In this document: piece by piece, positions 1 through 64,000 of the stretch | Numbering within the stretch: the first letter of the stretch is position 1 | How the letters are laid out: every line of letters starts with the position of its first letter | Assembly (NCBI RefSeq): GCF_023746595.1 | Contig: NZ_CP080572.1 | Span: 1,844,530 to 1,908,529 of the forward strand | Length of the DNA: 64,000 bases | Direction of reading: 5' to 3' | DNA from: Thermococcus argininiproducens | GTDB lineage: Archaea; Methanobacteriota_B; Thermococci; Thermococcales; Thermococcaceae | Translations under genes and position numbers: made by a program | Notes under the pieces: model-generated | Databases searched by the model: none | Seen by the model: the letters and a program-made list of their open reading frames with translations, nothing else | Told to the model about the DNA's origin: nothing

Positions 1-335
1 GGTTTCTTCTTGAGCTTCTCAAGAACTTCTTCCTTTGATTTTTCAGTGTTTATAATTACCATCCCACCCTCTTTAAGACCTGCTGTGACGTCTACTGTGT
101 CCAAAAGTGAGGGATCAAGAACAACTACCACATCAGGTTCATAAATCTGAGTTTTGATTCTAATAGGTCTTTCGTCTATTCTTGTAAATGCTGTAACTGG
201 AGCACCTCTTCTTTCAACACCAAAAAACGGGAACGCTTGGACATACTTGCCTTCTAAGAAAGCTCCTTCGGCTAAGATGTTTGCAGCTGTAACTGCACCT
301 TGTCCACCCCTACCGTGAAAACGAATCTCTATCAT
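1..335 (-). CDS. porG: 2-oxoacid:ferredoxin oxidoreductase gamma subunit (5' part)
   Basis: Reading the minus strand from the ATG at 333-335 gives a protein starting [18 protein letters not shown] and continuing past [11 protein letters not shown] to the window edge, so the C-terminal part is missing. The GRGGQGxVTA start and GVERRGAP motif are diagnostic of the gamma subunit of pyruvate/2-ketoisovalerate ferredoxin oxidoreductases, which oxidise 2-oxoacids from sugar and amino-acid breakdown to acyl-CoA with ferredoxin. In Thermococcales one gamma gene is shared by POR and VOR and heads the gene cluster; that would place the rest of the operon left of this window (inference). A GGGAGGAAG ribosome site precedes the ATG. 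Confidence 0.92.
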
Positions 336-380
336 CGTCTCTTCCTCCCAAGTTTTGTCAGTATCATTTTCAGTCAGCGC

Positions 381-399
381 ATTTATTTAGTTTTCGGTA
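381..399 (-). promoter_or_regulatory. Promoter of porG
   Basis: On the minus strand ACCGAAAACTAAATAAAT gives a BRE (ACCGAAAA) next to a TATA-like box (CTAAATAAAT), about 45 bases before the porG start. The expected transcript start is near 357. No other ORF lies between it and the gene. Confidence 0.55.
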
Positions 400-568
400 T
401 GGCAAGAAACCTCTTTCGGCATGTGTCTTTGAGTAAAAGTGGACAGATTCTATGTTCAATGAATAATATAATACACCAACAGACACAAAATTTCCCTTTA
501 CATTTGTAAAAAGAATGTCTCTCTAAAAGACTTCCTGTTACCAAACCAGAAAAAGGGCAACGAGTAGA

Positions 569-603
569 TTTTTAAACTTAAAACTACTATATAGTCTATA
601 TAG
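569..603 (+). promoter_or_regulatory. Promoter and tandem palindromic operator of the phosphate permease
   Basis: A TATA-like TTTTTAAAC at 569-577 is followed by two abutting palindromes: ACTATATAGT (586-595, perfect) and CTATATAG (596-603, perfect). They cover the predicted transcript start, about 17 bases before the ribosome site GAGGGG. That position would suit a repressor of phosphate uptake; the regulator is unknown. Confidence 0.5.
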
Positions 604-619
604 ATATGAGGGGACAGAA

Positions 620-1582
620 ATGGAGGCAGTTATGTTAGCTGCGGTCGCAATAGGGTTCTACATTGCCTGGAATATTGGGGCCAATGACAGTGCAAATGCA
701 ATGGGGACTGCCATAGGTGCAGGTTTGTTAAGCTTCAGACAGGCAACTCTTACAATCACAGTATTTGTAATGCTTGGAGCTTATTTGAAAGGATCCAAGG
801 TCATGAAGACTATTGGAAAAGGCATCGTCCCCCCAGAGTATCTATCACTTGAACTTGCAATAATAGCTTTATTAGCAGCAGGAGTTTGGGTGACCATAGC
901 TACCATAAAAGGCCTTCCAGTTTCCACTACTCAAGCAATTGTAGGGGGAGTTGTAGGGGTTGGAATCGCTATAAGTGCCCCTATAAAATGGGAAACACTT
1001 ATTAAAATTGGTGCTGCATGGATCATTTCCCCAATATTGGCTGCGATTTTCGGCTTGATCCTTTTCAAGTTTTATGGGAGAATTGTCAATAGAATCAAGA
1101 GTCTAAAAAGGATAGAGTTTCTCTATAAGTGGCTTGCAGTTCTTGGAGGCTCTTATATGGCTTTTAATTTTGGCGCTAATGAAGTTGCAAATGCAACTGG
1201 CCCCTTGGTAGGAGCTGGATTCTTTGATCCTAAAACCGCTGGGATGTTTGGGGCACTAAGCCTAGCTTTAGGAGCATTAACCTTTAGTTATGCTGTCATG
1301 TATACTGTAGGCAGAAAAATAACCTCCTTAGGTCCAATATCTGCTTTTTCCGCCCAATTTAGTTCTGCCATAGCAGTTAGCTTAGCTAATATGTTTGGGC
1401 TTCCTGTAAGTTCAAGCCAAGCCATTGTAGGAGGAGTAATAGGAGTAGGTCTTGCTAGTGGGAGAGGAATAGAAAAAGAAGTTGTGAGGGAAATAGCCGT
1501 TGGATGGATAGCTACACCAACCACTGCGATCGTGATCTCCCTTGCTATGTTTAAGGTATTTCAGTTTGTTGGGTTGCTCTAA
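620..1582 (+). CDS. PiT-family inorganic phosphate permease
   Basis: Membrane transporter of 320 residues, predicted to import phosphate coupled to a cation. It shows the internal duplication of the PiT family: an N-terminal GANDSANAMGTAIGAG motif (about residues 20-35) and a C-terminal copy GANEVANATGPLVGAG (about 185-200), each ending in a PVSTTQAIVGG or PVSSSQAIVGG stretch. About ten hydrophobic segments are visible. The central loop is short, as in archaeal members. The ATG at 620 follows GAGGGG and the tandem palindromes. No accessory PhoU-like gene is adjacent; the next gene is convergent. Confidence 0.93.
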   Translation: MEAVMLAAVAIGFYIAWNIGANDSANAMGTAIGAGLLSFRQATLTITVFVMLGAYLKGSKVMKTIGKGIVPPEYLSLELAIIALLAAGVWVTIATIKGLPVSTTQAIVGGVVGVGIAISAPIKWETLIKIGAAWIISPILAAIFGLILFKFYGRIVNRIKSLKRIEFLYKWLAVLGGSYMAFNFGANEVANATGPLVGAGFFDPKTAGMFGALSLALGALTFSYAVMYTVGRKITSLGPISAFSAQFSSAIAVSLANMFGLPVSSSQAIVGGVIGVGLASGRGIEKEVVREIAVGWIATPTTAIVISLAMFKVFQFVGLL

Positions 1583-1593
1583 AAGAAAAAAGA

Positions 1594-2871
1594 TCACTTC
1601 TTTCTTCCAAACCTAAACTTTGCTGTAAGAATCTTTTCTGTTGTGAAAAACTTCGCTGTCACAGATAATGTTATTGCTGCTATTACAGAAAGATAAATCA
1701 CGCTAGTATACATGGTAGAGTATTCTCCCATGAGCATCGCCTTTGAAGCCAACACTGGGTGGCTGAAGGGTATTGCTAATATGAGATATTTGAGAGCAAC
1801 TGGAAGTGTTTCTATGTCTGCAAACATTAGAATAAAAGTTGGAAATGCCAAAGGCATTATTCCAGCACTTACAACAGCATTTGCACTTTTTGTATCTTCT
1901 GCAAAAACCGCTAGTAGCATTGCAAAACTTAAAGCAAATACCATTGCCAAGAACATTATAAGAACAAATAACATGACTCCTAATGGTGTTACTTTCAAAC
2001 CGAGTTCCTCAAGGGGAATTCCAATTTCACCAGATGCAGAAGTCAAGCTTCCTAGATAGTTTCTCATCCCTATCATGTACGCTATAGCTGCAATTATTCC
2101 AACTACTGCTGTCCCCATCATCTTACCGGCTACAATGGTTATCCTTTTCACAGGAAGCGTTAACAGAGTCTCAAGAGTTTTGTTTTCCTTTTCCATTGCC
2201 ATTGTTCCAGCTGACATTTGAGCTACTAATATTATCATAATGAATATTACGATAGGCATCGAAAATGATTGAGACGTTATAATGTTGGAAACCAAAGATG
2301 GCGGAACTGGAACCACCTGGCCTTTAATAACAGTATAACTCCTAGCATCTATTGGTTTTAAAATCGCCTCGGGATTCCCTTCTATATTTTGCTCTATTTT
2401 TAACTTTGCCAAATATTCATTTAAAACTATTAGGATGGCATTAATTCTTCCCTCACTCACTGCTTCCCTTATACCTCCACTTATACCCTTTATAATACCA
2501 TAAACTTCTACTTGGGCTTTTTGGTTGTTTTCTATAGCTATCGAAAAGTTTCTAGGAATTATTACAATCATATTATGCTCTCCTTCTTGGGCCTTTTTAA
2601 GAGCTTCATCAAGGGTTAACGCCTCTATCTTCGTTACTGTTACGTTTGGGGCAGCTTCTAAGGCTTTTATAAGCAGAGAACCATATTCTCCATCATCAAA
2701 GTTTACTAAAACAACTTTAGTTTCTTTTTGTGCTTGTTCAAACCCTACCTGCATCATCTGCCCTAACGCAGGATAAATAATAAGAGGAACTATGATTATA
2801 CCAAATATCAATGCCTTATCTCTCAAGAGATCCTTAAGCTCTTTCATAACTATTACCCAAAAATCACTCAT
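1594..2871 (-). CDS. ABC-2 type transporter permease (NatB-like)
   Basis: Membrane subunit of an ABC exporter, 425 residues. A first transmembrane segment near residues 20-40 (KALIFGIIIVPLIIYPALG) is followed by a soluble external loop of roughly 160 residues and then five or six membrane helices from about residue 210. This is the NatB/ABC2 layout used by Na+ or drug exporters. The conserved MEKENKTLETLLTLPV segment precedes the second half. Its ATG overlaps the stop of the ATPase gene upstream by four bases (ATGA), so the two are translationally coupled. Substrate cannot be read from sequence. Confidence 0.88.
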   Translation of the reverse strand: MSDFWVIVMKELKDLLRDKALIFGIIIVPLIIYPALGQMMQVGFEQAQKETKVVLVNFDDGEYGSLLIKALEAAPNVTVTKIEALTLDEALKKAQEGEHNMIVIIPRNFSIAIENNQKAQVEVYGIIKGISGGIREAVSEGRINAILIVLNEYLAKLKIEQNIEGNPEAILKPIDARSYTVIKGQVVPVPPSLVSNIITSQSFSMPIVIFIMIILVAQMSAGTMAMEKENKTLETLLTLPVKRITIVAGKMMGTAVVGIIAAIAYMIGMRNYLGSLTSASGEIGIPLEELGLKVTPLGVMLFVLIMFLAMVFALSFAMLLAVFAEDTKSANAVVSAGIMPLAFPTFILMFADIETLPVALKYLILAIPFSHPVLASKAMLMGEYSTMYTSVIYLSVIAAITLSVTAKFFTTEKILTAKFRFGRKK

Positions 2872-3620
2872 CCAAACACCTCCATAGCTCCTTTGCCTTC
2901 TCCTACTATACTCATGAAGACCTCTTCAAGATTCTCTGCATTGTATTTCTCTTTCAACTCTTTTGGACTCCCAACGTCTACTATAACTCCTTTATTGATA
3001 AGGGCAACTCTATCACAGAGGAACTCAACTTCAAGCATGTTATGACTTGAAACAAGAAATGTAATGCCCTTCTCCCTCGCAAATCTTCGTATAGTTTGCC
3101 TTATGGAGTAAGCATTAACCACATCAAGACCGCTTGCAGGTTCATCAAGAATTCCTAATTTTGGCTTGACCATTAAAGCCCGAGCCAATAGTAATTTCCG
3201 TGTCATACCCTTTGAGTAAGTGGAAATCTTATCGTTTAATCTTTCTCCAAGACCACTAAGTTTTATCCCCATTTCAAGCATTTCATCATAGCTTTTACCT
3301 GTTTTAGCATATAGCTTCGCCATGAACTGGAGATACTCGATTCCCTTAAGATTTTTATATGCTCCCGCCTCCTCTGGGAGGTAGCTTATAAGCTTCCTAA
3401 CCTCTTCTGCCTCTTCAACTACATCATGACCAAAAATTTCTGCTTTTCCGCCAGTAGGAGTTAATAAAGTCGCCAAGATTTTTAGAGTCGTACTTTTTCC
3501 AGCACCATTTGGACCTATAAGGCCAAATATCTCACCTTTTCTAATTTCAAAACTTATCCCCTTGAGGGCTTTAACTTTTCCATAATCCTTCTCAAGATTT
3601 TCTACTTTGACAGCAACCAT
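2868..3620 (-). CDS. ABC transporter ATP-binding protein (NatA-like)
   Basis: Cytoplasmic ATPase of 250 residues that powers the permease encoded next. Walker A is GPNGAGKST (residues 36-44), the signature loop is YSKGMTRK, and Walker B is LGILDEPASGLD; SSHNMLEVE supplies the switch histidine. The DRVALINKG tail is typical of the NatA/CcmA subfamily. It starts directly after the stop of the XRE regulator gene and ends overlapping the permease, so all belong to one operon reading leftward from 4598. Confidence 0.92.
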   Translation of the reverse strand: MVAVKVENLEKDYGKVKALKGISFEIRKGEIFGLIGPNGAGKSTTLKILATLLTPTGGKAEIFGHDVVEEAEEVRKLISYLPEEAGAYKNLKGIEYLQFMAKLYAKTGKSYDEMLEMGIKLSGLGERLNDKISTYSKGMTRKLLLARALMVKPKLGILDEPASGLDVVNAYSIRQTIRRFAREKGITFLVSSHNMLEVEFLCDRVALINKGVIVDVGSPKELKEKYNAENLEEVFMSIVGEGKGAMEVFG

Positions 3621-3830
3621 TTAAGGCCCCCCTATCTTTTCCTCGTAAATAAATATGTCCTCAATTTTAACTTTAAAAAACTTCGCTATTTTAAAAGCCA
3701 GTTCAAGAGAGGGATTATACTTACCTTTTTCAATCGCTATTATTGTTTGTCTTGTTACTCCAAGTGCTTTGGCTAGGTCTTCTTGAGTTAACCCCTTCCA
3801 TTCTCGAAGTTCACGGAGGCGATTCTTCAT
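3621..3830 (-). CDS. Small XRE-family DNA-binding regulator
   Basis: A 69-residue protein that is almost only an XRE/Cro helix-turn-helix: [37 protein letters not shown]. Proteins of this type sit next to DUF2178-like membrane proteins and ABC exporters in many archaea and bacteria. The start overlaps the previous stop (ATGA at 3827-3830) after GGTGAAACAAA. As the only DNA-binding protein of the operon it is the natural candidate to bind the palindrome at 4626-4661 (inference). Confidence 0.88.
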
Positions 3831-4198
3831 TTTGTTTCACCTTTAAGCCAGTAGTAAACTCTAATTCCAAGATGGATTGATATCGCAAGGGTAATTATGT
3901 TTCTAGAAGTTGTTACGAATTCTTTAAACTGCTGAGTCCCATAGAGCGTTCCAGCCTTCCATGCGAACCATAATAAAGCAAGAAAAATATATGCTTCCAG
4001 AGTTGCTGATGTTATCCTGAGCTCTTTTATACTTTTCTCGATTCCAGCGAGCTCCATTCCAGTATACATGGCAATCATAGACAGTGTTACCGCAATTACT
4101 GCTCCGTAGGGACTCCTTAGCTTTATGAAGTATATTGCAAGTAAGACAAAAAATATCATGATCATAAATGAGATATACCAAACTTTCCGGTTTTTCAT
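3827..4198 (-). CDS. Four-helix membrane protein, DUF2178-like
   Basis: A 123-residue protein with about four hydrophobic segments (residues 8-25, 30-48, 66-83, 98-115) and little else. Size and composition resemble the DUF2178 membrane proteins that travel with small XRE regulators. Function is unknown; it may be an immunity or accessory subunit for the exporter. It is coupled to the regulator gene by a four-base overlap. Confidence 0.7.
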
Positions 4199-4229
4199 GT
4201 CAAAACCCTCACAAGCTTTTATCCTATAA

Positions 4230-4598
4230 TCACATCACCTGTTCATAGTAGTAGTGGGAAACTAAGAGCATCAAGGCCCCTATCGCCAAAGGAATTATGA
4301 GCTTTGTTGCCATTTCACTGTTTCCACTAGTATATTCCCACAGATATTCAAGAAAGAGCAGAAAGCTCATCACAGCATAGCCGTTACGGGCACTTTTGGC
4401 ATGTATTATCTCGGTTCTCTCGTCCTCAACCTTTTGAACCCGAGAATTGTAATACCAAGTAAGTATGTAGGTAAGCAAAAAACCCACCACAAAGATCCCC
4501 ACTGCTAAAAGTGCCTTACCTGACTTAGTTGAATATGCCAAAGCAATTATCATACCTGTGATGAGAATTGCAAGCAAGTGTTCATACCTTACTTTCAT
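4230..4598 (-). CDS. Membrane protein, DUF2178-like, first gene of the exporter operon
   Basis: A 122-residue protein with four hydrophobic stretches. The central VEDERTEIIHAKSARNGY segment, a charged DER...I..KSAR loop between helices 2 and 3, is the hallmark of DUF2178-type proteins. It starts at ATG 4596-4598 after GAGGTGATTATGCA and lies just downstream of the promoter/operator at 4626-4672. It is distantly similar in layout to the next gene, suggesting an old duplication. Confidence 0.72.
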   Translation of the reverse strand: MKVRYEHLLAILITGMIIALAYSTKSGKALLAVGIFVVGFLLTYILTWYYNSRVQKVEDERTEIIHAKSARNGYAVMSFLLFLEYLWEYTSGNSEMATKLIIPLAIGALMLLVSHYYYEQVM

Positions 4599-4625
4599 TG
4601 CATAATCACCTCTATAGTACTCATC

Positions 4626-4672
4626 ATGTAAAGTTTACTTTACGTAAAATAAACTTTACATCTATATAAAGC
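4626..4672 (-). promoter_or_regulatory. Promoter with 36-bp palindromic operator for the ABC/XRE operon
   Basis: Minus-strand TATA box CTTTATATAG (about 4663-4672) is followed at once by an almost perfect 36-base palindrome, 4626-4661: outer arms ATGTAAAGTTTA / TAAACTTTACAT and inner core TTTACGTAAA share one centre (4643.5), with a single mismatched pair. Three GTAAA/TTTAC units alternate through it. Its position over the predicted transcript start, 27 bases before the first gene, fits a repressor site, likely autoregulation by the XRE protein at 3621-3830. Confidence 0.82.
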
Positions 4673-4689
4673 TTGTGGTCTAATATCCT

Positions 4690-4996
4690 TAACTTTCTGA
4701 CCTCCTCCCCGTCTGAAGGGCGAGGGTTCCAGCGAATTAACCCCTCGCCAGTGGCGGGAAGGTTTACGGGCCCATCACCTACTCGGGTTGCCCCTTTCAG
4801 TTCAGCCCGAGGGCCGGGTCTTCGGCCCGTTACCCCTACCGCAAAGCGGTTCGGGGCTATCGTTCCAAAGACCACTCCAAGAGTTTCAACCACCTCAGCG
4901 GTGGTATTATAAAGGACGCCTTACGGCGTCTTCCCTCCAGACTTGGAGGGACACGATGAAACTCCTCATGGAGTTGTTCTTAAGGGGCCTCTCCAA
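4690..4996 (-). ncRNA. GC-rich multi-hairpin RNA, resembling a solo IS605-type right end / omega-RNA
   Basis: On the minus strand a strong promoter (CCGAAAC then TTTTTTAAAC, 5016-5032) precedes about 300 GC-rich bases built from back-to-back hairpins: AACTCC/GGAGTT, CCCTCC/GGAGGG, GACGCC/GGCGTC, CCACC/GGTGG, ACCGC/GCGGT, GGGCC/GGCCC, CCCGCCA/TGGCGGGG-like, and last CCTCGCCCTTCAGACGGGG before GGAGGTCAG. From memory of the family, the terminal CGCCCTTCAG..GGGGAGG(A)GGTCAG element is typical of IS200/IS605 right ends in archaea, where it overlaps tnpB and forms the guide RNA. No tnpA or tnpB remains here. The minus ORF 4624-4893 through it is probably not translated. Confidence 0.6.
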
Positions 4997-5146
4997 GACC
5001 TTATTACGTTGATAAGTTTAAAAAAGTTTCGGTAGTTTAAAGGTTTTCCTTGGACAGTTCACCACATCCCCCTAAAAGACAAGGCTTTCAAAAAGTAAAA
5101 ATAACCAGAACTAAAAACTGTACAAGAGAAGATATAGTAAGAGAAT

Positions 5147-5452
5147 CTAAGACCCTTGGAGTTTTTCTTTAATAAGTGAAATTCTCCTAAGCTTTGATTT
5201 GACTGCAAGTTTGTTGTGATCTACGACTATAAACTCTCCAATGCTCTTAACAGCTTTCATGGGTATCAAAAGAAGACCTTCATGATCGGTAACAAACTCA
5301 CTTGTGTCCAAGTCCTCATCTGGTTCAGCTACTATAACTAAAATTTCTCCTGTCTCTTCATCAAAGCTTAAATCGTAGAGCCATCCAAGTCTTATTCCGG
5401 TATCAGTTATAATCTCCATATCCCTAAGTTTTGATGCTCTGACCTTTACCAT
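5147..5452 (-). CDS. PRC-barrel domain protein
   Basis: A 101-residue protein in which residues 3-82 form a PRC-barrel: SKLRDMEIITDTGIRLGWLYDL and IPMKAVKSIGEFIVVD are the two conserved strand groups. Stand-alone archaeal PRC-barrel proteins of this size are common; roles in RNA metabolism or cell division have been proposed for the family, with none proven for this one. It is a single gene between the hairpin RNA and cdc48. Confidence 0.82.
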   Translation of the reverse strand: MVKVRASKLRDMEIITDTGIRLGWLYDLSFDEETGEILVIVAEPDEDLDTSEFVTDHEGLLLIPMKAVKSIGEFIVVDHNKLAVKSKLRRISLIKEKLQGS

Positions 5453-5524
5453 TTTATACCCCCCAGCTTTTGCCTATAGTGAAAATCGACTTTTTTCTAT
5501 AAAATCTTTTCTAAAATTGAAAAA

Positions 5525-8035
5525 TCAAAGAGTGAAATAATCTACTTCCCTACGCTCCTCTCCCCTAGCTCCCTTTCTACTTTCTTCAAACTGGCGATAA
5601 TAGTCAAGCATGTATTTCGTTATGCTGGGTTTGACTTTCTTCATAGCTTCATCAAAATCCCTTTTTGAAACTTTAAGCTTCTCCAAGAACTCCTCAGCTT
5701 GCTCTTCCACAAGTTCTCTTGGTGTTTTTGAAACCGATCTTCTAAGTGCCACAAATGCGGCCTCTCTAACAAGTGCGGCCAGATCGGCCCCACTATATCC
5801 TTCAGTTCTTTTTGCAAGCTCTTCCAAACTTACATCACTTGCAAGTGGTACTCTCCGTGTGTGAACTTTGAGTATCTCAAGCCTTGCTTTTTCGTCTGGT
5901 GCTGGAACGAGAAGTAATCTATCAAACCTACCAGGTCTTAGTAGTGCAGGGTCAAGAATGTCAGGCCTATTAGTAGCGGCTATCACGACAACACCACTAT
6001 TCTCTTCAATACCATCCATCTCAGTTAACAATTGATTAATAAGCCTATCTGTAACCCTATCAGCTTCACCTCCCCTCATTGGAGCTATAGAGTCAATTTC
6101 ATCAATGAAGATCACGGTTGGGGCAGCTTGTCTCGCTTTTCTAAAGATCTCCCGAACTCTCTTCTCACTTTCACCAACCCACTTGCTCAAAACCTCTGGA
6201 CCCCTAATTCCAATAAAGTTGGCCTCACTTTCGTTAGCAACAGCCTTAGCCAAAAGAGTCTTACCAGTACCCGGAGGACCGTAGAGCAGAATACCCTTGG
6301 GAGGAGTTATCCCCAATCTTTGGAATGCTTTGGGGTATTTTAATGGCCACTCCACTGCTTCTTTTAATTCCTGCTTCACGCTTTCAAGACCTCCTATATC
6401 GTTCCACCTAACATTAGGAACTTCAATCAGAACCTCTCTAAGTGCAGATGGCTCTATCATCTTCAATGCTTCATAGAAATCATTTTTCGTAACCTTAAGC
6501 TCTTGAAGAACCTCCCGAGGTATCTTTTCCTCCTCAGGATTAATCTTGCCTTCGGTAATGAGCCTTCTTAAGACAACCATTGCGGCTTCTCTTGCCAATG
6601 CTGCCAAATCAGCGCCTACAAATCCATGAGTCCTTTCAGCTAACTCTTCAAGCATGAGATCAATGAGTCTTACCCTAACCTCCTTGTATATATCACTTTC
6701 CTCCTTTAGTATCGCTTTAATTTCACTCTCATCTCTAACATTCTCAACTTTTTCCATGATGAAGTCTAGTTTGTCTTTATCAAATGTTTCTCTCTTTCTA
6801 AGTTCTTTTAGGACTCTAAGAACATTCCTCTTATCATAATCTGGCTCAAGCGGCATACCTCTGGTGTGAATTTGAAGGATTTCTTTTCTTCCCTGCTTGT
6901 CAGGAACACCAACCTCAATCTCCCTATCAAACCTACCAGGCCTTCTTAAAGCAGGGTCTAACGCGTCCGGTCTATTAGTAGCAGCGATTACGATAACTTT
7001 TCCCCTACTTTGCAATCCATCCATCAAAGTAAGCAGTTGTGAAACAACTCTCTTCTCAACCTCTCCTGTGACTTCTTCTCTTTTTGGAGCTATTGCATCA
7101 ATCTCATCAATGAAAATTATGCTCGGAGCACTTTCTTCAGCCTCTTTAAAGATTTCCCTCAATCTCTCTTCGCTTTCTCCATAATATTTGCTCATGATTT
7201 CTGGGCCGTTGATGGCTATGAAGTGAGCATTAGCCTCATTAGCAACAGCCTTAGCCAAAAGAGTCTTACCAGTACCCGGAGGACCATACAACAAAACACC
7301 CTTCGGCGGTTCAATTCCAAGCCTCTCGAAGAGCTCTGGGTGCTTTAAGGGGAGCTCTACCATTTCTCTAATTTTTTGAACAGCATCTCTAAGACCACCA
7401 ATGTCCTCATAAGTAACTTCAGGAACCTTTTCTTCTTTAACCTCTACTGCCTGGGGAAGAACCTCTATCTCGGTATTGTACGTTATCTGAACTATACCCT
7501 TTGGAGCCGTGTTCACTACAATGAACTTTAACTCACCAAATCCTAATGGCAAACTCTCAAAGAATCCTCTGAAAAGTTCATCAAATGGAGAACCAGTATA
7601 AATTTCCGTCTCTCTTCCACTAGCCACTATTAGGTCACCCTTAACAACTGGTCTCCCAAGGAGGTTCCTTTTAACAAGTTCTCCTGGAATTTGGAGGTAG
7701 ACCCCTCTCTGAGCTGGGGCCAACACAACTTTTCTGGCCTCTTGAACCTCAGCTTTTCTCAGAGTAATGTAGTCTCCTATACTAACTCCAGCATTTCTTC
7801 TGATGTAGCCATCCATTCGTATTATGTCAAGACCTCTATCATCTGGATGAGCATTCTCAACTATGGCAGCTGTTTTCCTTTCTCCTTCTAATTCCACTAT
7901 ATCACCAGGCCCTACTCCCAATTGCTTTTGATATCTCCTATCAAACCTAACCACACCTCTCCCAACATCTCGCTTAAGGGCCTCAGCAACTCGTAACTTT
8001 ATTTCCTCCTTAACCTCTTCCTTACCAAATATCAT
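5525..8035 (-). CDS. CDC48/VCP-type AAA+ ATPase
   Basis: An 836-residue unfoldase, the archaeal relative of p97/VAT, expected to form hexamers that extract or unfold proteins for the proteasome. Order: N-terminal double-psi barrel and 4-beta domain (1-200), D1 with GPPGTGKT (about 250) and [12 protein letters not shown], then D2 with a second GPPGTGKT and [15 protein letters not shown]1 carries an insert of about 60 charged residues ([13 protein letters not shown] onward), a feature of Thermococcales copies. No intein is present. The start overlaps the stop of the gene at 8032-8805 (ATGA), so the two are coupled. Confidence 0.95.
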
Positions 8036-8805
8036 TTTTTATCACCTTTTTTCTTTTTGTGGATTTCAATAGCTTCTTCTAAAGTCAAATTACCCTTTGC
8101 AACTTCTCTCGCAAGCTTTGATGATATAGTAATCATACCATTACTTAATTCTCTACTTCTTGTTTTTATATATTCAATCTCACCCCTACTGGGTTCACCC
8201 ACATGCATCAGTTCCCCAAGAGTAGCCTCTCTACCATCCCTTAAAGCTATATTGATTGAAGCTACAATATCCTGAACTTGTGATGCCTCAATCCCACCAA
8301 CTTTTGGAGTGGTACCTCGTTCATTTACTAAAATAATTGGAAAATCATCTCCTAAGACATTTGCCAAACTTTTAAGCATTAAAATCCTATACCTTTTTGC
8401 CCCATGCCCTATTTTAATTTTGGCCTTTGGATATTTTTCTAATAAACTCAAGATAACATCAACATCCTTTGGAGTTTTTAAGTGATGAACTTCAATAACC
8501 CTGTTATCCGCGACAACTGCTATTCCAGGTCTTTCCCCAGGATCTATAGCAATGTATATAGTCTTAAATTTCTCCCTCCCCTCAAGTTTTGCCAAGAGAT
8601 CATCTATAAAATTCTCATTTACAATCATTATTTTAGCTGGAAAATTAATTTTAGCGTATTCTTCTTTACTTGTTAAAACTACTTCCACATCAAAAGGGAT
8701 CTTATCGCCAGGTCTAAGGCTATAAAAAGGTATCCTATACTCTTGCAAAACTTTTGCGGCCATGTAATAAATTCTTGCATTTTCTGTGATGATCGCCACT
8801 CTCAT
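8032..8805 (-). CDS. Archaeal protein with RuvC/YqgF-like RNase H-fold core, coupled to cdc48
   Basis: A 257-residue protein with no family I can name. Residues 82-190 read like a RuvC/YqgF RNase H fold: [11 protein letters not shown] (D88) on the first strand, LVNERGTTP (E162; YqgF has DERLTT here) on the fourth, and [11 protein letters not shown] (D179) on the last helix. These could be the three metal-binding acids of a nuclease, or a resolvase-like fold used for something else. Residues 1-75 look like a small alpha/beta domain. The last 40 residues are basic and helical ([18 protein letters not shown]). It precedes cdc48 with a four-base overlap, which argues for a shared job. Confidence 0.65.
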
Positions 8806-8889
8806 GTGTGATGATTCGAAGGAACTATTAAAAAGATTAAGGAAAAAAGAGAAGATTTCAAAAACTCAAAGTGGATTAAAAACACTCCA

Positions 8890-9076
8890 ATCCTCATGTG
8901 AACTGCCCCCTTATGAGGGGACTTTGTGAGAGTTCATTCGGCGTCCCGTTACCGGTAGCCTCACTCCCACCGGCCGGTTCACACGGCCACTACCGACTAT
9001 TCCTCCAACGAGGGAATCGCCGGCTACTTTCAAATTGTCGAACTACTAATTACTACTAGCAAGAGTATTTAAAAAC
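8890..9076 (-). ncRNA. Structured ncRNA, copy 1 (possible H/ACA-type guide), with promoter
   Basis: The promoter is GCGCCGAAA plus GTTTTTAAATAC (9063-9087 on the minus strand); the RNA should start near 9044 and run to about 8890. It is clearly homologous to 53161-53345: both contain GTAGCCGGCGATTCC, GGTAGTGGCCG, an AACTCTCACAAA segment and a terminal hairpin. Helices: 8963-8970 with 8926-8933 (GTGGGAGT/ACTCTCAC) followed by ACA, and a closing helix 8977-8983 with 8897-8903 (TGTGAAC/GTTCACA), again ending in ACA. The two ACA-ended helices suggest an H/ACA guide RNA, which remains unproven. There is no ORF. Confidence 0.68.
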
Positions 9077-9077
9077 T

Positions 9078-9126
9078 TTCGGCGCTCACTTTTTAGAGTG
9101 TTTTCGCCCCCTCCCTTTCGGAAGAA
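9078..9126 (-). repeat. Dispersed 49-base motif, copy 1
   Basis: Minus-strand sequence TTCCGAAAGGGAGG, then ACACTCTAAAAAGTGAGC and GCCGAA. A close relative lies at 57694-57742 on the plus strand. The ACTCTAAAAAGT part can form a CACT/AGTG hairpin. Here the motif runs straight into the promoter of the ncRNA. Its function is unknown. Confidence 0.6.
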
Positions 9127-9170
9127 GTCTTCTCAAATAAACTTTATAAACCCTTGCCACGGAGATAAAA

Positions 9171-9368
9171 ATGCCCCAGAAGTGGGCCGGGGTGAGAAAT
9201 ATGCAGCCTCCAAAGAAAAAGAAAGTTGAAGAGCTCGAAGAAGAACTCTTTGAGGAAGAATGGGAAGAGGAAGAATTTGATGAGGATTGGGAGGAAGAAG
9301 AGTGGGAGGAAGAGTGGGAAGAAGATGAATGGGAAGAGGAGGATTGGGAAGACGAAGATGAATGGTGA
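9171..9368 (+). CDS. Small extremely acidic Trp/Glu-repeat protein
   Basis: A 65-residue protein. After a short basic head (PPKKKKVEE) it consists nearly only of E, D, W and F, in repeats of the type EEEWEEEE/EDEWEEED. A TATA box AACTTTATAAACC (about 9139-9151) and GGAG before the ATG support expression. The antisense Ser-rich ORF is the mirror of GAA/GAG/TGG codons. The low-complexity acidic tail could mimic nucleic acid or act as a histone or RNA-binding-protein chaperone; this is inference only. Confidence 0.7.
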   Translation: MPQKWAGVRNMQPPKKKKVEELEEELFEEEWEEEEFDEDWEEEEWEEEWEEDEWEEEDWEDEDEW

Positions 9369-9452
9369 ATCCTCCCTATTCTCCCAGTCATAAGCCCACG
9401 CGTTTCCAACAGATTTATTAACTTTTCCTCATTTTTTCAAATGGGTGATAAA

Positions 9453-10655
9453 ATGGCATTTTTAAAAGTGGTATCCCTCGAAAAAGCTCTAGAGATCATA
9501 AACTCCTTCCCATTAAAACCAACGATCGAAGAGATAGAAATTGAAGAAGCATATGGAAGGATTCTAGCGGAGGACGTTATTTCCCCAATAGACGTCCCAC
9601 CCTTTGACAGAGCAAGCGTTGATGGGTATGCTTTAAAAAGTCAAGATACATGGAATGCAAGCGAAAGCAATCCAGTAGTATTAAAAGTTATTGGGGAGGT
9701 TCATGCAGGAGAGGAGCCTAAAGTTGAGGTAAGCCCTGGAGAAACAGTTTACATTTCCACAGGAGCAGTGCTCCCTAAGGGGGCAGACGCAGTTATTGAA
9801 TTTGAAGTAGTCGAAAGAGAAGAGGATAAAGTTATTATCTACAAACCCGTTTATCCCCAAGCGGGCGTCATGAAAGCAGGGACTGATATCTCAAAAGGTA
9901 AGCTTCTTCTAAAAATAGGTACAAAACTTGGATTTAAAGAAACGGCCTTGCTTTCCGCAGTTGGTTTTGAAAAAGTAAAGGTATTCTCAAAACCAAAAGT
10001 CGCAATAATAAGCACTGGGAACGAGATTATTTTACCTGGAGACGAACTAAGACCAGGAAAGATATACGATATAAATGGACGAGCGGTTAGTGATGCAGTT
10101 AAAGAACTTGGAGGGGAACCCCACTTTATAGGAATAGCAAACGATGATCGAGAGAGTCTAAAAGAGAAAATAATAGAAGCTCTCAAATATGATATTATAA
10201 TTCTTAGCGGCGGTGCCAGTGGAGGTACAAGAGATCTTACAGCTTCAATAATTGAGGAACTTGGAGAGGTAAAAATCCACGGAATAGCAATCCAACCAGG
10301 GAAGCCAACGATAATAGGCCTTATAGAGGGAAAGCCTATTTTTGGTCTACCAGGTTATCCCACCAGTTGTCTGACAAACTTCACTCTTCTAGTTGCCCCA
10401 CTAATTAGAAAACTCCTTGGAATGGACTTCAAAATAGAGTACGCCAAGAAAAAGCTCGCCCACAAGGTATTCTCTGTTAAAGGGAGGAGACAGTTCTTAC
10501 CAGTAAGAATCAATGACGAGGTAGCACAACCAATTCTAAAAGGAAGTGGAGCAGTAACGAGTTTTATAGAAGCTGATGGCTTTGTAGAAGTTCCAGAGAA
10601 TGTTGAAATACTGGAAGAAGGGGAAGAAGTTAGAGTAGTTTTATTCAAATTTTAA
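9453..10655 (+). CDS. moeA: Molybdopterin molybdenumtransferase MoeA
   Basis: Cytoplasmic enzyme of about 400 residues that inserts molybdate or tungstate into adenylylated molybdopterin. Hyperthermophiles of this order depend on tungsten enzymes, so tungsten is the likely metal. Domain I has DVPPFDRASVDGYA, the MoCF_biosynth domain has STGNEI and ILSGGASGGTRD, followed by GLPGYPTSC and a C-terminal beta domain. I start at 9453 because GGTGAT (9444-9449) is a ribosome site for that ATG; the upstream ATG at 9441 would place the site inside the gene. Confidence 0.93.
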   Translation: MAFLKVVSLEKALEIINSFPLKPTIEEIEIEEAYGRILAEDVISPIDVPPFDRASVDGYALKSQDTWNASESNPVVLKVIGEVHAGEEPKVEVSPGETVYISTGAVLPKGADAVIEFEVVEREEDKVIIYKPVYPQAGVMKAGTDISKGKLLLKIGTKLGFKETALLSAVGFEKVKVFSKPKVAIISTGNEIILPGDELRPGKIYDINGRAVSDAVKELGGEPHFIGIANDDRESLKEKIIEALKYDIIILSGGASGGTRDLTASIIEELGEVKIHGIAIQPGKPTIIGLIEGKPIFGLPGYPTSCLTNFTLLVAPLIRKLLGMDFKIEYAKKKLAHKVFSVKGRRQFLPVRINDEVAQPILKGSGAVTSFIEADGFVEVPENVEILEEGEEVRVVLFKF

Positions 10656-10738
10656 GCATTATTTCATTCTCATTGTCTTCTCACATCATCTGGATAAACT
10701 TTTAAATAAACTCTTCGTTATTACGGTAGGTGAAAGAT

Positions 10739-12106
10739 ATGCTTGATATAAAGCTCATCAGAGAAAATCCTGACATTGTAAAAGGCGATCTTATAAAGCG
10801 TGGGGAGCTTGAGAAACTCCAATGGATTGACGAGATCCTTGAGCTCGATAAGAAATGGAGAGAAAACCTAAAAGAGATCAATGTACTTAGAAGAGAACGA
10901 AACAAGCTTGCTATTGAGATAGGTAAGAGAAAAAAAGCTGGTGAAGGAATTGAGGATCTGCTAACAAGGAGCAACGAAATAGCAAAGCAAATAGAAGAAA
11001 TTGAAAAGGAAAATAATAAGATCAAAGAAAAGATCGATTACTATCTCTGGCGTCTCCCAAATATAACCCACGAAAGTGTCCCTATCGGAAAAGATGATAC
11101 TGAAAATGTCCCAATCAGGTTTTGGGGAAAAGCTAAAGTCTGGGAAGGGCATTTAGAGACTTTTTTAGAACAAAGCCAAGGGAAAATGGAGTATGAAGTT
11201 ATCAAATGGAAACCCCAGCTTCATGCCGATTTGCTACCAAAACTTGGTGGGGCTGATCTTGAGAGGGCTGCAAAGGTTAGTGGTTCAAGATTCTTCTATC
11301 TTCTCAATGAGTTAGTAATACTAGATCTAGCACTAATAAGATTTGCATTAGATAAGCTCATAGAGAAAGGCTTTATTCCAGTAATACCCCCATATATGGT
11401 AAGAAGATATGTTGAGGAAGGTGTCACTAGTTTTGGAGACTTTGAAGATGTTATATACAAGATTGAAGGTGAAGACCTCTACCTAATTCCTACATCAGAG
11501 CATGCTCTAGCAGGAATGCATGCAAACGAAATACTAGATGGGAATGATTTACCTATCCTTTATGCAGGAGTGAGCCCATGCTTCAGAAAAGAGGCTGGAA
11601 CTGCCGGAAAAGACACAAAGGGTATCTTCAGAGTTCATCAGTTCCATAAGGTAGAACAATTTGTTTATGTCAAGCCAGAAGAAAGCTGGGAATGGCATGA
11701 GAAACTCATACAAAATGCTGAAGAGATATTCCAGGCATTAGAGATTCCATACAGAATCGTGAACATCTGTACCGGCGATTTGGGATATGTAGCAGCAAAG
11801 AAATACGATATTGAAGCGTGGATGAGTGCCCAAGGTAAATTCAGAGAAGTAGTAAGTTGCTCAAACTGTACTGATTGGCAAGCAAGAAGACTAAACATCA
11901 GATTCAGAGATAAACCAAACGAAAAGCCCCGCTTTGTTCATACACTAAATTCAACAGCAATAGCAACTTCGAGAGCAATAGTGGCAATAATAGAGAACTT
12001 CCAAGAAGAAGATGGAACTGTAAAAATCCCCAAAGTATTATGGCCCTATACAGGATTCCAAGAAATTTTGCCCCTTGATAAAAAAGATAAATGCTGTCAG
12101 GGTTAA
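10739..12106 (+). CDS. serS: Seryl-tRNA synthetase
   Basis: Class II synthetase of 455 residues charging tRNA-Ser. The N-terminal 110 residues form the antiparallel coiled-coil arm (LDKKWRENLKEINVLRRERNK through ENNKIKEK). The core has the TSEHALAGMH motif region, motif 2 FRKEAGTAGKDTKG.FRVHQF, and motif 3 near STAIATSRAIVAIIE. It is the common type, not the rare methanogen type. ATG 10739 is chosen over GTG 10730, because GGTG there is the ribosome site. A TATA-like AACTTTTAAATAAAC lies at about 10697-10710. Confidence 0.96.
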   Translation: MLDIKLIRENPDIVKGDLIKRGELEKLQWIDEILELDKKWRENLKEINVLRRERNKLAIEIGKRKKAGEGIEDLLTRSNEIAKQIEEIEKENNKIKEKIDYYLWRLPNITHESVPIGKDDTENVPIRFWGKAKVWEGHLETFLEQSQGKMEYEVIKWKPQLHADLLPKLGGADLERAAKVSGSRFFYLLNELVILDLALIRFALDKLIEKGFIPVIPPYMVRRYVEEGVTSFGDFEDVIYKIEGEDLYLIPTSEHALAGMHANEILDGNDLPILYAGVSPCFRKEAGTAGKDTKGIFRVHQFHKVEQFVYVKPEESWEWHEKLIQNAEEIFQALEIPYRIVNICTGDLGYVAAKKYDIEAWMSAQGKFREVVSCSNCTDWQARRLNIRFRDKPNEKPRFVHTLNSTAIATSRAIVAIIENFQEEDGTVKIPKVLWPYTGFQEILPLDKKDKCCQG

Positions 12107-12108
12107 GT

Positions 12109-12471
12109 TTAACCTTTATGGGCTCGTCTTCTTTCTTTCTTCTCCCTTAAATAAGGGTAACGCATGATGTGGCCACATTCAAGACATTTTATAACAACGT
12201 GAGGCATTCTTTTCTCTCTGAGCCTAACTCGTGCATTAGCTCCTGGAACAAGAAATGAGTGGCACTTTTTACAATACCTCCTCTTCCACTTTCTTGGGAT
12301 TCTGACTTTTGCTTTTCGTTGTACTGCTAAAGCTATTTCAACATACCTATTTGCGAGTTCCTTATCATAGGGGAAAACCCTCTCAGCCAGAGTAAAGAGT
12401 ATTTCTATCCTCTCAAGTGCTATCTTTTTCTTCTCCCTCTTTTCTCTTTGACGAATATACCTCTTGGACAT
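12109..12471 (-). CDS. rnp4: RNase P protein component 4 (Rpr2/Rpp21)
   Basis: A 120-residue zinc-ribbon protein of the RNase P holoenzyme that matures tRNA 5' ends, working with Rpp29. Two Cys pairs, CKKC (about residue 67) and CLEC (about 96), form the zinc site after an N-terminal helix pair rich in Arg/Lys. It lies five bases after the end of the upstream 512-residue gene, so both are probably cotranscribed, and converges on serS with a two-base gap. Confidence 0.9.
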   Translation of the reverse strand: MSKRYIRQREKREKKKIALERIEILFTLAERVFPYDKELANRYVEIALAVQRKAKVRIPRKWKRRYCKKCHSFLVPGANARVRLREKRMPHVVIKCLECGHIMRYPYLREKKERRRAHKG

Positions 12472-12475
12472 GATA

Positions 12476-14002
12476 TCACCTTATTAACCGGAGCTTTCCT
12501 GGAAATGGTTCGTACACATACCCAGAGGATATAAACCTTTCAATGAGTTCTAAGGCATCTTTCTGATTGAAGCCCTGCTGCAACAGCTCATTTAAGAACT
12601 CTTCCTTATCCACGTCTCCTGTAATACTGGTGGATGACAAGTCGTAGAATACTTGAAGAGCCCTTTGTGCCCTGACGTCTCTTGGAACATAGCGTTCATA
12701 GTCTTTCCTAAGTTCCATAAGAATTTCAGGATGATCTTTGACAACAACTGCCCAGTCATTAAGGATAGCTTCTTTAATTTGTCTTATGTCTCCTATTGTT
12801 TTCTTTGTAACTTTTCCAGAGAACCTAGTTGCTGCTCCAAAGACCCTAACATCTAAGAGATATCTAAGATTTATGTGAAAAAGGCCTTTTGGACTACTGC
12901 TAAGAGGATTGAACATATCCGGATACTCTTGTCTACCATATTCTATCCACTTTAGGAATTCCTTTCTGAATGGTTCTAAGTCCTTGGTGTTCATCGCCAT
13001 GTGTTGTTCGCGTTGGAGGAAGACCGTAACGAGCAAATTAGGCATAAGTTGTTGGAATTCCCTGTTCTTCTCAAAGTATGGCTTCTCTTCCCAAGGAGTT
13101 AAAACAAAAGGAGTTTCTGAAATTCTTGCTAGTAGATCTGTTGGGTTAGGTTCTTTGTTTTCTGGAAGTAATCCTATCGCCTTCTTATTCGTTATCTGAT
13201 CTTTTACCCACTTTGGAAGCTTATTCATGCTTATCTTCTTCAGAGGGGTGTAATATTTCATATCTGTTCCATTGGGGTTTCTAACTCGAAAATCTATTCC
13301 CAAAAAAGGATCTTCTATCTCAAGCATGGTTTTTTTGGTAACACGAACTTCCCAAGGGAGACTATCATAGAGGTATTTCAGAGCTTTCCACAGAGCTAGA
13401 AGCCCTAAATTTTCCCTGTATTTGTAAACCGTGAAGTCAAAGCCTTCACCCCAATTTCGAGATTGCTCCATTCCAAGCACATAAGGAACACCATAAAGCG
13501 AATAAATGAGTGCCATCCTCATCTCATCAGGCATGTAAACCGTTCTCTCGAATAGATTAATTACCTCTCTTCTGCTAAGCGCGAACTCTTGATAGTCTTT
13601 CCAGTACTCCGGATATTCCCTACCTTCTATTAATAACGTGTGAACAGTCCGAAGGTTGCCCCAAGGGTAAGCATCCATGACCCCTTTTACACGAACATGA
13701 CTTCCTGGCCTTACATTACCCCGTACTTCTGTCATTTCTGTCATTCTAATTACCAAATAACTCCTGAAATCATCCTTACTAAGTGATGCCAACTCTGAGG
13801 GGGTTAATGGTGATAACAAGTAATAAGCCGCATCGTTAGGGGCATATGGAGGCTTTCTTGCCAGTAGAAAACCAGCCAACTCGATCTCTTCCCCATTTTT
13901 GGTTCGTTGGATTGTAACTTGAAAGTCCTTAACTCTCTTACTTGGACTAAGTGGCTCTCTTATTCGCTCTAGTCTTAGCAGTTCCATTATCTCCTTTTCC
14001 AT
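12476..14002 (-). CDS. OB-fold / C-terminal winged-helix protein with MCM-like tail
   Basis: About 508 residues with no Walker A or B motif. An N-terminal region with alternating strands (LVIRMTEMTEVRGNVRPGSHVRVKGVM) looks like an OB fold. The last 60 residues (SITGDVDKEEFLNELLQQGFNQ... SSGYVYEPFPGKLRLIR) resemble the C-terminal winged helix of archaeal MCM proteins, which ends in a similar IYEPKPG.L.RV. It may be a replication-linked factor derived from MCM. The start is uncertain: ATGs at 14014, 14005 and 14002. The symmetric TATA at 14024-14033 would make 14002 nearly leaderless. Confidence 0.6.
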   Translation of the reverse strand: MEKEIMELLRLERIREPLSPSKRVKDFQVTIQRTKNGEEIELAGFLLARKPPYAPNDAAYYLLSPLTPSELASLSKDDFRSYLVIRMTEMTEVRGNVRPGSHVRVKGVMDAYPWGNLRTVHTLLIEGREYPEYWKDYQEFALSRREVINLFERTVYMPDEMRMALIYSLYGVPYVLGMEQSRNWGEGFDFTVYKYRENLGLLALWKALKYLYDSLPWEVRVTKKTMLEIEDPFLGIDFRVRNPNGTDMKYYTPLKKISMNKLPKWVKDQITNKKAIGLLPENKEPNPTDLLARISETPFVLTPWEEKPYFEKNREFQQLMPNLLVTVFLQREQHMAMNTKDLEPFRKEFLKWIEYGRQEYPDMFNPLSSSPKGLFHINLRYLLDVRVFGAATRFSGKVTKKTIGDIRQIKEAILNDWAVVVKDHPEILMELRKDYERYVPRDVRAQRALQVFYDLSSTSITGDVDKEEFLNELLQQGFNQKDALELIERFISSGYVYEPFPGKLRLIR

Positions 14003-14017
14003 CATTCTCCTCATCTA

Positions 14018-14033
14018 CCGTAAACTTTATAAA
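14018..14033 (+). promoter_or_regulatory. 5S rRNA promoter
   Basis: CGTAAACTTTATAAAG, about 25-40 bases before the mature 5S start. The core CTTTATAAAG is fully symmetric, so it might also serve the divergent gene on the minus strand. Confidence 0.6.
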
Positions 14034-14057
14034 GCCTGTGCTGAGAGTTACTATCGG

Positions 14058-14182
14058 TACGGCGGTCATAGCGGCGGGGTCACACCCGGACTCGTTTCGA
14101 CCCCGGAAGTTAAGCCCGCCAGCGATCCCGGCGGTACTGCCCTCCGAGAGGGGGCGGGAAACCGGGGACGCCGCCGGCCACT
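14058..14182 (+). rRNA. rrf: 5S ribosomal RNA
   Basis: About 125 bases starting TACGGCGGTCATAGC and ending GCCGCCGGCCACT; the two ends pair (TACGGCGGTC with GACGCCGCCGG-type helix I). The internal GACCCCGGAAGTTAAGCCCGCCAGCG block is the universal 5S loop A/helix III region and matches the Pyrococcus 5S I remember with few changes. No 16S or 23S is adjacent, which is normal for Thermococcales, where 5S is unlinked. Ends may be off by one or two bases. Confidence 0.95.
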
Positions 14183-14296
14183 CAAAAATACTCTTCTTAA
14201 AATTCTTCAACAATGAAATTTTCCATTATCTCTCGTCCAAAACCATGTATTCTAGTCCTCGATGAGAAAAAAGCTCAGAAATTTAAAAAGAAGGGT

Positions 14297-14698
14297 TCAT
14301 TCTTTCCTTTCACATAGTTCTAAAAGAACCCCACCAACACTCTTTGGGTGTACAAATGCTATCTTTGCCCCACCAACACCTATTCTAGGTGTTTCATCGA
14401 TTAACCTAAAGCCATCTTCTTTCAGTTTTTTGAGATGCTCTTCAATGTTATCAACACCCAACGCAATGTGGTGAATTCCCTCTCCTCTTTTTGCAATGAA
14501 CTTTGCTATTGGTGAGTCTTCTGAAGTTGCTTCTAAGAGTTCAATTCTCGTTTCACCAGCGTGGAATATGGCTGTTCTAACTTTTTGCTCTGCAACCTCT
14601 TCAATCTCTTCAACCTTTAACCCAAGACCTTCCCAAATCTTTATGGCCTCTTCAAGATTCTTAACAGCAATTCCAATATGGTCAACCTTTTTTATCAT
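14297..14698 (-). CDS. mce: Methylmalonyl-CoA epimerase
   Basis: A 133-residue vicinal-oxygen-chelate enzyme interconverting (R)- and (S)-methylmalonyl-CoA. It shows [15 protein letters not shown] at the start and [12 protein letters not shown] in the second half, with a GVLLELCE end, giving the His/Glu metal ligands of the family. Its start overlaps the end of meaB by four bases, preceded by GGGGGTGAAAGC. Confidence 0.92.
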
Positions 14699-15654
14699 GC
14701 TTTCACCCCCAAAGCCTTTTCCAGCACAAGATCAGCAGCAGAATATGGGTCGATTTCTCTTTTAGCTATCTTTTCTATAAGTATCGCTATATCATCCTCT
14801 CCCATCTTTTCACCGATCTTTCTTGCAATCGTACTTGAGACAATAGCTTTAATTTCTTCTTCTACCCTAAACTTTCTTTTCTTTTCGATCTCTCCACTAC
14901 TTAGGAGGAACTCCCTGTGCTTATTAATAGCACCCCACAGTTGCTCAATCCCCTTGTTAGTAAAAGCAATAGTAGAAACGATTGGTGGTTTCCAGCCTTT
15001 TTTACTCCATTTCTCCTTTTCTAGATCAAGCATAAGTTCGAGCTCAAACATTGTGGCCTCTGCACCCTCTTTATCTGCTTTATTGACCACAAAGATATCT
15101 GCTATCTCCATTAAACCGGCCTTTATTGCTTGAATATCATCCCCCAATCCAGGGACTGTAACTAAAACCACTGTATCAGCCGTTTTTACTATATCCACTT
15201 CTATTTGCCCGACACCTACAGTTTCTACAAAAATAACGTCACACCCATATGCATCAAGTATTTTTATAGCATCATTTGTTGCCTTGGCTAAACCTCCAAG
15301 AGAGCCCCTCGTGGCCATGCTCCTTATAAAAACTCCCGGATCTGTTGAATGTCGTTGCATCCTGATCCTATCTCCAAGAAGAGCCCCTCCTGTAAAGGGA
15401 GAAGTCGGATCTATTGCAATAACTCCTACTACTTTCTCTTCCTCTCTAGCCTTTTTAATGAGCTTATCAACCAAGGTTGATTTTCCAGACCCAGGAGGAC
15501 CAGTTATCCCAATTATATAAGCCCTTCCAGTATAAGGATAAATTTTTTTAACTATTTCCCTCGCTTTTTCCTCATTATTCTCTACAAATGTGATCAACCT
15601 AGCCGTTGCTCTTTTGTCGCCTTTAAGCATTCTTTCAATTAATTCATCTATCAT
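14695..15654 (-). CDS. meaB: Methylmalonyl-CoA mutase-associated GTPase MeaB (ArgK family)
   Basis: P-loop GTPase of about 319 residues that protects and reloads the B12-dependent methylmalonyl-CoA mutase. Walker A is GPPGSGKST, then [24 protein letters not shown] and the base-binding NKAD. I start at ATG 15654, since GTGAT just upstream is the ribosome site; GTG 15663 is the alternative. It lies between the small mutase subunit and the epimerase in one leftward operon. Confidence 0.93.
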
Positions 15655-15698
15655 GTTTATCACTTGGATTAATTATCCAAAAAAGAAAATATAAACCT

Positions 15699-16133
15699 TT
15701 AGCTTTCGGTCCTAAATTTCTTAAGTTTGGGAACGTTCTCCTCGATAAACCTGATAATCTCCTCAATCGGGCTTCCTGGACCAAAAACTCTGCCAACACC
15801 CATCTTTTCAAGTTCTTGAGCATCATCTGGAGGTATTATCCCCCCAGCAAGCAGAAGAATATCTTCATTTGGGATTATATCTTTCTCCTCTAAAAGCCTT
15901 AGAATTTTTGGTATAAGGACCATGTGGGCTCCAGAAAGGATACTAAGGCCCAAAACATCTATATCCTCTTGAATAACAGACTCCACAATTTGTTCTGGAG
16001 TTTGTCTTATCCCAGTATAAATAACTTCAAAGCCGGCGTCTCTAAGAGCTCTCGCTATGACCTTTGCTCCTCTGTCGTGACCATCCAATCCCGGTTTAGC
16101 TATTAGAACTCTAACTTTTGAGCGCTCTACCAT
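15699..16133 (-). CDS. Methylmalonyl-CoA mutase, C-terminal B12-binding subunit
   Basis: A 144-residue cobalamin-binding subunit. The DGHDRGAK motif (DxHxxG, with the His that binds cobalt), GLSILSGAH and LLAGGIIPPDD outline the Rossmann-like B12 fold. In Thermococcales the mutase is split, with the large catalytic subunit encoded separately; it is not in this window. The ATG at 16133 follows GGTGGTGATT. With meaB and mce it forms the propionyl/methylmalonyl-CoA to succinyl-CoA module. Confidence 0.93.
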   Translation of the reverse strand: MVERSKVRVLIAKPGLDGHDRGAKVIARALRDAGFEVIYTGIRQTPEQIVESVIQEDIDVLGLSILSGAHMVLIPKILRLLEEKDIIPNEDILLLAGGIIPPDDAQELEKMGVGRVFGPGSPIEEIIRFIEENVPKLKKFRTES

Positions 16134-16268
16134 AATCACCACCGACCTTCATTAGAGTAGAATAGTATTTAAACATTGTCAAACCTAAAGTTCAGGGTTT
16201 ACATTGGATATTTTATCCAAGTACTGCAATACTTTTAAATGTTTAAAATTAAAAGAGAGAGGATTGAA

Positions 16269-16919
16269 ATGATCGATATTCACACCCATACAAGATTTTC
16301 AGACGGGATAGGAGACATTCAAGACAATATTGCCGAGGCAGAAAAGAAGAAACTACACATTATTGGAATAAGCGACCATCTGCATTTCTTTTCAAACCAC
16401 GTGCTAAATTCTTATGTTTCCATTATAAAACAACTGAAAAAAGAAAGCGAGATAGTCGTTCTAGCAGGAATAGAAGCAAACATCCTTCCCAATGGAGTGG
16501 ATATAACCTCTGAAATCAGAAAAAAACTTGATTATGCCATTGCCTCAGTGCACATGTACTTTACCCTAGGAGGGCACGAAGAGTACCTAAACTTAGTAAA
16601 GCTGGCAATCCAAGATGAGAACATTGATATAATCGGTCATTTTGGAAATGTCTTTCCCTACATTGGATATCCCTCTATAGAAGAATACAGAGAAATTGTC
16701 GCACTTGCCGAGGAATATGGAAAGGCCTTTGAAATAAGCAGCCGTTATAGAGCACCAGAACTGGATTTTATAAAACTCTGTATCGAGAAAGGAGTGAAGC
16801 TAACCTTTGGAAGTGATGCCCATCAAGTCAGGGACGTGGGAAATATTAGCTGGAGTCTAAAGGCTTTTCAGAAAGCAGGTGGTAAAAAAGAGGATTTGCT
16901 TTTCTCAGAACTTTTATGA
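16269..16919 (+). CDS. PHP-domain metal-dependent phosphoesterase
   Basis: About 216 residues. The first motif is DIHTHTRFSDGIG, followed by GISDHLHFF, GIEANIL, HFGN and a C-terminal FGSDAHQ: the set of His/Asp ligands of the PHP superfamily (histidinol phosphatase-like). The substrate is not predictable. I start at ATG 16269, after GAGAGGATTGAA; the earlier ATG at 16239 lies inside the TATA box (ACTTTTAAATG). Its end overlaps the convergent maf gene by six bases. Confidence 0.83.
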   Translation: MIDIHTHTRFSDGIGDIQDNIAEAEKKKLHIIGISDHLHFFSNHVLNSYVSIIKQLKKESEIVVLAGIEANILPNGVDITSEIRKKLDYAIASVHMYFTLGGHEEYLNLVKLAIQDENIDIIGHFGNVFPYIGYPSIEEYREIVALAEEYGKAFEISSRYRAPELDFIKLCIEKGVKLTFGSDAHQVRDVGNISWSLKAFQKAGGKKEDLLFSELL

Positions 16920-17471
16920 AAGCTTAAAGCCAAGATCTATAAGCTCAAGAATTATTTTTATCGGAAATCCAACGACATTGTAATAATCTCCCTTTATCCA
17001 TTCAATCAGAATACCACCCTTCCCTTGGATACCATAAGCCCCGGCTTTGTCAAGTGGCTCTCCCGTGGAAACATACCACTCTATTTCTTCATCTTTAAGT
17101 TCTCTAAATTTTACCTCAGTGATTTCATACCCTGTAATTTCTTCTCCTTCCCTGACTATGCAGTATCCAGTAATCACTTTGTGAATCTTTCCACTCAGAC
17201 TTCTAAGCATTTCTTTAGCTTCCTTCTTGTTTCTAGGTTTACCTAAGATCATATTATCCAGAACGACTATTGTATCTGCCCCAATAACTACCCCACCATA
17301 TCTCGTATAAACATCCAAAGCCTTTCTTTTTGCAACTTCAATAGCATGTTCCACAGGATTTTCAGCAGTAGACTCTTCACTAACCGCGCTAGGGACAATA
17401 TCAAAACTATCAAAAAACTTTCTAAGTATTTCTCTTCTTCGAGGACTTTGAGATGCAAGTATCAATCTCAT
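16914..17471 (-). CDS. maf: Maf-family nucleoside triphosphate pyrophosphatase
   Basis: A 185-residue house-cleaning enzyme that hydrolyses non-canonical or dTTP/UTP-type nucleotides to monophosphates and pyrophosphate. The N-terminal LASQSPRRREIL loop is diagnostic, followed by GADTIVVLD and GKIHKVITGY, and then AGAYGIQGKGG. The start is ATG 17471; there is no obvious ribosome site, so it may be leaderless or near-leaderless. Confidence 0.93.
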   Translation of the reverse strand: MRLILASQSPRRREILRKFFDSFDIVPSAVSEESTAENPVEHAIEVAKRKALDVYTRYGGVVIGADTIVVLDNMILGKPRNKKEAKEMLRSLSGKIHKVITGYCIVREGEEITGYEITEVKFRELKDEEIEWYVSTGEPLDKAGAYGIQGKGGILIEWIKGDYYNVVGFPIKIILELIDLGFKLS

Positions 17472-17507
17472 CAAAAGGCACTTAAAGAATTAGGAATATA
17501 AGAATTT

Positions 17508-17566
17508 CGGGCGATGAAGACAATTTCGCTAGCTGAAAAATGATGAGTACCCTCGCATCTGAGCCA
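17508..17566 (+). ncRNA. C/D box guide sRNA
   Basis: All four boxes are in order: C GCGATGA (17511-17517), D' CTGA (17533-17536), C' ATGATGA (17540-17546), D CTGA (17559-17562). D'-C' spacing is 3 and C'-D spacing exactly 12, the archaeal standard. Short GG/CC flanks can close the ends. The guides are AGACAATTTCGCTAG (D') and GTACCCTCGCAT (D); by the N+5 rule the D guide would direct methylation of a G in a target containing ATGCGAGGGTAC. It lies between maf and the PIN-ATPase on the opposite strand. Confidence 0.87.
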
Positions 17567-17574
17567 AAAATAAA

Positions 17575-19383
17575 TTAAGGAGATGCCCAAAGCTCTATTC
17601 CTGCTTCTAAAACTCTCCTCAGTTCTCTCCCTATTGGAGTGTTCTTATTAACCTTAATCAGACCTTTTCTCGATGGAGTTGCAGTGAAGATGTATTCATC
17701 GCCTGCAAAGAACTTGAGAGGCTTCTTTGCAAAATCCGGTGAAACTCTGAGAACTATTTGCTTTTTCTTTTCTTCAACCTCAACTGTTATTTTCTCGGTT
17801 GGCATTTCTGCCATCTTCTCCTCAAAACTTCTGACATCTATGCTTATTCCAAGCTTTTTCTCGATTTCTGTGATTCTTTTGCCCTTTTTGCCTATAATAG
17901 TGGGTATATCAAATTCATCTGCATATATTATGGCCTTATGGGGACTTGCAAGCTCAACCTCTGTATAAACATCTGGTAAGAACTTTTTAATTTCTTGTTT
18001 AAGTCTTTTTTCTGCCAATTTCATTGCAGGCGGCTTCTCCTTTTTCTTCACAGGTACAACACTTATCTCCTCGCCGTAGGTGTATATCTCGTACTCTAAC
18101 TCACCAGTTACGAAGTCCCTAACCTCAATTACAGGTCTGGCTAGATCCTCTTCTGTCATTCCGCTGGGAACTTTAACCTTGTACTCGAGAGTTAGAACTT
18201 TGCTAACGCCTCCAGCTTTGATGAATATTACAGTATCCACTATTTGTGGAATCATTCCAAGTTCTACCCTTCCAATGAATCTCTGGATAGCGTCTATAGG
18301 CTTTGTAGCATGAACAACACCAACCATTCCAACACCAGCAAGTCGTAAGTCCGCATAAATCTGGAAGTCACTTGTTTTTCTCATCTCATCAAATATCGTG
18401 TAATCAGGCCTAACTAAAAGAAGGACGTCTCCTGTTTTTTCCATTTTCCCTGCAAGGGCAGTGTATTGAGTTATCTCCTCACTAACTTGAAGATCCCTAG
18501 GCTTTTCCATTGTTTTCACAATCTTACCCATGGATGCATAATACTCCGCTAAAGCCTGCGCAAAAGTGGTTTTTCCTTCGCCTGGAGCACCAGCAATCAG
18601 AATACCTTCAGCCTTGTCTGTTAAACGCTCTAAAAGCTTTTCTGGAATATCATAATCTTCAATGCTTAACTTGATTATGGGCCTTACTGCCGTTATTTCT
18701 ATCCTGTCAGCAAATGGTGGCTTTGCTATTACTATACGATAATTCCTAAGCTGCACAACTGTTGCACCAAGCTCATCGAGCTCTATAAATGACTCTGGAT
18801 CCCTTTTAGCTCTCTCAACTATATCATCCGCTATTTCCTCAAGCTCTACATCAGTTAGTTCTTCATCTTTTATAGGAACTAACCTCCACTGGCCAGGTTT
18901 ACCCTTTTTGGCCAAAGGTCTTACACCTGCTTTTAGGTGAACACTCATGGTATGTTCGTCAAAGAAATCCTCGAGACGGTGCTTTACTTCCTTTCTGGCC
19001 TCTAAATAGATTACTTCAATTCCCTTCGCTATGGCAATGTCTCTCTGTACTTGGTCACCAGTTATAAGGGTCGCATTCAGCTCTCTAGCGACTTCCCTTA
19101 TCATGTGATCAACTTCTCCCGCCTTAGCTCTCCTTATCTGCCAGAGATCAGGTCTCTCGCCATAGAACTCCAATAGAATTTTATCTCTCTCAGCCAGGCT
19201 TCTAAGCTTCTTAAGTTCCTCCAATCCAGTATGACCAATAGCCTTACCTTCATTAGCTTGATGTTCTATCTCAGCAACAACAGCTTCGGGAATAACTACC
19301 TTAACTTTCTCATTAATTCTCTCTAAGTATTGGGTTAGTCTCCCATCCACTATAACACTCGTATCAACAACAAATACTTTCAT
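17575..19383 (-). CDS. PIN domain / secretion-type ATPase / KH protein
   Basis: About 602 residues in three parts: an N-terminal PIN nuclease-like domain (FVVDTSVIVDGRLTQYL with D7-type acid, EAVVAEIE, GDQVQRD), a PilT/VirB11-like ATPase with IAGAPGEGKTTF, and a C-terminal KH domain with IIGKKGKRITEIEKK. This fusion is a conserved archaeal family. The PIN plus KH parts imply RNA or ribosome processing rather than secretion (inference). The start at ATG 19383 follows GGGTGAGGAAA. Confidence 0.9.
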   Translation of the reverse strand: MKVFVVDTSVIVDGRLTQYLERINEKVKVVIPEAVVAEIEHQANEGKAIGHTGLEELKKLRSLAERDKILLEFYGERPDLWQIRRAKAGEVDHMIREVARELNATLITGDQVQRDIAIAKGIEVIYLEARKEVKHRLEDFFDEHTMSVHLKAGVRPLAKKGKPGQWRLVPIKDEELTDVELEEIADDIVERAKRDPESFIELDELGATVVQLRNYRIVIAKPPFADRIEITAVRPIIKLSIEDYDIPEKLLERLTDKAEGILIAGAPGEGKTTFAQALAEYYASMGKIVKTMEKPRDLQVSEEITQYTALAGKMEKTGDVLLLVRPDYTIFDEMRKTSDFQIYADLRLAGVGMVGVVHATKPIDAIQRFIGRVELGMIPQIVDTVIFIKAGGVSKVLTLEYKVKVPSGMTEEDLARPVIEVRDFVTGELEYEIYTYGEEISVVPVKKKEKPPAMKLAEKRLKQEIKKFLPDVYTEVELASPHKAIIYADEFDIPTIIGKKGKRITEIEKKLGISIDVRSFEEKMAEMPTEKITVEVEEKKKQIVLRVSPDFAKKPLKFFAGDEYIFTATPSRKGLIKVNKNTPIGRELRRVLEAGIELWASP

Positions 19384-19483
19384 TTTCCTCACCCCTCACG
19401 GCGCCTCAACTTGACCTCTCTGTTTATAACCTTTTGGTAAAAGTTCATAAAGGTTTAGTAGGAATTTTATTGGGGGAAAGATT

Positions 19484-20206
19484 ATGGGAAGAATTATCGC
19501 AGTAGCCTCTGGAAAAGGTGGAACCGGAAAAACAACAATGATAGCCAATCTCTCCATGGCATTGGGCTTGCTGGGAAAAAAAGTTTGTGCCGTAGACGCG
19601 GACTTAACAATGGCAAATCTAACTCTACACTTTGGACTGGAGGATACAACCAAAACTATTCACGATGTTCTAATGGGAGAAATAGACATTAAACAGGCAA
19701 TTCACACAACCAGATATGAATTTGTATATCTGATTCCAGGGGCATTTGACTGGGAACATGTTGCTAAGGCAGATCCAAGAGATTTACCTGAAGTTATTCC
19801 AAAAATAAAGGATGAATTTGATTACGTGCTCTTAGACTGCCCTGCAGGATTACAGATGGATGCTATGAGCGCGATGTTAAGTGGAGAAGAAGTATTATTA
19901 ATCACAAACCCTGAGATAGCCAGTATAAGCGACACTATGAAAGTTGGAATAATTTTGAAAAAGGCTGGAAAAAATGTTCTAGGATTCATTTTTAATCGTT
20001 ATGAACCTCATAAAAATGGGATCTCACCCGAGATAGCTGAAGAAATAATGGAATTCCCCCTCCTAGGAATTATCCCTGAGGACCCAAAAGTTAGAGAGGC
20101 GGCCCTTAGTGGAATGCCAGTGCTAGTTTATGACCCAGATACAAAGGCTAGCCGAGCAATAATTGAAACTGCAAGGAATCTCATAAAAACGGAAGAAGAA
20201 TTATAA
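19484..20206 (+). CDS. MinD/ParA-like P-loop ATPase
   Basis: A 240-residue member of the MinD/ParA group. The deviant Walker A is SGKGGTGKTT, followed by VDADLTMANLTLHFGLE and LDCPAG. Archaea of this group carry several MinD paralogs without MinC/MinE, and roles in chemotaxis or cell positioning have been shown for some. There is no clear C-terminal amphipathic helix. The next gene follows 11 bases downstream, so the pair is probably an operon of two P-loop NTPases. The ribosome site is GGGGGAAAG. Confidence 0.87.
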   Translation: MGRIIAVASGKGGTGKTTMIANLSMALGLLGKKVCAVDADLTMANLTLHFGLEDTTKTIHDVLMGEIDIKQAIHTTRYEFVYLIPGAFDWEHVAKADPRDLPEVIPKIKDEFDYVLLDCPAGLQMDAMSAMLSGEEVLLITNPEIASISDTMKVGIILKKAGKNVLGFIFNRYEPHKNGISPEIAEEIMEFPLLGIIPEDPKVREAALSGMPVLVYDPDTKASRAIIETARNLIKTEEEL

Positions 20207-20217
20207 CGGTGGAGGAA

Positions 20218-20961
20218 GTGATATTGACTTTTGTGGGAACAGCAGGAAGTGGAAAAACCACTTTAACGGCAGAATTTGGAAGGTACTTAGTGGAGAATGG
20301 GAAGAAAGTTGCCTATGTTAATCTGGACACAGGCGTAAAGAGGATTCCATACAAAGCAGACATTGATGTCAGAGAACACATTACCGTTGAAGAACTTATG
20401 AAAGAAGGATATGGGCCCAACGGAGCCATAGTAGAAAGCTACGATAGACTGATGGCCCATGTAAGCTACTACCTCTCTAGAATACTGGAACTCGAGAAAG
20501 AAAACGATTATGTGTTGATAGACACCCCCGGACAGATGGAAACATTCTTATTTCACGAATTTGGGGTTAAGTTAATGGAAAACATGCCTTATCCCCTTGT
20601 CATTTATCTTTTCGACCCAACAATACTCCAGAAACCTCACGACTACTGTTTTGTTAAATTCTTCACCTTGATGATAGATCTCCGACTTGGCACCACAACA
20701 ATCCCAGGGCTTAACAAAGTGGATCTCCTTGAGAATTTAACAGAAATTAAAAAGTATCTAGAAGATGTTGAGTATCTCTCGACTCGTCTAAACCTTGAAA
20801 CGTCCATGCAATCACTTTTAGCATACAAATTGTGTAAGATTTTATCTGAAGTATCTCCTCCTGTTAGAGTCCTATACCTCTCAGCAAAAAGGAGAGATGG
20901 GTTTGAAGACCTCGAAACTGTAGCTTATGAGCATTATTGCACCTGCGGGGACTTGACCTGA
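20218..20961 (+). CDS. GPN-loop GTPase
   Basis: A 247-residue homolog of the P. abyssi GPN GTPase and eukaryotic GPN1-3. Walker A is FVGTAGSGKTT, the GPN tripeptide is in EGYGPNGAIVESYDRL, then IDTPGQMETFLFHE (G3), LNKVDLL (G4) and YLSAKRRDGFEDLE (G5). The C-terminus CTCGDLT matches the archaeal family end. I start at GTG 20218 (MILTFVGTAG), because GGTGGAGGAA precedes it and homologs begin there; GTG 20209 is possible. In eukaryotes the family assembles RNA polymerase II; the archaeal role is open. Confidence 0.92.
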   Translation: MILTFVGTAGSGKTTLTAEFGRYLVENGKKVAYVNLDTGVKRIPYKADIDVREHITVEELMKEGYGPNGAIVESYDRLMAHVSYYLSRILELEKENDYVLIDTPGQMETFLFHEFGVKLMENMPYPLVIYLFDPTILQKPHDYCFVKFFTLMIDLRLGTTTIPGLNKVDLLENLTEIKKYLEDVEYLSTRLNLETSMQSLLAYKLCKILSEVSPPVRVLYLSAKRRDGFEDLETVAYEHYCTCGDLT

Positions 20962-20993
20962 GATTCATCAAATTACATCGCAGACAAGTTTTT

Positions 20994-21021
20994 GTTCATT
21001 TATTACCCTAGAAAAATGAAC
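20994..21021. promoter_or_regulatory. Inverted repeat upstream of asparagine synthase
   Basis: GTTCATTT (20994-21001) and AAATGAAC (21014-21021) form a perfect 8-base inverted repeat with a 12-base spacer, about 65 bases before asnB. It could be an operator or the end of the GPN transcript; it is AT-rich, and I cannot tell which. Confidence 0.35.
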
Positions 21022-21086
21022 CCCTTTTCAGAAAGAAACAGGGAAAGTTTTTAGCTTCTTCTCTCTTAGAAAGGCTGGTGAGAATA

Positions 21087-22532
21087 ATGTGCTTGATAGC
21101 TGGTGGGATGGGAAAAAACCTCAAGATCAAATTAACAACCATGATAAATTCTGGAAAACATAGAGGGAGAGATTCTTTTGGAATATGGACTAATGAAGGA
21201 GTATTAAAAAGTGAAGACTTCTCTCAAATTAATGAGATTCCAGATGGTAAAATTGGCCTCTTACAATGTCGTCTTGCGATGACTGGATCAAAAAGCTTCA
21301 CTCAACCTTTTTATAATGAATTCATCCTAGTCCACAATGGCGAGATTTACAATTACCACCAAATAAGGGCGTTTTTGGAAAACAGAGAGGTTGAATTTGA
21401 AAGCGATGTGGATACTGAGGTTATCCTCCGCCTTCTAGAGTTCCTAATTGAAAAAAATACTCCAATACCACAAGCTGTAAAGAAGCTAATGAGGAGTTTA
21501 AATGGAGATTACGCAGTGGCCTTCTCAGATAAAAAAGATATTTACCTCTTCAGAGATCCTATAGGGGTCAGGCCATTGTATTATTCTCCTAATGGGTTTT
21601 TTGCCTCAGAAAAGAAAGTACTATGGAGTATAGGAGAAAATGCCATTCCAGTAAAACCAGGAGAATTAGTAAGAATTTCCAACGGAAAAATTGAGCAGTT
21701 CAAGCTTTTCAATGTTTTGGATATGAAGGGAAGCTTCTTTGACTACAGCACCAGTAAAATGAGCATAACCAGAAGTTTGGACTACTCAATTCGCTTAAGA
21801 GGTAGTAGGAAGGTAGGAGTTCTCTTTTCAGGGGGCTTAGACAGTTCATTAATAGCCATTCTCGCATCCAAGTATTCAAAGGAAGTTACTCTTTACACAG
21901 CAGGAGCTGAGGGGAGTCCAGACTTAGAGTGGTCAAGGAAGGTAAGTGAGGAATTAGGTCTAAAGTTAAAAGAATACGTTTTTGACCTCGATGATGTGAG
22001 AGATGCCGTGCCTTTGGTTATGTTCGCCATAGAGGAGCCGAATGCCATGAATCTTGCAATAGGTATCCCTCTTTACTTCGCAACAAAGCTCGCAAGCGAA
22101 GACGGAACAAAAATACTCTTAAGTGGACAAGGTGCAGACGAGCTTTTTGGTGGATACGCAAAATATCTCACCAATCCAAGGATTATGGAAAAGGACCTAA
22201 CTGAAATGGGGGAGAAAAACCTCGCAAGGGATGATAAGATTGCCATGCTTAACAGCGTAGAAGGAAGATTCCCATTTTTAGACATTAATATGGTCAAAAG
22301 TGCACTTAGAGTACCTCTGAAATATAAGATCCACAATGGAACAAGAAAAGCCATCCTAAGAGAAGTGGCCCTTGAACTAGGACTGCCCAAAGAAGTGGCA
22401 TATAGAGAGAAAAAGGCCTGCCAATACGGAACCAATGCTCAAAAACTCTTAGAGAAGATTGCCAAAAAAGAAGGGCTCAAACTTTCCAAGTTTGCAGAAA
22501 CGGTCTTTAATGAGGTATTTGAACAAAGATAA
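21087..22532 (+). CDS. asnB: Asparagine synthase (glutamine-hydrolysing)
   Basis: A 481-residue two-domain enzyme making Asn from Asp, ATP and Gln. I start at ATG 21087, so that the catalytic Cys is residue 2 (MCLIAGG), as required for class II amidotransferases; GTG 21078 would bury it. The glutaminase has RGRDSFGIW and LVHNGEIYNYH, and the synthetase PP-loop is LFSGGLDSS, with SGQGADELFGGY further on. It is a short archaeal form with about 480 residues instead of the 550 of E. coli AsnB. Confidence 0.92.
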   Translation: MCLIAGGMGKNLKIKLTTMINSGKHRGRDSFGIWTNEGVLKSEDFSQINEIPDGKIGLLQCRLAMTGSKSFTQPFYNEFILVHNGEIYNYHQIRAFLENREVEFESDVDTEVILRLLEFLIEKNTPIPQAVKKLMRSLNGDYAVAFSDKKDIYLFRDPIGVRPLYYSPNGFFASEKKVLWSIGENAIPVKPGELVRISNGKIEQFKLFNVLDMKGSFFDYSTSKMSITRSLDYSIRLRGSRKVGVLFSGGLDSSLIAILASKYSKEVTLYTAGAEGSPDLEWSRKVSEELGLKLKEYVFDLDDVRDAVPLVMFAIEEPNAMNLAIGIPLYFATKLASEDGTKILLSGQGADELFGGYAKYLTNPRIMEKDLTEMGEKNLARDDKIAMLNSVEGRFPFLDINMVKSALRVPLKYKIHNGTRKAILREVALELGLPKEVAYREKKACQYGTNAQKLLEKIAKKEGLKLSKFAETVFNEVFEQR

Positions 22533-22676
22533 ACAATTTTAAACCTTTTTTAACCTTCTCACCAGTAAAAACCCTTCTCATAAAAGTAAAGTGAACAAAC
22601 GAAAACCAAACAAGACGATTTCATGAAAAAAGCTTAAATAGTAGGTTTTCACTAATTATAATTGAGGTGAAAGACC

Positions 22677-23843
22677 ATGATGGTGAAAAAAGGATTTGCT
22701 TGGCTGTTTGGGATATTGCTTTTAGCAAGTATGATACCCCTCTCACAAGCACAGGCAACACTCTCAATAGTTATACTTGTAAGTGACAACGAAGCAGATT
22801 CAGCACTTGCGGAAGATCTCGCCAGCATTTTAAATGCAACAATAGTCGTGACTACATGGGGAGTTTACGATACAAACGTAACTGCAGAGATAATGAGCTA
22901 TGCACCAGACAAAGTGATAATTATTGGAGGACCCGACGCAGTTCCAAAAGAGTATGAGACAGACTTAAGTGAGTTGGGAATACCCTATGTAAGATGGTAT
23001 GGTAAAGACCGATATGAGACCAATCTTGAGGTCATTAAATATGCACTAGAAGAGTACCCAGAACTATTCGTCAATATTAAGATTGTCATCGCTCATGGAA
23101 GGGATCTTGGAGCTATTAAACAGGTAAAAGGTATCCAAGGAAAGAAATTTGTTATTTATGTAGATAAGAATCTAACCAACCAAACTGAAATAATCGGAAC
23201 ATTACTCAAAACAAAGACTGTTATAATAATCAAGAGCCCATTAATGGACAATGAAACTGCTGAAATGATAAGAGAGCGCGTGAGAGAAAGGGTTCAGAAT
23301 GGAAATATAACTGAGGAGGATATTGGAATAACTCCTGAGATGGCATGGGAGGCCATAGAAATAGCAATTAACAGAACAGAGACTGCAAAAGAGATACTAG
23401 ATAACTTAACAATCCCAAGTGCTACAAAGCTTTTGGAGCTCGCCGAAAAAGAGATACAAATAGCAAAAGAGAGTTACAACGAAGGTAACTATGGAAAAGC
23501 ATATGGCCAGGCAATAGCAGCCAAAGCCCACGCTGAAGCAGTTATCAGACTGGCAGGAAAAGAATGGAGAAACGTCATGCATGCTAAAGTAGACATACAA
23601 CTCGAAAGGGAAGTCTACAAGCTTGAGATTAAACTCAAGGTTCTTACAAAAGCTGGAATCGACGTAACTGAAATAAGCGAAAAAATAGAAGCAGCCAAAA
23701 ATGCAATACAAGCAGGAGATTATGAGGGTGCAAGAGAACTCATTGAACAAGCCAAAAACATGCTCAGAGATGCTTTCATGCAAGGAAGAGGGAAGATGAA
23801 AGAAATAAACCTACCAGTTGGAAGAGGTAGGGGTAGGCCATAG
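22677..23843 (+). CDS. Secreted protein with CWB2-like domain and helical C-terminal half
   Basis: A 388-residue exported protein. The signal peptide is residues 1-25 (KKGFAWLFGILLLASMIPLSQAQA). Residues 28-120 resemble a cell-wall-binding repeat 2 unit: IIIGGPDAVPKEYE followed by VRWYGKDRYETNLEV. Residues 220-380 are long amphipathic helices with two SYNEGNYGKAYGQA/AIQAGDYEGARELIE repeats, and the tail is GRGRGRP. Many N-glycosylation sites (NAT, NVT, NLT, NQT) fit a surface location. The ribosome site is GAGGTGAAAG. Confidence 0.8.
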   Translation: MMVKKGFAWLFGILLLASMIPLSQAQATLSIVILVSDNEADSALAEDLASILNATIVVTTWGVYDTNVTAEIMSYAPDKVIIIGGPDAVPKEYETDLSELGIPYVRWYGKDRYETNLEVIKYALEEYPELFVNIKIVIAHGRDLGAIKQVKGIQGKKFVIYVDKNLTNQTEIIGTLLKTKTVIIIKSPLMDNETAEMIRERVRERVQNGNITEEDIGITPEMAWEAIEIAINRTETAKEILDNLTIPSATKLLELAEKEIQIAKESYNEGNYGKAYGQAIAAKAHAEAVIRLAGKEWRNVMHAKVDIQLEREVYKLEIKLKVLTKAGIDVTEISEKIEAAKNAIQAGDYEGARELIEQAKNMLRDAFMQGRGKMKEINLPVGRGRGRP

Positions 23844-23878
23844 AAAGGCTTTTTACTTTTCTTCCATATTTTTTATTC

Positions 23879-24961
23879 ATGAAGATTTTGATAATCGGCC
23901 ATTATCCTCCCCACAAGGGCGGCATTGCCACTCATACTGAGAGTCTAGTGAAGGAATTAAGAAAGAAACATGAAGTTCACATAATAACCTATGGACCAAT
24001 AACTCCTAGAGAGTTTGAGAAAGAATTCGTCCACCAAGTAACTGTTCCAAAAGTTTTTGGTTTGAGAGGCATTCTGTTCACTTTTCTTGCTGCTGTTAAG
24101 GCCATCAAACTTCATAAAAAATTCAATTTTGATATTATTCATGCCCATTATGTTGGAACCACAAGTTATGCAGGGGTACTTGCAAAAAACAGATTAAAAA
24201 TTCCGCTTATTATCACAGCTCACGGGAGTGATCTTGATTTTATGTCTAAGCTCCCTCTTGGAAGATATTTTGTTAAGGAAAGTTTGACAAAGAGCGACCT
24301 AACAATAACGGTAAGTCACTATCTTAAAAAGCGGGCTTTAGCACTGGGAGCAAACAAAGTAAAAGTAATCCCCAATGCGATAAAAAACCTAAAAAGAAAA
24401 AATCTGAAAAGAGAATATATCACTTTTATTGGCAGCTTGACCCTGTATAAAGACCCTGCCACATTCATAAAACTTGCTCGACATTTTCCAAATGAGAAGT
24501 TTCTAGTTGTTGGAGACGGGCCACTAAGGAAGGAGCTTGAAAAACAGGCGCCTAAAAATGTAAAATTCCTAGGATATAGAGAAGACATTGGGGAAATTCT
24601 CTCAAAAACCAAACTTTTAATTCTTCCTTCTGCGAGAGAAGGGTTTGGGTTAGTTGTTCTCGAAGCCAATTCCCTTGAAGTACCCGTTATTGGTAGGGCT
24701 GTAGGTGGCATAAGAGAACTTATTCGAGAGGGCAAAAATGGTTATACCTTTGAGACTTTTGAGGAGCTTGTGAAAAAAGTTGATTCTTTATTGCCAAATA
24801 AAAAAGCTTTAAAAATGGGAAAAATAGGGAACACTATCAGTGGAAGATACAATTGGAAGAAAATTGGGGAGGCCGTTGAAGAGAGATATAGAGAGCTTGT
24901 CGGTGAGAGATATGACGATAATAATAAACATGCGAGAAGGGGTGGACTGGGAGAAAATTAG
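23879..24961 (+). CDS. Glycosyltransferase family 4
   Basis: A 360-residue GT-B glycosyltransferase. The N-terminal GHYPPHKGGIATHTESLV loop, central HAHYVGT and the C-terminal EGFGLVVLEANSLEVPVIG (E-x7-E donor motif) place it in GT4, which builds glycolipids, S-layer glycans or compatible solutes. No ribosome site lies before the ATG at 23879, so it may be leaderless. The last 50 bases overlap the start of the Sua5 gene in another frame. Confidence 0.88.
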   Translation: MKILIIGHYPPHKGGIATHTESLVKELRKKHEVHIITYGPITPREFEKEFVHQVTVPKVFGLRGILFTFLAAVKAIKLHKKFNFDIIHAHYVGTTSYAGVLAKNRLKIPLIITAHGSDLDFMSKLPLGRYFVKESLTKSDLTITVSHYLKKRALALGANKVKVIPNAIKNLKRKNLKREYITFIGSLTLYKDPATFIKLARHFPNEKFLVVGDGPLRKELEKQAPKNVKFLGYREDIGEILSKTKLLILPSAREGFGLVVLEANSLEVPVIGRAVGGIRELIREGKNGYTFETFEELVKKVDSLLPNKKALKMGKIGNTISGRYNWKKIGEAVEERYRELVGERYDDNNKHARRGGLGEN

Positions 24962-25937
24962 GATAGCTGCGAGATTTATTAAAGAAGCTAAGTTAGTTGC
25001 ATTTCCTACTGAAACCGTGTATGGGCTTGGAGCAGACGCTCTTAATGATAACGCTGTGAAAAAGATATTCAAAGCCAAGGGCAGGCCCCCCGATAACCCT
25101 CTTATAATACACATAGCAGATTTTAATCAGATCTATGAACTGGCAAGAGACGTCCCCGAGAGAGCCAAAATTTTAGCCGAAAACTTCTGGCCCGGCCCAT
25201 TAACAATAGTATTGCCCAAAAAAGAGGAAGTTCCATACGTTACCACAGGAGGCCTAGACACCGTTGCAATACGAATGCCTGCTCATGAAATTGCCCTTGC
25301 ATTGATAAAATCAAGTGGCCGACCAATTGCCGCACCTTCTGCAAACATTAGTGGAAAACCTAGCCCTACTCTAGCAGAACACGTAGCCGATGACTTCTAT
25401 GGGAAAATAGAGTGCATAATAGACGGAGGAGAAACTAAAATCGGCGTTGAATCTACCGTGATAGACCTCACAACCGACCCCCCAATGCTCCTAAGGCCAG
25501 GAGGCCTCCCTCTAGAAAGAATAAAAAGCATCATCGGCGAAGTTAAAATACATCCTGCAGTCAAAGGAAAGGCCGTAGAGCTTGCAAAAGCTCCAGGAAT
25601 GAAATACAAACACTACGCTCCAGAGGCGCAAGTAATAATAATCGATGGCGAACGTGAACGAGTTATTAAGAAGATCAAAGATCTTATTGATGAATATAAA
25701 AAGCAAGGAATAAAAGTAGGCGTTATGGCAACAGGAGATTTCTATGAGGCAGATGCATATTTCAACATAGGCGAGAGTGAAGAGGAAATAGCTCGCAATT
25801 TATTCAAAGCCCTTAGAGAGCTTGATAAAAGTGGAGTGAAGATAATATTGGCAGAAGGAATAGCAGAACGCGGATTAGGCCTGGCCGTGATGAATAGGCT
25901 TAAAAAAGCTGCCGGCTACAGAATCATAAAAGTCTAA
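24912..25937 (+). CDS. Threonylcarbamoyl-AMP synthase Sua5
   Basis: A 341-residue enzyme producing the threonylcarbamoyl adenylate for tRNA t6A37. The YrdC/Sua5 core has FPTETVYGLG, KIFKAKGRPPDNPL, WPGPLT and SANISGKPSPT; a C-terminal Sua5 domain (about residues 225-341, after GMKYKHYAPEA) makes it the long form. I start at ATG 24912, preceded by GGTGAGAGAT, rather than the first in-frame GTG at 24840. It overlaps the glycosyltransferase by 50 bases. Confidence 0.92.
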   Translation: MTIIINMREGVDWEKIRIAARFIKEAKLVAFPTETVYGLGADALNDNAVKKIFKAKGRPPDNPLIIHIADFNQIYELARDVPERAKILAENFWPGPLTIVLPKKEEVPYVTTGGLDTVAIRMPAHEIALALIKSSGRPIAAPSANISGKPSPTLAEHVADDFYGKIECIIDGGETKIGVESTVIDLTTDPPMLLRPGGLPLERIKSIIGEVKIHPAVKGKAVELAKAPGMKYKHYAPEAQVIIIDGERERVIKKIKDLIDEYKKQGIKVGVMATGDFYEADAYFNIGESEEEIARNLFKALRELDKSGVKIILAEGIAERGLGLAVMNRLKKAAGYRIIKV

Positions 25938-26049
25938 TTCTTCGAAAATTTTACAATTATTAAAGTATCCAATTGTACATGGGAGAAATTGTTAAATATT
26001 TTGAAGTAGAAAAACATATGCTAAATCAGAAACTATCGGGGGTGCCCCT

Positions 26050-27234
26050 TTGATCACAGGTATAATAAGATCTAGTCCTGGAGAGCTGGAACTAGCTGGA
26101 AAAACCATGATAACTAAAGGAGAGTTTAAAAAAGGAATAAACCTCCTGATAAAATCTGCGAAAGAGTATGAATTACAAAAACGATTCTTAGATGCTGCTC
26201 GTATGTATAGATACATAGGAGATTTAATCCTCAATGTTAATCCCCAGGGAATAAAAGATGCTCGGCCCTTCCTTCTCAAAAGCGCTTATTATTATCTAGA
26301 TATTTTAGAACGAGAGATTGAGGCCGAGACCCCAAACTTAGAACTCCTCGATGAGTTCTGTTCTAATATTCTAAGAATATTTGAGATCCTAGGTGAAAAG
26401 GAGAAATTTGAAAAGTATGCCAAAGAATTCGGAGCTATGTATCAAAACTTGGGAGATACTGAACTCAAAAATGGAAATATTCAGCTAGCCATCCAATCCT
26501 ATGAAACTGCCCGCAGATACTACAAAATAATTCACCATAGAGAAGGAATAGAGGACACAGTAAGCATCCTTCTTGACCTTTTTGGAAAGGGGGCAGAAAT
26601 ATTCGTAAACAAAAAAGAGTACCAGAAAGCCGGTGACACATTCTTCAGGCTTGGATTTATTGTGAAAGATGTTTTTGGATATGATTCTCATTTCATGGAG
26701 CTAATGGAAGACGCTGGGCGAAACTATGAAAGAGCCAGCAAAAACTGGTATGCAAAGGGGGATCTTTACTCCACTGCAAGAATGCTCCTAAATGCAGAGT
26801 ATTCGTATTTATTGGCTGGCAACACCCACCGGGTAAAGCTTGCAGGACTAAATGCAACCAAAATGTTCTACCAACTTGTGGAAGAGTATAGAAGAGCTAG
26901 GTTCAGGGATGAACTTGGTGAAGGCTTGTTAATGCTTTCTGAGGCCCTATTTGGAATTGATAAACTCCTAGATGGTCTTAAAGCATACAAGAGCCTTATG
27001 GTAGAAGCTGAAACAACATTGGAACACAAGTACCACATAAGGCGAGCCTTAATGCTCTATCTGGCAGCTAAAGAGAAAAGTAAAAACTACCTAGAGTTTG
27101 TGGAGCAGATGGAGTTCTACGCAAAACGAGAAGCCTATGCCCAAGCAATTGAAATAGCAGAACTTGTTTTTGAGACCAGGTATCCAGAAATTAAAAAAGG
27201 CCTTCAGAAAGTAGAAGGCCTCAGCCCGGAGTGA
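26050..27234 (+). CDS. TPR/SNAP-like helical-repeat protein
   Basis: A 394-residue all-helical protein with TPR-like units, for example GEFKKGINLLIKSAKEYEL, RFLDAARMYRYIGDLI and NIQLAIQSYETARRYY, over most of its length. This resembles a TPR/alpha-SNAP-type scaffold. TTG 26050 is the start, with GGGGGTG six bases before it. It is followed by the convergent frameshifted winged-helix gene, which overlaps its last 14 bases. Partner and function are unknown. Confidence 0.78.
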   Translation: MITGIIRSSPGELELAGKTMITKGEFKKGINLLIKSAKEYELQKRFLDAARMYRYIGDLILNVNPQGIKDARPFLLKSAYYYLDILEREIEAETPNLELLDEFCSNILRIFEILGEKEKFEKYAKEFGAMYQNLGDTELKNGNIQLAIQSYETARRYYKIIHHREGIEDTVSILLDLFGKGAEIFVNKKEYQKAGDTFFRLGFIVKDVFGYDSHFMELMEDAGRNYERASKNWYAKGDLYSTARMLLNAEYSYLLAGNTHRVKLAGLNATKMFYQLVEEYRRARFRDELGEGLLMLSEALFGIDKLLDGLKAYKSLMVEAETTLEHKYHIRRALMLYLAAKEKSKNYLEFVEQMEFYAKREAYAQAIEIAELVFETRYPEIKKGLQKVEGLSPE

Positions 27235-27449
27235 GTTTCTTCCGTTTATATCCTCTTCTCCGGGCATCCCTTAAGAAAAATATCTCCTCAACAAGCCCAT
27301 TTTCTTTCAGAATTTTCAATGCATATCGAACGGTCCTTTCAGAAAGGTTGGTTCTTCTTGCTAGCTCTTTAGAAGATATTGGCTTATCCTCTAAGGCATT
27401 AAAGACCTGAAGAGCTGACTTGGGTAAAGCAAAGTAAATCCCCCCTCAT
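27221..27449 (-). pseudogene. Winged-helix regulator with +1 frameshift in a G run after the start
   Basis: From ATG 27447-27449 (after GGTGGTTGTG) the frame reads MRG, then hits a run of six G (27440-27445) and soon stops. The next frame stays open to a TGA at 27221 and encodes IYFALPKSALQVFNALED..SSKELARRTNLSERTVRYALKILKENG..RRRGYKRKK, a clean winged helix-turn-helix. Total length 229 is 3n+1: with five G the gene would be intact, about 75 residues. Possible causes are a sequencing error, a fresh mutation, or slippage-dependent expression. Confidence 0.8.
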
Positions 27450-27515
27450 CACAACCACCGAAGAATGGTAACACATTGCCTTTATAAGTGTTTTGAAAGA
27501 GGCAAAAAGAAAAAA

Positions 27516-27932
27516 TCAAGGCTGCTTTATAGATACCCTAGGCACTGGAATTGGATATGGAATGCGCATTTCCTTTGAGATGAGCATTATCATCGGTGTT
27601 ACCTCGTTTGTGATGAAATTCACAATCTCTGCAAACATCTCTGGTGGAACTTTCTTATCTCTTTCCCAGTTGTCAAGTATCTCATCAATTTTCTCTTTTT
27701 GTGGTGGAAGGTAAAATACCATGCCACTTATCAAAGCACGGGCTATATCTGGCCTATAACCTATTTGATACGTGAAAAGGACTTCGATACCGTTTACCTT
27801 ACCTGAGGGAGTCTTTATCTCTCCCAATCTTACCTCTTCAATTTTTGGTGAAAGGTTAATCTCCACTTTACTTGCAATTCCTCCCTGCTTTTCCATTTCT
27901 ACTTTAGTAATATTAATACCAAGTACTGGCAT
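27516..27932 (-). CDS. Archaeal protein, possibly SecB-like
   Basis: A 138-residue protein. It has an N-terminal series of beta strands (VEINLSPKIEEVRLGEIKT... IEVLFTYQIGY) and a long C-terminal helix with EIVNFITNEVTPMIMLISKEMRIPYPIPVP. The strand-strand-helix order and the Pro-rich end resemble the SecB chaperone fold seen in some archaea, a weak inference. ATG 27932 follows AAGGAGGTGG, and the upstream in-frame codons hold that site. Confidence 0.6.
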   Translation of the reverse strand: MPVLGINITKVEMEKQGGIASKVEINLSPKIEEVRLGEIKTPSGKVNGIEVLFTYQIGYRPDIARALISGMVFYLPPQKEKIDEILDNWERDKKVPPEMFAEIVNFITNEVTPMIMLISKEMRIPYPIPVPRVSIKQP

Positions 27933-28015
27933 TTTTCCACCTCCTTTCAACAATTACTGTGGAGTTATTAAAAAGTATCGGTGATACTTAAAAAGAATTA
28001 CACGAATCATTAAGC

Positions 28016-28723
28016 ATGCCAAGAGAAAAAGTTGTGAGAGTGTGGGACGAGAGAGAAGTGGTTTATTCTCCTAAAAAATGGGCAATTTTAAGAGAGAAAA
28101 GGGAAAAGGCATTAAAAATAATGGAAAGGCTAGAACAGTTTGATCCCCATGTTTATGGAAGCGTTGCCAGAGGGGACGTGAGAAAAGACAGCGATATAGA
28201 TATAATCATCCCCTATAAGGTCTCAAGTTTTTTGATTGAACTCAGTCTAGAAGGTATCCCCTTTCACAACAGAAGGATTGTGATGGCCACTCCATGGCAT
28301 TTAATAAAGGGCCATATTGAGATTGATGAAGAGACAACGGTAACCTTCCCTCTTATCAATCCTACTGACAGAGAATTTGAATTTTATAAATGGGGAGGAA
28401 TGGTCGATATTTGGGGAGTTAAGACAGATCTAAGAGTTCCTGGAGTTAATAAGAAGCTGATTCTAATACTCCCTACAGATAAAGGGCACATAGAGAAGGA
28501 GGTTGTAGGGAGAGAAAGCGAAGTTGCAAAGAGTCTTGGGGTGAGCATTGAGCTTGTTCAGGAGAGAGTAAAGATACTCACGAGAAGGGACTCGATAGGA
28601 AGAACAGGAATTTATCTCAATGAAGAGGTGCCCGAGTGGATGAGCTTTGAAGAGGCCTTGAAGAGAATAGCCGATAGAGACCCCAACATTAGAAGAAAGA
28701 TAAGGGAGAGCGGAGGTATTTAA
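28016..28723 (+). CDS. Nucleotidyltransferase-fold protein
   Basis: A 235-residue protein. VYGSVARGDVRKDSDIDIII gives the GS...D-x-D motif of the pol-beta nucleotidyltransferase superfamily (about residues 43-62). The rest contains a DREFEFYKWGG segment and a C-terminal helix-turn-helix-like region (VAKSLGVSIELVQERVKIL). It belongs to an archaeal family without a known substrate. A TATA-like CTTAAAAAG ends about 22 bases before the ATG and there is no ribosome site, so the mRNA is probably leaderless. It stands just upstream of tRNA-Gly. Confidence 0.78.
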   Translation: MPREKVVRVWDEREVVYSPKKWAILREKREKALKIMERLEQFDPHVYGSVARGDVRKDSDIDIIIPYKVSSFLIELSLEGIPFHNRRIVMATPWHLIKGHIEIDEETTVTFPLINPTDREFEFYKWGGMVDIWGVKTDLRVPGVNKKLILILPTDKGHIEKEVVGRESEVAKSLGVSIELVQERVKILTRRDSIGRTGIYLNEEVPEWMSFEEALKRIADRDPNIRRKIRESGGI

Positions 28724-28780
28724 TAACATTTCGGCGAAAGATTTATAAAGCGTCTACAATTGATTATTTACCGAGCTTGT

Positions 28781-28858
28781 GCGGTGGTAGTCTAGCCTGG
28801 CCTAGGACAGCGGCCTGCCACGCCGCGGGCCCGGGTTCAAATCCCGGCCACCGCACCA
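28781..28858 (+). tRNA. tRNA-Gly (GCC)
   Basis: Acceptor GCGGTGG (28781-28787) pairs with CCACCGC (28848-28854), then A and an encoded CCA. The anticodon arm GCGGC-CTGCCAC-GCCGC gives anticodon GCC. The T arm CCGGG-TTCAAAT-CCCGG is intact. The promoter CGGCGAAAGATTTATAAAG lies at 28733-28750. The accessory island begins right after it, so it may have served as an attachment site. Confidence 0.96.
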
Positions 28859-28918
28859 TTCTAATTTCACGATGATTTGTGGAACTTCCTCACCCAAGAA
28901 GACCCATCTCGCAATTCT

Positions 28919-29355
28919 TCAACAGAATTGTGACTTGTTAATGCCCATCTCGTTCATAACACCGACCAATTCTTCTTCCGGTGTGGTGACTTTATAACCT
29001 TTGGTTATTAAATATTCATAAACTTTTGTACGCTCTCCAAGTATGTCTCTAAGTTTGTAAACTTGAACAACAATCAATTCAACAATATCACCTGAAGATA
29101 ACTCTGACTCGTTTCTAACTTCTCCAGGGATTGTAATTAAACCCTTAGAACTAAGTTTCACTACAATATAGGTCTTTTTAGTGTGTTTATTTTATTGTCG
29201 ACGACTTCAAATGATCCTACAATAACTTCAAGCAAGTCTCCTTTTTCAAGTTGAATATTTCCCGATTCTTAGCAGGGACGACTAATTGGCCCTTAACGTT
29301 TATACTTGTTATGAAATTTTACTATAGGCTCAATGACATCTTGTTCTTTTGTCAT
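28919..29355 (-). pseudogene. Decayed AbrB/SpoVT-type gene (paralog of 30842-31282)
   Basis: The minus strand from ATG 29355 reads MTKEQDVIEPIVKFHNKY before a stop; the alignment to the intact AbrB gene (MTTKNTESQVIEPLAKFH) then continues in other frames: INVKGQLVVPAKNREIFNLKK, GDLLEVIVGSFEVV, and finally VVKLSSKGLITIPGEVRNESELSSGDIVELIVVQ with LRDILGERTKVYEYLITKGY. At least three frame changes are needed. The ATG overlaps the stop of the MCM-like gene (ATGA), so it was once coupled to it. Only the last 80 codons remain open. Confidence 0.78.
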
Positions 29356-30116
29356 TTTTGTCCCTCCGTTTTGGTTTGTTTGGTTACGTGGTTGACTTCT
29401 AGGAGTTTTTCAAAGGTGATTGGAGATCTTTTTTCTTTTGATACTAGACGTAGGATTCCGGTTACTATTATCTTATCCTCGGTGGATACTGTATCTACTA
29501 AATCGTCCAACAGAATCGCTTTTATTTTTGTTCTCTTATCTGAGGGATCACGTATCCAAATTTGTTGGATGTCTAAAAATTGGCTTTCATTAGTGTCAAT
29601 TTCGATTTCTTTACCCCCACAAGCTTCACATTTCTTTGGTTTTATTGCATTGCCAAACGGTTTTTGAATTCTAATCATTATGTTGCCACAGTCTTTGCAC
29701 ACAAAGGCTATTCTTGGAGCGAATATATCTATTCTTCCTGTTTTTGCAACGATTCCCTCAACTTGGACGAATTTATTTCTATGTTTAATCCCAAGTTCTT
29801 TGACGGAATATGTTTTGAGTAGCTCATAAAAGCGGGCATGAATTTTTGGAGAGTTTTTCTTAAAGAATTCTTCTTGGATGACTATTTGAATGGCATCTTC
29901 AGCAGCCAAAATAACATCCTCTGGATTTTCAAGAAGTTCTTCAGCGAGCTCTGGATTAAATGCATTTAAATGTTCCCAATTTATTTCCATTGAATGTTTT
30001 GGAGAAGTAGTCAAGATCTTTGTCAGTTGATTAAGGTAAATTAGGTTCTCGTTTTCATCCAAGTATTCTTTGAAAAACTGGACAAATTTGTCTATTATTT
30101 CTTCTTGCCTACTCAT
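29352..30116 (-). CDS. Stand-alone MCM N-terminal domain protein (no AAA+ domain)
   Basis: A 254-residue protein matching only the N-terminal half of archaeal MCM helicase: subdomain A (INWEHLNAFNPELAEELLENPEDVI, IHARFYELLKT), the KFVQVEGIVAKTG OB strands, a zinc finger with CKDC and CEAC, and the end LDDLVDTVSTEDKIIVTGIL..LEVNHV, where a full MCM would enter the AAA+ core. It stops there. No ATPase remnant follows. The ribosome site GGAGG is 10 bases upstream. It could cap or poison host MCM hexamers, load onto an element origin, or be a truncated relic. Confidence 0.85.
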   Translation of the reverse strand: MSRQEEIIDKFVQFFKEYLDENENLIYLNQLTKILTTSPKHSMEINWEHLNAFNPELAEELLENPEDVILAAEDAIQIVIQEEFFKKNSPKIHARFYELLKTYSVKELGIKHRNKFVQVEGIVAKTGRIDIFAPRIAFVCKDCGNIMIRIQKPFGNAIKPKKCEACGGKEIEIDTNESQFLDIQQIWIRDPSDKRTKIKAILLDDLVDTVSTEDKIIVTGILRLVSKEKRSPITFEKLLEVNHVTKQTKTEGQK

Positions 30117-30198
30117 GCCTTGATGCCTCCTAGTGGCATATAACCAAATTCTGTTATAATCTATATAATATATATGCCTTACGAAAAATTGTTCGACA

Positions 30199-30327
30199 TT
30201 GGGCGCTTTTGAGTGGCAAAAGTTTAATATTTTTTCAAGTAAGAGATTATTTAAACTTGCTCGAGGATATGGAAAGAGGATTTTAACTAATCAAGTTAAG
30301 CCGGGAAGGTATAAGGTGAGGAGGTGA
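30199..30327 (+). CDS. Possible small basic protein
   Basis: An open frame from TTG 30199 to TGA 30325-30327 encodes about 42 residues rich in Lys/Arg (SSKRLFKLARGYGKRILT, then KPGRYKVRR). Its stop lies inside the GGAGGTGAT site of the next gene, suggesting coupling. There is no ribosome site before the TTG; a frame starting ATG 30174 (MPYEKLFDIGRF) would join it by one frameshift. Coding is likely from composition but unproven. Confidence 0.35.
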   Translation: MGAFEWQKFNIFSSKRLFKLARGYGKRILTNQVKPGRYKVRR

Positions 30328-30333
30328 TTTGGG

Positions 30334-30744
30334 ATGGTAGGGTTTGAATTCAGTGGTGATAGGTTTGTTGTGTCCTTGTGGGAGGGAGCTGATAAGGATA
30401 TAATTGACGCTTTAGACAACTTTGTTAAGAAAGCCTTCAAGGAATCGTCACGGGTTTTATATCTTAGGGCAAGAGTTTCGAAAGACAAGGACTTCAAAGA
30501 CGAAGATGATCATCCTATATATGGGTTTTACATAGAGGTGGTTTGCGCGTCTGAGAGGGGATATTCTGGAACAGTTCATATGCCAAAAGACTACATTGAA
30601 CTTGATCCTTTGCTATTTTATGTTGAGGATAATAGAAAACTAGTGGTCTCTCTTGATCGCTCGCCTGATCGACAAGTCGACATGGAGTTGGAATTGCCAG
30701 TTGAGGAGGTTGTTATACACGTTTATAGAAAAATTTCTTATTGA
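30334..30744 (+). CDS. Orphan protein of the island
   Basis: A 136-residue protein I do not recognise. It is acidic and mostly beta (FEFSGDRFVVSLWEG, YGFYIEVVCASERGYSGTVHMP, KLVVSLDRSPDRQVDMELELP), with one helix near residues 22-36. The ribosome site GGAGGTGATTTGGG before ATG 30334 is very strong. It faces the AbrB gene convergently. It has no membrane segment or known catalytic motif. Confidence 0.7.
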   Translation: MVGFEFSGDRFVVSLWEGADKDIIDALDNFVKKAFKESSRVLYLRARVSKDKDFKDEDDHPIYGFYIEVVCASERGYSGTVHMPKDYIELDPLLFYVEDNRKLVVSLDRSPDRQVDMELELPVEEVVIHVYRKISY

Positions 30745-30841
30745 TATTTTTTCTAAACTTCGCCTTTATACATATGGGGTCAACAAGTCTTCATGAGAAA
30801 TTTGTTGACCGGATATCAGATCCAAAAAAATTGAACAATGT

Positions 30842-31282
30842 TTAATTTTCACGTTTAGTAGATGAGGTTATTTGAACATTTGTAGAGAGGATCTCTGCCT
30901 CCTGTGTAGCCGTTAGAATTTCATATTTATTTTTCAACAAGTGCTTAATATTACGGGCCTCTTCGGTGAGGAGGTCGTCAATTTTAAAGTACCTGATTAA
31001 CAATACTTCGAGAATATCATCTTGGATTATGTTGAATTTCTTGACAATTTTTTGGGGAAGATAGATTTTTCCATCTTTTGCCACACGAACAAATACATGT
31101 ACCCGGCTTAAAACAACATTGTCTCTAATAATACGAACTATTAGTTCTACAAAATCGCTTTGCTCTATACTATATCGTTTCCTCGTGATTTTAGGCAAAG
31201 TAAACCTACCATATTTGTCGACTTCAGCGTGAAACTTCGCTAGTGGCTCGATGACTTGTGACTCTGTGTTTTTTGTTGTCAA
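30842..31282 (-). CDS. AbrB/SpoVT-type swapped-hairpin DNA-binding protein, tandem domains
   Basis: A 146-residue protein with two successive AbrB-like units: KYGRFTLPKITRKRYSIEQSDFVELIV (about 20-46) and KDGKIYLPQKIVKKFNIIQDDILEVLLI (about 69-96), each G/R-x-x-LP-x-x-x followed by acid-hydrophobic strands. Such proteins are transition-state or antitoxin-like regulators and are common on archaeal viruses and plasmids. TTG 31282 is the start, after GGAGGGTGGTCGGGC. Its decayed paralog sits at 28919-29355. Confidence 0.78.
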   Translation of the reverse strand: MTTKNTESQVIEPLAKFHAEVDKYGRFTLPKITRKRYSIEQSDFVELIVRIIRDNVVLSRVHVFVRVAKDGKIYLPQKIVKKFNIIQDDILEVLLIRYFKIDDLLTEEARNIKHLLKNKYEILTATQEAEILSTNVQITSSTKREN

Positions 31283-31325
31283 GCCCGACCACCCTCCGGG
31301 TTCACGTGTAATTATTTGAATACGT

Positions 31326-31347
31326 ACTTTTATACAACTTTTATACA
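31326..31347 (-). promoter_or_regulatory. Tandem 11-base repeat with TATA boxes before the AbrB gene
   Basis: The plus-strand unit ACTTTTATACA occurs twice in direct contact; on the minus strand each is TGTATAAAAGT, giving two stacked TATA-like boxes about 45-65 bases before the AbrB start. They may be alternative promoters or half-sites for the AbrB protein. Confidence 0.5.
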
Positions 31348-31473
31348 GATTGTGTTATATCAATGGTATATAGGGTTTGCGGAATTTTTTCCTGCTATGA
31401 AGTTCCAAAAACAGCGGTAATTATATAAAAACCAGTTTGTTAGTTTTGGCTTTGGAAATTTCACTAGAAAGTC

Positions 31474-32064
31474 TCAGATTACTCGTTCTATTTTCTTGGG
31501 AGCTTCTTTGGATTTCAACATTTTATGGATTGGATACCTATGTGTGGATTTGATCTCTGTGAACCAGCGTTCTATTGTTTTTAAGTCTCTTTTGACTAAT
31601 AATATTTCTTCGGGTTTAAACTCTACGGTTATGGGGGCCCCTTTTTGAAGTTCAACTGTAATTGGCGTATCTAAGTGGTAATCTGCAAGGTTACGATACC
31701 ATCTTAGCCTGAAGAGGGCTTCTCGAACTGTTTTTCCAGCGAACTCCCCTATAAATCTCTGTATTACTTGGTGCACGTTATCTTTATGTTTCTTTGGTTG
31801 ATTTGGAAGTGAAGGTGTTAAAAGTTTCTCTAACAAAAGAAGGTCTTGTTTATATTTAATAATCTCTTCAGATTCTTGGTTATTGAGTGCATTTATAACA
31901 TCTTTAACTGCATCAAGGATTTCCTCACGGAGTTTCAGAAAAATATAGTAGTAATATTTGCTAATTGTTGTCCTAATCAGGGCTTCCTCTAAAGTTTGTT
32001 GAGATTTTTGGGAGATAATTTGTTCTAAGTGCTGTGAGAGCTCTTTGAATTTCTCTGGCCCCAT
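31474..32064 (-). CDS. HEPN-domain protein, third gene of a three-gene operon
   Basis: A 196-residue helical protein. The N-terminal LIRTTISKYYYYIFLKLREEIL is the typical first HEPN helix pair (compare xxRxYYAxFxxxR), and LRWYRNLADYHLD carries the R-x5-H motif (RNLADYH) that forms the RNase site of active HEPN toxins. HEPN proteins are common effectors of toxin-antitoxin and phage-defence systems. It is the last gene after two unknown genes reading leftward from 33110. The ATG at 32064 follows GGAGAG. Confidence 0.75.
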   Translation of the reverse strand: MGPEKFKELSQHLEQIISQKSQQTLEEALIRTTISKYYYYIFLKLREEILDAVKDVINALNNQESEEIIKYKQDLLLLEKLLTPSLPNQPKKHKDNVHQVIQRFIGEFAGKTVREALFRLRWYRNLADYHLDTPITVELQKGAPITVEFKPEEILLVKRDLKTIERWFTEIKSTHRYPIHKMLKSKEAPKKIERVI

Positions 32065-32092
32065 TTAAGCTCTCTCCTTTCAATAGCATTGT

Positions 32093-32557
32093 TTAGAAAC
32101 TATACAATATATGAATATCTTTATCAGGATACTTTGAGAGAATGTTGTCTTCTAATTTCTCGAATGCCCTCACTGCCTCATCTATTTTCTTTCGGTTTAG
32201 GTAAGCTACTACATAGAAGAAATTAGCATTATACTCCTCATCTGGAGCTATAACTACTCGTATCTTAGGGATTGTCCTTTTAATATTTGGTATTTCTTTT
32301 AGAGTCTTCAAAATTCCTTTTACAATGGCTCTAAGTTTCTGTTCACGATTCGGAATCTCTAATTGATATATAGATTCGTGAAGTGATTTTTCATAGTAAG
32401 CTTTAAGTTCATTCAAAATGTAATCTAGTTCAGCTTCTGCTTGTTCTTCCCTAATTAATTCTATGGGCACATGATAAGAGAGATCACGAGAAAATCTTTT
32501 TTCAAAGGGAAAATAGAATCCTCTACTCCTCTTTTTTATTTCCTTCGTTGGCATCAT
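32093..32557 (-). CDS. Unknown protein, middle gene of the HEPN operon
   Basis: A 154-residue protein I do not recognise. It starts basic (KKRSRGFYFPFEKRFSRDL), has a central helical block (LDYILNELKAYYEKSL) and ends with an alpha/beta unit, KIRVVIAPDEEYNANFFYVVAYLNRKKIDEAVRAFEKLEDNILSK, whose last strand is DIHILYSF. The gene starts inside the previous one (about 35 bases overlap) and ends 28 bases before the HEPN gene, so it is translationally linked. It could be an antitoxin or adaptor. Confidence 0.65.
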   Translation of the reverse strand: MMPTKEIKKRSRGFYFPFEKRFSRDLSYHVPIELIREEQAEAELDYILNELKAYYEKSLHESIYQLEIPNREQKLRAIVKGILKTLKEIPNIKRTIPKIRVVIAPDEEYNANFFYVVAYLNRKKIDEAVRAFEKLEDNILSKYPDKDIHILYSF

Positions 32558-33110
32558 TATTGATCACCGAGTTTATTTCTTTAATAATTTTTTGTAAGGT
32601 CTCTTTTGTAGTTTCAAAGAAGAACTCTTCAAAATCCATATCTCCTGAGTTATCTATTGATATTCTAACCCCATAACTTTCAAGAGGACCTTCAGGGGTA
32701 TCTTTGACAAACTTTAATATTTCAAACTCTTCCAGGATAGGATTTGTCATGAATTTCCTTGTAAGAAACTTCTTTTTTGTCTCTGGAGTGTACAATTTTT
32801 CGACAATATATTGCTCCAATTCACTAGAGGGTTCTTCTCCTTCTATTTTTGAGAGAAGAACCACCGAGATTAAGAAAGAAGCAATACTCAAATAATCGAC
32901 TGCTTGTACAATATCAATACCGAACTCCTTAACTAGATCCATTTCTGCTATTGTTTTTATTCTAACTTCAATACCACTCCGATATACTCCTATATTCTCT
33001 GGAGTAATTAATTCCTTTTCAATGAGATACTTAACAATCCTCTCAAAAAGTTCTTTATCAAACTTTCCAGATCTAAATTTTATTTTTTCAACTAAACTCT
33101 CATAAGGCAT
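32523..33110 (-). CDS. Unknown protein, first gene of the HEPN operon
   Basis: About 195 residues, not recognised. The first 45 residues look like a winged or HTH-like helical head (YESLVEKIKFRSGKFDKELFERIVKYLIEKELIT), followed by a short hydrophobic stretch (YLSIASFLISVVLLSK, possibly buried rather than membrane) and an acidic C-terminal half with FGIDIV and SYGVRISIDNSGDMDFEEFFFE. The tail is very polar. ATG 33110 follows GGTGAGG. It overlaps the next gene by about 35 bases. Confidence 0.65.
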   Translation of the reverse strand: MPYESLVEKIKFRSGKFDKELFERIVKYLIEKELITPENIGVYRSGIEVRIKTIAEMDLVKEFGIDIVQAVDYLSIASFLISVVLLSKIEGEEPSSELEQYIVEKLYTPETKKKFLTRKFMTNPILEEFEILKFVKDTPEGPLESYGVRISIDNSGDMDFEEFFFETTKETLQKIIKEINSVINNDANEGNKKEE

Positions 33111-33405
33111 TTGCCTCACCTGTAAATGTTAACAATAATTGCGACACCTAAGATACGATATGCTTTTTGATTAACTCCCTTAAATAGGTTACGTATGTAT
33201 GAACATCTCGTTCGTTTGGCACTCTCTCATGTGAGGTATTCTCACAGTAAGATTTTTTCACTTTAATTTCTTTTAACATTTCTGTGTCGATTCAGATTTT
33301 GTAAAAGAGTTCTATTATGTTGATATAGGAAAAGTTTCTACCCCAATAATAATTACATACATAAATTATTTAAATAATAAATTCGTATTTCAAGTGGTGA
33401 TATAA

Positions 33406-33429
33406 ATGCTATTCAAGGAGGCTGAATAA
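33406..33429 (+). CDS. Possible leader mini-ORF before the SDH_sah protease
   Basis: ATG CTA TTC AAG GAG GCT GAA TAA encodes MLFKEAE. It has its own GGTGAT site and its stop overlaps the protease ATG (TAATG), while the AAGGAGG site of the protease lies inside it. This arrangement could couple or attenuate translation. It may also be chance. Confidence 0.35.
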   Translation: MLFKEAE

Positions 33430-34568
33430 TGTCTCGAGAAAATAGAGTTAAACTGATTGAGAAAATTGAGAAATTAAGAAATTCGAGAGTGATTGTCTAT
33501 GTTACTGGAGATAGAAAAAATTACCCTCCATTAAGCCAGATTTCAGATGATGTCTTACCATTATTTAAGGAGATTCTTGATGAAATTGGATGGACCAAAA
33601 GAATTGATTTGTTTCTGTATAGTCGGGGTGGAGCTACAGAAGTCCCTTGGAAGATAGTATCTCTGATAAGAGAATATTGTGACCATTTTGGCGTCTTAAT
33701 TCCGTTCAGAGCACATAGTGCTGCAACTATGATTGCATTAGGTGCGGATGAAATTGTATGCGGGCCAGCAGCGGAGCTTGGCCCAATTGATCCGTCCTTA
33801 ACTACTCCGTTTAACCCAAGAGACCCTCGGGGCAATCCTATACCAATAAGTGTTGAGGCTGTAAGAGCTTACCTTGACTTTGCTTCTGAATATGAGTCAC
33901 AAAAACAGCCTCAAAAGGCTTTTGAGTTGCTATCTAATGTTGCAAATCCTCTGGCAATTGGAGAAGTATATAGACAGCATAACTATATAAGAATGGTCGC
34001 AATGAAATTATTGAAGTTAAATAAGAACTCTCCAGATGATGCCACTTGTGAAAATATTGTCAAAAAGCTTGTGGAGGAAACATATTTTCATGGTCATGCT
34101 ATTAAAAAAGAAGAAGCAAAAGAAATTGGCTTAAATATTATAGATGCCGATCCAGAATTAGAAAAAGTTATGTGGGAATTACTAAAGGAATACAGTAGAG
34201 AAATGGCATTAAATGAGCCATTTGAACCGTTAAAACTCTTAAGGACTAACAATTTTCAAGAAGTAGAAGATGAGAATGTATGTGGATTGTTAGAGAGCTC
34301 TACAATAAGCTATGTGAACATTGCTAAGGTTTTGGTCCAGTCAATAAGACAAATGCCCCCATCAATTTCACTTAACATTCCTCTGGTGTTGCCACCGAAT
34401 ATTGCTGAAATTATAGAAACAAATCCGGACTTGAGAGATATTATTAATGAATTGTATCAAAACTTAGTTGCAAGAATCCAACAACAAGTAATTCAAGAGC
34501 TAAACAGACAAGCCCCTGTAGTAGATGTTGACCTTAAAAGAATAGAAGTCAAGTGGATTAAGTTATAA
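33429..34568 (+). CDS. ClpP-fold serine protease of the SDH_sah type
   Basis: A 379-residue protein of the SppA/ClpP-like SDH_sah family. RIDLFLYSRGGATEVPW gives the oxyanion SxGG loop (about residues 57-75), and FRAHSAATMIALGADEIVCG holds the candidate nucleophile Ser (about 97), followed by ELGPIDPSLT. The N-terminal membrane anchor of many relatives is absent, so it should be cytoplasmic. A C-terminal half of about 170 residues is extra and unrecognised. Family members occur in mobile and defence islands. The start has AAGGAGG and overlaps the leader ORF. Confidence 0.8.
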   Translation: MSRENRVKLIEKIEKLRNSRVIVYVTGDRKNYPPLSQISDDVLPLFKEILDEIGWTKRIDLFLYSRGGATEVPWKIVSLIREYCDHFGVLIPFRAHSAATMIALGADEIVCGPAAELGPIDPSLTTPFNPRDPRGNPIPISVEAVRAYLDFASEYESQKQPQKAFELLSNVANPLAIGEVYRQHNYIRMVAMKLLKLNKNSPDDATCENIVKKLVEETYFHGHAIKKEEAKEIGLNIIDADPELEKVMWELLKEYSREMALNEPFEPLKLLRTNNFQEVEDENVCGLLESSTISYVNIAKVLVQSIRQMPPSISLNIPLVLPPNIAEIIETNPDLRDIINELYQNLVARIQQQVIQELNRQAPVVDVDLKRIEVKWIKL

Positions 34569-34571
34569 AAA

Positions 34572-34748
34572 TTATTGGTGGATAACAACTTGGGTTGTGG
34601 GCTCAAGAGATACCTCAATTGGGGGATTTAAACACACTCTCGGCTCGTTAATGGATTTTGGTTTGCTTTTTGGAGTTTTCTCGGAAAACTTATACTCAAA
34701 TCTAAATTCATTCCATGGCAAGAAATTAAGCTTGATTTCGATTTTCAT
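34572..34748 (-). CDS. Small orphan protein
   Basis: A 58-residue protein starting MKIEIKLNFLPWNEFRFEY, with a Lys/Pro-rich middle (KTPKSKPKSINEP) and end VSLEPTTQVVIHQ. GGGGTGATAAAT precedes the ATG at 34748 and a TATA-like ATATTTATATTAAC lies about 40 bases upstream, so it is likely expressed. It converges on the protease gene with a three-base gap. It resembles nothing I can name. Confidence 0.55.
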   Translation of the reverse strand: MKIEIKLNFLPWNEFRFEYKFSEKTPKSKPKSINEPRVCLNPPIEVSLEPTTQVVIHQ

Positions 34749-34928
34749 ATTTATCACCCCTAATATTATTTTGGAGTTTAAAGTTAATATAAATATTGCC
34801 TCTAGTAGATACATAACTTCAGATGAATTTTGGCGTCTGTGTATAAAACGATTTTGTTGTCTGCATTTCCAGCAGTGTAGCGAAAGTTTCTTATATGATT
34901 AATGTATATCCACTGATGGGAGAGAGTA

Positions 34929-35432
34929 ATGGAGGAGGCTAGATTTAAGAGGCTTGTCGCTTTTTTAAAGGCTCTTGAAAAGAAGACAGGATATAAATTT
35001 ACTATTGAGACTTTTGAAGATAGGATGAGACTCCAAAAACTTGTTTATCTCGCTAAGCACTTTGGCATTGATTTGGAATATAACTTCACTCTTTACATTA
35101 GAGGGCCTTATTCATCAGAACTTGCAGATGATTACTACAAGATAGAACGGGACTATGATGGTGAGATTCCAGAAATTTTAGACGAGTTTATTACAGAGGA
35201 GAAAGTAGATACTTTCATAGAATTCGTGAAAGACAAAGACACAGAAGAACTTGAATTAATAGCAACACTTCTAATGGTGTTAGGAAGACACAAGCCCTTC
35301 CTTAACTCTTTACCTGAAGAAGAAAGAGAGGATTTGGTGGTAAAAACCATTCAGGATATCAAACCATACTTTACTAAAGACAAAATATTAGAAGCGATTA
35401 GAGAGATTGAGAAGGTTAAGATTGTTGGATAA
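34929..35432 (+). CDS. YwgA/DUF4065 (SocA/Panacea)-like protein
   Basis: A 167-residue protein. RMRLQKLVYLAKHFGIDLEYNFTLYIRGPYSSELADDYYKI matches the hallmark of the YwgA and DUF4065 (Panacea) families: LQKLvYL..., then Y..Y..GPYS.EL..D. Panacea domains act as antitoxins or chaperone-like modules in toxin-antitoxin pairs. The remainder is helical and acidic. The 3' end overlaps the convergent PIN gene by 17 bases. The ribosome site GGGAGAG is modest. Confidence 0.72.
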   Translation: MEEARFKRLVAFLKALEKKTGYKFTIETFEDRMRLQKLVYLAKHFGIDLEYNFTLYIRGPYSSELADDYYKIERDYDGEIPEILDEFITEEKVDTFIEFVKDKDTEELELIATLLMVLGRHKPFLNSLPEEEREDLVVKTIQDIKPYFTKDKILEAIREIEKVKIVG

Positions 35433-36090
35433 TGCTATCAATAACTTTGAGAGGTTTTCTTCCAATTTTTTCACAGAGTCTTTGGACAGTTGGATTTCCC
35501 ACCATAATCGTGTCTGTTGTGAGAAGATAATCGGCTTCATCAGCAATGGCATGAGCCAAAATTAATACATCCGTTGAGGTTAGGTAAGTACCATCGTGAA
35601 AGTTATAGGATATATCATCTACTTCGTCTATTTTTTCAAAACATATCTCTTTGTTTTTAACATATGGATTGTTTAAACACATGAGAATTCTAGCAATTCT
35701 ATAAGCCTCCGGAGGTACTGGAGGTAATTCTGCATTCAGGTTTTTAATTAAAGTATAAAATTGTCCTAGAATTATCTCTCTTTTCTCGTCTAAAGAAAGG
35801 TTAGAAGTTAATATACCTTTATTCCGACTTTCCCATCCTTTAAGTTCGTTCTCGTTCTTTCGGTATAATATAGAAGAGAATTCTCCAACAACAACTTGAG
35901 AAATTTTAACAATATATGTTTCGGAATAATTAGTAAGGGCTTTGATATTATTTTTGGCAGTTATATAGGTGTCGGATTCCTCCTTATCTAAGAGATACCC
36001 ACATATCATTTCAGTATCTAAATAAACAACTTGACGGCCTGTATGTGTGTTTTTTTGATTGTTTTTCTTTTTACGGCCTCTCCTTGCCAT
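35416..36090 (-). CDS. PIN-domain protein
   Basis: A 224-residue protein with a basic head (ARRGRKKKNNQKN). PIN motifs: VVYLDTEMICGYLL (first Asp), VVVGEFSSIL (Glu), STDVLILAHAIADEADYLLTTDTIM (the Asp pair and final D). PIN proteins are metal-dependent RNases, often VapC-like toxins, but this one is about 80 residues longer than VapC. The start has GGAGGTATGTC before the ATG. Its partner may be the overlapping YwgA-like gene; an upstream antitoxin is not seen. Confidence 0.78.
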   Translation of the reverse strand: MARRGRKKKNNQKNTHTGRQVVYLDTEMICGYLLDKEESDTYITAKNNIKALTNYSETYIVKISQVVVGEFSSILYRKNENELKGWESRNKGILTSNLSLDEKREIILGQFYTLIKNLNAELPPVPPEAYRIARILMCLNNPYVKNKEICFEKIDEVDDISYNFHDGTYLTSTDVLILAHAIADEADYLLTTDTIMVGNPTVQRLCEKIGRKPLKVIDSIIQQS

Positions 36091-36473
36091 GACATACCTC
36101 CAAATACTTATAACTGAATCTCAGGTACATATAGCTTACTCTGGTAGCGATTACCAACATGACAAATAATTGTAGTAAAAACTGTCAAAATAATAATGAA
36201 GCAGAAAAATAAGCTAAATATTTTGTCTAGAAAGCCTGCGAGTTAAGAAAAGAATTGTGAAAAACATCTACTTCTCACAAGTATAGGATGGGCCGGGAGG
36301 CCCTTGGCAGTGGCTAAATGGAAACAGTTCATGGAATGTACACAAGTGGGAATTTTTAAGCTTTATGCTGGTAAAAAGTCAATATTTTTGGATTAGAAAG
36401 GGAACTTATGGTTAATTCGGAAATAAGAGAAGGTTTAAATAGTTATTTTTTGCAAAAATACTGAGGGATGGTT
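36091..36473. other. Gene-free interval before the first DUF257 gene
   Basis: About 380 AT-rich bases with no supported ORF. It holds one GC-rich patch around 36288-36314 (GGATGGGCCGGGAGGCCCTTGG, containing GGGCC/GGCCC) and a TATA-like GGTTTAAATAG at about 36432-36442, which should drive the DUF257 gene. I see no RNA gene I can support. Confidence 0.5.
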
Positions 36474-37100
36474 ATGTGGGAGGTATTTACTAAGTTAAAT
36501 CCCGGAGAAGTGGTTTTAGTTGAGTATTCCTCCAAAGTAAACCCGTTACCCGTTTTTGCAGAAATAATAAAGTGGGCTAATGCCAGAGGATACCAAATCC
36601 TGATTACGGATCTTCTTAATAGACTCGAATTGTGCTTAAGGTACATGAAAATTGGGAAAAGTGAATGTAAGGCGCTGGAGAAAGCAAAGGTTGTTGAGAT
36701 TGGTTATCGTGAACCTCCCGAGGTAAATGTGGTGAAGTTCATCAACGGAGATAGGGAATTGCCAGCATTACTTTCAGAATACAAGAAAGTCTACGAGAAG
36801 CTAGTAAGTGAAAAGTTTACTGTTGCGTTCTTGTTGGGGGTTGAGAGGTACGTTATTTTAAGAAGAAATGATGCAATCAAACTTGTCAGTATTCTTGGAG
36901 CTTTTGTGGGAGACACTCGCAGAATAGCATTTTATTTTGTAAATAAGGACATATTGGAGGGTATTATTCCAAATCCATTAACTATGCTTGAGGAGCTTGC
37001 TACAACAATAATAGAGCTCGAAAAAGAGAGGGGGAGGATAAGACTTTGTATTACCAAAGCACTTAATCCTGAGCTTGACGGCCAAGAAATTGTAATCTAA
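36474..37100 (+). CDS. DUF257 family protein, copy 1
   Basis: A 208-residue member of DUF257, a family confined to Thermococcales as far as I know, with a RecA/KaiC-like core lacking a clear Walker A. It begins MWEVFTKLNPGEVVLVEYSSKVNPLPVF and has AFVGDTRRIAFYFVNKDIL near residue 145 and RIRLCITKALNPELDGQEIVI at the end. I start at ATG 36474, after GAGGGATGGTT. The paralog at 37444 shares all these blocks. Function unknown. Confidence 0.82.
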   Translation: MWEVFTKLNPGEVVLVEYSSKVNPLPVFAEIIKWANARGYQILITDLLNRLELCLRYMKIGKSECKALEKAKVVEIGYREPPEVNVVKFINGDRELPALLSEYKKVYEKLVSEKFTVAFLLGVERYVILRRNDAIKLVSILGAFVGDTRRIAFYFVNKDILEGIIPNPLTMLEELATTIIELEKERGRIRLCITKALNPELDGQEIVI

Positions 37101-37443
37101 CTTATCTTGAATCCTTTTACTATTCTTCTTTTAGACATTAAAAGCAAAATATTGGTTAATGGTGCAGTTACCCTTGCTACAATACTTATGGTTGTTTCTC
37201 TGGAGCCCAATAATTACTGACCTTTTCCCTGCTCTGACATGCGAGGCTTTTTATGGCATAATAACATTCAAAAGCATGAGGCTTTATTCCTCAATAACTT
37301 ACAAATTTTCAAAAATTTTCGGATTTTTTGTAGTTTTTCTCATGTTTTTACATAAATATTAGAGATTTTACAATATCCAGCAGTAGATATTCATAAAATA
37401 TTTAAGGAATTAATTATTAAATAAAGTCATAATGGTGAGTCAT
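37101..37443. other. Gene-free interval between the DUF257 paralogs
   Basis: About 340 AT-rich bases. The only plus-strand ORF (37159-37362) lacks a ribosome site and coding character. A TATA-like AATATTTAAGG about 40 bases before the second DUF257 gene is the likely promoter. Confidence 0.45.
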
Positions 37444-38079
37444 ATGGAGCAGATCATCAGTAAGATTTGGGATTCAATAAAATGGGGAGAGAGTGTGCTA
37501 ATAGAACATGATTCACTAACGAGTCCAGTAGCAGGATTTTATCATTTATTAACCTGGAGTAAAAGAAAAGATTATGATATTCTTATTGATGATGTTCTGG
37601 ACACTCTTTACTTGTACAAAACCCATTTAGAGTTGGCCGGCTTTGATACGAGCATTTTAAATGATATTAAAGTGATAAAGGCCGGAGGTAGGTTTGAAGT
37701 TGGCCAAGTTCTTGACCGTATTGCAATTAACGAGCCAGTTATTAGAGAGAGCGAATATAAGAAAATCCTTGACTCTGTATCAATAGGCGACAAGGTGATT
37801 AATCCGGTTTTAGGCTTTGAAAAGCTTTTATTGCTAGCTGAATCCAAGCAAGATAGTTTGGCCACCATAAATACTGTCCTCTCCTTCACTGGGACAAAGA
37901 GAATAGCATTTTATTTTGCCAATATTAGTCTCCTGAAAACAGGTACCCCACACACCCTCCCACTGTTTGAGGAGGTTGTAACTACAGTAATTAAAATCAG
38001 AAAGAAAGGAAGGAAGCTTTCATTTAGTGTTGTAAAGTCAATAAATAACAAAATTGACGGCCTAGAAGTTACAATATAA
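37444..38079 (+). CDS. DUF257 family protein, copy 2
   Basis: A 211-residue paralog of the preceding gene: WDSIKWGESVLIEHDSLTSPVAGF at the start, SFTGTKRIAFYFANISLL in the middle and FSVVKSINNKIDGLEVTI at the end. The ribosome site GGTGAGTCAT places the start at ATG 37444 rather than ATG 37432. Divergence between the copies is high, so the duplication is old. They form the right edge of the island. Function unknown. Confidence 0.82.
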   Translation: MEQIISKIWDSIKWGESVLIEHDSLTSPVAGFYHLLTWSKRKDYDILIDDVLDTLYLYKTHLELAGFDTSILNDIKVIKAGGRFEVGQVLDRIAINEPVIRESEYKKILDSVSIGDKVINPVLGFEKLLLLAESKQDSLATINTVLSFTGTKRIAFYFANISLLKTGTPHTLPLFEEVVTTVIKIRKKGRKLSFSVVKSINNKIDGLEVTI

Positions 38080-38415
38080 TGGCCTATTTCCACCAAAAAT
38101 ACTTTCCAGTAATGGAAGAAATACTGTTAATAGGCCTGTTACTTGTATATAAAAACCTTTGACTCTCTTTTTCAGCTTTATTTTATGGAGGCCAGCATTT
38201 GAAGTTCTAACATTTTACTTATAAGTTAGAACGTTTGAGTTAGAAGTTTTATACGTGACATTTAAAGAAAGAATAGAACCTTAGAGACCTTCCTAAAGAT
38301 CTTACTGCTATCTGAAAGCATTGCCCTTCAAGATAGGTAGAGGTCAGGAACAGGGAATGTCAAGCCGACTAGAACTCAAAAAATTCTGTCTGTCCTCAAC
38401 TCTTGTGTGGACAAT
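38080..38415. other. Gene-free interval at the right edge of the island
   Basis: About 335 bases without ORF. It holds a perfect inverted repeat GTTCTAAC (38204-38211) / GTTAGAAC (38225-38232) with a further GTTAGAAG at 38239-38246, and a TATA-like ATATAAAAACC at 38147-38157, but no gene follows them on the plus strand. It may be a relic promoter or boundary sequence. Confidence 0.45.
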
Positions 38416-38742
38416 CTAATCCCCTTTACTTTTCAACACTGCAGGTTCAAACATTAGCACATAGGATGATTCCAAGGCCCTAGGACAGTGTTCAATGCCC
38501 TTTGGCACCACTGCCATTTCACCTTCATGTAAAATTATGTCAGGCTGATCCCTTAACTGGATCACTATGCTTCCCCTATAAACATAGAAAAGCTCGTCTT
38601 CATTTGTGTGTTTGTGCCAGTGATATTCTCCCTCGAAAAGGGCCATTCTGATCACATACTCGTTAACTCTTGCTATTTCGATTGGGGACCATGGCTTGTC
38701 AAGTTCTTTGAGTTTATTCTCCAAATTAATTTTTGGGATCAT
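38416..38742 (-). CDS. Cupin-domain protein (mannose-6-phosphate isomerase-like)
   Basis: A 108-residue single cupin. Motif 1 is EGEYHWHKHTNEDELFYVYRG (HxH..E metal ligands) and motif 2 is EGEMAVVPKGIEHCPRA. Small cupins of this type accompany catabolic gene sets and may bind or isomerise small acids. ATG 38742 follows AGAGGTGATGTT; the longer upstream frame runs into the RidA gene end. It is the last gene of the leftward RidA/aminotransferase/transporter cluster. Confidence 0.83.
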   Translation of the reverse strand: MIPKINLENKLKELDKPWSPIEIARVNEYVIRMALFEGEYHWHKHTNEDELFYVYRGSIVIQLRDQPDIILHEGEMAVVPKGIEHCPRALESSYVLMFEPAVLKSKGD

Positions 38743-38803
38743 AACATCACCTCTGGGCTTTTTAATGAGGCCCTTAGATAAATTAAAAAGAAAACCAAAT
38801 AGA

Positions 38804-39181
38804 CTAAATATATGCAATAGCCTCTATCTCAATTTTCACATTCTTTGGGAGTCTGGAAACTTCTATTGCAGCCCTAGCAGGTTTTGATTCACTGAAATAC
38901 TGAGAATACACCTCATTCATTTCTGCAAAATCATCCATATCATCTAGATACACTGTAACTTTTACCACATTGTTCAATGTTCCTCCTGCCGCTTCTACTA
39001 TGGCTTTGATGTTTTTTAAAACTTGATGTGTTTGGGCCCTAATACCCCCCTCTACTAACTTCCCACTCTCAGGATCTACTGGAATCTGGCCAGAAATAAA
39101 AAGAAAATTCCCGATTTTTATGGCTTGACTATATGGACCAATAGGTTTGGGGGCCTTTTCTGTAAATATTATTTCTTTCAT
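38804..39181 (-). CDS. ridA: RidA family enamine/imine deaminase
   Basis: A 125-residue YjgF/YER057c/UK114 protein that hydrolyses reactive enamines and imines released by PLP enzymes, producing oxo acids and ammonia. The family pattern is present: [20 protein letters not shown], the conserved Arg in [24 protein letters not shown], and [23 protein letters not shown]. Its position directly after a PLP aminotransferase gene fits this role. The ribosome site is GGAGGTGGAGG. Confidence 0.92.
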
Positions 39182-39201
39182 TTTCCTCCACCTCCAGAGA
39201 T

Positions 39202-40440
39202 TTATTTCTTTAAAAACCTCTGTTGCACCTCAATTAGATAATCTATTTCTTCCTTTGTATTGAAAAAGTGAGTGCTTACTCTTATCCCCCCTACTCCACC
39301 AACAAATCTTAGAGAAACTTTTATTGGCTTTTCGTGGGGTGCTGGAGCACTAAAGTATTCGTATGTCTTTTGATCCAATTGATGATCTCCTGTGCTATAA
39401 ACTATGAGACCATGACGTTTCTTTTTATCTTCAGGTGTCACAAGGGTGCAACCTATTTCATAAAGCCTGTCAACCAAGTAATCCCCTAAACTACGCACTC
39501 TTTTTTCAATTTTCTCTGACCCAATATCTAAGAGAAAGTCCAAGGTAGCATTCCATCCAAAAAGAACCGGTGTTACACACAATCCCATTTCAAATCTGTT
39601 TGCAGTCTTCACTAGTGGGTAGTCCCAATGCTTCACGTTATCATGCTCTGGACTTCCGAAAGGTATTCCTCCTGGAACATCCGCCCATATGTAGTTTCGA
39701 AAATCTGGGTCAAACTCTTCTATGAGGTCTTCTCGTATGTAAAATATCCCTGCACCCTCTGGGCCACTCTGCCACTTATAACTCCCGGTAAGAAGGAAAT
39801 CCACATCATCTTTATGCACGTTAACATCTATTGCCCCTACTGCTTGAATAGCATCGTCAAGCACGTATGCTCCATGCTCATGGGCCAATTTAGAGACCTC
39901 TTTGACATCATATGTAAATCCACTCCAAGCCATGGTGTGATTTACAACCACTAGTTTTGTATTGTCATCGATAGCTTTTTCCAGATCCGACATCAAGATT
40001 TCTCCATTGACATTCTTGATCCTTCTTAGTTCAATACCTTTCCTTCTCAAATTAAGGAGTATGTACGGGATTGATGGATAATCCATATCAGTAAAGACTA
40101 CATTATCTCCTTTTTGCCATTTTATTAAGTCATTTATTATCAAGTTTGCCCCAGTCATCACTCTGTAGAGGTTTGTTACTTCCTCCTCTTTTGCATGTAT
40201 AAGTTTTGCTGACTTTCTAATAGTTTCAAAAAAAACTGTAGTGAGAAATGGGTGAGTTGCTGGACCATACGGAGCATCATCTTCAATTCTCCCAGCCTCA
40301 TAAAGAGTAATACACTCACGCATGGCATCCATCCAGTATCTTCCAGGAATCATCTGATCTGCTGCATTAAAGAAAACCCAATGCTTTAACATTGGAAAGT
40401 TATTTCTAACCTCTTTCAGGTTTATTCCATTTACACTCAT
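39202..40440 (-). CDS. Class V aminotransferase / lyase (PLP), copy 1
   Basis: A 412-residue PLP enzyme of the cysteine-desulfurase/kynureninase-like class V fold. The PLP Lys is in [16 protein letters not shown], and the Asp that binds the ring is in [14 protein letters not shown]. It has the HxxxxSG-like [11 protein letters not shown] loop. Desulfurase Cys loops are not visible, so a lyase or aminotransferase on an amino acid is more likely. ATG 40440 follows GGAGGTGGATGCA. It is about 30% similar by eye to the enzyme at 41823-42953. Confidence 0.83.
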
Positions 40441-40488
40441 TGCATCCACCTCCACCAACCATGTTTGCTTTAAAGAAAAAATAAAAGG

Positions 40489-41817
40489 TCATGAAGTAAA
40501 GAAGGAATACCATCCCCACAAGAGTGTCAATATTATGAATATTGGCAAGACAAACTTTATCCAATAGAACAAGACTGTCTCAAGTGTTCCTTTAAACTTT
40601 GTTTTAGAGCCTTTTCTCAGTTCCTCAAAAGCCTTAGACCTTCCTAGAATCCATGTAAAGGTTATTATGGCTATTAAAGATCCTATTGGAAGCATTGTAG
40701 ATCCCCAAAAGAGATCGTTGTAGAGTAGGAAGTTTAGATTGTACATCGTAGGAAGTCCTAGGATAAATTCAATTACAATCATGAAAATAGTAGTCTTCTT
40801 TCTGTCCCAGCCAAATTTTTCTTCAAATGCATCAATAACAATCTCAAATCCAGGTATTGCTGAGAGAACTGCAACTAAGAATAGCGCAAGGAAGAACAAT
40901 GCAGCGAATATTAGGCCTCCTGGGATTTGTTTAAAGACTTCTGGGAGGGTTATAAAGATTAGTGGTGGTCCTGATGCGGGATCTATTCCAAATGCAAAAA
41001 CTGCCGGGAGTACCACAAGACCTGCAAGAAATGCCGCTGCAGTATCACCAAATGCTGTCCACACACCTGAAGAGACCAAATCTTGGTCATCAGAGAGGTG
41101 TGAGCCATAGATAAATATCCATGTCGCTCCTAAGCCAAGACTGAAAAATACTTGGCCCATTGACGCGAGTATTGTCATTGGAGTTATTGCAGACCAATTA
41201 GGCTTTAAATAGTATGCCAATCCGTCCATAGCTCCTGGCAATGTGAATACACGAAGTATAAGTACTATAAATGACAGATAGAAAAATGGCATGAATATTT
41301 TACTTGCACGCTCTATTCCTTTTCTAATTCCTCCTAGCAATATCATGCCAATGAACACCAAGACTATCAAGTCCATTGCTGCTTGTATTGACATGCTGCC
41401 CAATGTGTTCTCAAAGAAGGTTCCAGCGTCCACATTAGTGTACATCCCTCCAAGGGATCCTAAGAAATACCAAAGAACCCATCCTATTACCACTAAATAG
41501 TAAGAGACCGCCATGATGGCCACCATTACAAGTAGCCATCCGACATATTTTCCGCCTGGAAGTCCTGCTTTTATGAATGCTGTTGCAGGCCCGCTTTTTG
41601 TGTATCTAGCAACTGTAAATTCCGCCCAAAGAGCAGGTATTCCTATTGTAACTATTAAAAAAAGATAGACGGCTAAAAATGCTGCTCCACCGAATTTTCC
41701 TAACATGTATGGGAATCTCCATACATTCCCAAGCCCTACTGCAACACCTATAAGGGCCAAAATCGCCCCTGTTTTAGTCGCCCAAGTTTCTCTACCCTTT
41801 CCACTAATTTCCGGCAC
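40489..41817 (-). CDS. Neurotransmitter:sodium symporter (NSS) family amino-acid transporter
   Basis: A 442-residue membrane protein with about 11-12 helices, LeuT-like. TM1 has the Na+-site sequence GAILALIGVAVGLGNVWRFPYM, followed by GGAAFLAVYL and the later VFFSLGLGATWIFIYGSHL (TM6 unwound region). Imports an amino acid with sodium. The GTG at 41817 follows GAGGTGATTAAC. It lies between two class V PLP enzymes in one leftward operon, so its substrate is probably theirs. Confidence 0.92.
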   Translation of the reverse strand: MPEISGKGRETWATKTGAILALIGVAVGLGNVWRFPYMLGKFGGAAFLAVYLFLIVTIGIPALWAEFTVARYTKSGPATAFIKAGLPGGKYVGWLLVMVAIMAVSYYLVVIGWVLWYFLGSLGGMYTNVDAGTFFENTLGSMSIQAAMDLIVLVFIGMILLGGIRKGIERASKIFMPFFYLSFIVLILRVFTLPGAMDGLAYYLKPNWSAITPMTILASMGQVFFSLGLGATWIFIYGSHLSDDQDLVSSGVWTAFGDTAAAFLAGLVVLPAVFAFGIDPASGPPLIFITLPEVFKQIPGGLIFAALFFLALFLVAVLSAIPGFEIVIDAFEEKFGWDRKKTTIFMIVIEFILGLPTMYNLNFLLYNDLFWGSTMLPIGSLIAIITFTWILGRSKAFEELRKGSKTKFKGTLETVLFYWIKFVLPIFIILTLLWGWYSFFTS

Positions 41818-41822
41818 GTTAA

Positions 41823-42953
41823 TCACCTCTCCAAAACTGCCAAATAATCAAACAACTTATCAATATCCTCTTTAGAATTGAAAATGTGCATTGCCACCCT
41901 AACCGCAGGTCCTCTTGGGGATACAATAATTTTGTTCTGTAAGAGACTCTTCGCAATTCTGTGGGGGTTTTCTGTTTTAAAAACAAACATTGGCCCCATG
42001 TTTTCTTGATTTTTCGGTGACAGAATGTCCAAATGATGCTCCTCTCCTAATTCCGTTGCATATGAAACTAAGGAAGATACATGAGACTCAATGCGTTTCG
42101 GACCAATTTTCCTTATGAGTCTAATAGCTTCAAGTGAAGTCAATATTGTGGGAACTGCAGGGGAACCACTCTCAAATCTTCGGGCACTGTTTGAATAGTC
42201 TAGATTGTAGATATCAAAAGAGAAAGGATTTTGTTGTCCAAACCACCCTGTTATTGTAGGTTCAAGCTCCTCTATTAGCTCTTGTCTAACGTACATTATT
42301 CCTAAACCAGCACCTCCTAGAAGATACTTGAGAGTTGTGGTAACTAATACATCTATCTGCTCTTTCTTAACATCTATGTCAACAACTCCTGTTGATTGAG
42401 CATCGTCAATAACCAACAGCGCTCCGTGCTCATGTGCTATGTCTGAAAGAGCAAGAATACTCTCATATTTGAATCCACTCTGATAACAAACATGCGGTTC
42501 TGAAAGCACTAAGGTGTTGTCATCTATAGCCTTCTCTATTTCCTCAAGTTCAATTTTCCATTCTTTACTACTTACAAATTTTACTTTAGCACCATGTTTT
42601 CTTTGAGCAAGCCAAACATGCCCTACGGTAGGAAAGTTCAAGTCACTAAGCACCACATTTTTACCTTTGTATTCCAGAGCGGTCGCTATTGATGCTAATC
42701 CACTGCTCACGTTTGGTGTAAGAGCGATTTCATCTACATGGGCTCCGATAAGCTTTGCTGCTTCTTTTCTAAGTTCTTCATATTTCTCCATCCAAAAGTC
42801 CCAGTTCATGCCTTTCTTTTCCCAGTCTTCTATGTAATTCAATAAAACCTCTTTCACTGGCTTGCTTAGAGGACCATACGAACAAGAAGCGAAATAAGAG
42901 ATGTTTTTTTCTGAGAGTATTGGAAAAAGACTTTGAATCTCTTGTTTGTCCAT
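41823..42953 (-). CDS. Class V aminotransferase / lyase (PLP), copy 2
   Basis: A 376-residue relative of the enzyme at 39202-40440. The PLP Lys is in VTTTLKYLLGGAGLG, the Asp in LLVIDDAQSTGVVDID, and the substrate loop is CYQSGFKYE. It is the first gene of the leftward cluster (PLP enzyme, NSS transporter, PLP enzyme, RidA, cupin). ATG 42953 is chosen; the upstream frame adds MVFP only. Two paralogous PLP enzymes around one transporter suggest consecutive or stereo-specific steps. Confidence 0.83.
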   Translation of the reverse strand: MDKQEIQSLFPILSEKNISYFASCSYGPLSKPVKEVLLNYIEDWEKKGMNWDFWMEKYEELRKEAAKLIGAHVDEIALTPNVSSGLASIATALEYKGKNVVLSDLNFPTVGHVWLAQRKHGAKVKFVSSKEWKIELEEIEKAIDDNTLVLSEPHVCYQSGFKYESILALSDIAHEHGALLVIDDAQSTGVVDIDVKKEQIDVLVTTTLKYLLGGAGLGIMYVRQELIEELEPTITGWFGQQNPFSFDIYNLDYSNSARRFESGSPAVPTILTSLEAIRLIRKIGPKRIESHVSSLVSYATELGEEHHLDILSPKNQENMGPMFVFKTENPHRIAKSLLQNKIIVSPRGPAVRVAMHIFNSKEDIDKLFDYLAVLER

Positions 42954-43151
42954 AGGAAACACCAAAATCTTTTACATAGTTTTCTATATAAGCTTGACGT
43001 TTAAAAATTAAAATTAAGCATTTTGAAACAGTTTTTATAATCGGATTTTTACGTAGAAGTCCAAAATATAGTTTAAAAATTTAACCCAATTTTTAAAAAA
43101 AAAGATAAACTTAATAACTTGCATTAAGCATTTATTAGGAGGCAAAACTAT

Positions 43152-44126
43152 ATGAAATCTACTTCCACTCTTGATCGGGCTGCCCAAACGTTGATTCAAG
43201 AAGTTTTGAGAATAAAAGAAAACGAAAATGTGCTATTAATATCTGATTTCTCTAACAAATGGAACCTGATTCACGAAATAGTCTCAAAGATTCTAACTAA
43301 CGGAGCAATACCTTATGTTTTCTCATTTAATGTAACATTAGAAAATGAAGACATCCCTAGAGAGGCGTTCCCCTTATTAGAACTTGCAAACGCAATAATA
43401 CTTATTTCAAATACCTCCTTAAGCTTCTCTAGGCCACTTGAAGATCTCTTGAATAAAGGAAAAAGAATAGCCTCATGTCCTAGGATCGATGAAGATATGT
43501 TCTCTCGGGCCCTCTCTATAGACCCAAAAACATTAGCAAACGAAACACAGAGAATTGCATCAATCCTTAGCAATGCTTCAAGTTTGGAACTAATTTCAAA
43601 GTACGGAAAAATTCTTACCACTTCTATAACTGGTAGAGCTGCCGTTTATGTTGATGGACTGGCCAATACTCCAGGAAAATTCACAATAATACCGGGAGGT
43701 ATAATTGGTATTGCCCCTATTGAAGGGACCACAAATGGGGAAGTTATAGTTAACGGAAGCATCAGTCATTTAGGTATCATAAACTCAGAAATTCACCTCA
43801 AAATAGAGAATGGAGAAATAATAGATATTTCTGGAGGAGATGACGCTAAAAAATTAGAAAAACTACTAGATTCATACGATAACAGTGATATGTACAAGAT
43901 AGCCGAAATTGGAGTGGGAGTACACCCCCTAATGAAAATACGTGGAAATGCCACTGAAGACGAAAGTGCTAGAGGCGTGATTATAATAGGACTAGGAGAC
44001 AATGCAGGGCATTTAGGAGGTAAAACCAAAGCTCCTGCTCATGTTGACCTCAGTATAAAAAATGCTAGTTTAAAAGTGGACTCAAAGTTCGTTCTTGTGG
44101 AAAATGGAAAACTCGTTGGATTATAA
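43152..44126 (+). CDS. M29 aminopeptidase / NicX-like metalloenzyme
   Basis: A 324-residue protein of the AmpS/AmpT (M29) and NicX superfamily. The C-terminal half has the metal and active-site blocks GGIIGIAPIEGTTNGEVIVNGS, AEIGVGVHPLMKIRG, DESARGVIIIGLGDN and KAPAHVDLSI (H-x-D). It may be a leucyl-type aminopeptidase or a ring-opening dioxygenase-like enzyme. The ribosome site is AGGAGGCAAAACTAT. It is divergent from the PLP/NSS cluster and overlaps the start of an Lrp gene. Confidence 0.78.
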   Translation: MKSTSTLDRAAQTLIQEVLRIKENENVLLISDFSNKWNLIHEIVSKILTNGAIPYVFSFNVTLENEDIPREAFPLLELANAIILISNTSLSFSRPLEDLLNKGKRIASCPRIDEDMFSRALSIDPKTLANETQRIASILSNASSLELISKYGKILTTSITGRAAVYVDGLANTPGKFTIIPGGIIGIAPIEGTTNGEVIVNGSISHLGIINSEIHLKIENGEIIDISGGDDAKKLEKLLDSYDNSDMYKIAEIGVGVHPLMKIRGNATEDESARGVIIIGLGDNAGHLGGKTKAPAHVDLSIKNASLKVDSKFVLVENGKLVGL

Positions 44127-44622
44127 CTCTAAAAAGGAGGGGAGCAATATAAAGAAGAACTTAGATTACAAAGATAGGATAATTCTTTCACTCTTGGTAA
44201 AGGATAGTTCCATCTCACTTGTGGATATTTCAAAGGTTTTGGGCATAAGTGTTACTGCTACAAAGAAAAGGTTAGCGAAACTAAAAGATAGAGGAATAAT
44301 AAAGCAGAGTACAATAAAAGTAAATTTCGATAAACTAGGTTATGGTGTTTTAGCATTTATAAAAATGGCAATAGAACCTCAAATGCGTGAACACGTGATA
44401 ACAGAGCTCAAAAAAATAAAAAATGTGATTGAACTCTATGAAGTGAGTGGAGAATATGACATAATGGCCAAAGTAGTTGTTAAAAACGTAAGTGAGCTGA
44501 GAGATACCCTATTGACCACATTAACCAAAATAGGTGGGATTAACAAAACTTCTACTATGATAATAATGAAAGAACATTCTTGTAATTTGGAAAAATTATT
44601 TGGGGAAGAGGAACATGAATGA
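44104..44622 (+). CDS. Lrp/AsnC family transcription regulator
   Basis: About 172 residues: an N-terminal helix-turn-helix (LVDISKVLGISVTATKKRLAKLKDRGIIKQ) and a C-terminal RAM ligand domain (IELYEVSGEYDIMAKVVVKNVSELRDTLLT). The N-terminus is unusually long. The start is unsure: ATG 44104 lies within the previous gene, while a perfect AAGGAGGGG (44132-44140) sits further in, followed by an ATA rather than a normal start codon. Likely a local regulator of the amino-acid gene block. Confidence 0.82.
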   Translation: MENSLDYNSKKEGSNIKKNLDYKDRIILSLLVKDSSISLVDISKVLGISVTATKKRLAKLKDRGIIKQSTIKVNFDKLGYGVLAFIKMAIEPQMREHVITELKKIKNVIELYEVSGEYDIMAKVVVKNVSELRDTLLTTLTKIGGINKTSTMIIMKEHSCNLEKLFGEEEHE

Positions 44623-44866
44623 GCCCTTAAAGGCATTGATATTTTTAAGAATCGAGCCTATGAAACGTGTTTTTGAGTTAGGTGAGACCTTAGCCAGAAT
44701 TTCCCAAATAACCCGTATATACGAAGTTACTGGAGAATTCGAACTGTTCTTAGAGGTTATAGTGGAAAGTACTACTGAACTGGGAAGCATTGTAAACAAG
44801 ATCTCTCTTACTCCTGGGGTCAAACTAATCCAGGTATTCATAGTTACTAAAACAGTAAAAGAATGA
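44615..44866 (+). CDS. Stand-alone RAM (Lrp ligand-binding) domain protein
   Basis: An 83-residue protein with only the Lrp/AsnC effector domain (FLRIEPMKRVFELGETLARISQITRIYEVTGEFELFLEVIVE) and no DNA-binding part. It overlaps the end of the full Lrp gene by eight bases; ATG 44615 follows GGGGAAGAGGAAC. Free RAM domains can form mixed oligomers with full-length Lrp proteins and change their ligand response (family knowledge; here inference). Confidence 0.82.
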   Translation: MNEPLKALIFLRIEPMKRVFELGETLARISQITRIYEVTGEFELFLEVIVESTTELGSIVNKISLTPGVKLIQVFIVTKTVKE

Positions 44867-44984
44867 GAAGTTATCCACTTAGACACTCAATGAAGAACCG
44901 CTAATTATACAATTATCCCCTAATCAAGAAAAAACTCTTACCACTTTTCCTCATCCGCTGATATCAGAAAAGTAAATAGAAAAA

Positions 44985-46418
44985 TCAAACAATGAACACA
45001 CCTACAATAATATACAGAACCGCTGCTACTGTTGCCGCTGTCACTGCATAGGGCAATTGAGTGGTTACGTGATCCATGTGATCACAAGCAGCACCGAAGG
45101 ATGAAAGAACCGTTGTATCAGAAACTGGAGAACAATGGTCTCCAAAGACACCTCCTCCAGCTACGGCCGCTATTGTTGCATAAACCAATGGGCCGAGAGT
45201 GTTATTTGTAAGATTGTACGCAAGTGGGATGACGAATGGGATCATTATAGCATAAGTCCCCCAAGAAGTTCCTGTGAAGAATGAGATCAACGCCGCCACT
45301 ATAAACGTTAACAGGACTAATAATGAGGGCGTCATCCAACTTTGAGTTACTGAAATAATATAGTCTTGGGCCCCTAATGATTTTGTGACGGTGTTGATGG
45401 AATAGGCAAGGGCCAATATCAAAATTGCAGGTAAAACTCCTTTTATACCATCTATAGCTGTGCTCACCAAGTCTCTTATGTTATCAAAGAATCCTTGCGC
45501 ATACAACACTACTATAAGGTACAATACTGCAGTAATAAATGCTTCCAACGTTTTTGCACTTTTAAGGACAATAAACGAACCAAGTCCTATTCCAATTACT
45601 ATCATCACTGGAATTACTAAATGCAAAAATATGTTGGCCTTTTTGCCTTCTTTGGGTTTAATTCTCTCTAATTCTTGACCTACCAATGGAATGGCACCAT
45701 CCCTCAGAACTTTTCCTGTCTTCATCGCTCTCTCCTCAGCTTTCTTCATTGGACCAAAGTCTGGTATGATCCCGCTAGCTATAAGGCCTACCATGATTAC
45801 TGTAACTATTGCATAGAAGTTGTAGGGGATTGAGTGGACAAACGCCTGAATGGCCTCTTCACTAGTTGTAATTGGTCCTCCTTGCTTGGCTAATAGTCCA
45901 GAGATGTATACTGCCCATCCAGTAAATGGCACTAGCACAATTACTGGGGCACTACCTGAGTCGAGGATATACGCTAACTTCTCTCTAGAGACCTTTACTT
46001 TGTCGGTTATCGGTCTCATAACAGTTCCAGTAAAGAGTGGGCTGAAATAGTCACTGAAGAATATGAAGATGCCTAAGAGCCATCCCATTACCTGAGCTTG
46101 ACGTCGAGTTTTAATTTTAGTAGAAACAACTCTTGCAAATTCACTAGTAACTCCCGCCTTCAAGAAGAATGCTATTAGTATACCAATGAAAACTTCAATA
46201 GATGCTACCCAAATGAAACTTGCATTTCCTAGTGCCTCTTGGAATAACAAAGACAGACCTCTAGCCGGCCCCAGCCAAGTTGGCTCGAACCCAAGCATTA
46301 CAACTCCCACTAATACTCCCATAAATAATGAGAAGATCGCATCTTTTGTGAAGAAAGCTAACGCTAGAGCTATCACCACAGGAAGTAACGACAACGCCCC
46401 ATATCCACCTTCAAACAT
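44985..46418 (-). CDS. NhaC-type Na+/H+ antiporter family protein
   Basis: A 477-residue membrane protein with about 11-13 helices. FFSDYFSPLFTGTVMRPITDK, IVLVPFTGWAVYISG, SFFTGTSWGTYAIMIPF and GGGVFGDHCSPVSDTTVLSSFGA are the conserved blocks of the NhaC/YfgH antiporter group, some of which swap amino-acid anions instead. Within an amino-acid catabolic block it could recycle the sodium used by the NSS importer, or move a substrate. Ribosome site GGAGGGTGAAAG; TATA-like TGTATAAAGAG at about 46473-46483. Confidence 0.88.
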   Translation of the reverse strand: MFEGGYGALSLLPVVIALALAFFTKDAIFSLFMGVLVGVVMLGFEPTWLGPARGLSLLFQEALGNASFIWVASIEVFIGILIAFFLKAGVTSEFARVVSTKIKTRRQAQVMGWLLGIFIFFSDYFSPLFTGTVMRPITDKVKVSREKLAYILDSGSAPVIVLVPFTGWAVYISGLLAKQGGPITTSEEAIQAFVHSIPYNFYAIVTVIMVGLIASGIIPDFGPMKKAEERAMKTGKVLRDGAIPLVGQELERIKPKEGKKANIFLHLVIPVMIVIGIGLGSFIVLKSAKTLEAFITAVLYLIVVLYAQGFFDNIRDLVSTAIDGIKGVLPAILILALAYSINTVTKSLGAQDYIISVTQSWMTPSLLVLLTFIVAALISFFTGTSWGTYAIMIPFVIPLAYNLTNNTLGPLVYATIAAVAGGGVFGDHCSPVSDTTVLSSFGAACDHMDHVTTQLPYAVTAATVAAVLYIIVGVFIV

Positions 46419-46599
46419 CTTTCACCCTCCATATTAATCCAAATCTTCTCAAACAAGATTCAACTTTAATTCGCTCTTTATACATGGGGAAAGTATTCTT
46501 CAAACATCCATTATTCCCTAATCTCTCCTTATCACCTCCTCTGAGTTCTCAAATTTGTAATTCACCTGAATATTTGGCCTAAACATCCATCCCAAAAGC

Positions 46600-47781
46600 T
46601 TATGATATGTCTTTAATAACAATAGAAGTCTCCTTGATGTGTATCTCTCTTTTTTCTAGCTCTGACAATATTCTTTCGAAAAGAAGCTTATTCATGCCCA
46701 ATTTTTCAGGAGGAATTACACCCCTTTCTTTTATTTCTCCCTTAGCCATCAAGTAAGCTACAATAGCCCCTGTGTATCCAGTTGTCCTTGCCATGGATGT
46801 GAGATTCTTGTTTTCGTCATAATAGTCAATTAAATCAAACACGTACTGGAGTTCCTTTTCTCCCTTAAGTCCAGAGACTTCAACACGCATTACAGTAAGA
46901 TCTTTTTCGTCTCCCAACATAAGTTTTGGAGTTAGAAGCTTTGTTAAAAAGCTCCTAGGAGTAATTTTAACCCCTTCTATTTCAATAGGAGTGGTATCAA
47001 GAAGGCCACATTCTATCAAGGCCTTTATCTTTTGAGCATGTCCCGGATACCTAATCGTTTTTTCTTCTATTTCCAAAGCATCTTTAAATGTCAATGGAAG
47101 TGTTGAAATACCATCTGTGTAGAAACATTCCAGTTCACCGATCCCCGGAAATTCTATTGGTTCTACACCAGAAAGTGCTGGAACTCTCTCTAATTTTCTA
47201 TTACGGATTACCCTAGCTGGTCTCATATATTCGTTCCACACGCTGTTAAGATGAAAGACCACTCTATATTCAAGTGGAGGGAGCGGTTTTTGAGGTAGCC
47301 CTCCCACTTTTATAGAGATTTTGTGAATGACATCGAGATTTGCTGCTCCATACCCTACTAACATATTACTAAGGCCTGGAGCTACGCCACACCCAGGTAT
47401 GATCGATATCCCGCGTTCTTTAGCAGACTCATGAAGTGGTATTTGGTCAGGTTCAAAAGCAAGATCGACTGCACTGATTCCAGCTTCAATATATGCTTTT
47501 AGTGCAAGGACACTAAACTCATGAGGAAGTGCGTTTATAGCCACGTCAAAATCCCCATCTTTCAAAAATCTGACAAACTCTTCTTTTTTAGTTACATCGA
47601 TCATCTGAAGTTTTATTTTCTTTTCATCAAAAACCCCTAATTTTTTTAACCATGCCACCATATTTTCTAAATTTCTTTTAGAGACATCATTCACAATGAT
47701 TTCCAAGACATCCTCTTGCTGGATTAAATCCTCTACTATTGCTTTGCCCATCATTCCAGCTCCGGCGACAAAAAATTTCAT
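46600..47781 (-). CDS. Saccharopine dehydrogenase / lysine 6-dehydrogenase-like protein
   Basis: A 393-residue NAD(P)-dependent enzyme with an N-terminal Rossmann fold (FFVAGAGMMGKAIVEDL), GCGVAPGLSNMLVGYGA, and a C-terminal domain with ARTTGYTGAIVAYLMAKGEI. This set is shared by saccharopine dehydrogenases and lysine 6-dehydrogenase. In this block it probably oxidises a diamino or imino intermediate. The ATG follows GGGGGTGGCC. It is divergent from an Lrp regulator gene with a 160-base shared promoter region that includes the near-palindrome TAAGT..ACTTA. Confidence 0.85.
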   Translation of the reverse strand: MKFFVAGAGMMGKAIVEDLIQQEDVLEIIVNDVSKRNLENMVAWLKKLGVFDEKKIKLQMIDVTKKEEFVRFLKDGDFDVAINALPHEFSVLALKAYIEAGISAVDLAFEPDQIPLHESAKERGISIIPGCGVAPGLSNMLVGYGAANLDVIHKISIKVGGLPQKPLPPLEYRVVFHLNSVWNEYMRPARVIRNRKLERVPALSGVEPIEFPGIGELECFYTDGISTLPLTFKDALEIEEKTIRYPGHAQKIKALIECGLLDTTPIEIEGVKITPRSFLTKLLTPKLMLGDEKDLTVMRVEVSGLKGEKELQYVFDLIDYYDENKNLTSMARTTGYTGAIVAYLMAKGEIKERGVIPPEKLGMNKLLFERILSELEKREIHIKETSIVIKDIS

Positions 47782-47945
47782 GTGAGGCCACCCCCAGTAA
47801 GTTCCTACTTAGATTAATATTTTCTCATTTTCACGCATATTCCTACATACTTAAGCCATTTTTGATCATTTTTTAGAATAATATTCACCAAAAATTCGAA
47901 ATTTTTAAATAATATTTTCAAGATAATTTCATGGAGGGAACTCCG

Positions 47946-48401
47946 ATGAAAGATATTAATGAAGATCCCTTCATACTGAAAATTTTGAAAGAATTATACA
48001 AGAATTCTAAAATTACATACAAAGAAATAAGTGAGAAACTCGGGATAAGTCCAGTAGCATGTTACAACCGAGTGCAAGCTTTGCGCAATGCAGGAGTTAT
48101 ACGGAAATACACTATAGATGTGGACCCCAAAAAGTTGGGATATCCAGTAAAGACATTAATAGAACTGAAGGTAGAGTATAGTGCTAGCTCAAAAATAGTT
48201 GAGAGATTACAGAATTACCCCCATATTTCAAAAATATATATCATCTCTGGAGAAAAAGATGCCATAATCGAAGCATATTTTCGAGATGTTGAGGAGATTA
48301 CACCTTTCCTAAAGAAAATTAGAGAGATCTGCCCAGAAATTAGAGAAACAGTTACACATTTAGTCCTCGGAGAAGGAATAAACTCTGAAGGTTGGTGGTA
48401 G
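47946..48401 (+). CDS. Lrp/AsnC family transcription regulator
   Basis: A 151-residue Lrp protein: helix-turn-helix ITYKEISEKLGISPVACYNRVQALRNAGVIRKYT and RAM domain ISKIYIISGEKDAIIEAYFRDVEEI. ATG 47946 is chosen because GGAGG at 47934-47938 is the ribosome site; ATG 47931 is too early. It is divergent from the saccharopine-dehydrogenase-like gene, its most likely target (inference). Confidence 0.9.
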   Translation: MKDINEDPFILKILKELYKNSKITYKEISEKLGISPVACYNRVQALRNAGVIRKYTIDVDPKKLGYPVKTLIELKVEYSASSKIVERLQNYPHISKIYIISGEKDAIIEAYFRDVEEITPFLKKIREICPEIRETVTHLVLGEGINSEGWW

Positions 48402-48435
48402 TGACACTAAAACATAAAAATGAATGAAAGTAAGA

Positions 48436-49239
48436 TCACTCTCCAGTAGCACCTTTTAAAGCATCTTTGCACGTACATCTCCTAATCTTTGGAATATACT
48501 CAACGGCCCTCATGAGAAGAAGCTTAATCTCCTCACTTTTCTGCTGCATAAGTTCAACAACTTCTGAATGAGTAAGCTTAGTTTTGCTTATCCCTGCGGC
48601 GTAGTTAGTCACTATAGCAACGCTAGCATAGCACATTTCTAGTTCTCTAGCTAAGATAGCTTCAGGTGACTGTGTCATCCCTACAACATCTGCACCCAAT
48701 ATTCTCAAGGCCCTAATTTCAGCCCTTGTTTCAAACCTTGGGCCTTCCATTGCAGCATAAGTTCCCCTTGGATGGTAGCTGAAGCCAAGCTCTCTTGCAG
48801 CCCTAATTAAAGAGTCCCTAAGCTCTGGACAGTAAGGGTCTGTGAAATCAACATGAGCCACAAATTTCCTTCCATGAGGTGCATCTTCGCCATCATAGAA
48901 CGTGTACGTCCTATTCTTGGTAAAATCTATCAGCTGATCTAGTATTACAAAATCCCCAGGTTTCATAGCCTCATTTAATGAACCCACTGCCGAAGTTGAT
49001 AGTATTCTCTCAACACCAAGCTTATGCAACCCCCATATGTTAGCCCGGTAGTTTATCTTGTGGGGAGGGACACTGTGTTTTTCTCCATGTCTTGCCAAAA
49101 ATGCTACTTCCTCTCCTTTATACGTCCCAATCTTGACTTTAATATCCCCATAAGGAGTCTTCACAATCTCTTCTCTCAAATTTTCAAGAAGTTTTGGGTC
49201 ATATACTCCTGATCCACCGATTATGGCTATTCTTACCAT
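48436..49239 (-). CDS. mtnP: S-methyl-5'-thioadenosine phosphorylase
   Basis: A 267-residue trimeric/hexameric phosphorylase splitting methylthioadenosine (from polyamine synthesis) to adenine and methylthioribose-1-phosphate. GGSGVYD at the N-terminus, FLARHGEKHSVPPHKINYRAN, AMEGPRFETRAEIR and VGMTQSPEAILARELEMCYA mark the MTAP family. The Cys pair near the end (CTC) can form a disulphide as in thermophilic homologs. The ATG follows GGTGATGTTCTG. Confidence 0.93.
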   Translation of the reverse strand: MVRIAIIGGSGVYDPKLLENLREEIVKTPYGDIKVKIGTYKGEEVAFLARHGEKHSVPPHKINYRANIWGLHKLGVERILSTSAVGSLNEAMKPGDFVILDQLIDFTKNRTYTFYDGEDAPHGRKFVAHVDFTDPYCPELRDSLIRAARELGFSYHPRGTYAAMEGPRFETRAEIRALRILGADVVGMTQSPEAILARELEMCYASVAIVTNYAAGISKTKLTHSEVVELMQQKSEEIKLLLMRAVEYIPKIRRCTCKDALKGATGE

Positions 49240-49280
49240 CAGAACATCACCAAAGATAGTTAAAAGAAGAGAATTTAAAG

Positions 49281-50327
49281 CTAATGCTCTTCTTCCAAAC
49301 TCTCTTCTGCTGCCAATTTGAATACCCTAACAAGTATCTCTCCCAGAAGCCGCGAGTTCCACCTGGGGTCTTTAACATTCATTACAACTTCTATAGCTCT
49401 GTCTAGGTCTTGCTGTTTAAGGTAGGCTATTGCTACCTCTCCAAAGGCTAAAGACCGTAGATAGTCATCTTTTATCTCTTTCGCATATTTTAAGGCCTTT
49501 TCCATCTCCCCGACTCTATTCAAGAAAGCCACAGTCTTCACTTTAATGGCCTCATCGGCCACTTTCCCTGCAATCTCCTCTACTAGGTCTATGTATTCCC
49601 TTCTTGGAGAATCAATTAAAATACTCAACAAATTCTTGGAGACTTCTTTTAGCTCATCCCCTCCCAATGAGTTGAGAAACTTAGATAGATACTCAGGGTA
49701 CTTCATAAGCTCTCCAGCAATCTCTATGAGTAGCTTTGCCCTGTCCTCTTCGATAGTATTGAAAATTTCCAATGCATTTTCAATTTCACCCTTATCAATA
49801 TGGAACTTTAAGATCTCCGCTTTTGCTTTAGAGCTCCAAGGCTCTTCAAGAAGCTCCTTTGAAACCTGAATAGCATTTTTCAGGTCTCCCTCGGAGAGAT
49901 ATTTCTTGAGGATTGTGAAAAGCATCTCATTCCTTATTTTACTGTCCTCAATCAGCAGTGCATATGGGAGTGCATATTCGGTGATCCCAAGTTTTAACAT
50001 CGACCTTATCATTTTCTCCAATGCTTTGTCCCTGTCTTGGAAAGGCAAGCTATCAACAAGTTCCACAACGTGTCTAAAAACCCTAATCGCCGAATTCTTG
50101 TTTGTCTCGCCTATGTATATTCCAATGTTTATAAGAAGATCAGCCAGCTCACGCATGTCTTCAACAAGCTCTGCAGCTTCAAAAGATTTTCTAAATGCCG
50201 TTACATACCTAGGATCTTCTATCCTAAAAAGTTCCAAGCCAATACGTGCATAAGTAATTGCCCTAACTTTTGGATCTGCAATTATCTCGACTAGATCAAA
50301 AATGGTGTTGATAATATCCTCTTCCAT
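49281..50327 (-). CDS. Alpha-helical repeat protein
   Basis: A 348-residue protein made of helical hairpins of TPR/HEAT character, such as DLADLLINIGIYIGETNKNSAIRV, GDLKNAIQVSKELLEE, GEIENALEIFNTIEEDRAKL and QDLDRAIEVVMNVKDP. It is acidic overall with no catalytic motif. Proteins like this are frequent and lineage-specific in Thermococcales; a scaffold role is likely. A single gene between mtnP and the gene at 50429. Confidence 0.72.
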   Translation of the reverse strand: MEEDIINTIFDLVEIIADPKVRAITYARIGLELFRIEDPRYVTAFRKSFEAAELVEDMRELADLLINIGIYIGETNKNSAIRVFRHVVELVDSLPFQDRDKALEKMIRSMLKLGITEYALPYALLIEDSKIRNEMLFTILKKYLSEGDLKNAIQVSKELLEEPWSSKAKAEILKFHIDKGEIENALEIFNTIEEDRAKLLIEIAGELMKYPEYLSKFLNSLGGDELKEVSKNLLSILIDSPRREYIDLVEEIAGKVADEAIKVKTVAFLNRVGEMEKALKYAKEIKDDYLRSLAFGEVAIAYLKQQDLDRAIEVVMNVKDPRWNSRLLGEILVRVFKLAAEESLEEEH

Positions 50328-50428
50328 GTCTCATCATCAAGAAAAATTGGACAAAGGAATATTTAACGCTTTTCACAATTTTATGTATATAAAATAAGTG
50401 TCGCAAAAAAATACGTCAAAAAACGAAA

Positions 50429-50638
50429 TTAGCTAAGGTCATCATACACTACACTGACAACTTCTCCATCATCTAATGACACAAAACTAACTTTTATTTT
50501 TTTGCCCGTCTTGGGGTCAACTACAACGAAATCCGGTTGCTTAAGGTACTCACTAGAAGGAACACGCCAGACATCGTCATAATGAAGTTTTAATTCCTTC
50601 ATAAACTTTTTCAAATCCTTTTTAATCATAGTTGGCAT
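50429..50638 (-). CDS. Small conserved-looking protein
   Basis: About 69 residues starting MPTMIKKDLKKFMKELKLHYDDVW, with a C-terminal beta region (FVVVDPKTGKKIKVSFVSLDDGEVVSVVYDD). ATG 50638 is preceded by GGTGATACCT. No family recognised. It has its own TATA-like region at about 50655-50665. Confidence 0.6.
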   Translation of the reverse strand: MPTMIKKDLKKFMKELKLHYDDVWRVPSSEYLKQPDFVVVDPKTGKKIKVSFVSLDDGEVVSVVYDDLS

Positions 50639-50720
50639 AGGTATCACCATTATATTATACAACTCCACGGTATAAAAGGCTTTCTAATCGATGCTTGTCA
50701 ATATTAATATCGTCAAATGT

Positions 50721-51566
50721 CTATATACATAGGATGGCCCCCTGTGGAACCCCTAACTCTCTTGCAATCGGCCTACACTTTGCCTTCAACAGATGAAATA
50801 TTCTATTATCGCCGAGCTCGTTTAATGTCTCAAAGTTCGCCTGGCCTTTTGCTATAATTATGTCGGCACTTTCAAAGATCTCTTTAAATTTCCCAGAAAT
50901 TCTGTCAAACGGAACCCCTACAATTCCAAAACCTGTGGACACTATTTCTCCAACTTCCTGAAGGCCTGCATTTCTTAGGTCTTCTACAGTGGCATCGTTA
51001 ATAGCAGGTTGCTCTTTTCCAGCAATATATACCTTAATATCAGGAAATTCTTCACGTATTTTTTTCAAAAAGAGCTTGTCGAAATATATCTCTCCACAAT
51101 TATCGGTGAGGTAAAGAAGTGTCTTTGCATTCTTAAGTCTGTCAAAAAGCTCCTTTGAATTGTCAATATATAGGTCTTCATTAATTAGCTGGATAATGTC
51201 CCCTTCTATCTTTTCTAGAGAATATCCTACTGCAAAATCAATGATGTTTCCAACTATTGAAAGCTTAAGGGCAGTCTTAAGATCAACGTCTAAATTTTTT
51301 TCAATACTACCTAAAACTTTTTTCGCAAGCTCATTTGAGCGCTCTTTATATTCCTTAAATGGGTCTTCAACCCCAAGAAACTTATAGAGCTCAGAAAATA
51401 TTTCACTAGCAACTATTCCTGAGATTGAATCTTCCTTAAGTTTACTCATGAGTTTTGCTGCGAAAACTGCTGCTTTTTTCCTTTTTTCCAAGTCGTCTGT
51501 TGACATTTCAATAATTCTCTGGCACTGATCAGCAATACACATGAAACATTCATAATGAATTCTCAT
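50721..51566 (-). CDS. DUF89 / ARMT1-like damage-control phosphatase
   Basis: A 281-residue DUF89 protein. The Cys-rich start YECFMCIADQC, the central TDNCGEIYFDKLF (Asp-Asn metal ligands) and DIIIAKGQANFETL match archaeal subfamily I of the family, whose members hydrolyse damaged phosphometabolites using Mn2+, Ni2+ or Co2+. The ATG follows GGTGAGAGC. Divergent from the MFS gene. Confidence 0.88.
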   Translation of the reverse strand: MRIHYECFMCIADQCQRIIEMSTDDLEKRKKAAVFAAKLMSKLKEDSISGIVASEIFSELYKFLGVEDPFKEYKERSNELAKKVLGSIEKNLDVDLKTALKLSIVGNIIDFAVGYSLEKIEGDIIQLINEDLYIDNSKELFDRLKNAKTLLYLTDNCGEIYFDKLFLKKIREEFPDIKVYIAGKEQPAINDATVEDLRNAGLQEVGEIVSTGFGIVGVPFDRISGKFKEIFESADIIIAKGQANFETLNELGDNRIFHLLKAKCRPIARELGVPQGAILCI

Positions 51567-51610
51567 GCTCTCACCTACTTCAAAATTTAAAATAAATTTA
51601 AAAAGTGTTT

Positions 51611-51628
51611 ACCGAACAGATGTTCGGT
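51611..51628. promoter_or_regulatory. Palindromic operator before the MFS transporter
   Basis: ACCGAACA (51611-51618) and TGTTCGGT (51621-51628) form a perfect 8-base inverted repeat with a GA spacer. It lies downstream of an AT-rich TATA-like stretch (about 51587-51601) and just before the start codon, an ideal repressor position. No regulator gene is adjacent. Confidence 0.7.
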
Positions 51629-51635
51629 GAGTGAA

Positions 51636-52919
51636 GTGGAGGCCATAGATAAAGCAAAATTCGGAAGGTTCCATTATTTACTTTTAGGCATACTCGGGAC
51701 CGTATGGGCTTTTATAGCGATAAACACGCTCTCAGTGAGTTTTGTGATCCCTCTTATAAGTAAAGAACCTGCCTTCCAAGCGAGTCTAAGCAAGCTTGGT
51801 GCAATGGGTTCTGCGGCACTCTGGGGAATGTTAGTTGGGGCATGGTCATTTGGAACACTATCAGACTATCTCGGAAGAAAGAAAGCCTTGGGACTTGCAA
51901 TTAGCCTTTTTGGCCTTGGTAGTATTGCAAGCAGCTTTGCAGGTACATTGGACCAGCTTATTGGTCTCAGGTTTATCGTAGGTTTGGGCCTTGGAGGGGC
52001 CCTTCCCGTAGCGAGCTCGTACTTTGCAGAATTCATGCCTACAAAAATCAGAGGAGCAATGATTTCAGTTCTCGAAAGCTTTTGGGCAATCGGTACAATA
52101 ATAATAGGAATAGTTGCAATAATCTTAAAGGCCAGCTGGAGAAGCATACTCCTCTTTGGGGGCTCAGTCTTGGCACTATTACCCTTAGTACTGTGGCTTC
52201 CAGAATCCCCAAGGTTCTTGGCTTTGAAGGGGAAAACCAGAGATGCTGAAAAAATACTAGAAAGAATATTTGGAGTTAAAGCAAAATTGGAGCAACCACA
52301 GAAAATAAGAACAAAAGTTACTGTTCTAGAGCTCTGGCAGAGATATGGAAAAATCACATTAATGTTATCAATTGCATGGTTTAGCATTGCTTTTGCCTAT
52401 TACGGATTTTTTGTATGGCTTCCAAAGTTCTTAGCGGCTACTCTTAAAATAACAGTGTTTAAAAGCTTCCAATACTTTATAATAACTGCTATAGCCCAAC
52501 TTCCTGGTTATTGGAGCGCCGCTTATCTATTAGAAAAAATTGGAAGAAGAAAAACCCTTTCAGGATATCTACTTCTCTCAGGGCTCGCGGGAGTAATGTT
52601 TTACAACTATGCAAGTTCTGGAAATGTATCAATGATCCTCACTAGTGCCGTGCTCTTCAGTTTCTTCAACCTAGGAGCATGGGGAGCCATATATGCATAC
52701 ACTCCCGAGCTTTATCCCACAGAAGTTAGGGGAAGCGGAGCTGGTTGGGCCGGTGCAATGGCCAGAATTGGTGGTGGATTAGCTCCAATACTAGCAGGAA
52801 GAATCATGGAAACATCCACAGTTGGAGTAGCGGTGCTGGCAATAGCAATTGTATCAATAATAGGCGCTTTTGACGTCTTTATCCTTGGAGAAGAAACAAA
52901 AGGAATAAAATTAGCATAA
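51636..52919 (+). CDS. Major facilitator superfamily transporter (sugar/organic-acid type)
   Basis: About 427 residues, 12 membrane segments. The 2-3 loop GTLSDYLGRKKALGLA and the R-x-G-R-R-like EKIGRRKTLSGYL mark MFS; LPESPRFLALKGK after TM6 and ELYPTEVRGSGAG in the second half are typical of the sugar porter / metabolite:H+ branch. I start at GTG 51636 with GGTGAG as the ribosome site; GTG 51627 overlaps the operator. Likely substrate-induced through the palindrome. Confidence 0.9.
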   Translation: MEAIDKAKFGRFHYLLLGILGTVWAFIAINTLSVSFVIPLISKEPAFQASLSKLGAMGSAALWGMLVGAWSFGTLSDYLGRKKALGLAISLFGLGSIASSFAGTLDQLIGLRFIVGLGLGGALPVASSYFAEFMPTKIRGAMISVLESFWAIGTIIIGIVAIILKASWRSILLFGGSVLALLPLVLWLPESPRFLALKGKTRDAEKILERIFGVKAKLEQPQKIRTKVTVLELWQRYGKITLMLSIAWFSIAFAYYGFFVWLPKFLAATLKITVFKSFQYFIITAIAQLPGYWSAAYLLEKIGRRKTLSGYLLLSGLAGVMFYNYASSGNVSMILTSAVLFSFFNLGAWGAIYAYTPELYPTEVRGSGAGWAGAMARIGGGLAPILAGRIMETSTVGVAVLAIAIVSIIGAFDVFILGEETKGIKLA

Positions 52920-53120
52920 AAGATTAATACATGAGAGTTCCTCAATTAAGGGGCTTCTTTTTCTTTTTTCCAACTCCCTCACAAACAGATACTCATAAAC
53001 TCTCAAAACCTACTCCACTTTCTACCTCATCCAAGCCCATTTTAATCTTCAACCATCCATGTGCGGACTTATCTTTCGAAAACCTTGGCCTTGGGCGGGG
53101 ATACAAACACCCAAAGGTAG

Positions 53121-53345
53121 ACACCGAAAAAGTTAAATATCAACCGTTAGACAATATTCAGGCTACTACAAGACCATGAGGGCTTGGACAAGCTTTAGCC
53201 CGATCACATATTACAAAAGTAGCCGGCGATTCCTCCGTTGGGAGGATAGCCGGTAGTGGCCGCGTGACCCGGCCAGTGAGAGTGAGGGTAATCCCAGTGA
53301 ACTCTCACAAAACCTCCTCCTTCAGAACGAGGTAGGTCACAAACC
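53121..53345 (+). ncRNA. Structured ncRNA, copy 2 (possible H/ACA-type guide), with promoter
   Basis: The promoter CACCGAAAAAGTTAAATATC (53123-53141) predicts a start near 53161. The RNA shares GTAGCCGGCGATTCC, GCCGGTAGTGGCCG and GAACTCTCACAAA with copy 1 at 8890-9044. Helices: CCGGC..GCCGG around CCTCC/GGAGG (53222-53252), GTGAGAGT/ACTCTCAC (53276-53283 with 53301-53308) followed by ACA, and GTGACC/GGTCAC (53264-53269 with 53335-53340), again followed by ACA. The last helix reads GTGAAC/GTTCAC in copy 1, a compensatory change. An extra GGGCTT..AAGC/AGCCC hairpin is present at the 5' end. srp54 starts 30 bases later. Confidence 0.7.
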
Positions 53346-53374
53346 TACAAACGCCTTTATGTATGGTGGAAAAA

Positions 53375-54721
53375 ATGGTGCTAGATAAACTGGGACAGTC
53401 ATTAAATAATGCCCTAAGAAAGCTTGCACGTGCAAGCACGGTTGATGAAGCCCTTGTGAGAGATGTTGTTAGAGATATTCAGAGAGCTTTAATCACGAGT
53501 GATGTTAATGTTCGTCTTGTTCTTGAGTTAACCAAAAAAATAGAAAAAAGGGCCCTAGAAGAGAAACCTCCTGCTGGGGTCTCCAAAAAAGAACATATAA
53601 TAAAGATAGTGTATGAAGAACTTACAAACTTTCTAGGAAAAGAGGCTAAGCCAATTGAAATCAAAGCAAAGCCCACTATACTTTTAACAGTGGGTATCCA
53701 AGGTTCTGGAAAAACTACGAGCGTTGCAAAACTGGCCCGCTATTTTCAAAAACATGGTTACAAAGTTGGAGTTGTGTGTTCAGACACATGGCGTCCTGGT
53801 GCGTATCACCAGCTTAAACAGCTTGTAGAACCTCATGGTATCGAAGTCTTTGGAAATCCAGAGGAAAAAGATGCAATAAAACTCGCAAAAGAGGGTGTTG
53901 AGTATTTCAGGAAGAAAGGAGCAGACGTGATAATAGTTGACTCCGCTGGAAGACACAAAGAAGAGAAAGGTCTAATTGAAGAAATGAGACAGATAAGCAA
54001 TACAATAAATCCACATGAAGTCATCCTGGTAATAGATGGTACCATCGGACAACAGGCATATAACCAGGCTTTAGCCTTCAAAGAGGCAACCCCCATTGGG
54101 TCAATTATTGTTACCAAACTTGATGGTTCTGCAAAAGGAGGAGGAGCTTTATCCGCAGTAGTCGCTACTGGCGCTCCAATAAAATTCATTGGTGTAGGAG
54201 AGAAAATAGATGATCTTGAATCATTTGACCCGAAAAGATTTGTATCGAGGCTCCTCGGGCTTGGAGATATCCAAGGGTTGCTAGAAAAGTTCGAAGAACT
54301 GAGCAAGGAAGTAGAATTCAAAGAGGAGGATGTGGAAAAGTTCCTTAGAGGAAAATTCAACCTCAAGGATATGTACGCCCAACTCGAAGCCATGAGTAAA
54401 ATGGGGCCCCTTCAGCAAATATTGAAGATGATCCCTGGAATGGGGTATTCCATCCCTGATGAAATGATAAAAGTCAGTGAAGCTAGGTTAAAGAAGTTCA
54501 AAGTTATTATGGACTCAATGACTGAGGAAGAACTTGAAAATCCCGAAATAATAAACTATTCACGGATAAAGAGAATAGCCCGTGGCTCAGGTACAACACC
54601 AAAAGACGTAAGAGAGCTACTCAACCAATACAATCAAATGAAAAAATTCTTTAAGGGTATGGATAAAAGAAAATTGGCCAAGATGGCCAGGAAGTTTAAT
54701 GTTGGAGGGTTTGGTCTATGA
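53375..54721 (+). CDS. srp54: Signal recognition particle protein SRP54
   Basis: A 448-residue GTPase that binds signal sequences and 7S RNA at the ribosome. The N domain is followed by G-domain motifs [15 protein letters not shown] (G1), [21 protein letters not shown] (G3), [13 protein letters not shown] (G4), and the M domain with methionine-rich [19 protein letters not shown] and the RNA-binding [16 protein letters not shown] 53375 follows GGTGGAAAA. The next gene overlaps by four bases. Confidence 0.96.
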
Positions 54722-54957
54722 TAGAGGCCTTTGTGTTGATTATTGTTAAGCCCGGAAATGAAGATCTGGTATATGACAAACTGAATGGAGTATCCCAAGT
54801 TAAGGAGATATACAAGGTTTATGGAGAATATGATATTATACTCCGCGTTGAAGTGGACAATATCAAGGCCCTCGATGAATTTCATGACACAGTTTTGAGG
54901 AAAATAAGGGAGATAGAGATGACTGAGACGTTAATAGCAAGCTCCTATGGGAGCTGA
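54718..54957 (+). CDS. Stand-alone RAM (Lrp ligand-binding) domain protein
   Basis: A 79-residue protein equal to the Lrp effector domain alone: [49 protein letters not shown]. It overlaps the srp54 stop (ATGA) and is therefore translated with it. Family members bind amino acids or related metabolites; the link to SRP is not understood. Confidence 0.85.
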
Positions 54958-54969
54958 GGTGATAAAAAG

Positions 54970-55494
54970 GTGGAGAAAAGGTGGGTAGCCACAATACACC
55001 TGGATAGCCTTCGAATTGAAAATGACCCTTCTTTTAAATTTAAGTGTTTACCAGGATGTGGTAGATGCTGCATTGAGTTAGACATACCCTTAAGGAATGA
55101 GGACATTGCCAAAATAGAGGATCTTGGATACAACGCATGGGAATTCGTTGATTATGAGAAAATGTTCTATCGTGGGAACAAATTTTTAGGATATGGTCTA
55201 AAAAAGAGACCATTTGACGACGCTTGCCCTTTCCTTCAGGAAGATGGTAAGTGCAAGATATACTCCCATAGACCACTTGCATGTAAACTCTATCCTTTTA
55301 TCTTAGTTAGACATGGTCTAGCCCTCGAAGTATACCTCAAAGAAGATTCTTTCTGTAAGGGAATTAATCACCCCGAGGGCGAACCTATCACACTCGAGCT
55401 TGCCCTCAGATACTTTGGAGACGTTATTAGAGAATACCAGCATAAACTGGGAATCTTAAACACGCACTACAAACCAGAAAATCTTACAATTTGA
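54970..55494 (+). CDS. YkgJ/CxxCxxCC-type cysteine-cluster protein
   Basis: A 174-residue protein. The Cys-rich motif FKCLPGCGRCCIELDIPL (about residues 24-40) with a later CPFLQEDGKCKIYSHRPLACKLYPF are the signatures of the YkgJ zinc/iron-chelating family (compare CxxCCxxYxxRPxxCRxYP). GTG 54970 is the start, with GAGGTGAT before it. It follows the RAM gene by 12 bases, so the three genes from srp54 probably form one operon. The reaction is unknown. Confidence 0.85.
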   Translation: MEKRWVATIHLDSLRIENDPSFKFKCLPGCGRCCIELDIPLRNEDIAKIEDLGYNAWEFVDYEKMFYRGNKFLGYGLKKRPFDDACPFLQEDGKCKIYSHRPLACKLYPFILVRHGLALEVYLKEDSFCKGINHPEGEPITLELALRYFGDVIREYQHKLGILNTHYKPENLTI

Positions 55495-55558
55495 AGGCCA
55501 ACCGAAACATATTTATACATTTTTCTGTCAATATTATCTACCAACAGGAGGTGGGAGC

Positions 55559-56272
55559 TTGAGTCAAATAGAAGCTGTCAAGGAAAAACTTCGAGTTATC
55601 AGGATTTTAAGGCTTTTGAAGAAGAATTACACCTATGAAGAGTTATCAAGGATTACAGGCCTTCCAATCACAGTGCTAAACAGATACGTGAGAGGGAAAG
55701 TTCTTCCAAGTACCCAGAGAACTAAGGAGTTAATAGAGGTACTCTCACCTTACCTAAACCTAGAAGAAGAAGTTAGGCGGAGAATAATATTTGATAAGCA
55801 TGGACTATTTGACAATTTGAAAATTCTTAGTGATAGTGACTTAATGAGCCTCATTGCCGAGACCATTGCCTCAAAATATAGGGAAGTGAAGATAGACAAG
55901 ATATTAACGGCTGCCACAGATGGTATTCCTTTGGCAATCCACATCGGAAATGAACTTGGTGTCGATGTAGTTTATGCTAAAAAGAAGAGAGAGGTTGGTG
56001 TGGAGAAGTTCTATGAGGTGAATTATGTATCAAGTTCTTCTGGTAGTGTTATGACACTTTATCTGCCCTACTGGGCTATTAAAAAAGGAGAAAATGTGCT
56101 CATAGTCGATGATGTGGTAAGAAGTGGAGAAACCCAAAAGGCATTGTTAGAAATGTGTAAACAGGCCAATGCTACCCCGGTAGGAATGTTCTTCCTGATA
56201 AGCGTTGGTACCGTCGTTGAAAGAATAAATGAGGAATATAATATCCCTGTGGATGTTATGATTCAACTTTAA
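55559..56272 (+). CDS. HTH plus phosphoribosyltransferase-like regulator (GfcR/PurR-like)
   Basis: A 237-residue protein joining an N-terminal helix-turn-helix (YEELSRITGLPITVLNRYVRGKVLPS) to a type I phosphoribosyltransferase fold, whose PRPP loop is VLIVDDVVRSGETQKAL. Archaeal members (GfcR in haloarchaea) are transcription factors that sense metabolites rather than enzymes. TTG 55559 follows GGAGGTGGGAGC. Targets cannot be read here. Confidence 0.88.
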   Translation: MSQIEAVKEKLRVIRILRLLKKNYTYEELSRITGLPITVLNRYVRGKVLPSTQRTKELIEVLSPYLNLEEEVRRRIIFDKHGLFDNLKILSDSDLMSLIAETIASKYREVKIDKILTAATDGIPLAIHIGNELGVDVVYAKKKREVGVEKFYEVNYVSSSSGSVMTLYLPYWAIKKGENVLIVDDVVRSGETQKALLEMCKQANATPVGMFFLISVGTVVERINEEYNIPVDVMIQL

Positions 56273-56304
56273 TTTTAATTTTTATTACTTTTGGAGGCCC
56301 CCCA

Positions 56305-56655
56305 ATGGAAGTTGAGAATATTCAAACAGAAGATAGATTCATGATATACAACGTTATGGGTAAAAGTATAATGGTGGAAACGGAGTTAAACAAGGAATTT
56401 AGATTTATTTGCCCAATTGAAGAATGTGGAGAAACCATAGAGATTCAGGGCATTATAAAAATAGTATCACTGGAAGAGTACAAGAGAGTCCTCAAAGAGA
56501 CTCTCAAAGAACATGCAGAATTTGAAGCCATCAAAACTCTAAACCCCACTCCCCTGATATTTGAAGGTACTGTAAACGGAAAAAAGGTAAAACTTCCCGC
56601 AGAGAGCGTTCAAAGTCTCGCCAAACGCTTCATAGACACTTTTCTAAACCTCTAA
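56305..56655 (+). CDS. Unknown archaeal protein
   Basis: A 116-residue protein, mixed alpha/beta: N-terminal strands around FRFICPIEECGETIEIQGII (a C-x4-C pair at about 36-41 that might bind metal), a central helix (SLEEYKRVLKETLKEHAEFEAIK) and a C-terminal helix. GGAGGCCCCCCA precedes the ATG. It overlaps the convergent Lrp gene by 12 bases. No family recognised. Confidence 0.65.
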   Translation: MEVENIQTEDRFMIYNVMGKSIMVETELNKEFRFICPIEECGETIEIQGIIKIVSLEEYKRVLKETLKEHAEFEAIKTLNPTPLIFEGTVNGKKVKLPAESVQSLAKRFIDTFLNL

Positions 56656-57087
56656 TGTGAAATCCTCCTTCACCACTTCCATAGCAACATGTGTGTAAGT
56701 TTTTTCCACCCCATCTATCCTGAGAAGTTTCTTCACAAATTTATTCATATCTTCTCGTCCCCTAAATTTTGCAATTACAATTATGTCATACTCTCCAGTT
56801 ACGTCATATACACATGCCACATGGGGATCTTTAGATATCTCTCGTTCGATCTCAATTATCCTCTTCCCTTGGGCCCTAACTCCAATAATGGTTGTCAGAT
56901 CATAACCCAACTTACTGTAATCAAGTTTTGGGGTAAAGCCCAAGATCACTTTCTCTTCTTCCAGCTTTTTAAGCCTGTTATAAACTGTTCCAACTGCAAT
57001 TCCCAATTTCTTGGCTATCTCTCTATAAGAAAGTCTAGCGTCTTTCTGAAGGATCGAGATTATCTTCCTATCGAGCTCATCCACCAT
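56644..57087 (-). CDS. Lrp/AsnC family transcription regulator
   Basis: A 147-residue Lrp protein with helix-turn-helix LSYREIAKKLGIAVGTVYNRLKKLEEEKVILGFT and RAM domain VACVYDVTGEYDIIVIAKFRGREDMNKFVKKLL. It belongs to the short LrpA-type group of Thermococcales, some of which repress their own gene. ATG 57087 follows GGTGTAGAGGA. Confidence 0.9.
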   Translation of the reverse strand: MVDELDRKIISILQKDARLSYREIAKKLGIAVGTVYNRLKKLEEEKVILGFTPKLDYSKLGYDLTTIIGVRAQGKRIIEIEREISKDPHVACVYDVTGEYDIIVIAKFRGREDMNKFVKKLLRIDGVEKTYTHVAMEVVKEDFTLEV

Positions 57088-57201
57088 TCCTCTACACCAA
57101 AGAGAATTTGAAAAATACTTTAAATACCCTTGGATTTTTGTTAAATAGAATAGTTTAACACAAAATTTATAAGCGAGAAAGAACGGATAGGAAACGGGAG
57201 T

Positions 57202-57279
57202 GGACCGGTAGCCTAGCCAGGATAGGGCATCGGCCTCCTAAGCCGAGGGTCCCGGGTTCGAATCCCGGCCGGTCCGCCA
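57202..57279 (+). tRNA. tRNA-Arg (CCT)
   Basis: Acceptor GGACCGG (57202-57208) pairs with CCGGTCC (57269-57275), then G and an encoded CCA. The anticodon arm TCGGC-CTCCTAA-GCCGA gives anticodon CCT, reading AGG. The T arm CCGGG-TTCGAAT-CCCGG is intact. A TATA box TTTATAAG lies at about 57166-57173. Confidence 0.96.
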
Positions 57280-57320
57280 GAAGAATTCTTTGTTGTTATA
57301 CAAGAAAAATAAAATGAGTT

Positions 57321-57381
57321 CTGTCTCAGGTGTGATGGCCCTCATCATCTTTCAGTGCCGGGCCACGCCCATCATCGACAG
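57321..57381 (-). ncRNA. C/D box guide sRNA
   Basis: Minus strand: C ATGATGG (57369-57375), D' CTGA (57352-57355), C' ATGATGA (57342-57348), D CTGA (57326-57329). D'-C' spacing is 3 and C'-D is 12. A perfect terminal stem CTGTC/GACAG (57377-57381 with 57321-57325) closes it. The guides are GCGTGGCCCGGCA (D') and GGGCCATCACAC (D). It sits right after tRNA-Arg on the other strand. Confidence 0.88.
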
Positions 57382-57460
57382 TAGAATCTCAATAATCAAT
57401 TTAAAGAAATTTTCGACAAAGTTAAAAATGTCAAATAAAATGCTCCTCAGGTGAGGTCTT

Positions 57461-57664
57461 ATGATTAAGGTCAAGGTCATTGGAAGAAAAATCGAGAGAG
57501 AGGTAGAGTATCAGAAGGGTATGAAAGTTAAAGATGTGCTTAGAGCAGTTGGATTCAACACAGAAAGTGCAATAGCAAAGGTGAATGGGAAAGTAGCTTT
57601 AGAAGATGATCCTGTTAAAGATGAGGATTATGTTGAAGTTATTCCAGTCGTTTCTGGAGGTTGA
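57461..57664 (+). CDS. MoaD/ThiS-like ubiquitin-fold sulfur carrier
   Basis: A 67-residue beta-grasp protein ending in VVSGG, the Gly-Gly tail that an E1-like enzyme adenylates and thiocarboxylates. KVKVIGRKIEREVEYQKGMKVKDVLRAVGFNTESAIAKVNGKV is the typical core. It could supply sulfur for molybdopterin/tungstopterin, tRNA thiolation or archaeal protein modification (SAMP-type). The ATG follows GGTGAGGTCTT. Confidence 0.9.
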   Translation: MIKVKVIGRKIEREVEYQKGMKVKDVLRAVGFNTESAIAKVNGKVALEDDPVKDEDYVEVIPVVSGG

Positions 57665-57693
57665 GACTTAACCTTTTATCATTTGGAGAAGAT

Positions 57694-57742
57694 TCCTTCC
57701 GAAAGGGGAGGAAATGCAAACACTCTAAAAGTGAGCACCGAA
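57694..57742 (+). repeat. Dispersed 49-base motif, copy 2
   Basis: TTCCGAAAGGGGAGGAAATG, then ACACTCTAAAAGTGAGCACCGAA: it matches the motif at 9078-9126 (minus) closely in sequence and length. Here no clear TATA follows the ACCGAA, and no copy of the structured ncRNA lies downstream. Confidence 0.6.
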
Positions 57743-57770
57743 GGATGATAATGAGTGGTTCCAATATACT

Positions 57771-58019
57771 TCACACAAAAGAAGCACTTACGAGTGGATA
57801 AGAAAACCTCCAAGACCCTTCGCATACTCTCTCACTAAGACTTTTCCACTTGACCTCGACGAACAGAGCTTTTTTCTCTCGCTCGTTCAAAGCAACAACT
57901 CTATTTTTTTCATCCCTGTGCCACCATCTTCCAATCTTTGTAAACTTGAACGGGAGCTTTTGTTCTATATTGAGCCTGATAAAGAACCCTTTGCCATGTC
58001 CGTGAAGGTGAAGCTCAAA
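57771..58019 (-). pseudogene. C-terminal remnant of a DUF234-type archaeal ATPase
   Basis: The minus strand reads KGFFIRLNIEQKLPFKFTKIGRWWHRDEKN, then ALNEREKKALFVEVKWKSLSER before decaying. KIGRWWHRD..E-(I)VALNE....FVEVKW is the nuclease-like C-terminal domain (DUF234) of the archaeal P-loop ATPase family that is abundant and mobile in Thermococcales. The ATPase domain and start are gone and stops lie upstream in frame, so it is a relic. It lies between the MoaD-like gene and alanine aminotransferase. Confidence 0.75.
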
Positions 58020-58178
58020 TGTCGATTAAGATCGTGCTTAGAGGTTTCAATTGCAACTTCTAACAACATATCTCTTCTGAGAATGACCGTCACTGTGATC
58101 ATTGAGAGGAGGAAACAAAAAGGTCTTAGAAAGCCTTGAAGAACTCAATACTCTTTCCTACCAAAAAAAGAAGAAAAA

Positions 58179-59372
58179 CTAACCAAGTCTTTCCTTCATG
58201 AACTTCTCCAAGTTGTCCATAGCCTCTTCCAGAATAGGCACTGGTGCAAGGAATATTGAACGGAAGTGCATTTCTCCTCCTTCTCCAAATCCAGACCCGT
58301 GGACAAATAGCACATGGGCATTATGGAGAACATCAAGTACAAATTCCTTGTCGTTCTTCCATGGGCCATCCTCAATCTTGGGGAAGATATAGAAAGCTCC
58401 TTCCGGTTTTTGGGTGCTTATTCCAGGTATTTCATTTAGGCGCTTGTATATGTAATCTCTCCTCTCCTTAAGCTTTGCCATGTACTCATCCAAATAATCC
58501 ATTGGGCCTGTAAGACCTGCTATAGCAGCTTTTTGGGCAGGAGTGTTTGGACAGAGTCTAATCCTCGCCAGTTTTCCAATGGCTTCTCTTACTTCAGCAA
58601 GCTTGTTTTCTGGATCAACGAAACACATGTATCCTAAACGCCAACCTGTAGCGAAATAAACCTTTGAAAGGCCATTCATTATTATCACAGGTACATCTTT
58701 AGTTAGAGAAGCTGGAGAAACGTGTTTTCCTTCGTATGTCATAAGATCGTAGATCTCATCGCTTATTATTGGTATGTCATATTCTCCAGCGAGATCAATT
58801 ATTTCCTGAAGAGTTTTCTTCTCATATAATGCACCAGTTGGGTTGTTTGGATTTATGACTGCTATAGCCCTTGTCTTGTCGCTTATTTTTTTCCTCATGT
58901 CATCAATATCCGGCTGCCACCCCTCTTCCTCAATTGTCCTATAGGCCACTGGGACTCCACCATAAAAGTGTACCAAAGCCACGTAAGGCGGATAACTTGG
59001 ACCGGGGATAAGTATCTCTTCCCCTCCATCTATCAGGGCCCCAAAGATAAATTGCAAAGCTTCAGTAACAGCTGCCGTAACCTGAACGTCCTCTGGTGTT
59101 ATATCAACCCCATTCTTTTTCTTTTCCCTTTCAACTATGGCTGCTCTAAGGTCTTTGTCCCCCTCACTGTCCCCATAATAGTTGTGACCTTCCATTATGG
59201 CCTCACAATAGGCTTTTTTCATATGCTCTGGTGGTTGAAAATCAAACTTTACTGGGTCCCCTATATTCAGTTTGATAATTTTAACACCTTGTTTTTCAAG
59301 TTCTCTTGCCGGAAGAACGACGTCTCTAATGGCATACTCAATGCCCATAGCCCGTTTAGATGCCTTTATCAT
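58179..59372 (-). CDS. Alanine aminotransferase
   Basis: A 397-residue class I PLP aminotransferase, close to the characterised P. furiosus enzyme that makes alanine from pyruvate as an electron and nitrogen sink in fermentation. Landmarks: NIGDPVKFDFQPPEHM, NPNNPTGALY, SDEIYDLMTYEGKH, the PLP lysine in NGLSKVYFATGWRLGY, and HGSGFGEGG near the end. ATG 59372 follows GGTGATGGTT. Confidence 0.92.
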   Translation of the reverse strand: MIKASKRAMGIEYAIRDVVLPARELEKQGVKIIKLNIGDPVKFDFQPPEHMKKAYCEAIMEGHNYYGDSEGDKDLRAAIVEREKKKNGVDITPEDVQVTAAVTEALQFIFGALIDGGEEILIPGPSYPPYVALVHFYGGVPVAYRTIEEEGWQPDIDDMRKKISDKTRAIAVINPNNPTGALYEKKTLQEIIDLAGEYDIPIISDEIYDLMTYEGKHVSPASLTKDVPVIIMNGLSKVYFATGWRLGYMCFVDPENKLAEVREAIGKLARIRLCPNTPAQKAAIAGLTGPMDYLDEYMAKLKERRDYIYKRLNEIPGISTQKPEGAFYIFPKIEDGPWKNDKEFVLDVLHNAHVLFVHGSGFGEGGEMHFRSIFLAPVPILEEAMDNLEKFMKERLG

Positions 59373-59495
59373 AACCATCACCTTCCAAAGTAGGTCAAAA
59401 ATATTTGTTTTCCGAGCATAAAAATTTTTCTTATTGTAGAATTACTCTTCATATTTGAGAGATAGCTTTAAAAAAGAAAAAACGTAGCTATTTCA

Positions 59496-59551
59496 GGCAA
59501 TGACGATTAGCAAGCATGCTGAAGAATGATGACGTGAACACCCTCCGAGCC
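59496..59551 (+). ncRNA. C/D box guide sRNA with C/C-substituted k-turn
   Basis: C ATGACGA (59500-59506), D' CTGA (59519-59522), C' ATGATGA (59526-59532), D CCGA (59545-59548), closed by GGC/GCC (59496-59498 with 59549-59551). D'-C' spacing is 3 and C'-D 12. The guides are TTAGCAAGCATG and CGTGAACACCCT. Both terminal boxes deviate at one base, and these two bases normally face each other as a U-U pair in the k-turn; here it is C-C. Confidence 0.8.
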
Positions 59552-59682
59552 TTTGTATTCACTTCAAAGTTTAAGAAAATCAGCGAATATTTGTCTTTAT
59601 TCCTTTTGTAGTTACCCGATTCTTGTTCTTTTGATCAAAAAATTTATTAACACGCGTTGCACACTTAGAAAAAGTGGATATA

Positions 59683-60507
59683 ATGGGGATTGTTGAAATC
59701 CTCTCAAGTGAAGAGTTTAATGAAAGTATCACTCTCCTAATCAATATAATAACAATAGCCCTAGCTCTCAAGTTCAGGAAACCATTTAAGGAGCGATATA
59801 TGGGTGCAGGAAAGTTTTATGATGCTTTGCTTCTTGCCACGGTGGTATGGTTTATCGCAGAGTGCTTCTATGCTCCAGCATATTTTTCAGATTACTTCAC
59901 AGAAGAATTTATAAAAAAGTCGGAATGGATTGCAGACAACATATGGGTAATATTCCAACTGTTGTTTCTTTATGCATTTGCATCACTTTTTGGAGCACTT
60001 GTGAGTAGGTATGCAATAGGGGTTATCAAAGAGAGATCTCTAAAAGACTCAGACAGCCTAGATGCTAGTTTAACTTCAGGCTCTTATATTGTAATTCCCG
60101 GAAAAGAGAAGGAAATTTTCCTAAGTATCCTACAAAAGCGTCCTGGATTCATTATTTCCCGAACCTCACCTGACAAAGTGAAAACATTTTTTGGAGTTAA
60201 GGAAACCCCTATAATGTGGCTTACAAAAGTAGAATGTGAACAGTGCATATGGCCTACAAACCTTGAGTACCTAGGACATTTGATAGTAGACTTTCTCAAA
60301 AAGGACAATATTCCAAAAGTAGTACTGATAGAGGGATTGGAATACCTCGCTCTTGAGAACAACTTTGAGAGGATCTTTAAGTTTCTCTCCAGCATTAAAG
60401 ATTACGCTGTTCTAACGAATTCAATAGTTCTCCTGGTAATTTCTCCAGAGGCATGGAATAAAAACCAATGGGCGATATTAAAGAAGGAATTCCCAGTGAT
60501 AGAATAA
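59683..60507 (+). CDS. Membrane protein with DUF835 domain
   Basis: About 274 residues. Three hydrophobic segments in the first 115 residues (ITLLINIITIALAL, DALLLATVVWFIAECFYAP, IFQLLFLYAFASLFGALV) are followed by a soluble DUF835 domain (about 130-274) with GSYIVIPGKEKEIF, PGFIISRTSPDKV and VVLIEGLEYLALENNFERIFKFL. DUF835 is restricted to a few archaeal groups and may be a sensor or regulatory module. ATG 59683 is preferred over GTG 59674. Confidence 0.82.
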   Translation: MGIVEILSSEEFNESITLLINIITIALALKFRKPFKERYMGAGKFYDALLLATVVWFIAECFYAPAYFSDYFTEEFIKKSEWIADNIWVIFQLLFLYAFASLFGALVSRYAIGVIKERSLKDSDSLDASLTSGSYIVIPGKEKEIFLSILQKRPGFIISRTSPDKVKTFFGVKETPIMWLTKVECEQCIWPTNLEYLGHLIVDFLKKDNIPKVVLIEGLEYLALENNFERIFKFLSSIKDYAVLTNSIVLLVISPEAWNKNQWAILKKEFPVIE

Positions 60508-60516
60508 AAATTAAAA

Positions 60517-61626
60517 TTAGAAGAGTGCACCATATTTGTAAAATATCTGACATGTGCCCTCATAAGATACCATACATGGACCAACGGGATTCCTCGGAGT
60601 GCATGTTTTTCCAAATAGAGGACACTGAGTAGGCAAGGCTAGACCCCTCAGTATTGCCCCACATATACAGCCTTTTTCTAAATCGGGAAGCTCTGGAGGC
60701 CTAATCTTGAAGAGACTCCTTATTTCGTAGTCTTTGTATTCCTTTTTAAGTTCCAAGCCACTATTGGGTATTACTCCCAGGGCCCTCCATTTTGCATCTA
60801 CAGTCTCAAAAATAGCTTCTATAGTCTTCTGAGCTTTCACATTTCCCTCATATTTAACAACCCTTGTATACTGGTTTTCTATCTTAGCTTCCCCTTTCCG
60901 TATAATCCTTAGAAGCATGAACACACCCATAAGGAAATCTACCGGTTCAAAACCTGCCACAACTTGCGGAACACCGTATTCCTTTGTTATGTATTCCCAT
61001 CCCTTAACTCCTATGATGGTGGAGACATGTCCAGGATCAACTAATCCGTCGAAGACTGTCCCCTGCTTTATTAGTGCCTCCACTGCAGGGGGAGTTAGTC
61101 GGTGAACAGAATATATTTTAAAATTCTCAATCTCCTTTTCAATGACTTCGTTTAATATTCCTGCCGCTGGAGCTGTTGTGGTTTCAAAACCTGGAGAGAA
61201 GTGAACAACAAGTTTATTACTCTCTTTAAGAGCAATCTTATAAGAATCGTATATTGAGTAAACAACCCTAACATCAAAACCTTCACTTTTTAAATCTGCA
61301 AAGCTACCAATTGCAGTCGGGATCTTATACATGTCACCAAAGGTCGTCAGGATAATCTCCTCACCCTCTTCCTTCGCCTTACGCACTATCTCCATCATTG
61401 TAGCTATATCTTCTGCAGGTGTGATACAAACAGGACACCCTGGGCCACTCATTATTTTAACGTTTTCCGGGAGAAGAGACCTTATTCCATTTCTAGTAAC
61501 TGTATCCTCATGAGTTCCACAAACGTGCATAAGTTTTACTTCTCTTCCTATTTTTTCAGCCTCTTTCTTTATGCCCATCAATATTTTTTGAGCTAATTCC
61601 CTATCTTGGAATATTGAGAGCTCCAT
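60517..61626 (-). CDS. hypD: Hydrogenase maturation protein HypD
   Basis: A 369-residue iron-sulfur scaffold that, with HypC, assembles the Fe(CN)2CO group of NiFe hydrogenases. HVCGTHEDTVT and SGPGCPVC hold the active Cys residues; C-terminal CICGAILRGL, QCPLFGKTCTPRNPVGPC and EGTCQIFYKYG bind the [4Fe-4S] cluster. ATG 61626 lies seven bases after GGAGG. It follows hypC directly. Confidence 0.95.
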   Translation of the reverse strand: MELSIFQDRELAQKILMGIKKEAEKIGREVKLMHVCGTHEDTVTRNGIRSLLPENVKIMSGPGCPVCITPAEDIATMMEIVRKAKEEGEEIILTTFGDMYKIPTAIGSFADLKSEGFDVRVVYSIYDSYKIALKESNKLVVHFSPGFETTTAPAAGILNEVIEKEIENFKIYSVHRLTPPAVEALIKQGTVFDGLVDPGHVSTIIGVKGWEYITKEYGVPQVVAGFEPVDFLMGVFMLLRIIRKGEAKIENQYTRVVKYEGNVKAQKTIEAIFETVDAKWRALGVIPNSGLELKKEYKDYEIRSLFKIRPPELPDLEKGCICGAILRGLALPTQCPLFGKTCTPRNPVGPCMVSYEGTCQIFYKYGALF

Positions 61627-61628
61627 GT

Positions 61629-61853
61629 TCATTCCTCCATGGCCTTCATAACTTCTTCCCAAGCTTTAATGCTCTCAAGGGCGGTCTTCTCATCAAGCTT
61701 TTCAATAGCAAACCCAGTGTGGACTATAACATAATCTCCCACTTTGACATCTTTTACGAAGTCTATTCTCGCTTCTCTTTTAACTCCTCCAAAATCCACT
61801 ATAGCAACGTTATCCTTAATTTCAATAACCTTAGCAGGTATTGCCAAACACAT
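61629..61853 (-). CDS. hypC: Hydrogenase maturation chaperone HypC
   Basis: A 74-residue protein starting MCLAIPAKVIEI; Cys2 binds the iron carried to HypD and the hydrogenase large subunit. FVKDVKVGDYVIVHTGFAIEKL is the conserved second half. Its stop is three bases from the hypD start, so the pair is an operon. HypAB, E and F are not in the window. Confidence 0.94.
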   Translation of the reverse strand: MCLAIPAKVIEIKDNVAIVDFGGVKREARIDFVKDVKVGDYVIVHTGFAIEKLDEKTALESIKAWEEVMKAMEE

Positions 61854-61930
61854 TTTCTCTCACCTAAAATGGGTACGGGAACTGGTTTTTAATTCTTTTT
61901 TAAACCATAAGTTGTTCACAGAATTGTGTA

Positions 61931-62806
61931 CTAAATGAGACCAATATCCAACAGGACCTGCTCTATATCTTCTAAAGCCTCCTCATCCAAGGGAAGAGCA
62001 GGCATTCTGGGATAGCCCACTTCAAGCCCACACATTCTCATAGCTTCTTTTATAGCACTTATCTGGTTATACTTCTTCACAATAACCTCATTGAGATAGT
62101 TTACCATAAGTTGCAGTTTCCTAGCTCTTTCATACTTTTTCTCAAGAAATGCATTATACAGTTCCACACAAAGCCTTGGAGCGACATTGGCTACAGCAAC
62201 AACAGCCCCATGTGCTCCCAAAAGCCATGAAGGATACATTACATCTGCTGTTCCAGCCAAAATGTTTATTTTGTCTCCCACTCTTCTTATAAGTTCGGCT
62301 ATTCTACCTATTGATCCACTGGAGTCTTTTATTCCCACAATATTTGAATGTTCCTCCACAAGTTCTTCAATCGTATCAAGATCGATATTAATCGTAGTGA
62401 ACTTTGGAACATTATAAAGCAAAATGGGGATATCTACCTCATAAGCTATCCTTGAATAATGAGCCAAAAGTTCGCGTTTATTGGGCTTAAAGTAATAGGG
62501 CGGGGCAATTAGAACTGCATCAACGCCAATATCCCAAGCTTCCTTTGCAAGCTGAATAGTCTCCCTCGTTGAATTCTCAGCAACCCCGGCTATAACAGGA
62601 AGAAGAGACTCCTCTCTGACAATCTTCAAAATCCTTAATTTCTCTTCAAAGCTAAGATAGGGAAATTCACCATTACTTCCCAAAGTTACCAGTCCATTAA
62701 GCTTTGCATCTGCAAAATAGTGAACGAGTTCTCTCAGTATCTCCTCATTTATCTCTTCTCTATCATCAAAGGGCGTTACATGAGGAACAAAAATACCCTC
62801 AAACAT
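61931..62806 (-). CDS. DapA-family lyase/synthase
   Basis: A 291-residue (beta/alpha)8 enzyme of the dihydrodipicolinate synthase / N-acetylneuraminate lyase / KDG aldolase family. LLYNVP supplies the Tyr, and NIVGIKDSSG the Schiff-base Lys; GSNGEFPYLS replaces the GTTGE loop of true DapA. The lysine pathway partner genes are absent, so an aldolase role in sugar-acid metabolism is as likely. There is no clear ribosome site; ATGs at 62806 and 62812 are both possible. Confidence 0.85.
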   Translation of the reverse strand: MFEGIFVPHVTPFDDREEINEEILRELVHYFADAKLNGLVTLGSNGEFPYLSFEEKLRILKIVREESLLPVIAGVAENSTRETIQLAKEAWDIGVDAVLIAPPYYFKPNKRELLAHYSRIAYEVDIPILLYNVPKFTTINIDLDTIEELVEEHSNIVGIKDSSGSIGRIAELIRRVGDKINILAGTADVMYPSWLLGAHGAVVAVANVAPRLCVELYNAFLEKKYERARKLQLMVNYLNEVIVKKYNQISAIKEAMRMCGLEVGYPRMPALPLDEEALEDIEQVLLDIGLI

Positions 62807-62859
62807 AGGCATCAATTTAAAAAGAACCTTAACCTAATTAAACCTTGCGGGTGGAAGAA

Positions 62860-63699
62860 ATGAGGTGCTTAGTAATTGGACATATAACACACGACATAAT
62901 AGTAAAAGGAAGCGAGAGAATCGAGAGAGTTGGTGGTGGCGCTTATTACTCCTCTTTAGCACTCTCAAAGTTCTGTGAGGTAGTGGTTCTAACTAAAGTT
63001 GGGGAGAAATTTCCAATTTCATGGCTAAATGAACTTGAAGAGCATGGAATTTCTGTTATAATACTTCCCTCCAAAAACAGTACAACATATGAGCTAAAAT
63101 ATATCAATGAAAACAGAAGAACCCTTAGACTTCTATCAAAAGCAGAGCCCTTTTCTCCGGAAGAAATTCCAGAAGGGAAATTTGACATAATCTTACTGAA
63201 TCCAGTGGCAAATGAAATTCCGCCTGAGATGGTGCACAACTTTGAAGAGGAGTGGTTGGCCGTCGATATCCAAGGGTTCATTAGAGAAGTAAAAAACGAG
63301 AGTATAAGATTGAAAGATATTGATGGAAGCTTCCTAAGCAAAGTAAAGATCCTTCATGCAGATGTTAATGAATTCAAGCATTTAAATAATATAGATCCAA
63401 AAAAAGTGGATGTCCTGTTGATATCTAACGGCCCTGAAAGTGGGATTGTATATCACGAAGGACAAAAGTATCTCTATAAACCTATAAAAAAAGACGTTAA
63501 AGAATCTACTGGGGCGGGAGATGTATTTTTAGCGGCCTTCTCTTACTTTTACAAGACATTACCCTTTATCCCAGCCCTGAAGAGAGCCAACGCATTCACG
63601 GCAATGTTCTTAGAAAGAAGAAATTTTGATTTTCCACTTAATGAGGTCTTAGAAAATGCTAAATTTGTAGAAGTTGAAAAAGTAAATAACGAGAAATGA
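62860..63699 (+). CDS. PfkB-family carbohydrate/inositol kinase
   Basis: A 279-residue ribokinase-like enzyme with IGHITHDIIVKGSERIERVGGGAYYSS at the start and the PfkB signature ESTGAGDVFLAAF (catalytic Asp) at the end. Related Thermococcales proteins have been assigned as myo-inositol-1-phosphate or sugar kinases; the substrate here is undecided. ATG 62860 follows GGGTGGAAGAA. A TATA-like TTTAAAAAG lies at about 62816-62824. Confidence 0.86.
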   Translation: MRCLVIGHITHDIIVKGSERIERVGGGAYYSSLALSKFCEVVVLTKVGEKFPISWLNELEEHGISVIILPSKNSTTYELKYINENRRTLRLLSKAEPFSPEEIPEGKFDIILLNPVANEIPPEMVHNFEEEWLAVDIQGFIREVKNESIRLKDIDGSFLSKVKILHADVNEFKHLNNIDPKKVDVLLISNGPESGIVYHEGQKYLYKPIKKDVKESTGAGDVFLAAFSYFYKTLPFIPALKRANAFTAMFLERRNFDFPLNEVLENAKFVEVEKVNNEK

Positions 63700-63747
63700 A
63701 CAGCTGTTGAATCCCACATGAGTTATTATTAAGCAAGGTGGCACAAT

Positions 63748-64000
63748 ATGGAAAGGTATATCCTGCTTATAAAAACTCCAAAAGGATATAATATCACATC
63801 CCTTCGAGAGGAGATAAAAAAACTCGTTGAGACTAAACATCCTCAGGTTAGAGTAGAGACATATCAGTGTATAGGTTTGACTGTAGACTTAGTAATCCTC
63901 TATAAAAATGGTATAGTTCTAATACAGCGCCGTAATGAGCCATACAAAGGCCACTGGGCCCTGCCAGGTGGATTTGTAGAGTATGGTGAAAAAGTGGAAG
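63748..64000 (+). CDS. NUDIX hydrolase (5' part)
   Basis: From ATG 63748 (after AAGGTGGCACAAT) the frame runs open to the window end, 84 codons. The C-terminal visible part, VLIQRRNEPYKGHWALPGGFVEYGE, is the start of the Nudix box (GG-x-VEYGE). An N-terminal extension of about 45 residues precedes the Nudix fold. ADP-ribose pyrophosphatase is a plausible function. The rest lies outside the window. Confidence 0.9.
   Translation, partial: MERYILLIKTPKGYNITSLREEIKKLVETKHPQVRVETYQCIGLTVDLVILYKNGIVLIQRRNEPYKGHWALPGGFVEYGEKVE

Follow-up and report, generated by a model that had tools for sequence, protein, structure and literature searches.

The window analysed here, a 64-kb stretch of the complete, single-contig 1.946-Mb genome of Thermococcus argininiproducens (G000:C1:1844530-1908529), carries a stand-alone gene for the N-terminal half of the MCM replicative helicase (MCM-N), which is intact and under purifying selection rather than a decaying stump. 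Its best explanation, which we hold with a little less than even confidence and which rests on sequence comparison, is that a cellular MCM gave rise to a gene of a mobile element, and that this gene now encodes a dedicated non-helicase protein, which would modulate the replication of the element by acting on the host MCM/GINS. The gene and its parts are arranged as follows (window coordinates).

29352 to 30116, minus strand: stand-alone MCM-N gene, 254 aa, with subdomain A, Zn and OB and without AAA+.
29808 to 30116, minus strand: subdomain A (residues 1-103), the best-kept part, with 65% identity to the genome's own cellular MCM.
29568 to 29726, minus strand: Zn subdomain (residues 131-183), with C140, C143, C163 and C166.
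29520 to 29549, minus strand: place (residues 190-199) at which the allosteric communication loop has been lost, with a 6-aa deletion and the PEx(1-3)GGxxPR motif gone.

The reading frame has an ATG start and no internal stops, and Pfam recognises MCM_N in residues 10-97 (E 1.3e-15) and MCM_OB in residues 105-225 (E 1.4e-16). No Pfam match to AAA+ (PF00493) occurs in the protein, which stops at residue 254 and has none of the motor (Walker A/B, Arg finger). Since the P. furiosus MCM-N crystal construct aligns with residues 4-247 (E 3.7e-73) and the full MCM of the same genome with residues 3-249 (52% identity), the protein ends where the AAA+ core is expected. All four zinc cysteines are present. 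These data bear out the preliminary description of this DNA, which had seen a complete gene for the A, zinc and OB subdomains, with its frame and Cys pairs intact, ending just before the AAA+ core. A contig-end or sequencing artefact was rejected because the genome is one complete contig and an orthologue is intact, while a recent duplication of the host MCM was rejected on the 52% identity and the long stem branch of the solo proteins. AlphaFold gave no usable fold (pLDDT 38.7), and PADLOC found no defence match for MCM-N. The host MCM gene itself (G000:C1:54429-62042, minus strand) is an unusually long frame of 2740 aa with the MCM domain in five pieces, split as by several inteins, and these splits would be insertions of that type.

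Among 94 genomes of the family, the sole other stand-alone copy (254 aa, 82% identity) is found in contig L040 (G083:C28, QMUE01000028.1) of the Thermococci MAG B5_G13 from Guaymas, which is fragmentary and 77% complete. Every other match over the full span belongs to a full MCM or lies at the end of a contig, and contig ends also account for the short frames of some relatives (for example, the match at 3693-4262 on a 4317-base contig of G049). At the DNA level, the window and L040 are similar along the gene and for a further 57 bases upstream of it, but no farther. The two solo genes differ by 59 synonymous and 50 nonsynonymous changes (Fisher p 9e-17), which correspond to dS 0.503, dN 0.088 and omega 0.175 (NG86); differences by codon position are 28/22/59, with zero indels. 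The relative-rate test gives 15 versus 12 unique changes, which is not significant, and therefore the window copy is not relaxed. In this pair of genomes, the N-terminal parts of the cellular MCMs show dS 1.44 and omega 0.034. The far lower dS of the solo genes indicates that they are younger in this pair than the genomes, implying lateral transfer of the solo gene; the alternative, a mis-binned MAG contig, would still leave a patchily distributed gene.

These figures also bear on the view that the gene is a relic without function, a piece of MCM that was captured and now drifts in a genomic island. It occurs in only 2 of the 94 family genomes, its stem branch is long (0.63), and its AbrB partner in the window is broken (see below). 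However, the omega value, the codon-position pattern, the lack of indels between the orthologues and their equal rates all speak for purifying selection, the promoter is conserved, and a common loop deletion is older than the orthologue split. The relic reading is thus disfavoured, and we regard it as very improbable. The preliminary description had likewise taken the gene to be selected rather than decaying, and had named full-length closest relatives together with a dN/dS near 1 as signs of the opposite: the closest relatives, bar the one orthologue, are indeed full-length cellular MCMs, but dN/dS is not near 1.

The same description had proposed a free hexamerisation domain that could bind DNA or mix with the host MCM, and here it has to be amended, because the protein is not simply such a domain set free: its coupling loop is gone, R186 is replaced by Trp, and Zn/OB has diverged far more than A. 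Residues were mapped to the P. furiosus MCM numbering, with functions taken from PMC3970758 and PMC4627082, according to which the allosteric communication loop couples MCM-N to AAA+. In both solo proteins, this loop (QDRPE-TLKGGE-MPRF in cellular form) and R201 were lost via a common 6-aa deletion. Haloferax MCM does not tolerate short deletions in the loop (PMC3972481), so the deletion agrees with a protein that has given up helicase function. The Trp substitution, shared by both solo proteins, affects one of the two key ssDNA-binding arginines of the MSSB; R124 is kept as K/R, K129 is Asp in the window copy and Lys in L040, the hexamer-core F179 is kept in both, and the beta-turn still has basic residues. 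Loss at the subunit interface (P130, V132 and the R201 region) may weaken ring formation. Identity to the host MCM falls from 65% in A to 53% in Zn and 38% in OB, while among cellular MCMs the order is reversed, with conservation highest in OB (mean 89%) and lowest in A (72%). Host-invariant columns kept by both solo proteins amount to 27/37 in A versus 42/94 in Zn+OB (p 0.004).

This distribution is pertinent to another explanation, under which the protein does not need the host MCM: its Zn/OB module, alone or as a ring, would sit on dsDNA at the origin or partition site of the element and aid initiation or segregation. P. furiosus MCM-N constructs do bind both ss and dsDNA (PMC3970758), basic residues are left in the beta-turn, the haloarchaeal MCM-N genes considered below lie by ParA in most records, and the AbrB family is present at the pT26-2 origin. 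Nevertheless, Zn/OB, which is the DNA-binding part, is the diverged one, including the change of R186 in both copies and of K129 in the window copy, whereas the best-kept subdomain A is not a DNA-binding part. We consider this explanation unlikely.

The surroundings of the gene point to mobile DNA, and the relevant features are as follows.

28781 to 28858, plus strand: tRNA-Gly(GCC); homology with seven genus-mates ends at its 3' end.
28859 to 37283: strain-specific 8.4-kb insert with the MCM-N, AbrB, HEPN-like, Clp/SDH-like protease, DarG-C-like and PIN genes.
28919 to 29355, minus strand: broken tandem-AbrB gene, with several frame shifts, whose start overlaps the MCM-N stop (ATGA).
30117 to 30173, minus strand: promoter/leader kept in L040 (CDS and leader about 86% nucleotide identity), beyond which homology ends.
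30139 to 30158: inverted repeat TATAAC-N8-GTTATA, a candidate operator, kept in L040.
30842 to 31282, minus strand: intact tandem-AbrB paralogue of 146 aa, with 41% identity to the L040 AbrB.

Homology with the closest genus-mates returns at about 37284 and 38412, and with all of them from 48443; these breakpoints place the solo gene in a strain-specific insert at the tRNA. The link to a mobile element suggested by the preliminary description gains support from the insert, from the horizontal transfer (dS 0.50 versus 1.44) and from an AbrB neighbour of the plasmid-origin type. Scanning of the insert genes with Pfam, PHROGs and PADLOC revealed zero integrase family matches among the larger ORFs and no recognisable replication gene, so that the insert may be a relic island. 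No 12-nt repeat of tRNA-Gly occurs within the 64-kb window; of the pT26-2-type arrangement (an integrase and a tRNA target with att repeats), only the tRNA-Gly at the boundary was found.

The insert holds several other genes. The Clp/SDH-fold protease at 33429-34568 matches phrog_11747 (E 1.8e-43), and its best plasmid match is a serine protease of an E. coli plasmid (38.7% identity), an apparent transfer between domains of life. The DarG-C-terminal-like protein (34929-35432) and the PIN-domain protein (35416-36090) form a convergent pair, possibly of the toxin-antitoxin or defence type. A three-gene row at 31474-33119 (minus strand) comprises a HEPN_IX-like first match (PADLOC E 5.6e-7) and two orphan proteins.

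The stop/start overlap noticed in the preliminary description is real, but only L040 has an intact gene there: a 142-aa tandem-AbrB protein whose start codon shares the ATGA with the MCM-N stop. The window counterpart is broken; its frame, which begins at the overlapping ATG, reaches a stop after 20 codons and has further frame shifts, although the DNA retains 64% identity to the L040 AbrB gene. Since this partner is broken, regulation may already be lost in the window. The longer form of the inverted repeat in the leader has a single occurrence in the genome.

The tandem-AbrB family is present in 45 of the 94 Thermococcaceae genomes and includes t26-20p of pT26-2 and its pGE2 counterpart, both adjoining a Rep gene; the pT26-2 origin was predicted right beside t26-20p (PMC6972569). 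The t26-20p protein is of the same family as the L040 regulator but, unlike it, flanks a predicted origin and a P-loop Rep gene. Tandem AbrBs also lie upstream of full mobile-element MCMs in L087, L088, L089 and L091. In a 527-aa Thermococcus protein (L092:4178-5758, plus strand), our own HMM picks out a Zn/OB stretch of MCM type (E 2.9e-12); AAA+ is not recognisable in it.

Toxin genes precede the tandem AbrB in other loci, namely HicA in L056, PemK/MazF in L055 and ParE in L049. This raises the question of whether MCM-N and AbrB form a toxin-antitoxin-like pair, in which MCM-N would be a dominant-negative poison of the host MCM, and the overlapping AbrB both antitoxin and repressor. The ATGA bicistron of L040 has the same layout as HicA (E 3.1e-7) with tandem AbrB in the genus-mate L056, and the adjacency of PemK/MazF and ParE genes to further family members agrees with it. 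However, the window has an intact MCM-N beside a broken AbrB, which would rule out a true poison unless the second AbrB (30842-31282) stands in for the lost one; moreover, many tandem AbrBs have no toxin nearby, and the haloarchaeal counterparts are paired with PadR and not with an antitoxin. Such a pair appears to us distinctly unlikely.

As for ancestry, the solo proteins join the cellular MCMs in the full tree (90/84), outside the mobile-element MCM clade, and in the A-only tree they branch within cellular MCMs from the window's genus and from a single sister genus (92/96); the Zn/OB-only tree does not place them. There is thus no support for an origin in the old MGE MCM clade of Thermococcales. 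The cellular Thermococcaceae MCMs (P. furiosus MCM-N, 4POF/4POG; T. kodakarensis MCM3, 8X7T/8X7U), from which the solo gene descends, share with it the A/Zn/OB order, the four zinc Cys, the F179 equivalent and about 50% identity, but the solo protein is without the AAA+ motor and the coupling loop, carries R186W and a far diverged Zn/OB, and lies in a mobile context. The MCMs of Thermococcales viruses and plasmids (TKV, pTN3, Yamaviridae; PMC12934983) resemble the solo gene as MCM parts in mobile elements, some adjoining AbrB, but these are complete helicases, in many cases extended by a wHTH at the N-terminus, and form an old separate clade.

To place the gene in a wider frame, we surveyed haloarchaeal-side genomes and plasmids beyond Thermococcales. 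MCM-N-only proteins, which the preliminary description had proposed to seek in plasmids and viruses, were found on haloarchaeal plasmids; IMG/VR scans gave zero stand-alone relatives. Three kinds were distinguished. The first (clade a) comes from seven Halorussus megaplasmids (L117, L118, L120-L124) and has MCM-N proteins of 244-248 aa (WP_253521081, 244 aa, and orthologues) with 64-69% identity to the query; a PadR regulator gene lies about 100 nt downstream in 7/7, and a ParA gene within the fetched stretch in 5/7. Its relatives are found in G307, with a PadR-like gene downstream, and in G457, on a chromosomal contig without PadR. Pairwise omega in this clade is 0.18-0.44. The Halorussus proteins, which are plasmid-borne, resemble the solo in that they are stand-alone, have lost the loop and kept Zn, are under purifying selection and have a regulator gene downstream, but they form their own clade and have PadR rather than AbrB, with ParA in most loci. 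On the opposite strand of the Halorussus locus, a 224-aa protein shows a weak Phage_rep_O match.

The second kind (class b) belongs to Natrialbaceae plasmids (L158-L164), where MCM-N with a C-terminal extension (312-321 aa) is encoded directly behind genes of about 800 aa without a Pfam match. Kristensen et al. (2014; PMC3972481) noted four N-terminal-only haloarchaeal MCMs of 312-315 aa, function unknown, so MCM-N-only proteins are not unprecedented; judging by length and genus, these four probably belong to class (b), an example on the same grounds being WP_012946165 of pHTUR05. They are plasmid-borne, resemble the solo in having MCM-N without AAA+, with Zn kept and the loop lost, and differ from it in a separate origin, in a C-terminal extension of about 80-90 aa (312-315 aa versus 254 aa), and in standing behind large genes of unknown function instead of in an AbrB pair.

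In the third kind (class c), found in G211, Haloglomus and Haloplanus, MCM-N is fused to an HSDR_N nuclease-like domain. These proteins (L114:906-2210, minus strand; L116:3710-5203; L119:2477-3772) have MCM_N/MCM_OB with HSDR_N (PD-(D/E)XK-type) in the place of AAA+ and are annotated as type I restriction HsdR N-terminal proteins; they represent a possible new effector type.

In the tree, the thermococcal solo proteins group with Thermococcaceae MCMs (100/100), the Halorussus-type clade is separate (100/98), and the fusions also stand apart, so the motor-less form has at least two origins. Counts for the canonical loop motif are 50/50 in cellular MCMs, 8/17 in full-length mobile MCMs and 0/19 in motor-less proteins; because members within a clade are not independent, p-values on these counts overstate the significance. 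Both CxxC pairs are kept in 19/19 motor-less proteins. What is new here is the thermococcal branch of this scarcely noticed kind, the convergent loop loss and the regulator pairing.

We return to the proposed modulator of host replication. The parts that were kept (A, the Zn fold and the hexamer core) are those of protein contact, and the gene has a mobile context and an adjacent regulator, while the parts that were lost (the loop, R186 and much of OB) serve motor coupling and ssDNA binding; both facts argue for this reading. In CMG structures, subdomain A contacts GINS/GAN. We suppose that the AbrB protein represses the MCM-N/AbrB pair via the inverted repeat, and that the solo protein engages the host replisome through its kept surfaces, subdomain A towards GINS/GAN or MCM partners and the Zn face towards the N-face of MCM rings. 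It would thereby modulate the loading or activation of the host MCM at the origin of the element or of the host, most likely as a decoy or cap by which replication is kept low, in control of copy number or of host replication, because a subunit without AAA+ and the coupling loop cannot take part in unwinding. On the other side, only two thermococcal members are known, and the loss of the MSSB could mean that ssDNA binding is simply gone and that the solo protein has some other, unrelated task.

The haloarchaeal plasmid cases suggest that mobile DNA has repeatedly made a helicase-related control protein in this way. With slightly more reserve than for the thermococcal gene itself, we propose that motor-less MCM-N proteins may be a recurrent, convergent class of replication regulators of archaeal plasmids and proviruses, with the N-half captured, the loop deleted and AbrB or PadR alongside, acting on the host CMG. 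If this is true, archaeal mobile elements have turned the N-terminal ring of the archaeal/eukaryotic-type replicative helicase into natural inhibitors or adaptors of that same helicase; we found no description of such a CMG counterpart in the literature searched. That all motor-less proteins have lost the loop, naturally and under selection, provides independent evidence that its purpose is communication with AAA+, and the Halorussus plasmids offer a route to testing plasmid copy-number control through MCM in cultivable haloarchaea.

What the first reader, a model, noticed from the sequence alone, without database searches (positions are those of the whole stretch)
31474..33110. Three-gene HEPN operon with two unknown partners: candidate undescribed defence or toxin system
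The operon (195 aa unknown, 154 aa unknown overlapping it by 35 bases, then HEPN protein with RNLADYH as the R-x5-H RNase motif) lies in an accessory island next to a ClpP-fold protease, a PIN gene and a YwgA-like gene. HEPN RNases are classic toxins, but the partners are not MNT nucleotidyltransferases as far as I can see. Overlapping frames suggest fixed stoichiometry.
Basis: partly seen in the sequence, partly recalled or inferred. Interest (0 to 1): 0.78.

Follow-up and report, generated by a model that had tools for sequence, protein, structure and literature searches.

The report
Archaeal HEPN toxin with COMMD-like partner
A heat-loving archaeon carries, on inserted foreign DNA, a conserved three-gene cassette that pairs a probable RNA-cutting toxin with an obligatory small partner and with a protein shaped like the COMMD proteins of the eukaryotic Commander complex, probably a self-limiting defence or addiction module of a kind not described before.

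Summary
In detail: three co-directional genes (A 195 aa, B 154 aa overlapping A by 35 bases, HEPN 196 aa) at 31474-33110, minus strand. The HEPN assignment is right, but the quoted motif is only half right. This is the HEPN-T layout with an alternative histidine, close to the type IX retron HEPN; the genome has no reverse transcriptase, so it is not a retron. The partners are not MNT nucleotidyltransferases. B is a new family with a weakly CDF-CTD-like bbab core and lies directly upstream of HEPN in 32 of 33 loci. A is predicted (pLDDT 82) to have the COMMD architecture; all 17 PDB fold hits with E<=0.001 are COMMD proteins. The A-B-HEPN trio recurs in six further Thermococcales genomes and one Methanocaldococcaceae genome. 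The B-HEPN pair alone is common in Methanocaldococcaceae. Neighbours include a type I R-M operon, PLD-SNF2 helicase/type IIG islands and CRISPR genes. Here it sits in an 8.4-kb island at the 3' end of tRNA-Gly, absent from sister species. Most likely a HEPN effector held off by B, with A as oligomeric scaffold or sensor. The mechanism is inferred.

The parts
32523..33110 (-). Gene A, 195 aa (198 aa from GTG 33119): COMMD-like protein, six-helix N-terminal part plus bbb-alpha C-terminal (COMM-like) domain
   Evidence: AlphaFold2 model pLDDT 82.3; Foldseek-PDB hits to COMMD proteins over the whole length, best E 4.6e-6; family
32093..32557 (-). Gene B, 154 aa: obligate partner, helical hairpin plus bbab C-terminal domain, not an MNT; overlaps A by 35 bases
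   Evidence: AlphaFold2 model mean pLDDT 66, C-terminal bbab part mostly 75-90; weak fold hits to CDF C-terminal domains, E 0.01; B directly upstream of HEPN in 32/33 loci
31474..32064 (-). HEPN protein, 196 aa, HEPN-T-like, predicted RNase effector
   Evidence: PADLOC HEPN_IX E 5.6e-7, and 9/9 family members match; homologue over the Pfam HEPN cut-off; profile hit to Retron-Kva2 HEPN 36ht_I, E 3.7e-4
31948..31953 (-). HEPN Y38-Y39, invariant, aligned with the Y40-42 stretch of Kva2
   Evidence: PMC13405049
31771..31773 (-). HEPN H98, invariant candidate catalytic histidine
   Evidence: 30/30 homologues; PMC3710099 on HEPN-T alternative histidine
31693..31695 (-). HEPN R124, invariant, aligned with R122 of Kva2
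31678..31683 (-). HEPN D128-Y129, invariant (R-x3-DY motif)
30842..31282 (-). AbrB-like protein downstream; also downstream of the trio in G024, common in these elements, probably not core
   Evidence: NCBIfam AbrB E 8e-4, sub-threshold; L017:8884-9267
28781..28858 (+). tRNA-Gly(GCC), whose 3' end is the left edge of the island
28859..37287 (.). 8.4-kb accessory island that carries the trio, absent from sister species
   Evidence: GC 35.2% against 38-40% in the flanks

Best explanation
A mobile-element-borne toxin/defence cassette of three proteins. HEPN is a dimeric RNase effector using Y38-Y39, H98 and R124. B is its obligatory neutralising partner, translated from the adjacent cistron. A is a COMMD-like protein that oligomerises through its COMM-like domain and scaffolds or gates the B-HEPN complex, releasing HEPN on infection or on loss of the element so that (t)RNA is cut and growth stops. 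Shown here: gene order, recurrence, HEPN family and conserved residues, predicted folds, and defence-type neighbourhoods. Inferred: RNase activity, neutralisation by B, oligomerisation of A, and the trigger.
For: HEPN family membership. Invariant Y-Y, H, R-x3-DY in 30/30. In the type IX retron HEPN the aligned tyrosines and arginine are required for defence and tRNA is degraded (PMC13405049; alignment). B sits directly upstream in 32/33 loci, and no full-length HEPN was found without a B match. G084 keeps A'-B without HEPN, as expected if the partner is harmless and the effector is not. The A model is COMMD-like. The B-HEPN pair lies between HsdS and HsdR of a type I R-M operon, trios lie beside PLD-SNF2 helicase plus type IIG islands, and pairs lie near Cas3 and RAMP genes. 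tRNA-Gly island.
Against: No experiment. G051 carries an intact HEPN with a shortened B and no A, so full neutralisation may not be needed or that HEPN may be mild. The B model is of low confidence in its N-terminal third. A has no sequence-level hit to COMM domains and lacks the conserved Trp. The Kva2 catalytic H64 does not align with H98. The Methanocaldococcaceae pairs mostly lack A, so A cannot be essential to all members.
Confidence: 0.5

Rival explanations
1. Ordinary two-component toxin-antitoxin module (B neutralises HEPN by direct binding) that stabilises the integrated element. A is an autoregulatory or chaperone-like accessory, and there is no infection sensing.
For: The B-HEPN pair alone is the widespread form in Methanocaldococcaceae. 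The trio sits in decayed mobile elements here and in G024. The upstream partner varies: COMMD-like, DUF3467 or other.
Against: COMMD-like A is kept at 72% identity, better than B or HEPN, and in both orders, so it is not a dispensable passenger. Pairs and trios recur next to R-M, helicase and CRISPR genes.
Confidence: 0.3
2. HEPN is not a toxin but a non-catalytic RNA-binding or structural subunit of a larger complex with A and B.
For: The canonical R-x4-6-H motif is absent in most members; some HEPN domains are thought to be non-catalytic (PMC3710099).
Against: Y38, Y39, H98, R124, D128 and Y129 are invariant in 30/30, as expected for an active site. A HEPN with aligned Y and R residues is an active tRNase (PMC13405049).
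Confidence: 0.12
3. A diverged HEPN-MNT (type VII) module in which B is a degenerate nucleotidyltransferase.
For: B lies where MNT genes lie and has a bbab core, loosely like the MNT core; PF05168 HEPNs usually pair with MNTs (PMC3710099).
Against: No NTase motif in 22 B proteins, while the same pattern finds a true MNT in L094. No Pol-beta fold among the top 50 structural matches. No PADLOC, Pfam or NCBIfam MNT hit.
Confidence: 0.05
4. Remnant or relative of a type IX retron that has lost its reverse transcriptase.
For: The HEPN is closest among solved structures to Retron-Kva2 HEPN and matches PADLOC HEPN_IX.
Against: No RVT_1 match anywhere in this genome, and no RT seen in the neighbourhoods read. 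The trio is conserved as such in two orders, so it is not a recent remnant.
Confidence: 0.03

Closest known systems
Type IX retron (retron-Kva2) HEPN-WH-RT
   Same: Related HEPN; aligned Y40-42 with the YYYY stretch around Y38-39, R122 and D126-Y127 with R124 and D128-Y129; no canonical R-x4-6-H motif; a multiprotein complex restrains HEPN (PMC13405049)
   Different: No RT. Partners are COMMD-like A and B instead of RT and winged-helix protein. The catalytic H64 lies elsewhere in the sequence.
HEPN-MNT (MntA-HepT, type VII) toxin-antitoxin
   Same: Small partner gene directly upstream of a HEPN gene
   Different: The partner has no nucleotidyltransferase motif or fold; a third gene is present.
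HEPN-T family of AF0298 (2hsb), PF05168
   Same: R retained, H of the motif replaced, second conserved H N-terminal to the motif (PMC3710099)
   Different: Different operon partners.
COMMD proteins (Commander/CCC complex) and bacterial COMMD-like MBK5214510 (9q6a)
   Same: Six-helix N-terminal domain plus bbb-alpha COMM domain; all 17 fold hits with E<=0.001 are COMMDs
   Different: No sequence-level match, no conserved Trp; operonic with a HEPN.
PrrC and other HEPN RNases embedded in R-M operons
   Same: HEPN in or beside an R-M locus (L094 type I; trios beside type IIG islands)
   Different: No ABC-ATPase; B and A instead.

Membership tests
HEPN superfamily | Profile match to HEPN models | tested here: met
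   PDLC02923 E 5.6e-7 for the window protein, 9/9 family members; homologue over the PF05168 cut-off
HEPN superfamily | Canonical R-x4-6-H RNase motif conserved | tested here: not met
   H130 in 3/30; alternative invariant H98. HEPN-T members with this replacement are accepted in PMC3710099, so the motif is typical, not obligatory.
HEPN-MNT type VII TA | Partner is a minimal nucleotidyltransferase | tested here: not met
   No motif, no fold match, no profile match
Type IX retron | Reverse transcriptase and msDNA | tested here: not met
   No RVT_1 in the genome; msDNA not searched separately
Type IX retron | HEPN of the type IX family | tested here: met
COMMD proteins | Six-helix HN domain followed by bbb-alpha COMM domain | tested here: met
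   AlphaFold2 model, Foldseek; a prediction only
COMMD proteins | Sequence match to the COMM family | tested here: not met
COMMD proteins | Strictly conserved Trp in the last helix | tested here: not met
   No Trp in any of seven A proteins
COMMD proteins | Obligate COMM-COMM dimers or ring | not testable with these tools
   No complex prediction available
CARF ring-nuclease effectors | Rossmann-type CARF domain in A (weak PADLOC hit E 0.0036) | tested here: not met
   The model is helical plus bbb-alpha, with COMMD hits only

The most novel reading that the evidence does not exclude
A previously undescribed archaeal immune or abortive module in which a COMMD-like ring holds a HEPN RNase through adaptor B, making this a prokaryotic functional setting for the COMMD fold and a candidate source of the eukaryotic Commander ring.
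Probability: 0.3. Interest if true: 0.88.

Novelty: new variant of a known kind. Interest (0 to 1): 0.7.

Why it matters
In 2023 no homologue of COMMD proteins was known in Bacteria or Archaea (PMC10187114); a bacterial COMMD-like structure appears in the PDB only in 2025 (title seen). A conserved archaeal operon joining a COMMD-like protein to a HEPN RNase would give the fold a prokaryotic function that can be tested in E. coli or Thermococcus kodakarensis, and would add a new partner type to HEPN toxins, which are otherwise paired with nucleotidyltransferases, ATPases or retron proteins. It also corrects which residues to mutate.

Tried and rejected
MNT identity of B: rejected by motif and fold. 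CARF identity of A: weak PADLOC hit only, rejected by the model. Retron: no RT. Homology of A to DUF3467, which takes its place in G085, G089, G077 and one Methanocaldococcaceae locus: the hhalign match falls in register on the last strand and helix but is not significant (P 0.02-0.04), left open. Homologues in IMG/VR, phage and plasmid collections: none found. Viral structures similar to A: none with E<=0.001. att duplication of the tRNA end: none. Polyubiquitin hits of the HEPN profile: spurious repeats of RTLSDYN. DNA file of the whole genome: not available. Literature joining COMMD and HEPN: none relevant in the library; unindexed papers or preprints may exist.

Full report
Observation.

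Recurrence. Searches of 94 Thermococcales genomes found a full second copy of the trio in G024 (72/52/51% identity). Profile searches and reading of the neighbourhoods added G017, G018, G035, G076 and G081. In these five genomes the trio, and in G051 what is left of it, lies beside a PLD-SNF2 helicase, with a type IIG-like restriction-methyltransferase identified in G051 and similar large proteins in others, and with an AbiE pair in between in G017 and G051. G085, G089 and G077 have DUF3467 in the place of A, G016 a helical ORF, and G084 keeps DUF3467-B without HEPN. Outside Thermococcales, 14 of 36 genomes of the Methanocaldococcus phylum sample carry the HEPN. Of 33 loci examined, 32 have a B-profile match directly upstream on the same strand. 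The exception is a HEPN gene broken in two. One Methanocaldococcaceae locus (L089) has the complete COMMD-like A-B-HEPN trio with a similar A-B overlap, and one (L097) has DUF3467-B-HEPN. The core is therefore B-HEPN, with A as a frequent third member.

HEPN. The protein matches PADLOC HEPN_IX, as do all family members tried, and a homologue passes the Pfam HEPN cut-off. A profile of 13 members finds the Retron-Kva2 HEPN (36ht_I, E 3.7e-4) and two other HEPN structures; the polyubiquitin hits are repeats of a short motif. In 30 sequences F6, R31, Y38, Y39, H98, R124, D128 and Y129 are invariant, whereas position 130 is N, D or E in most and H in only three. PMC3710099 describes just this for the HEPN-T family of AF0298: R kept, H lost, and a second conserved H upstream. 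PMC13405049 shows for retron-Kva2 that Y40-42, H64 and R122 are needed for defence and that tRNA is degraded. Y40-42 and R122 align with the tyrosines around Y38-39 and with R124, while H64 does not align with H98, so H98 is an analogue, not a proven equivalent. That PADLOC's HEPN_IX is the type IX retron effector model is my reading of its name together with the Kva2 match.

Partners. The AlphaFold2 model of A (pLDDT 82, six sequences) has six helices, three strands and a last helix, plus a small extra hairpin, the COMMD layout described in PMC10187114. Against the PDB all 17 matches with E<=0.001 are COMMD proteins, human and bacterial, best E 4.6e-6. TM-scores over the whole chain are low (0.3-0.4; differing domain orientation is my reading), but the COMM domain alone gives TM 0.70 normalised by the target, rmsd 2.9. 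The viral library gives nothing with E<=0.001. There is no sequence-level match and no Trp, so A is called COMMD-like, not a COMMD. The B model is poor in its first third and fair in its helices and bbab domain. The best matches are CDF C-terminal domains at E 0.01, with a faint echo in sequence, ZT_dimer E 0.006 in one homologue. No nucleotidyltransferase signature is present in 22 B proteins.

Setting. The trio lies in an 8.4-kb AT-rich island that begins at the last base of tRNA-Gly(GCC). In G079 and G084 the same flanks are close together with none of the island genes (the flanking protein genes are about 0.65 kb apart in G079). Elsewhere the B-HEPN pair sits between HsdS and HsdR (L094), near Cas3 (L060) or near RAMP genes (L061). 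Third codon positions diverge most in all three genes, and dN for A is 0.16 (dS is saturated).

Mechanism. The most economical reading is an effector HEPN held inactive by B, with A as the scaffold or sensor, by analogy with the retron complex that sequesters a HEPN dimer. Only the anatomy, the recurrence, the conserved residues and the predicted folds are shown here; activity, neutralisation, assembly and trigger are inferred. A plain toxin-antitoxin role for the element is the main rival.

Noticed in passing
window 28781-37287: 8.4-kb island inserted exactly at the 3' end of tRNA-Gly(GCC), absent from sister species; no integrase gene and no att repeat recognised.
   Followed up: partly
window 29352-30116: 254-aa protein with only the MCM N-terminal and OB domains, without the AAA+ helicase part; it lies inside the island.
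   Followed up: no
window 33429-34568: ClpP-fold SDH-type protease-like protein, divergently transcribed from the trio; matches phrog_11747 (E 1.8e-43, unknown function).
   Followed up: no
window 34929-35432: YwgA-like protein that matches part of DarG models (PADLOC E 3e-7) next to a PIN gene (35416-36090, opposite strand, 3' ends overlapping): possibly another toxin-antitoxin pair.
   Followed up: no
L020:5125-11311 and L039:1529-16001: Recurring Thermococcales island of PLD-SNF2 helicase, type IIG-like enzyme and a 244-248 aa protein without any Pfam match, beside the trio; may be an undescribed R-M-like defence system.
   Followed up: partly
L023:1678-1986, L056:7140-7478, L040:8160-8579, L057:6334-6639, L097:6033-6332: DUF3467 (PF11950) or DUF3467-like proteins in the place of gene A; the sequence pattern looks like bbb-alpha, possibly a COMM-like domain without the helical domain.
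   Followed up: partly
L094:3141-8794: B-HEPN pair embedded between HsdS and HsdR of a type I restriction operon in a Methanocaldococcaceae genome.
   Followed up: yes
L039:7952-8942: G051 has an intact HEPN with an N-terminally shortened B and no A; useful natural test of how much of B is needed.
   Followed up: no
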